From: an uncultured Microcaldota archaeon
GTDB taxonomy: Archaea; Micrarchaeota; Micrarchaeia; Anstonellales; J096
Direction of reading: 5' to 3'
NCBI GenBank assembly: GCA_938083015.1
Contig: CALKCX010000007.1
Span: forward strand, 1-40,032
Length of the DNA stretch: 40,032 bases
Shown here piece by piece: positions 1-40,032 of this stretch. Under the pieces are notes generated by a model that worked only from the letters and a program-made list of their open reading frames with translations, made no database searches and had not been told where the DNA came from. The position numbers and the translations under genes are program-made. Numbering within the stretch: position 1 is the stretch's first letter; every line of letters starts with the position of its first letter.

Positions 1-282
1 GATGCAACCAGAACTATTTTCATATCGACATTGACTAATCCTTCTTTACTATTATTAATTATACCTCTAATATTAATATTTAGAATAGCCAAAGTACAAA
101 TTATAAAAGTCGAAGATAGCAATATAGTAATTGTAAAAAATATACTTAATAGACCAATTAGACGATTAAAAATCGTAATTCTAGATCGAGAATACACGAC
201 AGATGAACAAGGAATGATAAAAACTAATTTACCAGTAGAATCTAATAACATCAAGATAAAGGGCTTCTGGATAAGGTTATAA
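1..282 (+). CDS. C-terminal part of a surface/membrane protein (5' end outside window); TM helix plus short C-terminal beta-like domain
   Basis: Frame is open to position 1 (DATRTIFISTLTNPSLLLLIIPLILIF...); the track start at 31 is an internal TTG. Paralogous to the ORF at 39424-40032 on the other strand. Confidence 0.7.
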   Translation, partial: DATRTIFISTLTNPSLLLLIIPLILIFRIAKVQIIKVEDSNIVIVKNILNRPIRRLKIVILDREYTTDEQGMIKTNLPVESNNIKIKGFWIRL

Positions 283-627
283 TAATTTTAGGTGGCCAGT
301 AATCTTATCTAGTATCTCTTCAGATTCAGGACCAATACAAATAGCTGTAATAGTCCCAGGTATAAGTTGAGTTAATCCGCTATCTCTTATGATAACAGCT
401 TCTAACCCTGCTTTATAAGCATCTTCATATATTTTCAATAATTCCGTCTCTGTTTGAACTTTCAATACTATTTTCTTTGCCCCTGTTTTTAACCATTCAA
501 GAGCTTTATCTTTATTTTTATTTAATACTCTATAAAATCCTTCTACACTAGCATGAGCAACCTGTGCAGCTAATTTACCTTTTCCCATTTCTAAATCTAA
601 TCTTACGATTATCACTTGTTTAAGCAT
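277..627 (-). CDS. pth2: Peptidyl-tRNA hydrolase Pth2
   Basis: Pth2 motifs: KQVIIVRLDLEMGKGKLAAQVAHAS, GLEAVIIRDSGLTQLIPGT.ITAICIGP. Confidence 0.95.
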   Translation of the reverse strand: MLKQVIIVRLDLEMGKGKLAAQVAHASVEGFYRVLNKNKDKALEWLKTGAKKIVLKVQTETELLKIYEDAYKAGLEAVIIRDSGLTQLIPGTITAICIGPESEEILDKITGHLKLL

Positions 628-661
628 ATTATTAAAAATTATTTACATTTTAAATAACAAT

Positions 662-1633
662 ATGAATTATCAACTAGTATTGATAGTGGCATTGTCTATA
701 GTATTATTGATTAGCATATATTTAGTAATTGAAAAAGATAAAGAGCTATCTCAATCTTATTCTAAAATATCTGATTTAGAAGCTAAATTAAATTATATGC
801 AATCAAGAAATGAGCAATTGATTAAAGAATTAGAAATTATTAATAGTAAATTGCCACAATATGAACAAACTAGGTATTATTTAACATCTAGAATTAACGA
901 ATTAGAGAATAAGCTTATAGAATTAAATATTAGTCTTGAGGAAAAAAATAAAATGTATGAACAATTATTAGATCAGTATATTCAATTAAATAAATCTTTA
1001 GCAGAGTTTGATAATAATAAAATTCTAATAGAAGAGATACGTAAAATGTTAGATTGGGTAGGTACGAATTACAAGGGCACGTCATCAATATATGAAAAGC
1101 TTAAAAATGAAATTGTTCAGTATTGTCTAAACAATTCTATATTAGATCTTAGTTGTAGCTATTATGTAATAGAAAATTATATAACATATGATAATAGTAT
1201 GAATGCTGTAACAATATTTAATGCATTGGAAATGAAAAAAGGTGATTGTCTTACTTATAGTATTTTAATGCACAGATTAATAACAGATCTAAGACCAATT
1301 AAGGTAAAATATATAGTTAGAAACATAGGTATTGATCATAAGTTTATAATTAGAGATCAATATTATAATATCAAAGATCATTCTTCAGAAACCATAGATT
1401 ATAAAATATCTAAAGTTGTATGCTATGGTAATAGAGGAGCTGGGCATTGTGGTTTAGTATTTGACGATTTATTAATAGATTACAAATATGGTAGATATCT
1501 AGGTAAGATCGGTGATAATATAGATTATTGCAAAACAGAATCTTGTAAATGGAAAACAGGGTATATAACTATGATAATAGATAGCAATGATATAGAATAT
1601 TTAGATAGATCTTTAAGAAGATTGTTAGGTTGA
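662..1633 (+). CDS. Membrane-anchored coiled-coil protein with transglutaminase-like domain
   Basis: N-terminal TM helix, long coiled coil, then KKGDCLTYSILMHRLI ... IDHKFII pattern with Cys/His spacing as in transglutaminase-like cores. Confidence 0.55.
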   Translation: MNYQLVLIVALSIVLLISIYLVIEKDKELSQSYSKISDLEAKLNYMQSRNEQLIKELEIINSKLPQYEQTRYYLTSRINELENKLIELNISLEEKNKMYEQLLDQYIQLNKSLAEFDNNKILIEEIRKMLDWVGTNYKGTSSIYEKLKNEIVQYCLNNSILDLSCSYYVIENYITYDNSMNAVTIFNALEMKKGDCLTYSILMHRLITDLRPIKVKYIVRNIGIDHKFIIRDQYYNIKDHSSETIDYKISKVVCYGNRGAGHCGLVFDDLLIDYKYGRYLGKIGDNIDYCKTESCKWKTGYITMIIDSNDIEYLDRSLRRLLG

Positions 1634-1637
1634 GTCA

Positions 1638-3320
1638 ATGGCAAAACTATCGTTAAGTTCTAAAATACCTAAAAAGAGAATAGCAGTTATAGATAAAGAG
1701 CTATGTACTAAAGAAGAATGTGGATATCTTTGTGTAAAGATATGTCCTGTAAATAGAAGTAAGAAAGAATGTATAAAATTAGATCAAGATGGATACCCAG
1801 TAATAGATGAAGGTTTGTGTATAGGTTGTGGATTGTGCGTACCTAAATGTCCTAATGATGCTATAAGAATAATAAATCTTGATTACGAATTTAATAGAAC
1901 AGTACATTCATTTGGAGTAAATAGTTTTCGAATATATAGTTTACCATTACCTAAAGAAGGAGCTGTAGTTGGATTCTTAGGTAAAAACGGTATAGGTAAG
2001 ACAACAATATTAAATATATTGTCTAAAAAGCTAGTACCTAATTTTGATAAGAATGTTCAAAATTGGGAAGATGCTTATAAACATATGACTAATATTGAAA
2101 GATCTTTTTTCTCTAATAATAAAAAGATATCTATAAAACCGCAGAATATTGAGATATTTAGGAATTCGAATATAACTTTAGGTCAATTATTATCTGAACT
2201 TTCTTTGAATTTACCTTCATTTGACCATTTACTTCATAGAAGATTAGATCAATTAAGTGGTGGAGAATTACAAACATTGCTTATAGAAATAGCTTTAAAT
2301 CAAAAAGCTCAATTATACTATATAGATGAACCTACTAATTTCTTAGATATACATCAAAGATTAAAGTATGCTATTAGAATAAGAGAAGTATTGGAAGGAA
2401 AAGACGTAATTATAATAGATCATGATATTGCCTTTCTTGATTATGTTGCCGATTATCTATATTTGTTCGTAGGTGAAGAAGATGTATTTGGATTTAGTTC
2501 TGAGATAAGAAATACGAGAAATGGTATTAATGAGTATTTAGAAGGTTTTCTAAAGACAGAGAATTACAGATTTAGAGAAGAGATTAGGTTTGATGACTAT
2601 TCTGAAACTGAACATAGTAATTCTGTTTTAATAGAATATGAAGATATGGATATAAAAATAGGTGATTTTAGTTTAAAAGTACATAAAGGAGATATAAGAA
2701 TAGGAGAGATACTTGGAATATTGGGTAGGAATGGTATTGGTAAAACTACTTTTATATCAAAAATAGTAAATATGTATGATAATTTAAGATTAGCTTATAA
2801 GCCCCAATATATAATACCGTCTGATCAATTTGTTAAAGATCTTAACATAAATAATAATTTGATTGAAATGTTTAATATAAGAAGATCAATTATGGATAGA
2901 AAATTAAATCAATTAAGTGGTGGACAATTGCAAAAAGTATATATAGCTTATACTTTATCAAAAGATGCCGATATATACTTATTGGATGAACCTACAGCTT
3001 ATTTAGATATAGAAAATAGGATAAGGTTGATAAAGATTCTTAGAAAATATGCGAGTGAGAAACAGAAATCTATATTGGTTATAGATCATGATATTATGTT
3101 TATGGATAGATTAGCTCATAGATTAATAGTATTTGATGGAGATCCGGGAAGATATGGTATTGGGTCTTCGCCTATGGATAAGATAGAAGGTATGAACAGA
3201 TTTTTATCAATTTTAAATATAACTATGAGAAGAGATCCAGATTCTAGAAGACCTAGAATTAACAAACCAGGTAGTGTACTTGATAGAGAACAGAGAATTA
3301 GTGGAAAATTCTATTCTTAA
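1638..3320 (+). CDS. rli1: ABCE1/Rli1 ribosome-recycling ATPase
   Basis: Two N-terminal Fe-S cluster motifs, two ABC domains with LSGGELQ and LSGGQLQ signatures and GKNGIGKTT/GRNGIGKTT Walker A. Confidence 0.97.
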   Translation: MAKLSLSSKIPKKRIAVIDKELCTKEECGYLCVKICPVNRSKKECIKLDQDGYPVIDEGLCIGCGLCVPKCPNDAIRIINLDYEFNRTVHSFGVNSFRIYSLPLPKEGAVVGFLGKNGIGKTTILNILSKKLVPNFDKNVQNWEDAYKHMTNIERSFFSNNKKISIKPQNIEIFRNSNITLGQLLSELSLNLPSFDHLLHRRLDQLSGGELQTLLIEIALNQKAQLYYIDEPTNFLDIHQRLKYAIRIREVLEGKDVIIIDHDIAFLDYVADYLYLFVGEEDVFGFSSEIRNTRNGINEYLEGFLKTENYRFREEIRFDDYSETEHSNSVLIEYEDMDIKIGDFSLKVHKGDIRIGEILGILGRNGIGKTTFISKIVNMYDNLRLAYKPQYIIPSDQFVKDLNINNNLIEMFNIRRSIMDRKLNQLSGGQLQKVYIAYTLSKDADIYLLDEPTAYLDIENRIRLIKILRKYASEKQKSILVIDHDIMFMDRLAHRLIVFDGDPGRYGIGSSPMDKIEGMNRFLSILNITMRRDPDSRRPRINKPGSVLDREQRISGKFYS

Positions 3321-4092
3321 TAGCATATATTGCAGCTCTTACATAGCCAGGTCTTATCTTCTTATTTAATATCGTTTTTGGATTTTTATATATCTCTTGC
3401 CCTATCCACATGTACAATTCTGTAGCTGTATTTATCGGTATTTTATATATTTTGGGCATGTCTAATATGTATTTTTTTGAACTCTCTATCCATCCCCAAG
3501 CTATTCTAAGTTCATATCTTAATAGATCTCTAAGATTATTATTAAATATATTAATATCGACATCGAATATTTGTCTATGTTCTATTGGTAAATATACACG
3601 ACCTATCTTTAAATCTTCATACACATCTCTGACAAAATTTATCATCTGCATACCTCTTCCTAATAATCTGGCCCCTTTGAAATATCTATTGTCTAATCCT
3701 AATATTCTAACTATGGCCATACCTACAATCTCAGCTGAACCATACATGTATTGAAGAAGCTCATTATATGTATACTCTTTTTTATATATATCGTATTCCA
3801 TAGATTTAAAGAATGCCTCTATCCAATCTTTTTCTAAACCTACTCTATCCATGAAATCTACGAATTGTTTAGCTATTTTATATTCCAGATTATTTAAAGT
3901 CCGATCTATATTGTTTAATACAAGGTCTTTTATATTAAAAAACAATTCTAATTTTTGGGGATGTTTATCGACTAAATCATCTACAGTTCTTAGAAAAGCA
4001 TATAACAAAGATATATTCTCTCTTATATTTTCTGGAAATAATAGATTAGATATTCCATATGTGTGACTTGATTTTAAAATTATCTCATTCAT
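3298..4092 (-). CDS. Squalene/phytoene synthase family protein
   Basis: Asp-rich motif TVDDLVD and second motif GMQMINFVRDVYEDLKIGRVYLP typical of head-to-head prenyltransferases. Confidence 0.87.
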   Translation of the reverse strand: MNEIILKSSHTYGISNLLFPENIRENISLLYAFLRTVDDLVDKHPQKLELFFNIKDLVLNNIDRTLNNLEYKIAKQFVDFMDRVGLEKDWIEAFFKSMEYDIYKKEYTYNELLQYMYGSAEIVGMAIVRILGLDNRYFKGARLLGRGMQMINFVRDVYEDLKIGRVYLPIEHRQIFDVDINIFNNNLRDLLRYELRIAWGWIESSKKYILDMPKIYKIPINTATELYMWIGQEIYKNPKTILNKKIRPGYVRAAIYAIKNRIFH

Positions 4093-4113
4093 AATATTAT
4101 TACATCTATCAAT

Positions 4114-5079
4114 TTAAATATTCTGTTTTAACCTTCTAATAGCTTCTACATCACCTTTATAGAATTCTTGTCTATCAAATATAGATGTAACAGGGTATTT
4201 TTTATGTTTATATATTGATATCATCTCGTTTATTTTATCAATATCAATTCTCTGTTTTAGATTTTTCAATAGTTTGTACCAATCTATAGGTATACCGTGA
4301 GAAGCAAAAAGTATTTTAAGCTCAAACAGATAATTATCGCCCTCTATTAAATAGGATTTTAAAAGAGGGTTCATCTGACCTTTAAATCCAGCTTCGTATA
4401 TTTTATCTGTAAATTCTTTATCTTTTAGATTTTCAATTTGAAATAGAATTTCTATACGATGTATTACATCTTTGTATTTTTCCAAATCTAATAATAAAAA
4501 TACGGGCTTTCTAAACATTATTGGAATTAGATAATCAGGAGTTAGATTTAATAAAGCGCCTATATCGATAAACAAATTCTTTCCTATTAGATAGTTTATA
4601 ATTTTAAACCTAAGATATTTATCTAAAACATCTAATCTATCAAGATCTTCGATAAGTTTCGATACCGATTTATAGTTTTTAGCTATTTCTTCTAAAGTAC
4701 TACCTAATTCTTTTTCATCTACATAACGTCTATATTCTAAATATCGATCTAAAGCTTGGGGATTCTGTATGATCTCTTTTATCAACAGAGATTCTATGTT
4801 TATTTCTGGAAAAATTAGATATGCCTTGATAACAGGTTTTGGAATATCGTGTTTTATTATATATGGTTTTATACTGTGAATAGCTTGCTTAGTGTCTATT
4901 CCTAATTCTTTTGATAATTCATAGAATTTAATAAGATTTGCAAATATGTTACTATAAGCATGATTTAAAGTAGTTAAACTTGGATTATTATTGTAATAAT
5001 CTAATAAAGCTTTGAATTCGTTTTCATATCCAATCTCGTGTAAAAATTTTATCATCATATAAGCGGATATTCTTTTCAT
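4114..5079 (-). CDS. Hypothetical alpha-helical protein
   Basis: Long ORF with no overlapping alternative; helix-rich composition; no family recognised. Confidence 0.7.
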   Translation of the reverse strand: MKRISAYMMIKFLHEIGYENEFKALLDYYNNNPSLTTLNHAYSNIFANLIKFYELSKELGIDTKQAIHSIKPYIIKHDIPKPVIKAYLIFPEINIESLLIKEIIQNPQALDRYLEYRRYVDEKELGSTLEEIAKNYKSVSKLIEDLDRLDVLDKYLRFKIINYLIGKNLFIDIGALLNLTPDYLIPIMFRKPVFLLLDLEKYKDVIHRIEILFQIENLKDKEFTDKIYEAGFKGQMNPLLKSYLIEGDNYLFELKILFASHGIPIDWYKLLKNLKQRIDIDKINEMISIYKHKKYPVTSIFDRQEFYKGDVEAIRRLKQNI

Positions 5080-5127
5080 ATATTATGGAATAGTTTAATA
5101 TTATTTTTAAATAGCTTATTAAATATT

Positions 5128-5676
5128 ATGAAGGTTGCTGTTGAAGGTATAGATGGGGCAGGTAAAACTACTATATCAAGAATATTGGCCAGCAAGTATA
5201 ATATAGAATATATAAAATTTCCTAGATATGAATTCATACCTATGATAAAGAGACATTTAACAGGAGAGATAGTACTTGAAGATAGGGTAACTGTGTTACT
5301 ATTTCTAGCTGATATCTTAGATGGTATAAACAATAAAACTAAATACATAGCTGATAGATTATTCTTTTCTACAATAGCTTATTCTAAAATGGATATAGAT
5401 ATGTTGATAAACACAATTGAGATTTTTAATATAGATTTTCCCGATTATGTAATATATCTTGATATTGATTTAAATACAGCTATATCTAGAATAGCAAAAA
5501 AATGGGATATATCTGTTTATGATAAAAATAAAGAATTATTAGAAAGGGTAAAAACTAGATATGAATGGTTATTTGATAATCATAAGATAAAATCTAAGAC
5601 AAATGTTCTATGGATAGATGCAAGAAAAGATCTTGAAAGCGTATTATTAGATATATATAAATCAATAAAATTCTGA
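5128..5676 (+). CDS. tmk: Thymidylate kinase
   Basis: MKVAVEGIDGAGKTTISRILA P-loop, KYIADRLFFSTIAY (DR motif), LDIDLNTAISRI. Confidence 0.9.
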   Translation: MKVAVEGIDGAGKTTISRILASKYNIEYIKFPRYEFIPMIKRHLTGEIVLEDRVTVLLFLADILDGINNKTKYIADRLFFSTIAYSKMDIDMLINTIEIFNIDFPDYVIYLDIDLNTAISRIAKKWDISVYDKNKELLERVKTRYEWLFDNHKIKSKTNVLWIDARKDLESVLLDIYKSIKF

Positions 5677-5886
5677 AAGTTTATATCCTTGTTGTAATAA
5701 TGCACCTTCAAGTAGACCATATGCATAATCTGCTGCAGCAATAGCATTGAAGTATTTACGATTCTTAAGAAAGTATTTAGCATCGTTGATATAATCTTGA
5801 GCTTTATTCCATATACTTTGTTTTATCTTTCCCTTGCTATACCATAATAGGTTTTCTGCTTTTAATATTGCAATTGTTGTTCTCAT
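5662..5886 (-). CDS. DUF357-like small helical protein
   Basis: Pattern A.DYINDAKYFLKNRKYFNAIAAADYAYGLLEGAL; overlaps the metG stop by 4 nt. Confidence 0.6.
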   Translation of the reverse strand: MRTTIAILKAENLLWYSKGKIKQSIWNKAQDYINDAKYFLKNRKYFNAIAAADYAYGLLEGALLQQGYKLSEFY

Positions 5887-7424
5887 GTTCCTATACTTTG
5901 TTTAAGTATATCAATTTCATTTTCTAATTTTTTAAACGGTATTATACTTCCGCCGAATACTATTTTATTAGGATATCTAAGATCTATATCTTGACCATAT
6001 AGTTTTAATATATTAGACGTTGTAAATGGTATAAATGGGTATAATAGTTTGGTTACAAACATTGTACCGAATAATACTTTTGATATTATTGGTTTAGCAT
6101 GATTATAATCTAGCTTCCAAGGTTCTTTTTCAGTTAATATCTTATTGTAATATCCGACTAATCCCATAGCAACTTCAAGACCTTCTTTCAATTTTACGTT
6201 ATCCATATACTCGATGTATCTATTGTATGCGTTTATCTCATCTTGATCCATATCTGTTTTTTCTAAATCTCTACCATTCCAAAGCTTCAATATTCTAGTT
6301 ATAAGATTACCATAATTAGCAATAAGATCGTTGTTAATTTTATTTTTAAAGTCATTAAAAGAAAAGTCCGAATCTATTAGACCTGATGGAGAAATTGTCG
6401 TCATGTAATATCTTATATAATCTGGGTTAATATGATTTAAAGTAGCTTCTAATGATAAAAACCATCCTCTACTTTTTGAGAACTTCTTACCTTCTAATGT
6501 TAAATAACCTCTAACCGGAATTTTATAAGGTAAATTCATATTTGCACCGTAAAGCATAGCAGGCCAGAATAGATAATGATGATAAATTATGTCTTTGCCT
6601 ATGAAATGATATATTTTAGAGTTATTCCATACTTCTCTCCAATCTCTTCTTAAAGCTCTTAAAGAACCGATATAACCTATTGGAGCGTCAAACCATACGT
6701 AAAATACTTTTCCAGGTAAATCTGGTACAGGAATTCCCCAATCTAGATCTCTAACAATATCCCAATCTTGTAAATCATCTAACCATCCTTTAAGATAATT
6801 ATATATTTCAATATCAGCTATTTTTATATTGTATTCTCTTAAAAAATTAGCAAAATAACTAAGTTTAAAAAACAGATGATCGCTGTCTCTAAGCTTAGGT
6901 CTAGTATTGGTAATCGTACAATATGGATCTATTAAGTCACCTACATGTAAAGTCTTTCCACAGTTTTCACATTGATCAGCGTATTGATCCTGTGCATTGC
7001 AGTATTTACATTTTCCCTTAATATACCTATCGGGCATAAATTTATTAAGTTCTTCACAATAATATTGAGTTACCTTCTTTTGATATATGTATTGTCTAAG
7101 AGCTTGGTAAAATTCTAATGTAGTAAACCTATTTTCTTGACTAGAAGTCCAATGGAATATATCAAATTCTATACCTAATCTTTTGAATTCTTCTAAATCT
7201 TTATTATGATAATATCTTACCAATTCTATAGGAGCTATTCCTCTTTTCTCTGCCTCTATTACTATCGGAGTACCATGATCATCTGTTGCACATATAAAAA
7301 TTGCCTGTTCTCCTTTCATCTTTAGGTATTTATAAAATATATCTGCGGGAAGATATGTACTTTTAATATGTCCTAGATGAATGGGCCCATTGGCGTATAT
7401 CAAAGCTGCAGTTATGATATTCAT
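5883..7424 (-). CDS. metG: Methionyl-tRNA synthetase (core, no C-terminal tRNA-binding appendix in the ORF)
   Basis: YANGPIHLGHI (HIGH), zinc-type CxxC pairs, KFSKSRG (KMSKS). Confidence 0.95.
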   Translation of the reverse strand: MNIITAALIYANGPIHLGHIKSTYLPADIFYKYLKMKGEQAIFICATDDHGTPIVIEAEKRGIAPIELVRYYHNKDLEEFKRLGIEFDIFHWTSSQENRFTTLEFYQALRQYIYQKKVTQYYCEELNKFMPDRYIKGKCKYCNAQDQYADQCENCGKTLHVGDLIDPYCTITNTRPKLRDSDHLFFKLSYFANFLREYNIKIADIEIYNYLKGWLDDLQDWDIVRDLDWGIPVPDLPGKVFYVWFDAPIGYIGSLRALRRDWREVWNNSKIYHFIGKDIIYHHYLFWPAMLYGANMNLPYKIPVRGYLTLEGKKFSKSRGWFLSLEATLNHINPDYIRYYMTTISPSGLIDSDFSFNDFKNKINNDLIANYGNLITRILKLWNGRDLEKTDMDQDEINAYNRYIEYMDNVKLKEGLEVAMGLVGYYNKILTEKEPWKLDYNHAKPIISKVLFGTMFVTKLLYPFIPFTTSNILKLYGQDIDLRYPNKIVFGGSIIPFKKLENEIDILKQSIGT

Positions 7425-7471
7425 GTATACCTATGATTAAATAGATTTAAAAAAGTTTAGATATATAAATA

Positions 7472-7526
7472 CACGATGATGAAACGAGGTATTACTGATA
7501 TGATGATGAATATGTTTACTGAGGTG
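7472..7526 (+). ncRNA. C/D-box sRNA (2'-O-methylation guide)
   Basis: C box ATGATGA 7476-7482; guide AACGAGGTATTA 7483-7494; D' CTGA 7495-7498; C' ATGATGA 7500-7506 or 7503-7509; D CTGA 7519-7522; closing stem CAC 7472-7474 / GTG 7524-7526. TATA-like TTTAAAAAAG at 7447-7456, about 26 nt upstream. Confidence 0.82.
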
Positions 7527-7531
7527 ATAAT

Positions 7532-7900
7532 ATGATAGTCGGAGATGTTATCAATCAAGTAGCAGTAATAATAAAAGATAGAAACAATGTACCTTTTCCA
7601 GCTTTTAATCTTAGAATTCTAGATGTAGTAGAAGATAAAGATGTTACAGTTATAAAATATGAAGTTACCTTTGATTATGGAAATGCAGGTAAAATCGTAT
7701 TGACAGGAGAAGTCTATGAGAAGGGAGAAGAACATAAATTAGCTAAATTCTGGAAGGATAATAATAAATTGCCCAATGATTACGTTCCACAATTTATGAG
7801 TTTCGTTAACTGGATAGCTACTGTACATGCAACTGTAATATGCCAAACTATTAGATTTAGACCACCATTATTGCCTTTGACTTTTAATGTAAAAGAATAA
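7532..7900 (+). CDS. Conserved-looking small protein, possibly SecB-like fold
   Basis: SD GAGGTGAT before ATG. Mid-protein beta strands and C-terminal FVNWIATVHATVICQTIRFRPPLLPLTFNV resemble SecB/DUF1608-like layout; weak, by eye. Confidence 0.4.
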   Translation: MIVGDVINQVAVIIKDRNNVPFPAFNLRILDVVEDKDVTVIKYEVTFDYGNAGKIVLTGEVYEKGEEHKLAKFWKDNNKLPNDYVPQFMSFVNWIATVHATVICQTIRFRPPLLPLTFNVKE

Positions 7901-7901
7901 C

Positions 7902-8339
7902 ATGATATACGATTTGATAATTAAAGATAATCAATGTGAAGATTTTAAATTAGATCAATTAAAAGGTAAATGGTTAGTCTTATATTTTTATCCAAAAGAT
8001 AATACACCAGGTTGTACATTAGAAGCTAAAGATTTTAGTAATCTCTATAAGGATTTTCTATCCGAAGATTGTGAAGTAATTGGAGTAAGTAAAGATAGTT
8101 GCGAATCTCATAAGAAGTTTATTTTAAATCATAATTTAAGAATAAAATTGTTAAGTGATAAAGATGAAGTATTGCACAATAGATTAAATGTAAAAAACAG
8201 ATCTACTTTTTTATTTGATCCATATGGAAAAATAGTAAAAGAATGGAGAGGTGTAAATCCTATTGGTCATGCAGAGCAAGTATTGTTAACTCTTAAAGAA
8301 ATAAAAAAGTTTAAAAATAATTCTACTGATGTTAATTGA
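7902..8339 (+). CDS. Peroxiredoxin (AhpC/TSA, Bcp-like)
   Basis: LKGKWLVLYFYPKDNTPGCTLEAKDFSNLY; VIGVSKDSCESHKKF. Confidence 0.92.
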   Translation: MIYDLIIKDNQCEDFKLDQLKGKWLVLYFYPKDNTPGCTLEAKDFSNLYKDFLSEDCEVIGVSKDSCESHKKFILNHNLRIKLLSDKDEVLHNRLNVKNRSTFLFDPYGKIVKEWRGVNPIGHAEQVLLTLKEIKKFKNNSTDVN

Positions 8340-8353
8340 GGTGTTAGATAGAA

Positions 8354-8467
8354 ATGGGGGCAATACCTAGAAAATGGAAGAAGAAAAACAGAATGAGATG
8401 GAAATGGATTAAAAAAAGAAGAAAGAGAATAAAGAGGAAAATAAAAAGAAGAGTAGGCGAATTATAA
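8354..8467 (+). CDS. rpl41e: Large ribosomal subunit protein eL41
   Basis: Not in the ORF track (too short). ATG-to-TAA ORF translates as MGAIPRKWKKKNRMRWKWIKKRRKRIKRKIKRRVGEL; the RKWKKKxRMRWKWIKKR core matches archaeal eL41 as I recall it. SD-like GAGGTG at 8338-8343. Confidence 0.85.
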   Translation: MGAIPRKWKKKNRMRWKWIKKRRKRIKRKIKRRVGEL

Positions 8468-9622
8468 TCAATTTACTTTCATATCTAATTCTAAACCATA
8501 CAATATTACTGGTGGTTGTCTCTTAGTTGCACAAGGAGACAGAATTGTACTACATCGCTCAGTCATATTTACTAAACCAGCTACATATACCCAAGAATTC
8601 ATAGAATTGGAATTAAGACCTAAAGCATCATCTATATATTTATGATCTCCAATTGATATTAGGCCCATTTCAAATCCCCTATCTGTTACTGGTGGACAAC
8701 ATATCATATAGGTACCAGTTCTAAATAATCTCATTCTTCTAATGTTTATTCCGACATACCAATCTGGAGTTGTTTTTGATATATATTCTGATATCTCCAT
8801 TTTAGCTTTATTGTAATCTTTTGTATCGTGTGCTCTTATTCCTGTTAATACGTGTTGTTTCCAATTACCTAAGTCAATTACATAAATTGGCAATAATTCT
8901 AATCTATGAGTTTCTTTAGAAATCTGTTCGTAATAAACTACAATTTGAAGATTTAATATATTTGAAATAACACCTCCTGGTCCGTCTTTTTCAATATATT
9001 CATTATCTGAAGGATTAGCTTTCTTATATTCTATAAATTGCTGAATTATTCTACCTGTTTCAGAATTAACAGGTACTTTTGTATCACCATTATTGAAAAC
9101 TAAGCGTGGAATCTGAAAATAGACACTTCTAGTTCCCATTGACCTTCCAACACAATCCATTTTAACTTTATACATAAGATAATCAGGTTGACTAATAACC
9201 CAGTATTCTTGTCCATCTATAGTTTCTCTAGTTACTTTTACACTAACAAGTCTATAACCAGAAGCTTTGATCATACTAGTAGGTTCTCGATACATTGGTT
9301 TACCTGTTATTAAATGTGAACTATTGCCAGGTTCATTTGTATCAGGACCAGTTGTGTATAAGTATAATTTATCCATAGTACTAACAGTAAGACGACCAGT
9401 TTCAAATGTACATATTCTACTAGTTAATATACCACAGCTATTGAATGATATTAAAAAAGATATACCAGTTGCTAATAAAAAAGCTCTGTAATATTGTTGT
9501 AAATTAGATGCAGCTTTATCTATTACTGATTTAACTCTTTCTCTAAAGCTCATAGATGGTCTGGTATTCAATTCAAGTTTCTGTTCTTTCTCTATTTCAT
9601 TTTGAAGTTGATTGAACTTCAT
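8468..9622 (-). CDS. Hypothetical single-pass membrane protein with Cys-containing extracytoplasmic domain
   Basis: TM segment AFLLATGISFLISF near the N-terminus. Track start is 9655; MKFNQLQ at 9622 looks more likely given the TATA-like stretch just upstream. Confidence 0.65.
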   Translation of the reverse strand: MKFNQLQNEIEKEQKLELNTRPSMSFRERVKSVIDKAASNLQQYYRAFLLATGISFLISFNSCGILTSRICTFETGRLTVSTMDKLYLYTTGPDTNEPGNSSHLITGKPMYREPTSMIKASGYRLVSVKVTRETIDGQEYWVISQPDYLMYKVKMDCVGRSMGTRSVYFQIPRLVFNNGDTKVPVNSETGRIIQQFIEYKKANPSDNEYIEKDGPGGVISNILNLQIVVYYEQISKETHRLELLPIYVIDLGNWKQHVLTGIRAHDTKDYNKAKMEISEYISKTTPDWYVGINIRRMRLFRTGTYMICCPPVTDRGFEMGLISIGDHKYIDDALGLNSNSMNSWVYVAGLVNMTERCSTILSPCATKRQPPVILYGLELDMKVN

Positions 9623-9727
9623 ATAAATTATTAAGCGAAAGATATTAAAAAACATTTACTATTATTTATTATATGCATATAGTATGGTTTTTACAAGAAA
9701 CGCTGTTGTTATTTGAAGGTATGAAAA

Positions 9728-10159
9728 ATGAACGTCAATAACATAGATATAGAATTAAGATATAATAATATATTTATAGTATCCAAGATAGAGGATCAAA
9801 ACATTGTAATGCTATTTAAAAACATCGTCCTTAAAGCTATTAGAGATCTGTATTATGAAAAATATTCATTTATAAAATATCCTAGAACAAAAGAGGAAAT
9901 TAGAAAATTATTTGAAGAAATATTTAATGGATCTAGAGATAAATTAATTGAAATTGTTGCAGATCAAATTCAGATAATAAAAAGTCTATTGGAAAAGTCA
10001 AATGAAATAATCTATGGTGAAGCAAAGTATACTATAGAAGATCACAATAGAAAGAAGCTATTAAAACTAATATCAGATAGGAATTTATTCATAAGAATAT
10101 TTGATCATGTAATTTTTCCATTTGTTAAAATCAAACAGAAAGATAAGCTTAAGAACTAG
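9728..10159 (+). CDS. Hypothetical protein
   Basis: 143-aa ORF filling the gap between neighbours; helical, charged; no family recognised. Confidence 0.55.
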   Translation: MNVNNIDIELRYNNIFIVSKIEDQNIVMLFKNIVLKAIRDLYYEKYSFIKYPRTKEEIRKLFEEIFNGSRDKLIEIVADQIQIIKSLLEKSNEIIYGEAKYTIEDHNRKKLLKLISDRNLFIRIFDHVIFPFVKIKQKDKLKN

Positions 10160-11177
10160 CCATTATTAGAGATTCTCTTATTCTATAGATTTTTCCATCT
10201 ATTTTAGTATTCCTATTCACATATTCAACTATTTTAACATCTTTAAACCCGACTTTTTCCATCAATTTCATCAACTCTAAATCTATTTCATAGTAAACTC
10301 CATTGATAATAGAATTGGATACGTTGTAAAATAAAATTCCCCCTTTGAGTATATCGTAGAATCTATAGAATAATTCCAGAGATTCTTCTAAATATTTCTG
10401 CTTAATAGGCAATATTCCTGTTCCATCGGTTTTAGATTTTATAAAAGATGTCATCATCCTTCCACGAATTATACGATAATCTTGATTTAAAGTAGTTAAA
10501 GCTAATTCTACACCATATATTTTCGTATAATCTATGTTATTTAAATATGGAGGAGACGTAATTATTATATCTACTGGTTTATCAAATTCAAATGCAGATT
10601 TCATCTCTAATTCTGGTTTTACACCTTCTATTTTTTCATCTATCATTCTAGAAAAATGCTTTTTAAATCTATTAAATAAATTCGGAGTTGGCCTAGGTCT
10701 TATTTTAATCACGCCCCCGTCTTTATATATGTATGAACTTTCCATTGCAGCTCTAATCAAAGCTAATAAATGTAATTCAGTTTTATTCTCTACCCAATAT
10801 CTAAGACGTTTAAGAATATCGTAATTTGTCTTAGAGAAAGCTCTAGAAAGGGGAAATAGTTCGAAATATATGTCAACTTCACCATCAATCTTATCAAGAG
10901 AAGGAATATCGTATTCTAAATTCCAATCATTTGTCTTAACATAACTAAGTAAGTATGCAAATGGAGACACATCAGTACCATAAGATTTTATACCTAATTC
11001 TTTAGATCTAAGCAAAGTAGTACCACTTCCCATAAAAGGATCGCCGATATAATTTACATCTATCTTAGTCTTAGCTAGACTTAAACATCTATCTACAAGT
11101 CTCCAAGAGAAACCTTCTTTATAAGGGTACCAATTATATACAGGTCTAATTAGATTATCTCGATAGTTAAATAGCAT
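10149..11177 (-). CDS. SAM-dependent DNA methyltransferase-like protein (N4-cytosine/N6-adenine type)
   Basis: DPFMGSGTTLL (FxGxG) followed by DIIITSPPYLNNIDY (SPPY). Start moved to MLFNYRDN at 11177, preceded by TTTTTTAAA on this strand. Confidence 0.8.
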   Translation of the reverse strand: MLFNYRDNLIRPVYNWYPYKEGFSWRLVDRCLSLAKTKIDVNYIGDPFMGSGTTLLRSKELGIKSYGTDVSPFAYLLSYVKTNDWNLEYDIPSLDKIDGEVDIYFELFPLSRAFSKTNYDILKRLRYWVENKTELHLLALIRAAMESSYIYKDGGVIKIRPRPTPNLFNRFKKHFSRMIDEKIEGVKPELEMKSAFEFDKPVDIIITSPPYLNNIDYTKIYGVELALTTLNQDYRIIRGRMMTSFIKSKTDGTGILPIKQKYLEESLELFYRFYDILKGGILFYNVSNSIINGVYYEIDLELMKLMEKVGFKDVKIVEYVNRNTKIDGKIYRIRESLIMASS

Positions 11178-11210
11178 ATGTTTAAAAAACAGTATAGTTA
11201 TAAATAGATT

Positions 11211-11897
11211 ATGGAACATGAGATAAAGAATCTTGGTCATACAGAGATATTAGTAGTTAAAATGCAAAAAGGAGAAGACATTTTCGTACAACCTGGATCT
11301 TTAGTAGCTAGTAAAGGTAAAGTAATTATCAAAGTTGAGAAAATGGCCAAATCTATAGTTGATTCTATTACAGCATTTGTAGCTGGTGACGAATCTTTTG
11401 TAAAAAATAGAATAAGTGCATTAGATAATGTAGAATTGATAATAGCTGGTAATCACAGTGGAGCTATAGTTGAGATAGATGTAAAAAACGGTCAAGGGTA
11501 TTATCTTGCAGATAGTTCTTATTTGGCACATATTGGAGATTTAGATATTAATTATCAAATATCCGGTAGTTACATAACTGATGTGATAAAAAAGACTATA
11601 AGTAGTAATGTCGGATTGTTAATAGGAAAGATAAGTGGTAATGGTAAATTATTTTTAGAAGCTGATGGGGGCGCTGTATTGTATAATTTAGGTGAAGGAG
11701 AAATTTTAATAGTAGACAATTATAATTTCTTGGCCACTGATATAGATTGGAGAGAAAACGTAACTATGATAGATACGAATGCTGATCTTAAGACTAAACT
11801 TCTATCAGGAGAAGGGTGGATGTTACAATTCAAAGGACCAGGAAGAGTTTGGATAAAAGTAGGTGCATTTAGACCTAGACGTCTTAACCCTGCTTAG
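11211..11897 (+). CDS. AIM24 family protein
   Basis: Glycine-rich repeats: EIDVKNGQGYYLADSSYLAHIGDLDINYQISG, GKISGNGKLFLEADGGAVLYNLGEGE, GEGWMLQFKGPGRVWIKV. Confidence 0.8.
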   Translation: MEHEIKNLGHTEILVVKMQKGEDIFVQPGSLVASKGKVIIKVEKMAKSIVDSITAFVAGDESFVKNRISALDNVELIIAGNHSGAIVEIDVKNGQGYYLADSSYLAHIGDLDINYQISGSYITDVIKKTISSNVGLLIGKISGNGKLFLEADGGAVLYNLGEGEILIVDNYNFLATDIDWRENVTMIDTNADLKTKLLSGEGWMLQFKGPGRVWIKVGAFRPRRLNPA

Positions 11898-12828
11898 CTA
11901 TAAAATTTATAATATCGATAAACACATCAATTATATTTTCAGTAATCTCTATTCTTCCCCCTATACCTCCATAATGTGCTCCAAATTCCGCATTAATACC
12001 TTTTCTCTTAAAGTATTCATTTATAATCTCGGCCACATGATAATTATTGTAAATTGTTCTTATCGAAAACTTATAATGTTTTCCCGTTCTTGATAAGACA
12101 ATAGTATTAGGATTAAAATTATTAGCTAAATATCCTGTTTGATGGTTTGGTTCAACAATTAAAATAGACCAATCTTTATATATGTGCCTACTTATTATCG
12201 CCGGTTTGACCATAGTTATCATATTTAACTTTTGATCAAGTAAATCGTATAAAGGTTTTGCTTCTTTATAATCAATACCTGGTCTAAGATATGGCGGGAT
12301 ATCTGCTAATAAAGAAGCTTTTACAAGATCTTTTATTATATTCATATTTTTCTCATCTAGATTTGATAATTCACCTGTATTGGTCAAAAGGATATAGATT
12401 AAGTAACTAGTACTTGGTGATGGTAAAACTATATGTCCATGAATTTTAAGCTGTCTATGATTACTATAAGCTATGTGATGATCAATTATCAATCTTGGAT
12501 TTCTAGATGTTGTCGATCTACTAGGTATTGTATCTAAGATTACTACTTCGAAATCCTTTTCTTCTTTGTTATGAAAATGCCAATTCTGCCCATTGTATTC
12601 TATAGTTTTAACATTTAAGCTATCGTCAATGACCATTCTTACTTCTCTTTTTCTTAATCTCAATATTAAACTTAATATCATCATTGATGTTATTGCATCT
12701 ATATCTGGAACTCGATGAGTATGAATTTCTATTTTGGATTTATCTTGTAAAACTCTTTTAAAAGTATCTATTTGTTTCTGAGAAGGAGAGACTTTAAAAA
12801 AATCGAAATTATTGATAAATACCACCAA
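11884..12828 (-). CDS. DHH-family phosphoesterase
   Basis: IHTHRVPDIDAITSMMI, VILDTIPSR, LIIDHHIAYSN; C-terminal GAHYGGIGGRIE. Confidence 0.82.
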   Translation of the reverse strand: MVVFINNFDFFKVSPSQKQIDTFKRVLQDKSKIEIHTHRVPDIDAITSMMILSLILRLRKREVRMVIDDSLNVKTIEYNGQNWHFHNKEEKDFEVVILDTIPSRSTTSRNPRLIIDHHIAYSNHRQLKIHGHIVLPSPSTSYLIYILLTNTGELSNLDEKNMNIIKDLVKASLLADIPPYLRPGIDYKEAKPLYDLLDQKLNMITMVKPAIISRHIYKDWSILIVEPNHQTGYLANNFNPNTIVLSRTGKHYKFSIRTIYNNYHVAEIINEYFKRKGINAEFGAHYGGIGGRIEITENIIDVFIDIINFIAKQG

Positions 12829-12834
12829 ATATTT

Positions 12835-13173
12835 TTATGCTCCTTTTAGCTCTTGCTCAAGAACAGATCTTAATCTTTCTAAGCTCTCACCTTTAACTTT
12901 TATCTGTCCTTCTAGCTCTTTTAATTTATTGTCTAATAGGTTTTTTAGATTCTGTAATTCTTTGACCACATCTTCTTTCTCTCGCTCTACCATTATAGAG
13001 CCATATATTTTATATACTTTATCTCCTTGATAATCTTTTAGGACTTCTAGACTTCTATCTAATTCCATAGATTGATATTTAAGTTGCTCAGCAAAATCTA
13101 TCATACCTCTTAATTCAGCTTCTCTCTTTTGATACTCTACAACCTTTTCCTCTAATTTAGCTCTGTCTATCAT
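12835..13173 (-). CDS. pfdB: Prefoldin beta subunit
   Basis: Two coiled-coil helices flanking YQGDKVYKIYGSIMVEREKEDV. Confidence 0.88.
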   Translation of the reverse strand: MIDRAKLEEKVVEYQKREAELRGMIDFAEQLKYQSMELDRSLEVLKDYQGDKVYKIYGSIMVEREKEDVVKELQNLKNLLDNKLKELEGQIKVKGESLERLRSVLEQELKGA

Positions 13174-13192
13174 AATAGTTTAATGAACTTAA

Positions 13193-13768
13193 TTATTTAA
13201 ATACTTTTTCATGATTACTCTTGACGAATGAAGATAATCCTTGATTAGATTTTGAATAATCTAACATATAACCAAATCTATAGAATGGGTGTCTTGCAAT
13301 AACTCTGCTTATTCTAATTAGTTTTAGATATATATCGTATATATCAGAAGGATCTATATCATCAGGAATGGTATCTATAATACGATAGACGTTGTTGGCC
13401 ATAAGATTGTAAACTTCTCTAAGAATAGATTCGTCTTTATTAGCATCGTATTTATTCAATAATCGGTCAATTTCATTCATCTTATCTGTAAGTAATTTAA
13501 AATTAATCAAAGATTGATAAAACTCTGGCCATGTTTTAAGATGTATATGAAGTTTCGATAAATACTCATGATATGCATCGTGACAACCTCTACATAAACA
13601 TATTAGATTAGAATGACTATCAGAACCACCTCTAGATCTAGGTAAGATGTGGTGTAATGTAAGCATCTTATACCATGTTTTATTCAATCTAGTTTCGTGT
13701 CCATTGTTGCATATGAAGCATTCTGTGTATACTTGCTTTACTTCTTCTCTTATAGTCTTGTTATTCAT
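13193..13768 (-). CDS. HNH endonuclease family protein
   Basis: CFICN...LTLHHILPRSRGGSDSHSNLICLCRGCHDAYH; overlaps the end of lonB by 4 nt. Confidence 0.88.
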   Translation of the reverse strand: MNNKTIREEVKQVYTECFICNNGHETRLNKTWYKMLTLHHILPRSRGGSDSHSNLICLCRGCHDAYHEYLSKLHIHLKTWPEFYQSLINFKLLTDKMNEIDRLLNKYDANKDESILREVYNLMANNVYRIIDTIPDDIDPSDIYDIYLKLIRISRVIARHPFYRFGYMLDYSKSNQGLSSFVKSNHEKVFK

Positions 13769-15846
13769 ATTGTCTCTGTTTTAGGTAAAGATATGGAAGA
13801 AGCTTGTTTAAGATTAGTTTCTATGTATTTTCTAAACATTTCAACAACTTCTCTTTTCTTAGGGTGTTCATCTAAAGCGTATTCTAATACTTCATCAAAA
13901 GTTTCAACCAATATTATTCGATCGTTTTTATATTGTATATCCTGTTCTAATACTTTAGGTACTATTACGTAAGATATGTTTGCATCCATTGCTGCAGCTA
14001 TCTTTTGATTAATGCCTCCGACTGCCAATACCCTTCCTTTTAAATCTAATGAACCTGTCATAGCAATATCTTGTCTTATAGGTATTTTAGTAATAGAAGA
14101 AACAATTCCTGTTGATATCGATATTGAAGCTGAGTCTCCTTCGGTATTGTAACTTTGTACAAACTCTATATGAATATCGTAACTATTTATCTTAGGCCCC
14201 ATAACACTTTTAAGAAAACCTAAAATTATATCAATTGATTCTTTTGCTATCTCTCCTAGACCACCACTTGCATAGACATTTCCCTTTTTATTAGTCTTAA
14301 TAGTAGCTATTTCTATAGGTAATACTATACCTTTAACAGGATAACCTAATGTATCTGTCATAACAGCTAATCCGTTTACCATACCAACTACTTTACCATT
14401 ATTATAGAATCTTTTATATCTCTTTATGTTTTCTACGTATTTAGCAATCATCTGTTCTTCGACAGTTCTCATCTTACTCTTGGCCATTTTTACATGTTCA
14501 GCAGATACATAAGTAGCTCCGTCTCTTTTAGCAAGATCTCCAGCTTCTCTAACTATTCCTCCAAGTTCTCTTAATCTTAATGTCAAATACCCTCCTTTGC
14601 CGGCCATCTCTTGTGCAATCTTTATTATCTCTTCAACGGCCTCTTTAGTAAAATGTGGTATTTTTCCATCTTTCTTTACTTCTTGTGCTACGAATATTGC
14701 AATTTTATATCTGTTATCAGGAGTATCTTCCATTTCATCATCCATGTATATCTCATACCCTTCTCCTCTTATTCTACTTCTTAAAGCAGGATGAATATGA
14801 TTTACATCTTTATAATTACCAGCAGCTACTAATACAAAATCGGTAGGTCCAGGATGGGTTTTAACTAATGCTCCAGAAGAATTTTCACTTTGACCTGTTA
14901 TTGAAAATTGTTTTTCTTGCATTGCAGTCAATATTTTTTGCTGTTGATCTAAAGACAATGTAGCTATTTCATCTATAAATAAAACACCTTTGTTTGCCTT
15001 ATGTATTGCTCCAGCTTCTACTCTAAGATGTGCAGGTGTACCTAACCCACCACTTTGAAAAGGATCGTGTTTAACATCTCCTAATAATGCTCCTGCTTTA
15101 GCACCAGTAGCATCTATAAATGGAGCAGAGAGTTTACCAGTATTATCTACTATAAGCTTAGGTGCATTAGATTGAAATGAAGGCATTCTAGTTATAGTAC
15201 CAAAATTTCTAAAGAATGGAAATACAATATAATTTAATATTATAAATGCTAGACCAGCAGTAACAAGAAATGCTAATGGATTCTTAAGCTCATTTGATCC
15301 TAGATAACCTATAAGTAATGAACTTATCAAAGCTGTTAACGTATCTGGTGTTTTTCTTTTAGGAGTAGTTACATCGTAATTGATGTTTTGAAGTTTTGCA
15401 TAGTATTCAATTATTCTTCTACCAAGACCTCTTTTATCTGTAAGATAAATAGGTATTAGTTTGGCCTTACCTTCTCTTGTCAATTTTTCTATTAGACTTA
15501 ATTCTTTAGGCGAATAATATATTGAAAGATTATTCCTTATAATATAATCGTAATCAGGATATGTTTTTACGGCCTTTATATAAGGTTCGTTTTCAATAAC
15601 AGGATTTGGGTATACAAGAATATCTTCTAATTCTTCTGTATTATCTAATAGCTCGGCCATTGCCTTAGCTAACATACTTTTACCAGTACCAGGTGAACCT
15701 ATTAATAACACGTGTCTTCTCTGCTTACTGGCCAATCTTATAAGCTCTTTTGCTCTCTCTTGTCCAATAACTTGGTCTATTAATCTATCTGGAATTTTTA
15801 TTTCTTCTGTAGTTTTAAAATCAAAGCTGTTCATATCTAATCCCAT
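13765..15846 (-). CDS. lonB: Archaeal membrane Lon protease (LonB)
   Basis: LLIGSPGTGKSMLAKAMAEL; two hydrophobic segments; GVLFIDEIATL; EGDSASISISTGIVSSITKIPIRQDIAMTGSLDLKGRVLAVGGINQK. Confidence 0.96.
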   Translation of the reverse strand: MGLDMNSFDFKTTEEIKIPDRLIDQVIGQERAKELIRLASKQRRHVLLIGSPGTGKSMLAKAMAELLDNTEELEDILVYPNPVIENEPYIKAVKTYPDYDYIIRNNLSIYYSPKELSLIEKLTREGKAKLIPIYLTDKRGLGRRIIEYYAKLQNINYDVTTPKRKTPDTLTALISSLLIGYLGSNELKNPLAFLVTAGLAFIILNYIVFPFFRNFGTITRMPSFQSNAPKLIVDNTGKLSAPFIDATGAKAGALLGDVKHDPFQSGGLGTPAHLRVEAGAIHKANKGVLFIDEIATLSLDQQQKILTAMQEKQFSITGQSENSSGALVKTHPGPTDFVLVAAGNYKDVNHIHPALRSRIRGEGYEIYMDDEMEDTPDNRYKIAIFVAQEVKKDGKIPHFTKEAVEEIIKIAQEMAGKGGYLTLRLRELGGIVREAGDLAKRDGATYVSAEHVKMAKSKMRTVEEQMIAKYVENIKRYKRFYNNGKVVGMVNGLAVMTDTLGYPVKGIVLPIEIATIKTNKKGNVYASGGLGEIAKESIDIILGFLKSVMGPKINSYDIHIEFVQSYNTEGDSASISISTGIVSSITKIPIRQDIAMTGSLDLKGRVLAVGGINQKIAAAMDANISYVIVPKVLEQDIQYKNDRIILVETFDEVLEYALDEHPKKREVVEMFRKYIETNLKQASSISLPKTETI

Positions 15847-16360
15847 AATATTGAATAAGTGTTTTTAAAAGTTGTTTTTTCTCTTCATCACCATCTATAA
15901 TTAAGCGATCGTTTTCTTTCTTGATTTCAAGACCTAGATTATGATAATTGTTTATTTCAATTATAGCTTCTTCTGGATTCTCTATTTTACCAAATATCTC
16001 AACGTCTATATCTAATGTTAGACCTGCTAATGGATGATTATGATCTATCATTACTCTACCAGAATTAACAGATATTACTTTGCCTTTTAGATTATTTACA
16101 ATTACAATTGCCCCACGTACAATATTTTTAACATCATCTCCGAATATTCTTATAGGATAAACTTTAATTAATCTTGGATCTCTATGACCAAATGCATGCT
16201 CAGGATCTAATTTCATGCTAATCTTATTGGCCTTTGTTAATTCGTATTCTTCAGTTATCTTACTTAACATCAATTGATTACCTATTTCATAATCATTTTC
16301 AGTCTTATATAGGATGTTACCATAAATATCTCTTATCTCTATTTTATACTTATACAACAT
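15821..16360 (-). CDS. FKBP/SlyD-like peptidyl-prolyl isomerase
   Basis: KMKLDPEHAFGHRDPRLIKVYP and VMIDHNHPLAGLTLDIDVEI resemble SlyD-like proteins. Confidence 0.75.
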   Translation of the reverse strand: MLYKYKIEIRDIYGNILYKTENDYEIGNQLMLSKITEEYELTKANKISMKLDPEHAFGHRDPRLIKVYPIRIFGDDVKNIVRGAIVIVNNLKGKVISVNSGRVMIDHNHPLAGLTLDIDVEIFGKIENPEEAIIEINNYHNLGLEIKKENDRLIIDGDEEKKQLLKTLIQYYGIRYEQL

Positions 16361-16395
16361 GCTTTAAATATTTTTAACATCATTTTAAAAACTAT

Positions 16396-17313
16396 ATGAA
16401 CAGATTGTTATGGATAGTCATAATCTTAGGTGGAATACTATTATTATCGGAAGCTTTGTTATGGTTATCTATGTCTCCATCGAGAAGTAATGGAAGGCCC
16501 GAATATATAGAGATTGATAATCCATTAGAATTTCGATTTGTATCGTCTAGCAATAATGTTAGATTGATTGGATCTAATGTTAGCAATTACGTTAGAGAAT
16601 TGTTAAAAAATTATTATAAATCGAATGATCAAGTTATAGGTTATTTAGAAGAAGGAAAGATGGATGAGCTTTTAGAGATAGCTAAAAAACACGGATTTAG
16701 AGTATATATTAAGACCATTTTTCAAGATAAAGATTATAATACTTCTATTGAATTGTATTTACCTTATCAGAATTTTACCAATAGGTATTTGGTATTAAAA
16801 GGACCAATGGTATACTTTCAAGGTAAAATCTACAGTAGAGATGGTGGAGACATAATTAGATATATAAATACTACTCAATATTATGGTGAAGATGAATTCT
16901 ATATAGATAAAATATTAGAGACTAGAAAACTATACGTGTTTTCATTTGAAAATAGAAGTAAATTAAACGAATACTCGAATGCAATTATATCAGATAGATG
17001 TGTTTTAAATAAGACTGTTGATTATAAGAAAGATTACGTATATAAACTAGATTTGAAGGCAATCTATGTTAATAGAAGTTTTAACGATATCAATAGAATA
17101 TATCAAGATTACCCTGTTATATCTTGTGACATAAGCTATATAGATCAACCTGTTAATAATCCGGATGAAATAGTTGAACAATATATTTTATTATTGACAA
17201 ATAACTTTGGTATAAGCCATATATATAATACGACTAATCTAAGTACTAGCTATAAATTGCCTGTTAGTTACACTATTAGCGGAAATGTTTTATTAGATTA
17301 CGAAATAGGATGA
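16396..17313 (+). CDS. Hypothetical protein with N-terminal signal/TM helix
   Basis: LLWIVIILGGILLLSEALLWLS at the N-terminus, then Asn-rich extracytoplasmic-type sequence; overlaps the NFACT start. Confidence 0.65.
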   Translation: MNRLLWIVIILGGILLLSEALLWLSMSPSRSNGRPEYIEIDNPLEFRFVSSSNNVRLIGSNVSNYVRELLKNYYKSNDQVIGYLEEGKMDELLEIAKKHGFRVYIKTIFQDKDYNTSIELYLPYQNFTNRYLVLKGPMVYFQGKIYSRDGGDIIRYINTTQYYGEDEFYIDKILETRKLYVFSFENRSKLNEYSNAIISDRCVLNKTVDYKKDYVYKLDLKAIYVNRSFNDINRIYQDYPVISCDISYIDQPVNNPDEIVEQYILLLTNNFGISHIYNTTNLSTSYKLPVSYTISGNVLLDYEIG

Positions 17314-18122
17314 GGCCTCTTTATAGATTAGAATTCATATATTTGATTAGAGAACTTAAAATATTAGAAGGTCAAATATTGGATAATGTTTATAAATACA
17401 AAGATATTTATAGAATGAAATTTAGAAGACATTCTTTAAATATTCAAGTACCTATTAGATTGAATATAGCTTATATTCAATATCCTAATGATAAGCATGA
17501 TCAAGTAGTAATTAAGTTAAGAAAACATGTTGGAGAAAAACTATTAAACATCGAGCTTGTAGATATGGATAGATTGGTAAAAATGGTATTTGAGAATATG
17601 CAAATCTATATTGAATTCTTTGGTAAAGGTAATATTATTATAGATGATGGAGAGAAATTTTATACGAATTATCCTAATCCTGCTAAGACTAAACCAATAG
17701 ATACGATTAAACTAGATGATGTTGAAAAATATATATCAAATCTTTTTGGTAAACCTTATATTGAAGATTTAAAACATATAGTTACAGGTAATCCTATACA
17801 GGATTTAGATAGAATTCAACCTATGCTAGGCCCATATAGCTGTGGTAACGATTTTAGAGTGTTACCATCTAAAAATTGTATTATTCAAGATTCTCTTAGT
17901 AAGTTAATAGAACAATATTATGAATTAAAAATAGAATTGACATCAGATAGATATGAAAAATTAATAGCTAGTAAAACTAAATTGATAGCTGATATAGAAC
18001 AAGTAGAGAAACAGATTGAAGATTATCAGACTATGGCAAGACTTATAATAGATAATTACGAGAAAGTTGAAGATGAGATTCAGAAGAATAAGGATAAAGA
18101 TAAAATATTCTTAGATCTATGA
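17310..18122 (+). CDS. NFACT/NEMF (RqcH) homologue, N-terminal half only
   Basis: LEFIYLIRELKILEGQILDNVYKYKDIYRMKFR, RLNIAYIQYP, VIKLRKHVGEKLLNIELVDMDRLV; ends in the central coiled coil at 270 aa. Confidence 0.75.
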   Translation: MRPLYRLEFIYLIRELKILEGQILDNVYKYKDIYRMKFRRHSLNIQVPIRLNIAYIQYPNDKHDQVVIKLRKHVGEKLLNIELVDMDRLVKMVFENMQIYIEFFGKGNIIIDDGEKFYTNYPNPAKTKPIDTIKLDDVEKYISNLFGKPYIEDLKHIVTGNPIQDLDRIQPMLGPYSCGNDFRVLPSKNCIIQDSLSKLIEQYYELKIELTSDRYEKLIASKTKLIADIEQVEKQIEDYQTMARLIIDNYEKVEDEIQKNKDKDKIFLDL

Positions 18123-18989
18123 TCTATACATATCTTGTCTCGCCTTTACTCTCTCACTATCACCAGGATAATCGATTTTAAATCTTATTATGAACATTCT
18201 AATTACAAGTTGAAATACTATAGATATTTTTATTACATCAATACCTTTCTTAATTTTATCATTAGATGCTTTTGAAAACAATGTTAGTAAAAACTTAGCA
18301 TATCCAATAATATTTTTTGGATCTTCACTTTCAGAGTCATTGAAAAGATTATCTAAAATCTGTCTAAGATTTTCCATAACCTTCTTAGCTTCATCGTATT
18401 TTTCCATTTCAATGTTTTTAAGCATCTTATAAGATAAATCCATGATATTGGCAAATTCAGTAAACGATATCGATCTAACATTGTCTTCATCTTTAGAATC
18501 ATACTCAATAGGTATATCTGGATACAATTCCGGATATTCAGAAATTAATCTTTTAAACTGTTCATTCAATACAGATAAAGATCTTTCTTCTATAACATAC
18601 ATTTTTATTCTAAACTCTGATAGAATCTTTATCAACTCTTCATACCCTATTGGCCAAGTATTCGTTTTAATAACCCTTTTTATCGTATCTATACACCTAT
18701 TGTACAATTCCTTATTTAAATCGGATTCATTTGCAATAGTTTGTAATTCTTCTAATAACTTTTTTAATTCACTAATAATAGCTATATGATACGATTTATC
18801 TTTTATACCGTTTTTTAATAATCTTAATACAAACCCTATTCTATCATCTATTGCATAGATATTATCAAGTTTTTTCATTGCACCTAACATTTCAATAGAT
18901 GAAAAAGTCCTAGTAGTATCTATTTTAACATCCGTCTTTATGATAGCTTTTTTTACTGTCTCTTCTTTATCTTTGAATATCTGTGGCAT
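18117..18989 (-). CDS. Hypothetical alpha-helical protein
   Basis: 290-aa ORF; no family recognised. Confidence 0.6.
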   Translation of the reverse strand: MPQIFKDKEETVKKAIIKTDVKIDTTRTFSSIEMLGAMKKLDNIYAIDDRIGFVLRLLKNGIKDKSYHIAIISELKKLLEELQTIANESDLNKELYNRCIDTIKRVIKTNTWPIGYEELIKILSEFRIKMYVIEERSLSVLNEQFKRLISEYPELYPDIPIEYDSKDEDNVRSISFTEFANIMDLSYKMLKNIEMEKYDEAKKVMENLRQILDNLFNDSESEDPKNIIGYAKFLLTLFSKASNDKIKKGIDVIKISIVFQLVIRMFIIRFKIDYPGDSERVKARQDMYRS

Positions 18990-19009
18990 TGATATAATAT
19001 ATGTTATAC

Positions 19010-19816
19010 CTATTTTAAAAGATATTCTCTCATTCTCATTGCACTATTTTCTAAATCAGGAGTTTCTAATATAACATTTATATTTACTCCTAATTCTATT
19101 GCAACATCTAAAAAAATTCGATAATCAGGTATGTATTTTGTAGTTAAATTTAGATGTTTAATTTCTCCTTTATCATTGTATTCTATTTCAGAAAAATGTA
19201 TATGCAATCTATCTATGATTTCAACATCTTTAAAAAATCTATAATATTCGTCTTTACTTCTAAAATCGTATTCTCGTGTAGCTTGAAGATGAGCTATATC
19301 AAATATAGGCAATACGTCTACATCTTGATATAATCTAATTAGAAAATCCATACTACCAAACCCGACTAGTTTACCTCTACTCTCTGGACCTAATCTACAT
19401 CTTATTCCAATATTTTTTCTATATTCATCTAATTCTCTATATATATCTTTGACAATTCGATAATTTTCATCTTTACCTAATAATGGTAATAAATAACCTG
19501 TGTGTATTGCAGTCACATACCCACCTGCTATATCAGTTATTCGAAGAGCTTGAATTATATGTTGTTTTGATCTTTCTAATACATTTTTATCTCTTGAAAG
19601 AAGGTTTATATAATACGGGGCATGTGACGATAAAATTATATTCATATCTTGTGATATAGCTTTAATTCTCTTAGCTTTATCTTCAGTTAATCTTACACCA
19701 TGGACAAACTCTAATTCAAATGCATTTAAACCTAACTTGGCCGTATATTCAATTCCCTGTTCAGTATTACAATTCTTACAGCCTATTGGAATACCAGCTA
19801 TACCTAAAGAGATCAT
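19010..19816 (-). CDS. Endonuclease IV / AP-endonuclease-2 family TIM barrel
   Basis: GLNAFELEFVHG, SSHAPYYINLLS, AIHTGYLL, GPESRGKLVGFGS, PIFDIAHLQA, LHIHFSEIEY, VILETP. Confidence 0.85.
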   Translation of the reverse strand: MISLGIAGIPIGCKNCNTEQGIEYTAKLGLNAFELEFVHGVRLTEDKAKRIKAISQDMNIILSSHAPYYINLLSRDKNVLERSKQHIIQALRITDIAGGYVTAIHTGYLLPLLGKDENYRIVKDIYRELDEYRKNIGIRCRLGPESRGKLVGFGSMDFLIRLYQDVDVLPIFDIAHLQATREYDFRSKDEYYRFFKDVEIIDRLHIHFSEIEYNDKGEIKHLNLTTKYIPDYRIFLDVAIELGVNINVILETPDLENSAMRMREYLLK

Positions 19817-19844
19817 ATTTAAATATTAAAGATATTTAAAAAAC

Positions 19845-20042
19845 ATGGTTAGTCTATTGATTGGAATGTTATTATATATTATAATGGTAAATTTAATAAT
19901 CACGATAGAACAGAATTATGTTTTTATATCAACTAGAGTAAAAGCAATAGATATTGCAATAGCCCGAGATCTATATTTGAATGATCTTCCTAGATCAAGT
20001 TATTGGATAAAATCAGATATAATAGCTAATGTATTTAATTAA
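19845..20042 (+). CDS. Possible small membrane protein
   Basis: 65-aa ORF with hydrophobic N-terminus preceded by TTTAAATA/TTTAAAAAA; stop overlaps the convergent gene end by 4 nt. Confidence 0.45.
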   Translation: MVSLLIGMLLYIIMVNLIITIEQNYVFISTRVKAIDIAIARDLYLNDLPRSSYWIKSDIIANVFN

Positions 20043-20755
20043 GCTTTTATTGTCGTAGATACCTGTATCTCTGGAAGTCTTACAGTTTTTAGACTTTCCA
20101 ACATATGATTGACGTTTTGATATTCTCTAACAAAAGATCGATAAGCTTTAATATTTGATATGAAAGTTTTATCATGAATATTGTTAACTATAAAGTCTAA
20201 ACTTCTCTTTAGATCTATAAATGTTTCTTTAAATTCATCATACATATCGTCATTTTCTAACAAGCTAGATAAAAAATATACCATATTTCTTGCCTTTCTC
20301 ATACTAAAACCATCTTTTGTTTCTTGTCTTGTATATCTTGTTATGGCCACTTCTATCATCATATCAACTAATATACTAATACTAACCAGTACTTCTAACA
20401 TGCTTTTTAAATAAACCATTCTTATCTCTTCATCAATATTGTTTAAATCTATAGATCTTCTCTTGGCCATATTCTGAAATAGTTTATCTAAATCTATCTC
20501 AAATTGTACTATACTGTCATTTTCTCTATATGTAAAAACAGCTTTTCTTCTCTCTATTTGCTCACATAACCAGTTTCTATCTTCTATAGGTATTTCTGGA
20601 TTTTTTATGGCCATTTCAATCTGTTTTATCAATCTATGCTTTACATCATTACTAATTGAGGTTTTCCAATCATTTGATTTATGTTTGAAATACTGTGACA
20701 ATGTTTGACTAATCCTTCTGTTTACCTCTTCTTCATTAATCTGAGACCTTACCAT
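20039..20755 (-). CDS. Hypothetical alpha-helical protein
   Basis: 238-aa ORF; no family recognised. Confidence 0.6.
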   Translation of the reverse strand: MVRSQINEEEVNRRISQTLSQYFKHKSNDWKTSISNDVKHRLIKQIEMAIKNPEIPIEDRNWLCEQIERRKAVFTYRENDSIVQFEIDLDKLFQNMAKRRSIDLNNIDEEIRMVYLKSMLEVLVSISILVDMMIEVAITRYTRQETKDGFSMRKARNMVYFLSSLLENDDMYDEFKETFIDLKRSLDFIVNNIHDKTFISNIKAYRSFVREYQNVNHMLESLKTVRLPEIQVSTTIKA

Positions 20756-20787
20756 TATTTATATATTAAGTTTCTATTTTTAAACAT

Positions 20788-21915
20788 TTAATCTCTTAAA
20801 GCTTCTATAGGAGATATTTTCAATATGTTTCTTATAACTAAGATAATTGGGAATATTATTGAAACTAAATATAAGATAATGCTGTTAAATAGAAGTTGTT
20901 CGATTTTGTAATATACTGGCAATATATTATTTAAATACGCTGCCAATAATAATGAAATTATCAATGCAAGTCCTATTCCAGATAATACCAATATAGATAT
21001 TTGATAAAATATTAATAATAATACTTGTCCATCTGTTGCTCCTATTGTCTTCATTACAGCAATCTGCTTTTTTCTTTTTATTATAGAAGCCAATATCGTA
21101 TTTGTAATACCAAAACTAGCTATTACACTTGATATCAAAGATAAAAATATACTTGCTAGACCTATAGCGTCTAGAATAGATCCTATGTTTTCTCTTATGA
21201 ATTTAGAACTAATTACTGTCACCTGTCTAGTAGATCTAGACAATGCCGCCTTTATTTCATCTATTACCTTTTCTTCATCACATTGCAAGTTATACCTACC
21301 TAAAAGAGCATTGTATTCATCTCCAAAAATATCTTTTCCATCTTCTAAAGATACAAATACCTGATTATCCGTATCTTGAAAATTAGATTTATCTAATAAA
21401 CCAATTACCCTATATGTTCTATTTTGTATTATGAAGTTATCTCCTATTTTAATATCAAGATTTTTCCAGAGAGTATATCCAATTACAACTACTCTTTTAC
21501 TATCTTCACTAATTCTTCTTCCTTCTTTAAGACTTATGTATAATTCATTATCCAATAAGTATAAATCGGATGCTATTAAATTTAGATTACCTTCTTTATC
21601 TTTATATTTATAATCTGCTCTCTTACTAATAGTCGGGTATAATAATGTTATACATTCAGATGATCTAATAGTATTATAATCTCTATCGTTAAAAAACGAT
21701 AGACCAGAACCTATGCCACCTGTAGTAGGCAATATTACTAATTGATCTGGTTGAAATAATAATAATTCTGAAAAGAAGAAGTTTAGACCAGTTTGGACTA
21801 ATATGATTATGAAGAAAACTAAAAACGCAGCTATGAATACAGTTATTATTGTTATTATAGATCTAGTCTTATCAGATAGGTTATAACGAATTGCCAATTT
21901 TAAAAGTTTATTCAT
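20788..21915 (-). CDS. ABC transporter permease, MacB/FtsX type
   Basis: N-terminal TM, extracytoplasmic domain, then three TMs with IIKRKKQIAVMKTIGATDGQV and ISPIEALRD. Confidence 0.87.
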   Translation of the reverse strand: MNKLLKLAIRYNLSDKTRSIITIITVFIAAFLVFFIIILVQTGLNFFFSELLLFQPDQLVILPTTGGIGSGLSFFNDRDYNTIRSSECITLLYPTISKRADYKYKDKEGNLNLIASDLYLLDNELYISLKEGRRISEDSKRVVVIGYTLWKNLDIKIGDNFIIQNRTYRVIGLLDKSNFQDTDNQVFVSLEDGKDIFGDEYNALLGRYNLQCDEEKVIDEIKAALSRSTRQVTVISSKFIRENIGSILDAIGLASIFLSLISSVIASFGITNTILASIIKRKKQIAVMKTIGATDGQVLLLIFYQISILVLSGIGLALIISLLLAAYLNNILPVYYKIEQLLFNSIILYLVSIIFPIILVIRNILKISPIEALRD

Positions 21916-23080
21916 TTCTCAACGCCTCTGCAGGTTCTATGTTATTAGCATATCTAGATGGAAAATAAACAGAAATCAATATTGAAATTCCTAATAATAT
22001 AATTGATATTAATATATCGGAAGGGTATAGCTTATATTCTAAATAATTACTTAAAATAGCTATTATTATAAAAGAAGGTAATAATCCTAATAATACGAAT
22101 AGGGCCACCATGCCAAATATTAAGAATGTAATGAAATTCCTATCTGCGCCGATTACTTTTAATGTAGCAAATTGTTTATATTTTTCAGATACGAATATAT
22201 ATAGATTGTTTATCAAGTTTATTATACTAACTACTATTGAAATCGAAGCTATTAACAAAAAGAATATTTTTAGACCGTCTATTAAAACGTCAATCTGTTG
22301 AGATATTGAAGAAGCAGCTAAAATACTATAATTTCTCTTATTAGGATCGTTTATCTTTCTACTCTTATCTAATATTTCATGTATACTTTCTATTATCATT
22401 TTTTCATCAAAACTATTATCGAATTTTATTATTATAGAATAAACTCTTTTTTCATCTAGACCAGCTACTTTGATTAAATCTTCTACTAACATAAATATTG
22501 CATTGTCTAAATTAAATAAATTTTGCCCCACTTTCTTGAATATACCAGCTATCTTAAATGGTCTATTGTTTATCTTAATAATATCACCTGCTCTTAATTC
22601 ATATCTATCTGCTAACGCCCCACCTATTAATATCTCTCCATAATTTAAATCCGTCTTACCTTTATCTAATTCTGAAATATCGTATAATATGTCAACACCT
22701 TTCTTCTCTATACCAGTAACTTGAAGAGTAAAATCGGCCTTTTTCGTACTTATTTTTAGAAATGTTGCAGCTCCTTTATACACATCTAATACTCCTGGAA
22801 TTTCATATATTGATTTTAAATCTGATTCTTTAAAAGTCTCTATTATTAGACCAGTTCTAGCAGCTCTCTGTATTAAAAATGGATTGTCGATTACTACTGG
22901 TACAATTATCATAATATTTGAACTTAGTCTATTTAAATTAGATATTAATTGTTCTTTTTGAGCATTCCCAAATCCTAGTATAGATAAAAAGAATAATGAA
23001 GATATAAATATTGACAGTATTACTAAAAACGATCTAAGTTTATTATAGGTTATAAACCTAATTATTAGCTTATATATCAT
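21908..23080 (-). CDS. ABC transporter permease, MacB/FtsX type
   Basis: Same architecture; SEKYKQFATLKVIGADRNFI and IEPAEALRNE. Confidence 0.87.
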   Translation of the reverse strand: MIYKLIIRFITYNKLRSFLVILSIFISSLFFLSILGFGNAQKEQLISNLNRLSSNIMIIVPVVIDNPFLIQRAARTGLIIETFKESDLKSIYEIPGVLDVYKGAATFLKISTKKADFTLQVTGIEKKGVDILYDISELDKGKTDLNYGEILIGGALADRYELRAGDIIKINNRPFKIAGIFKKVGQNLFNLDNAIFMLVEDLIKVAGLDEKRVYSIIIKFDNSFDEKMIIESIHEILDKSRKINDPNKRNYSILAASSISQQIDVLIDGLKIFFLLIASISIVVSIINLINNLYIFVSEKYKQFATLKVIGADRNFITFLIFGMVALFVLLGLLPSFIIIAILSNYLEYKLYPSDILISIILLGISILISVYFPSRYANNIEPAEALRNE

Positions 23081-23747
23081 CTACTTCTACCAACGTCTTA
23101 TTCTTAATAGTATATATCTTTTGAGCTGTCTTAGCTATATTATAATCATGGGTAACTAAGACTATTGTATTACCATCTCTATTCAATTCTCTAAATACGT
23201 TTAAAACTTCTTTTGCACTATCCGGATCTAGATTACCGGTAGGTTCATCTGCAAATAATATTTTAGGTCTATTTACTAAAGCTCTTGCTATTGCTACTCT
23301 CTGTTTTTGACCTCCACTAAGTTGAGAAGGGTAAAATCTTAATCTTTCTCCTAATCCAAGACGTATCATTAGATTTTTAGCGTATTCTTCATCAGTATTA
23401 CCTGAAAATACGAATGGAAGAATAACATTTTCATATGCAGTTAATTCAGGTATAAGATTGAATTGCTGAAACACAAATCCTATTTTAGTAGCTCTAATTT
23501 TAGATAACCTTACATCGTCTAATTTTGAAGTATCCTCGTTATCTATTATTACCTTGCCTTCAGAAGGTCTATCTAAAGTTGCCATAATATTTAGCAATGT
23601 ACTTTTACCAGATCCACTAGGAGCTACTATAGAAATAAAAGTACCTTTATAGATTTTCAAATTAACATTTTTCAATATCCATAATATGTTTTCTCCATCT
23701 TTGTAAAACTTACCAATAGATATAAGTTCTAATACTATTTTTTCCAT
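23070..23747 (-). CDS. ABC transporter ATP-binding protein (LolD/MacB type)
   Basis: SIVAPSGSGKSTLLNIMATLDRPSEG, QLSGGQKQRVAIARALVNRPKILFADEPTGNLD. Confidence 0.95.
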   Translation of the reverse strand: MEKIVLELISIGKFYKDGENILWILKNVNLKIYKGTFISIVAPSGSGKSTLLNIMATLDRPSEGKVIIDNEDTSKLDDVRLSKIRATKIGFVFQQFNLIPELTAYENVILPFVFSGNTDEEYAKNLMIRLGLGERLRFYPSQLSGGQKQRVAIARALVNRPKILFADEPTGNLDPDSAKEVLNVFRELNRDGNTIVLVTHDYNIAKTAQKIYTIKNKTLVEVDDI

Positions 23748-25129
23748 TTTCTAAATAAAAACCATCCTAATAGTATTGCAATGGCCGCAATTACAAAAAT
23801 AAACGTATTATCATTCTTAGTTTGAATTGGATTAGATGCGTTTATTTCGTATTCATATTCTCTTTGATATTCATTACCAACGTTATCTCTATAATTAACT
23901 ATAATTTTAATATCGTTTTTCCCAGCTGTCGGAATTATAGTAAATCTCTCAGTCGTATAATCATTTGGCAATATCTCTCCTATGAATTTTCTAGAATTAG
24001 ATATCTGGGCCGTATTACTAAACAATGAAACTTTTACTCCAAGTAAATTGTAATTTTCTGCATTACCTACAACTACATTTAATACTCCTGGTGTTCCAGC
24101 AGTAAGATTATTATATTCGATATAGACATCTATATTAGTTTGAGAGAATACTTTAATTGGTAACATCACTGTAATAGATCTCATAGTACCTTTGTAATTA
24201 TATGTAATTAAAAATTCATTTAATACCACTCCAGGATTACCTTTATAGAAAGTATCTACTTCCAATCTAAGCTTATTATTAGATAAGCTTGGAATTGTTA
24301 GATAATTAGGTTTAATCATCAATATCGGACCTTTAGAGTAAATCTTCACATCTCTTATCTCTTCTATACCTTCGTAATTGACCATTAATACCAATTTACC
24401 CAATCCATCTTGAAGATTTGTTACCTGTTCTAACTTAATATTCGTAGGAGTTTGTTCAACATTTACCTTCAATATTGTATTATATTTAAACGTGCTAAAC
24501 TTCGTATTATACTGTATTTCAATAGGAAAATCTATGCTACCAGTTTTATTACTAATCATATAGCTTATAGATACGTTTTTACAACCTTCTATATAATCAA
24601 TATAATAGTCTTTGACTAAAAACTGTCCTTTAATTCTAACTGTTTCAATAGGGCGATTAGTACATATCTCTAATATAGTATCGCCATTATCGAATAATAA
24701 TCTGTCTCTTATGTTAACATCTAATTGTCTCTCTTTTTCTACCTTTAAAGCTATTGAACTATAACTTGATATTATTTTATTTTCTCTCTGTGTTTCCAAA
24801 TAACCTGATAATTTAACATCAACAGTATATACTCCTTCTGTAATATTATTATTTGGTATTGGTATTATCACAGTTCTTGAAAATCTCTGCGGTATATTAT
24901 TCTGAAGCTCAAGATTACCTATATTGCTAATAGATTGATAGAAAGATGTCGAGGTTTCAATTATAGCTTGTTGAAAATTCTTTGGAGGATCTGTAATTGA
25001 TGAATAGAAGATCACACCATTTATATATAATATGGCCACATCTCCAGGTTTATATATGTTTTTATCAAAAGATAATTGCTCAATATATATTGCTTTTGAT
25101 ATTATTAAAAGTAACAATACGTAGATCAT
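23735..25129 (-). CDS. Secreted, C-terminally anchored beta-rich protein linked to the ABC system
   Basis: Signal-like N-terminus, repeated Ig/NPCBM-type beta strands, C-terminal TM IFVIAAIAILLGWFLF followed by RKWKK; overlaps the ATPase gene. Confidence 0.7.
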   Translation of the reverse strand: MIYVLLLLIISKAIYIEQLSFDKNIYKPGDVAILYINGVIFYSSITDPPKNFQQAIIETSTSFYQSISNIGNLELQNNIPQRFSRTVIIPIPNNNITEGVYTVDVKLSGYLETQRENKIISSYSSIALKVEKERQLDVNIRDRLLFDNGDTILEICTNRPIETVRIKGQFLVKDYYIDYIEGCKNVSISYMISNKTGSIDFPIEIQYNTKFSTFKYNTILKVNVEQTPTNIKLEQVTNLQDGLGKLVLMVNYEGIEEIRDVKIYSKGPILMIKPNYLTIPSLSNNKLRLEVDTFYKGNPGVVLNEFLITYNYKGTMRSITVMLPIKVFSQTNIDVYIEYNNLTAGTPGVLNVVVGNAENYNLLGVKVSLFSNTAQISNSRKFIGEILPNDYTTERFTIIPTAGKNDIKIIVNYRDNVGNEYQREYEYEINASNPIQTKNDNTFIFVIAAIAILLGWFLFRKWKK

Positions 25130-25181
25130 GCTTTTATATTTACATTAAATATTTAAAGATGTAACATCAATGAATTGAATA

Positions 25182-25265
25182 GCTGGGGTCGCCTAGTCCG
25201 GTATGGCGGTGGCCTGCTAAGCCACTTCCCGAAAGGGTTCGTGGGTTCAAATCCCACCCCCAGCG
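25182..25265 (+). tRNA. tRNA-Ser(GCT), no encoded CCA
   Basis: Acceptor GCTGGGG/CCCCAGC; anticodon stem GTGGC/GCCAC with loop CTGCTAA (GCT at 25216-25218); long variable arm TTCCCGAAAGGG; T arm GTGGGTTCAAATCCCAC; discriminator G. Confidence 0.97.
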
Positions 25266-25300
25266 TAGGTATTTTTAAAAGTTTTATTAATATAAAAATT

Positions 25301-25630
25301 GTGAACAGCATAGAAGAAACTATAGATAGATTAAATACATTGCAAGAAAAGTTAAAAACTATGGAAAAAGAATACGAGTTAAAGAAGATGTCAATGGATA
25401 AAGAGTATAAAGAAGAGATAAATAAGATAAGATTAGAAATCGATAAAGAGATAGAACAAAGGAAAATCGAGATAGATCATAAATTGGATATTAAATACAA
25501 TAATATAGCTCAGAATACAATAATGTATTATGAATCTATAAATTTTAAAGAAATAGACCCCTCGCAGATAGCAGATCTTATGTTATCTTTATTCAAGAGG
25601 GAGTTAGATGAAATCAGAAAAAATATATAG
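25301..25630 (+). CDS. atpH: A-type ATP synthase subunit H (peripheral stalk)
   Basis: GTG start at 25301 in frame with the track ORF (the 25175 start runs through the tRNA). Coiled coil upstream of atpI in canonical order. Confidence 0.8.
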   Translation: MNSIEETIDRLNTLQEKLKTMEKEYELKKMSMDKEYKEEINKIRLEIDKEIEQRKIEIDHKLDIKYNNIAQNTIMYYESINFKEIDPSQIADLMLSLFKRELDEIRKNI

Positions 25631-27314
25631 ATTAGCTATATTTTTCGTAGAACATATAAAAGATAAATTAATAGCAAAATTACATGAATTAGGAATAGTT
25701 GAAATTAAAGAAGCTGTTATCAATACAAGATTTGACCCATCTCATGATCTTTCTTTACTTAGTAACCTTGATTATGAATTACAGACAATCAAACCTGGTA
25801 ATAAAATATTAGATAGTATTGATTACAATTATGTATTACAAAAAGCTAAAAGATTAAGAGAATTGTATAAAAATGCAAAATTATTAAACGATGAAAAGAA
25901 AAGATTATTAGATAATATTCAAGATTCAGAACTTGTAATGAGTTATATAAATTACGATAAATTACCAGAAGGATATAAATTGATAGCTTTTCAGATAGAT
26001 GAAAAGGATCTTAAAGATAAGAAGAATTGGGAAGTATATAGATTGCCTGATAATAAGCTTATAGTATTTATTCTAACTGAAACTGGACAAAAAGTAGAAT
26101 TACCTGATAAAGCCGAGATACTATATGTACCTAATAGTAAAGAAGAGCTAATGCAGATGAGAAATAGAATAAAAGAGATAAATAAGGAAATAATAAGTAT
26201 AAACGATGAAATAGAAAAAATAGAATCTGACGAATATCTTCAAGATGTTAAATTCTCAATTATGGTATACTTAGAAAGAGAGAATGTTGCAAAATTAATT
26301 GGTAAAGGAGAGGGATATGGACTAATAGAATGTTACATACCTGAGAAAAATCTTAGCTTATTAGATGAAATAAAACGAGAATTTAATGATGATATTTATA
26401 TTATATATGAAAAATTAGAAGATTCACCTGTAGTTTACATTAATAATCCTGATTATGTAAAACCTATAGAACCAGTTTCCTATTCTTTTGGAGGCATACC
26501 TAATTACAAAGATATAGATCCAAGTTTACTATATTATCTTCTATTTCCAATAATGTTCGGTTTTATAGTAGGTGATGTTATATATGGAATAATAATAATG
26601 ATATTGGCCAAATACGTGGAAAGTAGATTTAAGCAAGGAATATTTAATGGAATGGCCAAGTTATGGTTTATGGGGGGCGTATGGAGTATTATCTTTGGAA
26701 TTATATTCAATGAATTCGCTGGATTTGAATTATTAGGATTTACTTTATTTCACAGAGGAGATCATGTTATAGAATATCTTGGTTTCTCATTGATAATCGG
26801 GTATATTCATTTAACATTAGCTTATATATTGAATATTAAAAAACATATAAAGCATCTTGATCATGTATTACCATCAATAGCATGGTTAATCCTATTAAAT
26901 GTTTTAGCTTTATACTTATTAGGTATTTTCTCAGAATGGTTTTACATTGTTATAATCATAGCTATATTAATATTGTATAAAGAAGAGGGAATACTTGGAA
27001 TTATCGAATTGCCTAGTATACTTTCAAATCTTATCTCTTATGTTAGATTGGCAATTCTAGGAATAGTAGGTGTAATATTAGCTAGTCTTATCAATAGATT
27101 ATTCTTACCAGATCTATTTTCATTGATATTCTTTATAGTATTTCATCTATTACACATATTATTAGTTATACTCGAAGGATCTATTCAGGCAGGCAGGCTT
27201 AATATTGTAGAATTTAGATCTAAATTCTTTGAAGGAGGGGGAAGATTTTTAAACGTATTTTCAATAAATAAAGTCAAAGGTGAACAAAGATGGCAGAACA
27301 GACAACTGGATTAA
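25608..27314 (+). CDS. atpI: A-type ATP synthase subunit I/a
   Basis: Long N-terminal coiled coil; membrane domain MFGFIVGDVIYGII, LGFSLIIGYIHL, LSNLISYVRLAILGI, HLLHILLVILEGSIQAGRL. Confidence 0.94.
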   Translation: MKSEKIYRLAIFFVEHIKDKLIAKLHELGIVEIKEAVINTRFDPSHDLSLLSNLDYELQTIKPGNKILDSIDYNYVLQKAKRLRELYKNAKLLNDEKKRLLDNIQDSELVMSYINYDKLPEGYKLIAFQIDEKDLKDKKNWEVYRLPDNKLIVFILTETGQKVELPDKAEILYVPNSKEELMQMRNRIKEINKEIISINDEIEKIESDEYLQDVKFSIMVYLERENVAKLIGKGEGYGLIECYIPEKNLSLLDEIKREFNDDIYIIYEKLEDSPVVYINNPDYVKPIEPVSYSFGGIPNYKDIDPSLLYYLLFPIMFGFIVGDVIYGIIIMILAKYVESRFKQGIFNGMAKLWFMGGVWSIIFGIIFNEFAGFELLGFTLFHRGDHVIEYLGFSLIIGYIHLTLAYILNIKKHIKHLDHVLPSIAWLILLNVLALYLLGIFSEWFYIVIIIAILILYKEEGILGIIELPSILSNLISYVRLAILGIVGVILASLINRLFLPDLFSLIFFIVFHLLHILLVILEGSIQAGRLNIVEFRSKFFEGGGRFLNVFSINKVKGEQRWQNRQLD

Positions 27315-27541
27315 TTATGGCAGGATCTGATGCAGGTATGTTGGCCATAGGTGCAGGTTTAGCAGTTGGACTAGCAGCTATAGCTGCAGGTTATTCTCAA
27401 GCTAAGATTGGATCTGCTTTTGCAGCTACTTTAGCAGAAAGACCTGAACTTAAAGGAGATATGCTATTATATATAGTAATTCCTGAAACTATATTGTTAT
27501 TAGGATTCGTGATCTCATTCCTAATATTACAAAGATTGTAA
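27290..27541 (+). CDS. atpK: A-type ATP synthase subunit K/c (single hairpin)
   Basis: Two TMs, AGYSQAKIGSAFAATLAERPELKGDMLLYIVIPETILLLGFVI. Confidence 0.95.
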   Translation: MAEQTTGLIMAGSDAGMLAIGAGLAVGLAAIAAGYSQAKIGSAFAATLAERPELKGDMLLYIVIPETILLLGFVISFLILQRL

Positions 27542-28023
27542 TGATAGATGATCAAATATTAAATAAAAAACGAGAAGAATTAGAATTAGATTTAGAGAAT
27601 TATAAAGTAAAATTAGAATTTGAAAAACAGAAACTAATAGAAAATTGGAAGAAAGAGAAAGAAGACGTTTTATTAAAATTTGAAAGACAATTAATAGAAA
27701 AGAAAGAAGAAGAGATTAGAAATTTAAAAAATAAACTAGAAAGAGAATTGAATGAGAGAAAAAAAGAGTTTATTGAAAAGCAGATAGATAGAATATTAGA
27801 ATATATGAAAGATAACTATTCGGCACAACTTAGAGATATAATTTTAAATCTTGATTATGAAGAAATTATAGTTCCCGAGTATTTAAATATAGAAGGAGCT
27901 AAAAAAGATGCTAAGATCAAATTTGGTTTTATATACAGACCTATAGGTAAAAGCTATTATGTAAACATGGATATGAGAAGGATATTATATAAATATATAG
28001 ATAAACTATTAGATCAAATATGA
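27541..28023 (+). CDS. atpE: A-type ATP synthase subunit E
   Basis: N-terminal coiled coil and position between K and C. Confidence 0.8.
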   Translation: MIDDQILNKKREELELDLENYKVKLEFEKQKLIENWKKEKEDVLLKFERQLIEKKEEEIRNLKNKLERELNERKKEFIEKQIDRILEYMKDNYSAQLRDIILNLDYEEIIVPEYLNIEGAKKDAKIKFGFIYRPIGKSYYVNMDMRRILYKYIDKLLDQI

Positions 28024-28844
28024 ATTCTATTGAATACTTAAATGCCTATCTTAGTTCAATAAGATCTGGTTTTTTAAATGATTCTTTTCTTCAAGAGATA
28101 TCTAAAGCAGAATCTATATCTACAATATACGAGATGTTGAAAAAAACCCATTATCGAGATTACATGGATTATAGAGATAGTATAAAATTGACGATAGAAA
28201 AAGCTCTATTCAAAAGATTTAACGATGTAATTAATAGAATTCGAAAGCATATAAGCTTAGATAAACTAATATACATGATAGCTGAATATGAATCAAAAAA
28301 CATTCTTATAATGTTAGATGAAAAATACAGAAAAATAGAGCATCCGAAGATAGTATCATTTCTGGATAATAAAGAATATCTAATCAAAGAATATAGACGA
28401 ATAAACAATGTTATCGGATTTTTAAAGATTACGACATTTGGAAGATATGTAAAAATAGATCAAGTAAAAGATTTTACGAATATATCCGAATCTATAGATA
28501 GATTTGTAATAGAAGCTAAGTATAAAATAGCAGGGATGTTTGAAGAACTTAGAGATGTTGTCAAAATAGAATTGGCAAATAGGTTATATCTTATAGAGAA
28601 ATACATAGGAAAGAGAATAATGAATTACTCAGAATCTTTGGTATTAAGAGAGATAAAGATAGAAGAAGATCTCTTTATAGCAGAGCAGAAATTAAACGAA
28701 ATTATATATGAAAAATATAAAAAAGTATATCCGAGAACGTGGATGAGTATGAGCAAAGCTTATATAATATTAAAACTTCTAGATAGAGAAAGAAGATATA
28801 TAAATAGGGTGATCAATCGTGAAGATTGGAGTATTAGGAGATAA
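28020..28844 (+). CDS. atpC: A-type ATP synthase subunit C
   Basis: Helical protein in canonical position; YLNAYLSSIRSGFL start and repeated helices. Confidence 0.8.
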   Translation: MNSIEYLNAYLSSIRSGFLNDSFLQEISKAESISTIYEMLKKTHYRDYMDYRDSIKLTIEKALFKRFNDVINRIRKHISLDKLIYMIAEYESKNILIMLDEKYRKIEHPKIVSFLDNKEYLIKEYRRINNVIGFLKITTFGRYVKIDQVKDFTNISESIDRFVIEAKYKIAGMFEELRDVVKIELANRLYLIEKYIGKRIMNYSESLVLREIKIEEDLFIAEQKLNEIIYEKYKKVYPRTWMSMSKAYIILKLLDRERRYINRVINREDWSIRR

Positions 28845-29106
28845 AGATTTTTGCATAGGTTTTTATATAGCAGGTTTAGTAGATATAAATATAGTAAACG
28901 ATAATCAAGAATTCAATCAGAAACTTAAAGAATTATTGATGGATGAAAACATGGGGTTATTAATAATAGATGATAAATTTGATATCGATAAAGAAGTACG
29001 TAAATTCTATATAAATAAATCAAAAGCAATAATAGTTTATTTAAATGAAATTGATCAAATTAAAAAAGAACTAAAAGATGCTCTTGGAATAGAGGTGTTG
29101 AGATGA
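28819..29106 (+). CDS. atpF: A-type ATP synthase subunit F
   Basis: GTG start; (M)KIGVLGDKDFCIGFYIAGL, LLIIDDKF. Confidence 0.9.
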   Translation: MKIGVLGDKDFCIGFYIAGLVDINIVNDNQEFNQKLKELLMDENMGLLIIDDKFDIDKEVRKFYINKSKAIIVYLNEIDQIKKELKDALGIEVLR

Positions 29107-30806
29107 TGAAAGGTAGAATTGTTAAAATCTCCGGACCTGTAGTTGTAGCAGAGATGGATGCTTCTATGTATGAAATAGTAAGAGTAGGAGAAGAGAGATT
29201 AATAGGTGAGGTAATAGAAATTAGGGGAAATAAAGCTATAATACAAGTTTATGAAGATACAGTAGGTCTAAAAGTCGGAGAACCTGTTGAAAGGACATTT
29301 CAACCTCTCTCTGTAGAACTTGGTCCTGGATTACTTGGATCAATATTCGATGGACTAGAGAGACCATTAGATAGAATATATGAAAGTACGAAAAGCGTAT
29401 TTATAAGAAGAGGTATAGATGTATCTTCTCTAAATAGAGAGAAGAAATGGGTATTTGAAAAAACCCATTCTGGTAATAAAGTAAAAGTCGGCGATATATT
29501 AGGGTATGTGCAGGAAACTCCTTCAATAAAACATTATATATTGTCTCCGTATACAGGTGAAATAGATTTAAAAGATGGAGAATACAAAGTAGATGAACCT
29601 ATAGGTCATGTTAAAACATCAGAAGGAATTAAAGATTTGTATTTAATGCAGAGATGGCCAGTTAGAATACCTAGACCTGTAAAAGAGAAATACCCTACTG
29701 AAACTCCTCTTATAACAGGTATAAGAATAATCGATAGTCTTTTCCCCATAGCTAAAGGTGGAATTGTAGCAATACCTGGTCCTTTTGGATCTGGAAAAAC
29801 AGTTACGCAGCAAAGTTTAGCAAAATATTCTGATGCTGATATTGTCGTATATATAGGTTGTGGAGAAAGAGGAAATGAGATGACAGAAGTATTAGTAGAA
29901 TTTCCTCATCTTAAAGATCCAAAAACAGGAAATGCTCTTATGAATAGAACTGTATTAATTGCCAATACCTCAAATATGCCTGTAGCTGCAAGAGAAGCAA
30001 GTATATATGTAGGTGTTACTATAGCAGAATACTTTAGAGATATGGGGTATGATGTTGCATTAATGGCCGATTCTACAAGTAGATGGGCAGAAGCTTTACG
30101 TGAGATTTCTGGAAGATTAGAGGAAATGCCTGGTGAAGAAGGATATCCATCGTATTTATCTAAGAAAATAGCTGAATTCTATGAAAGAGCAGGTAGAGTA
30201 AAGACATTGGCAAATAAAGATGGAAGTATTACTATCATAGGTGCAGTATCCCCCCCAGGAGGAGATCTATCAGAACCAGTTTCTCAGAATACTCTTAGAG
30301 TAGTAAAAGGTTTCTTAGCTCTAGATGCATCTCTTGCCCAGAGAAGACATTTCCCATCGATAAACTGGCTTAGAAGTTATTCTTTATACAAAAACGTAGT
30401 TTATGAATACTATAAAAATAATATAGATCAAGAGTTTCCTAAGAATCTATCCTTGATATCTAGTATATTACAGAGAGAAGCTGAATTACAAGAGATTGTG
30501 CAATTAGTTGGTCCTGATGCTTTGCCTGAAAAAGAGCAATTTATACTATTAATAGGTAAGATGATAAGAGAAGATTTCTTACAACAAAATGCCTTTGATG
30601 AAATAGATGCCTATTCTAGTTTAGAAAAACAAGCATTGATGGTCAAAGTAATAGTTAATTATTATAACAAAGGTATTATGTTATTAGAACAAGGTAGAAG
30701 CTTATCAGAACTTAGATCTAATCAGATTACAGAAAGTATAGCTAGGATGAAATTCGCAAATATAGATGATATTAAAAAGATACTTAATATGATAGAGGTG
30801 TTTTAA
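29103..30806 (+). CDS. atpA: A-type ATP synthase catalytic subunit A
   Basis: [65 protein letters not shown]. Confidence 0.98.
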
Positions 30807-30807
30807 T

Positions 30808-32175
30808 ATGATAGAATATAGATCTACTCAAGATATTACCGGGCCTCTTATGTTTGTAAAAGTAGAACATCCAGTTAGATATGGAGAAATAGTCGAAATA
30901 ACTAAAGAAAATGGAGAAAAAGTGAAAGGACAAGTATTAGAGGCCAGAAGCAATATAGCTGTAATTCAAGTATTCGGAAGTACGATAAATTTGAATAGAA
31001 ATGCTACAATAGCTTTTACAGGCGAACCTATGCTATTTGGAGTTAGTGACGAAGTATTGGGAAAGACGTTTGATGGTTTTGGTAGACCTTTAGATGGAAG
31101 TATAATACGGGCAGAATTAAAATTAAATGTAAATGGAGAACCTATAAATCCATTCTCTAGAAGACCTCCAAATGATTTTATAGAAACAGGAATATCTACA
31201 ATAGATGTGATGAATACACTTGTAAGAGGACAGAAATTACCAATATTCTCAGGTGCAGGATTGCCTCATAATGATCTTGCTGCTCAAATAGCTAGACAGG
31301 CCAATGTTAAAGGAGAAAACTTTGCAGTAGTATTTGCTGCAGTAGGTATTACATATGATGAAGCATTTTTCTTTAGAAAAGATTTTGAAAGAACAGGTGC
31401 AATAGATAGAAGCGTATTGTTTTTAAACTTAGCAAATGATCCTGCTATAGAAAGATTGTTAACACCTAGATTAGCATTAACAGTTGCTGAATATCTTGCT
31501 TTTTACAAAGATATGCACGTATTGGTCATAATAACAGATATGACTAATTATGCTGAAGCTTTACGTGAGATATCTGGAGCAAGAAGAGAGATTCCAGGTA
31601 GAAGAGGATACCCTGGTTATATGTATACGGATTTTGCAACTATATATGAAAGAGCTGGAATAGTAGTAGGTAAAAAAGGTAGTGTTACTCAAATACCAAT
31701 ACTTACTATGCCTAGTGATGATAGAACACACCCTATTCCTGATTTGACAGGTTATATAACAGAAGGTCAGATAGTTATTAGTAGAGAATTAAATAGAAAA
31801 AATCTATACCCTGCTATAGATCCATTACCAAGTTTAAGTAGATTGATGAACAATGGTATAGGAAAGAATAAGACTAGAGAAGATCATAAGAATGTTAGTA
31901 ATCAATTATATGCTGCTTATGCAAATGGTAGAGATTTAAGGGCATTGGCATCTGTTGTAGGAGAAGATTCATTGACAGAAAATGATAGAAAATATTTAAA
32001 ATTTGCAGATTTATTTGAGAATAGGTTTATAGCACAGGGAAAGAATGAGAGAAGAGATATAGAGAAAAGTCTAGAGTTAGGATGGGAATTGTTATCTATA
32101 TTACCTGAATCTGAATTGAAAAAAGTTAAACCTGAAGAAATTGAGAGGTATTTAAGAAAATATGTCAAGGGATGA
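30808..32175 (+). CDS. atpB: A-type ATP synthase subunit B
   Basis: [53 protein letters not shown]. Confidence 0.98.
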
Positions 32176-32791
32176 AATACAATATACGAGAATGGAATTA
32201 TTAAGATTGAAAAACAGATTAAACTTAGCTAAGAAAGGATATTCTCTTCTTAAGAGAAAACTAGATGTTTTAATATCTCAATTATTTGAATTGATGAAAC
32301 GATTTAAAGAGAAATATGCACAAATAGATGAATTAGTAAGTTTGAATAGAAAATTATCAAGATTAGTATCAGAAGAATTCACCTATGCTGAGTTAGATGC
32401 AATAGCAAATTATAACCGATTAGAATATAGATTAGATATAAGATATAGGAATATCATGGGGGTAAAAATACCTAAGATGATCTATGAGAAGAAAGATAAA
32501 GAATTTTATTATCCATTTCTTAGATCTATATCTTTAGGAGAATTAAGTATAAAAAGTCGAAGATTATTAGACATAATAATAGATACGGCAGAGATAACAG
32601 CAGGTCTAAAGTATATTTTAAAAGAGATTAAAAAGACTAAGATAAGAGTAAATTCTTTACAATATGTTGTCATACCTAAAATAGAGAGAGATATTGAGCA
32701 GATAAGACAGAAACTTGAAGAAATGGAAAGAGAAAACTTTGTAAAGCTGAAAAGTGTGAAAAAAGATGAAGAACGAGAAAATCTATGTTAG
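32162..32791 (+). CDS. atpD: A-type ATP synthase subunit D
   Basis: [35 protein letters not shown]-terminal [38 protein letters not shown]. Confidence 0.95.
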
Positions 32792-34070
32792 ACTTTTTCT
32801 ATTCGCCATAGTATTAGCTATAGTATTAATTATATTATTTAACATAGCTAAACCTGTTAGATATGTATTAGCAGTAATCTCATTTTTTATAGTATTTATA
32901 CTTAGCTTTGTATTCATATACAAACTTATCTCTGCCCAAGATACAGTTTTAAGAGATTCAAAGAAAAGTTACGATAAGTATATAAGTTTTGTAATACCTG
33001 TCTATAATGAAGGAGATGATCTAAGACTATGTTTAGATTCTATAGAAAACATAGAATATCCTAAAGATAAATATGAAATAATCGTAGTAGACGATGGATC
33101 GAATAATCCAATAACAGCTCAAATATTGGAAGAATATTCTAAAAAATATTCTAATATAAAGATTATTAGAAAAGATAATGGTGGAGCAGCATCAGCTAGG
33201 AATTTAGGTATAATTAACTCGAATGGTGAAATTATAATTACAATAGATTCTGATAGCATAATAGATAAAGATGCTCCTGCTAAACTTGTATCTTATTTTG
33301 ACGATCCCCAAGTAGCAGCAGTAACAGGTAGTGTAAGAGTATTAAATCCAGATAGACCATTGACTAAATGGCAATCAATAGAATACGATATAATACTCGT
33401 ATATAGACGTATACTAGAGGTATTCGATAGTATATATGTGACTCCTGGTGGATTAAGTGCTTTTAGAAAAGAAGCTATTATGAAAGTAGGGTTATTCGAT
33501 ACCAATAGTCTTACAGAAGATCAAGAAATAGCTTTAAAATTGCAAAAGGCCGGTTATAAAATAATGGCAACTTTAGATGCCTTTGCTTACACTCGTGTTC
33601 CAGATAGTTTAAATAAACTTGTAAAACAAAGAGTAAGATGGATAAGAGGTGGAATATGGAATAGGTTAAAGCATAGAGATTTACTTAATCCAAAATGGGG
33701 CAATTTATTTATATTTGGATACGTTACAGATTTGATATTTTTTATACCATTTATAACATTTTTCTTAACAATATTCTTATTTATAATAGACAATTATATA
33801 TGGTTCTTTCGTTTAGGTCCAGAGGTAATGTTTTTATCCATAGATCATTTTCTCATATCTACATTGGTATTTTGGATTATACTATTACCATGGCAGATAT
33901 TCATGATAAACGTACTTAGAGAAAAAGCTAATGAGCAAAAAGTTAAGATAAAGGAAATATTCGATTTCATAGGATTTATGATAATATTTGGATGGGCATG
34001 GTTTTTAGTATGGGCGTTTGTAATTTACAAAGAACTTACAGTACAAGGCAATAGGTGGGAAACTAGATGA
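32766..34070 (+). CDS. Membrane glycosyltransferase family 2
   Basis: SFVIPVYNEGDDLRLCLDSI, IIVVDDGSNN, ITIDSDSI, TEDQEIALKLQKAGYK, RVRWIRGG; flanking TM helices. Confidence 0.93.
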   Translation: MKNEKIYVRLFLFAIVLAIVLIILFNIAKPVRYVLAVISFFIVFILSFVFIYKLISAQDTVLRDSKKSYDKYISFVIPVYNEGDDLRLCLDSIENIEYPKDKYEIIVVDDGSNNPITAQILEEYSKKYSNIKIIRKDNGGAASARNLGIINSNGEIIITIDSDSIIDKDAPAKLVSYFDDPQVAAVTGSVRVLNPDRPLTKWQSIEYDIILVYRRILEVFDSIYVTPGGLSAFRKEAIMKVGLFDTNSLTEDQEIALKLQKAGYKIMATLDAFAYTRVPDSLNKLVKQRVRWIRGGIWNRLKHRDLLNPKWGNLFIFGYVTDLIFFIPFITFFLTIFLFIIDNYIWFFRLGPEVMFLSIDHFLISTLVFWIILLPWQIFMINVLREKANEQKVKIKEIFDFIGFMIIFGWAWFLVWAFVIYKELTVQGNRWETR

Positions 34071-34714
34071 GACCTATAGATACGTTAAGTTTTTACATGG
34101 CAACCGTAATAGTATTTCTCGTATTCATAGCTGGTCTTATGATAGGGTGGGTACACACAAAGATGTTAAACGATGATACTACTGAAAGATTAAACGACTT
34201 AAGTTCAAAATTAGGATTATTACAGGCCTTAGCAAACAACGAAGAATTCTGTTCATTGTTTAACTATCTCTTTCCTAAATTAGAAGAAAGTAGTTGGAAA
34301 TTAGGTCAAAGAATAGAATACTTAGAGAATCAAAATAGGGTAAATGATGCATTGAAGAATTTATATTTTGAATACCAATATAGAGATTATCTAATATTAA
34401 AAACAGGAGTGGAAAAATGCAATATATCCGCCGATTACATAATTTACTTCTATTACAATAACATATCTTCTCCATGTGAACAATGCTATTATCAAGGTTT
34501 TGAGCTGTCTGAAGTAAGATCAAGATTAAAGGCCAAAAATAAAGTAATTAGAATATATTCATTTGATGGTAAATTAGACGGACTAGGTAAATACTTGGCA
34601 AATATATATAATATAACAGAATACCCTACAATAATATATAAAAATAAAAAACTAATAGGTCTTATTAAGGCCGATGTAATGATAAACATAATAGAAAATG
34701 AGCTTCAAAACTAA
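34067..34714 (+). CDS. Membrane-anchored thioredoxin-like-fold protein
   Basis: N-terminal TM; SSPCEQCYYQGFEL (CxxC) and NITEYPTIIYKNKKLIGL (cis-Pro region). Confidence 0.65.
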   Translation: MRPIDTLSFYMATVIVFLVFIAGLMIGWVHTKMLNDDTTERLNDLSSKLGLLQALANNEEFCSLFNYLFPKLEESSWKLGQRIEYLENQNRVNDALKNLYFEYQYRDYLILKTGVEKCNISADYIIYFYYNNISSPCEQCYYQGFELSEVRSRLKAKNKVIRIYSFDGKLDGLGKYLANIYNITEYPTIIYKNKKLIGLIKADVMINIIENELQN

Positions 34715-35261
34715 GAAAGAAGCTACTTTGAATAAATTAAAATATTATTTGGAAAACGATGAAATAGATAGACCTATAATTGAACTTCTTAAAGATTTAA
34801 ACAGTATAGATAAACTGTTTACAACCTCAAGCTGTTCTGGTAGAATTTTAGTATTAATAGATAGAGGTAAAAAGATAGATAGCGAAAAATATCTTACATT
34901 TCACGATTATATATCTTTTTCTGATATAGAGAATATACCAAGAGCTAAGAATGTATGGCTTAGAGTAGAACCTTTTATATTACATATAATTGCCCAAGAT
35001 CAAGAGATGGCCGAGACTATAATAAAATTAGCTAGATCGGTAGGTATAAAAAGAGGAGGAATGTCTAAAGTCAGAGTAGGTTATATGATTGAGATAATTG
35101 GAAATGTGCATTTTGCCGCACCGACCAATAAATTGATAATCGATGAAGAATTAGTCGGAATATTAAATAATCTTATGAGAAGGAATTTTAGAATGCTTGA
35201 AAAATTTCATCTATCTGTTAAGGAATTGATAGATAAGATTGACCATACTGGCAACGATTGA
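34698..35261 (+). CDS. taw3: TYW3/Taw3 wyosine-synthesis methyltransferase
   Basis: FTTSSCSGRILVL, WLRVEPFILHIIAQD, GIKRGGMSKVRVGYMIEIIG. Confidence 0.88.
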   Translation: MSFKTKKEATLNKLKYYLENDEIDRPIIELLKDLNSIDKLFTTSSCSGRILVLIDRGKKIDSEKYLTFHDYISFSDIENIPRAKNVWLRVEPFILHIIAQDQEMAETIIKLARSVGIKRGGMSKVRVGYMIEIIGNVHFAAPTNKLIIDEELVGILNNLMRRNFRMLEKFHLSVKELIDKIDHTGND

Positions 35262-35954
35262 ATTATATTGAAAAAATAGTAAACCACCATATCTATAGGC
35301 TTCAAAGTCTCTAAATATATCTCCTGTTATAGTGGCATTTACAATAGTTTGATAATTCATAGTTTTAGAATACTTAGGTTTTACCTCTATATCTATTTGA
35401 AATATGCTTTCAAAAGGATATATGAATTCTATTTGTTGCGTAAAATTGCTTTTAACATAAACTTCTCTAAAAAATCTATTATTATAGCTTTTTGCAGATA
35501 TTATATAGGTATTCGGAGTTTTACTATCTATTCTAACATTAAATCGTACTGGTTGCCTAAAGTTTCCTTGAATATCCTTATCGACGTATACTCTATACAT
35601 ATCTCTAGATACGTTTACATATAAAAATACAGTAATATTTGGCAAAGGATTAATTTCATATTCATCTATAAATGTTATTGGTATTATATATTCTCCTAAT
35701 GAATTATCAGAAGGCGTTATTAGTATTCTAATTGGATTTTGAAATCTAGACAATGGATTTGTTGCCCAACCTTCTGGTAAATCGATGATGTATACATCAT
35801 AACTATCTTTTCCTACTTTAGGATCAAATTCCAATACCAAAGGTATATTTGGATAAGTAGTCAAATATATAACAGCGCCGTCTTGAAGTTTTTGCTCATA
35901 AGGACTTATTAAAGATATACTATAACTTAGAATGATCAATATTAAGATATACAT
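35211..35954 (-). CDS. Hypothetical secreted/membrane-anchored protein
   Basis: Signal-like N-terminus, beta-rich body with many N-x-S/T, C-terminal hydrophobic segment; overlaps the taw3 end. Confidence 0.65.
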   Translation of the reverse strand: MYILILIILSYSISLISPYEQKLQDGAVIYLTTYPNIPLVLEFDPKVGKDSYDVYIIDLPEGWATNPLSRFQNPIRILITPSDNSLGEYIIPITFIDEYEINPLPNITVFLYVNVSRDMYRVYVDKDIQGNFRQPVRFNVRIDSKTPNTYIISAKSYNNRFFREVYVKSNFTQQIEFIYPFESIFQIDIEVKPKYSKTMNYQTIVNATITGDIFRDFEAYRYGGLLFFQYNSIVASMVNLIYQFLNR

Positions 35955-35969
35955 ATATTGTAATACTAA

Positions 35970-36017
35970 GAGAATTTTTTAAACTTTTAGTGTAAAAATT
36001 ATGAGAATTTTTTAAAC
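35970..36017 (+). promoter_or_regulatory. Tandem duplicated TATA-type promoter element upstream of the ACL-like gene
   Basis: GAGAATTTTTTAAAC at 35970-35984 and 36003-36017, 33 bp apart; the second TTTAAAC is 22-28 nt before ATG 36039. Confidence 0.6.
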
Positions 36018-36038
36018 GTTTAACGTTATTCAAATTGT

Positions 36039-37187
36039 ATGAGAAGGAGAATCCGAGAGTACGATCTAAAAAAGATGTTTTACAATTACTTTGGAGAAAA
36101 ATACGAAGGATTGGCCATTTCAAATCTCGATGATTTGACTAATTTAGATAAAAACAAAAGATACGTGGTAAAAGTAGATGAAATGTTCAATAAAAGAAAT
36201 AAGATGGGCCTAGTAGGTTTGAATCTTTCTTATGATGAAGTAAAAGAGTTTATATATAAGAATTATGGTAAGAATGTAAATGGTGGAGTAATAAAACATT
36301 TTCTCGTGGAACCTTATATAGAGCATCAACAAGAATACTATTTGGCAATTATCTCTGAAAGAGAAGGTGATCGATTGTTATATTCCGATAAAGGGGGAGT
36401 AGATATAGAAGAAAGTTGGAATTTTGTTAAAGAAGAATGGATACCTTATGGACAAATTTCAAAAATACATCCAAATATACATAAATTTTTTATAGATCTA
36501 GAATTTACATATCTTGAAATCAATCCATATTGTATAGTAGATAATAAAATAATCCCATTAGGTATGTTAGGAGAATTAGACGATTATGCAAGCTTCAAGA
36601 ATAAATGGAAGATAGATTTTCCTGAACCATTTGAAAAAGGAGAAAGCGAAGAGGAAAAAATCATAGAACAGATGGATAAAAATTCTGGAGCTTCTTTTAA
36701 ACTAACTATACTAAATCCACAAGGTAGAATATGGTTGATGACAGCTGGTGGAGGTGCAAGTGTAGTATTTCTTGATAGTATATACCTTCATGGATATGGT
36801 AACGAAATTGCAAATTACGCAGAATATAGTGGTAATCCTACTACGAATGAAACTTATGAATACGCTAGAGTATTCTTTAAAGCTATGTTTAAAAGCAATT
36901 CTAAACCAAAAATATTAGTATTGGGCGGTGGTATTGCAAACTTTACAGATGTATCTAAAACATTTGACGGTATCATTAAAGCTATTAAAGAATATCAAAA
37001 ACAGTTTATAGAACATAATGTTTATGTTATAGTTAGAAGAGGTGGCCCTAATGCACAGATAGCTCTTGAGAAAATAAGAAAAGAATTGAATAATCTAAAT
37101 ATCGCTGTCGAAGTGTATAATGAAGATTATAATATTGATGAAATTGGGGCAAAAATAGGCAATTATTTAAACATATTTCAAAAATAA
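36039..37187 (+). CDS. ATP-citrate lyase small-subunit (ACLY N-terminal half) homologue
   Basis: NSGASFKLTILNPQGRIWLMTAGGGASVVFLDSI...NEIANYAEYSGNPTTNETYEYA, LVLGGGIANFTDVSKTFDGIIKAI, VYVIVRRGGPNAQ. Confidence 0.88.
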   Translation: MRRRIREYDLKKMFYNYFGEKYEGLAISNLDDLTNLDKNKRYVVKVDEMFNKRNKMGLVGLNLSYDEVKEFIYKNYGKNVNGGVIKHFLVEPYIEHQQEYYLAIISEREGDRLLYSDKGGVDIEESWNFVKEEWIPYGQISKIHPNIHKFFIDLEFTYLEINPYCIVDNKIIPLGMLGELDDYASFKNKWKIDFPEPFEKGESEEEKIIEQMDKNSGASFKLTILNPQGRIWLMTAGGGASVVFLDSIYLHGYGNEIANYAEYSGNPTTNETYEYARVFFKAMFKSNSKPKILVLGGGIANFTDVSKTFDGIIKAIKEYQKQFIEHNVYVIVRRGGPNAQIALEKIRKELNNLNIAVEVYNEDYNIDEIGAKIGNYLNIFQK

Positions 37188-37192
37188 ATAAC

Positions 37193-38485
37193 ATGGTTCA
37201 AAAAGAGCCCGTGCATTTATTAGTTTTCGAAGGTAGGGGAGCTTGGGCAATGTATAGAGAAACTAGTAGTAAACAGATAAGAGTGGATTCTCCTTTACAA
37301 AATATATACGATGCTACTAGAATTGCTATAAAACTTGCTGAAAAAGGAAAAAGAGTTGTAATGATTCCAGTTATAGATAAATTAGTTCCAACAGCGATAT
37401 ATAATAAACCAAGAACATATACTGGAAGTAAAGAAGACTGGAGAGAAGATTTTAGTCTTATAGTAGAACCTAGACAAGATATAGGTGTATCTAGAAATTA
37501 CAGAGATCGTGTTAGTCATAGATATGAAATATACAATGGTCATAAGATGTATATACCTATACTTTTTCCTAATAATGAGAGGACATTGATAGGTAAACCT
37601 ATGAGTGTATTTGATGTAGAGGCCACAATAGAACTTATAACTAAACTACTTGAAAGATATTTAGGAAATAGAAATAATATTACGATAAATCCAATCGTAC
37701 TTCCAAATCAAGAATTTGATTCTGCAGTAATAGCTATGTTAGATCTAGCTATAAAGAGAGGTGCTGTTCATACTGGTATAGGCGAATTCAATAAAAGAAT
37801 GTTACATGGTAGCACTCCGGGTAAAACAGTATCATTGCCAATATTCTTTAGACTTACAGAAATAGGGTATCTTAACAGCGATTTAAGAGTAGAAGTTGAT
37901 AGAAATAATCAATTAAGCTTGATCGTACCAGGTATATATGAAGCGTCACATAGAGCCGAATCTTTATTAGAATTAATAGAACATAGTCAATTCTATTCAG
38001 CTAAATATCCTATTATAATATTAGGATATGTATACGAGATTTTAAAGTATTTAGGTCTTTCTATCAATATTAGAGAAGAATTAACGAAGCTTTATAATAC
38101 AATATTCGATAGAGAGAAAGATAGAATGCGTGAAGGTAGAGTGCAAAAATACGATATAGAACAATATATTAATGAATTGTTACATAGAACTGAGTTAAGA
38201 GAAAGTGTTTCGGCCTTTTATTTTATTGAAGGTGATTTAGGTGGAATAAATCCTGGGACTGGTGGTAAGGTTGGCAAAATATTTCAAATATTTTCTCAAG
38301 CTATGGGGGCAAGTTATTATAGAGTAATCTCTGTAGAGAGAGAGCTTCTAGAACCTAGAATAAAAGATCTGTCATTTGAAAGCTTTGAACATGCTGTTAA
38401 TAGTTTAGAGAATGAATCTGGAAGTTTATATATAGAAGAAGATGGAAAATATATTAGAAAGAAGATATCTGAAGTGGTAAAATGA
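37193..38485 (+). CDS. Uncharacterised 430-aa protein, probably co-transcribed with the ACL-like gene
   Basis: Starts 5 nt after the ACL-like stop; soluble, enzyme-like; GDLGGINPGTGGKVGKIFQIFSQAMGASYYRV; no family recognised. Confidence 0.75.
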   Translation: MVQKEPVHLLVFEGRGAWAMYRETSSKQIRVDSPLQNIYDATRIAIKLAEKGKRVVMIPVIDKLVPTAIYNKPRTYTGSKEDWREDFSLIVEPRQDIGVSRNYRDRVSHRYEIYNGHKMYIPILFPNNERTLIGKPMSVFDVEATIELITKLLERYLGNRNNITINPIVLPNQEFDSAVIAMLDLAIKRGAVHTGIGEFNKRMLHGSTPGKTVSLPIFFRLTEIGYLNSDLRVEVDRNNQLSLIVPGIYEASHRAESLLELIEHSQFYSAKYPIIILGYVYEILKYLGLSINIREELTKLYNTIFDREKDRMREGRVQKYDIEQYINELLHRTELRESVSAFYFIEGDLGGINPGTGGKVGKIFQIFSQAMGASYYRVISVERELLEPRIKDLSFESFEHAVNSLENESGSLYIEEDGKYIRKKISEVVK

Positions 38486-39420
38486 ATTTAGAATATTTAA
38501 AATCTATAAATGAATTGCCTTTAGTAACAGGATTTGAACATCTGTTTTTAGATAAGCTTATAGATAAAATAAAAAGCTTTGATATAGAGGTTTCTAAATT
38601 AGATTTAAATATAATACATCTAAATTCGGATAGTAACATAGTATTTCTCGCACATTATGATGAAATCGGGTTTGTAGTAGATAATCGCTATGATAAATAT
38701 CTATATAGAACTTTGCCCATGGGGTTAATATCTTGGGAAAGGGGCTATGGGAAGGTCTTTCAAAGTATATTTGAAGATAGGATAATTTATGGAATAGGTT
38801 CAAGTCCAATGCCCCATACTAAACCTGATGATGAGAGACTTTTCATAGAATTGTTTGAAGATTTAGATTTACCACCATTATGGCCATTTGTATTTGAAAA
38901 TAGAATAATAAAAAGTACGAATAGACTATACTCTAGAGCTTTAGATAATAGAGCTAATGTTGTGTTATTATTAGAATTAGCTAAACAATATAATATCAAT
39001 TTCATACTTACTCATGGAGAAGAGCAGGGAACAACGAGATTAACAAAAACATTAGATTTTATTGAAAAAAGAATAGAAAATCCTATATACATAGTACTTG
39101 ATGTGATATTTTCTAAATCTGATCAACATGCTGGATATGGTATAGAAGAAAATAAATTAGGGTATATAGCTATTGAAGGTGGAGGTACTGGAAATATTGC
39201 TACAGATGATCATGTAAATTTAGTTAAAAACATTACAGACATGGAAGTTATTACGAAATCAAAATACGAGGTAACAGATGCTACTACACTATATAGAATG
39301 GGTAGAAAATCAATAGCTTTGGTATATGGTGTTAGATATTTACATAGTTCATTAGAATGTCTTAATTTAGATACATATAAGCTTGCTAAAACAAGGTTAT
39401 CTAAACTTTTTAAAAACTAG
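38482..39420 (+). CDS. Peptidase M42-like (divergent)
   Basis: VFLAHYDEIGFVV, SRALDNRANVVLLLELA, LTHGEEQGTTRL, LHSSLECLNL; 4-nt overlap with the upstream gene. Confidence 0.75.
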   Translation: MNLEYLKSINELPLVTGFEHLFLDKLIDKIKSFDIEVSKLDLNIIHLNSDSNIVFLAHYDEIGFVVDNRYDKYLYRTLPMGLISWERGYGKVFQSIFEDRIIYGIGSSPMPHTKPDDERLFIELFEDLDLPPLWPFVFENRIIKSTNRLYSRALDNRANVVLLLELAKQYNINFILTHGEEQGTTRLTKTLDFIEKRIENPIYIVLDVIFSKSDQHAGYGIEENKLGYIAIEGGGTGNIATDDHVNLVKNITDMEVITKSKYEVTDATTLYRMGRKSIALVYGVRYLHSSLECLNLDTYKLAKTRLSKLFKN

Positions 39421-39423
39421 CTT

Positions 39424-40032
39424 CTAAATTTTTATCCAGAAGCCCTTTATCTTGATGTTATTAGATTCTACTGGTAAATTGGTTTTTATCATTCCTTGTT
39501 CATCTGTCGTGTATTCTTGATCTAGAATTATAATTTTAAGTCCTTTAACTGGTTTTCCTAATAAATTCTTCGCGATTACAATATTATTATCTGCGTTTAT
39601 TATAGATATTTTAACTGTTCTAAATATTAATACTAATGGTATAATGATGAATAATAGTAAAGATGGATTAGTCAAAGGTGACATGACAATTGTTCTGGTT
39701 GCATCTATAATAGGTGTGATTGGAATAGATGGTGTAATAACTTTAGGTGTAGATGTTTCTTCTGATTTAGATTGATCTTCTGTAATTTGATTTGTTTCCT
39801 GTTCTTTGATTATGTTTGAATCTTCTGGAATGATGTTTACACTTGTTGTCTTTCTTTCCATATCTTCATTAGACGTTTGATCAATATTTTGATTACCTGT
39901 TACTATTCTATTTCCTGTATCTTGTTGACTTTCATTGTTTGTTATCTCATTTACAATGATTGTTTCGTTTGTAATAGTTTGATTATTCTGTTGATTTTCA
40001 TTACCTGGTGTTTGATTTACAATAGATTGGTT
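39424..40032 (-). CDS. C-terminal part of an Asn/Gln/Thr-rich surface protein (5' end outside window)
   Basis: Frame is open to 40032 (NQSIVNQTPGNENQQNNQTITNETIIV...); the track start at 39861 is internal. TM helix LLLFIIIPLVLIF then a short domain paralogous to 1-282. Confidence 0.75.
   Translation of the reverse strand, partial: NQSIVNQTPGNENQQNNQTITNETIIVNEITNNESQQDTGNRIVTGNQNIDQTSNEDMERKTTSVNIIPEDSNIIKEQETNQITEDQSKSEETSTPKVITPSIPITPIIDATRTIVMSPLTNPSLLLFIIIPLVLIFRTVKISIINADNNIVIAKNLLGKPVKGLKIIILDQEYTTDEQGMIKTNLPVESNNIKIKGFWIKI

Follow-up and report, generated by a model that had tools for sequence, protein, structure and literature searches.

Can the same bases of one archaeal transcript complete a guide RNA and, at the same time, form the ribosome-binding site of a message? 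The question is raised by a locus in the 40,032 nt stretch of DNA analysed here (the window), which is contig C7 of a 518 kb, 84% complete genome assembly (G000). The host is most likely a tiny, thermophile-like archaeon of the Micrarchaeota. At this locus, the D box of a C/D box sRNA and the Shine-Dalgarno (SD) sequence of the next gene are physically the same bases, so that one RNA cannot easily serve both. We consider it probable (about 0.7) that a phylum-wide guide sRNA has here become the entire leader of a gene for a SecB-fold protein, with mutually exclusive fates for the transcript. It offers a clean case, conserved in evolution, in which to ask whether guide RNAs that head archaeal mRNAs control translation or just share promoters.

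The sRNA and its predicted targets in 23S rRNA

The predicted sRNA extends over 7472-7526 on the forward strand. Within 7476-7522 it has the layout ATGATGA-AACGAGGTATTA-CTGA-T(ATG)ATGATGA...-CTGA, and all four boxes are present in the order given by the initial annotation: the C box ATGATGA (7476-7482), the D' box CTGA (7495-7498) preceded by the D' guide AACGAGGTATTA (7483-7494), the C' box ATGATGA (7500-7509), and the D box CTGA (7519-7522) preceded by the D guide TGAATATGTTTA (7507-7518). The C' box can be read in two overlapping registers; that at 7500-7506 gives a 12-nt guide and a 1-nt spacer, that at 7503-7509 a 9-nt guide and a 4-nt spacer. Such a succession of C (RUGAUGA), D', C', and D boxes with guides of about 9-13 nt is the architecture of archaeal C/D guide sRNAs. 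The four-box pattern matches once in the window, versus 0.01 matches expected from 100 first-order Markov simulations. It matches 5, 8, 5, 9, and 6 times in the five genomes of the genus (5 in G000 and 28 across its four sister genomes), with no match in the reversed control. A search of the window at the Rfam gathering threshold returned only a tRNA, which places the sRNA outside the Rfam families at that threshold.

The CAC/GTG closing stem that had been proposed for the sRNA lies outside the usual kink-turn register. When the 3-nt bulge G7475-A7476-U7477 is counted, C7474-G7523 is the only direct pair, and CAC/GTG pairing is possible only by skipping G7475 and G7523.

Orthologues of the sRNA were sought across 301 Micrarchaeota genomes as a C box followed by GAGGTATT and a D' box. 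This D' guide family was found in 135 of the 301 genomes, and the reversed control gave no match. The D' guide AACGAGGUAUUA forms 11 consecutive Watson-Crick pairs with the 23S rRNA sequence UAAUACCUCGUC (11/12 overall), a length reached by none of 147 control guides, for which the 12-mers preceding any CTGA in the window were taken. The 23S target, UAAU(A)CCUCGUC, is the first one predicted by the initial annotation, which had given UAAU(Am)CCUCGUU. The D+5 rule points to LSU A1959, which aligns with U1940 of E. coli (the rRNA genes are on the minus strand in G000), and the complementarity characteristic of a guide sRNA, with its target 5 nt upstream of D', is found through the D' guide. In one sister species (G001), the guide has GGGG for GAGG, and in two others (G003 and G004) it has a G for an A beside D'; in each case, pairing is kept via G-U. 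Helices 68, 69, and 71 are hotspots of 2'-O-methylation in archaea (PMC4644070). The phylum-wide family and the 23S target support the earlier assignment as an authentic C/D guide sRNA and, as far as can be judged from the sequence, 7476-7522 is a genuine representative of this class.

The second guide behaves differently from what had been predicted. The proposed target (TAAACATATTCA) has no match in 16S or 23S rRNA, and the 20 matches that it has in the genome at ≤1 mismatch, the locus included, do not stand out clearly from the 8 of the control. Nor was a convincing target in 16S or 23S rRNA found for the D guide TGAATATGTTTA of G000. The D guides of the sister species, TAAGAGGTTCAA, TAAGAGGATCGA, and AAAGACGGTCAG in G001, G003, and G004, match the site of E. 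coli C1920, 20 nt upstream of the D' target, and so do the D guides of many outgroups (AAGAGGGT, AAGAGAGTC); several of these D guides have one internal mismatch. Among the four species, the D guide is lost only in G000, where the C and D boxes are 2-3 nt closer together than in the sister species. From this comparison, the D guide of G000 is a decayed orphan. In sRNA orthologues from other families, a longer, hairpin-like D'-C' stretch replaces the short spacer (L068-L073, L085, L092-L096, L160-L162).

Promoter, Shine-Dalgarno sequence, and downstream gene

A palindromic TATA box, TTTAAA (7446-7451, on both strands), precedes the C box by 30 nt and the predicted 5' end of the sRNA by about 26 nt, where the initial annotation had indicated a TATA-like element. 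On the minus strand it lies 27 nt before the ATG of the divergent Met-tRNA synthetase (MetRS) gene. The distance from TTTAAA to the C box is 30, 31, 31, and 32 nt in the four species. For most promoter-proximal genes of the window, TTTAAA is located 22-33 nt before the ATG, and these genes appear to be leaderless. Given this spacing, transcription is predicted to start at the 5' end of the sRNA or within a few nucleotides of it. There is no space for a second promoter, because TTTAAA is 86 nt from the ATG of the downstream gene and the D box only 9 nt. The geometry of the element thus agrees with the earlier proposal that sRNA and gene are served by one promoter. The palindrome has the right spacing for both the leaderless MetRS gene (-) and the sRNA (+) (7424-7476), and the gene pair 5079-/5128+ seems to have a common TTTAAA likewise (at 32 and 22 nt). 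In Nanoarchaeum equitans, promoters have their TTTAAA 26 nt before the start (PMC3491384).

The D box is followed by GGTGATAAT and then by the ATG at 7532. The SD sequence TGAGGTGAT (7520-7528, forward strand; GAGGTGAT as the SD stretch of the leader) is complementary to the 3' end of the 16S rRNA (...GATCACCTCAA), and it has TGA in common with the D box. Of the 35 window genes scanned, none has a longer SD match. In all four species, the D box CUGA continues into the SD sequence UGAGGUGA at 9 nt from the AUG, and the overlap of D box and SD claimed in the initial annotation is therefore not confined to the window. A putative kink-turn motif adjoins the SD sequence in the leader and the promoter is upstream of the sRNA, which is the layout of an L7Ae-repressed mRNA. 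Folding of the leader alone yielded no stable intrinsic structure in three of the four species; for the leader from G004, a fold was predicted (z -2.1). Because the leader folds so poorly by itself in three species, occlusion of the SD would need protein.

The downstream gene (7532-7900, forward strand) codes for a protein of 122 aa. Its AlphaFold2 model (pLDDT 89, pTM 0.81) has a four-stranded sheet and two helices (E2-14, E24-35, E38-48, E53-63, H67-77, H85-107). Foldseek matched the model to SecB and Rv1957 with a probability of ~1.0 and E ~2e-3, and SecB (1FX3) and Rv1957 (5MTW) are among the best structural matches (TM 0.49-0.60). A Pfam search with the window protein gave no match, a Pfam/NCBIfam search across 16 family members gave no credible one, and a search of PDB sequences yielded no name for the protein. 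Since the sequence searches were devoid of a curated-family match, we assign the SecB fold only and do not call the protein SecB; as modelled, it is a chaperone-like protein with this fold.

Distribution of the merger

In four species of one genus (G000, G001, G003, G004), the sRNA is located directly 5' of the gene for the SecB-fold protein, with the sequence CTGAGGTGA-NAAY-ATG at the junction. TGATGA of the C box is likewise kept in all four, and the D box CTGA does not vary. These carriers are four species only, and all of their assemblies are incomplete. The geometry of the junction is fixed even though the proteins from G001, G003, and G004 share only 54%, 56%, and 27% identity with that from the window. 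Neither the gene nor the sRNA was seen in the fifth genome of the genus (G002), and relaxed sRNA searches in this genome and in G006-G009 gave no match. Elsewhere in the family and order, other genera retain the gene, usually with an SD (AAGAGGTGAAACC-ATG and similar) and without C/D boxes in front. In G005, the sRNA is located elsewhere, before the gene for Trm1. Because sister species have the merger and other genera lack it, it appears to have arisen within this genus. The strict CTGAGGTG merger was found, among the 301 genomes, in these four species and in one case from G008 which involves a different sRNA.

Members of the sRNA family precede other genes as well. They lie within 45 nt 5' of differing ORFs at 29 of the 71 loci examined (uncorrected for chance), and an ancient 23S methylation guide is thus repeatedly found in this position across the Micrarchaeota. 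In G005 (L089), the ATG of the Trm1 gene overlaps the D box. In several other genera, the 23S guide sRNA is found 2-20 nt before a gene which reads by eye as an AlaX-type alanyl-tRNA editing protein (L134, L142, L147, L148, L156, L157, L163).

Further C/D sRNAs are associated with other genes. A second one from G000 (G000:C8:74025-74073, L057) is the leader of a gene for a Trm5/TYW2-type tRNA methyltransferase and is kept in G001 (L060). The junction reads CTGA GTGATTATT ATG, again with a distance of 9 nt between D box and ATG, and the D guide matches CGTCAAGTCA in 16S rRNA (10 bp). In G008 (G008:C66:12210-12261, L063), the SD of an Hsp20 gene has merged with an sRNA from a different family (AAATGAACAAACT/GACAGCG), giving CTGAGGTGGTGGTATG. 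These other pairs of sRNA and gene, hsp20 in G008 and the Trm5-type gene in G000, may be reinventions of the layout. In G003 (L035) and G001 (L036), a beta-CASP ribonuclease gene has a C/D sRNA 5-11 nt upstream of its ATG. Other C/D sRNAs are directly before or after tRNA genes, as tandem precursors (L042, L044, L045, L053, L092), and two sRNAs occur in tandem (L033, L034).

Two possible fates of one transcript

According to our preferred reading, RNA polymerase would start from TTTAAA at 7446 near the 5' end of the sRNA and continue into the gene. L7Ae, Nop5, and fibrillarin would assemble on the nascent RNA, and exonucleases would then trim it to the sRNP. The trimmed particle would take with it the D box and the 3' flank, that is, most of the SD sequence, and its guide would direct 2'-O-methylation in helices 69-71 of the 23S rRNA. 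Where no sRNP assembles, the leader would stay open and its strong SD would recruit ribosomes. Each transcript would thus probably serve as guide RNA or as message, not both; it is the geometry of D box and SD that leads us to expect this exclusion. All four genomes have genes for L7Ae-family proteins and fibrillarin, and three have one for Nop5 (protein family matches in G000: one for fibrillarin, two for the L7Ae family, one for Nop), so that an sRNP can form. In G000, its assembly could be less efficient, given the lost D guide and the weak terminal stem.

Parts of this scheme have precedents. As reviewed in PMC7994747, C/D sRNAs which overlap the 5' ends of genes make up 7% of the archaeal sRNA genes surveyed, and the start codon is often downstream of the D box in such placements. 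The same source, citing Tripp 2017, states that the internal boxes suffice for an sRNA to mature, nucleases cutting the transcript back to the body of the sRNP, and that a 5' overlap lowers the output of a downstream reporter. Our locus shares abutment or overlap and, as predicted, cotranscription with these cases (Tripp 2017; Randau 2012; Lui 2018, as reviewed in PMC7994747), but differs from them, as far as they are described there, in that D box and strong SD have become one element, at a fixed distance of 9 nt from the AUG in four species. In Sulfolobus, L7Ae represses translation via a kink-turn beside or over the SD in the 5' UTR of its own gene, l7ae (PMC5539422). Here, too, a putative kink-turn motif is directly beside or over the SD; L7Ae autoregulation involves a simple cis kink-turn and the gene of an sRNP protein, whereas our locus has a SecB-fold gene and a full guide RNA of two motifs, with its target in 23S rRNA. 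A stable noncoding RNA also serves as 5' UTR in the minimal genome of N. equitans, where the 5' half of tRNA-His leads the valyl-tRNA synthetase gene, but this is a tRNA half and not a C/D sRNA, and an overlap with an SD is not reported in the passages of PMC3491384 consulted; tRNA-sRNA dicistrons are also described there. In summary, both the placement of C/D sRNAs at the 5' ends of genes and the masking of an SD by L7Ae have been described before. What appears to be new is that D box and SD have bases in common and that this is conserved; the literature searched, which covers Tripp 2017 through PMC7994747, does not describe it. The literature search returned no report of C/D sRNAs in Micrarchaeota.

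The arrangement could plausibly reflect genome compaction and nothing else. The sRNA would then have settled beside a pre-existing SD, with its D box reusing the GA, and both products would be made in excess from one promoter without regulation. The compact genome of 518 kb, the AAGAGGTGA-type SDs which outgroups already carry before the gene, and the 29 of 71 loci with the sRNA family upstream of differing ORFs are all consistent with this. Compaction alone leaves the fixed 9-nt geometry and the fixed D box unexplained, but translation and guide function together could account for them.

The invariance of SD overlap and spacing across the four species can also be read as the mark of a switch. 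L7Ae or the sRNP, bound to the C/D kink-turn, would mask the SD, protein synthesis would fall when free sRNP proteins are abundant, and this coupling would have been selected. The Sulfolobus case, in which masking of an SD beside a 5' UTR kink-turn by L7Ae lowered GFP (PMC5539422), provides a precedent, and an SD which is the longest match among 35 window genes would suit such control. Yet translation constrains the spacing from SD to ATG anyway, outgroup genera retain gene and SD without the sRNA, and sRNP formation may just remove the leader. We thus regard a selected switch as possible but doubtful. It is with similar reserve that we suggest that sRNP assembly, by destroying or hiding the ribosome-binding site of the mRNA, might inversely couple the supply of the 23S guide to synthesis of the SecB-like protein.

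A fading guide function in G000, with the element kept chiefly for its role as leader or as a site for L7Ae, is improbable: the loss of the D guide in this species only, its shortened C-to-D interval, and the weak stem point in that direction, but all four boxes are intact and the D' guide pairs at 11 of 12 positions. That the boxes, short and AT-rich like the genome, resemble an sRNA by chance is refuted in practice by conservation, given the phylum-wide orthologues, the rRNA complementarity, and the absence of any match in the controls.

Nearly the same sequence, coding for a protein C-terminus (TNPSLLL...NLPVESNNIKIKGFW), is found at both ends of the contig (31-282 and 39424-39861); this repeat probably broke the assembly.
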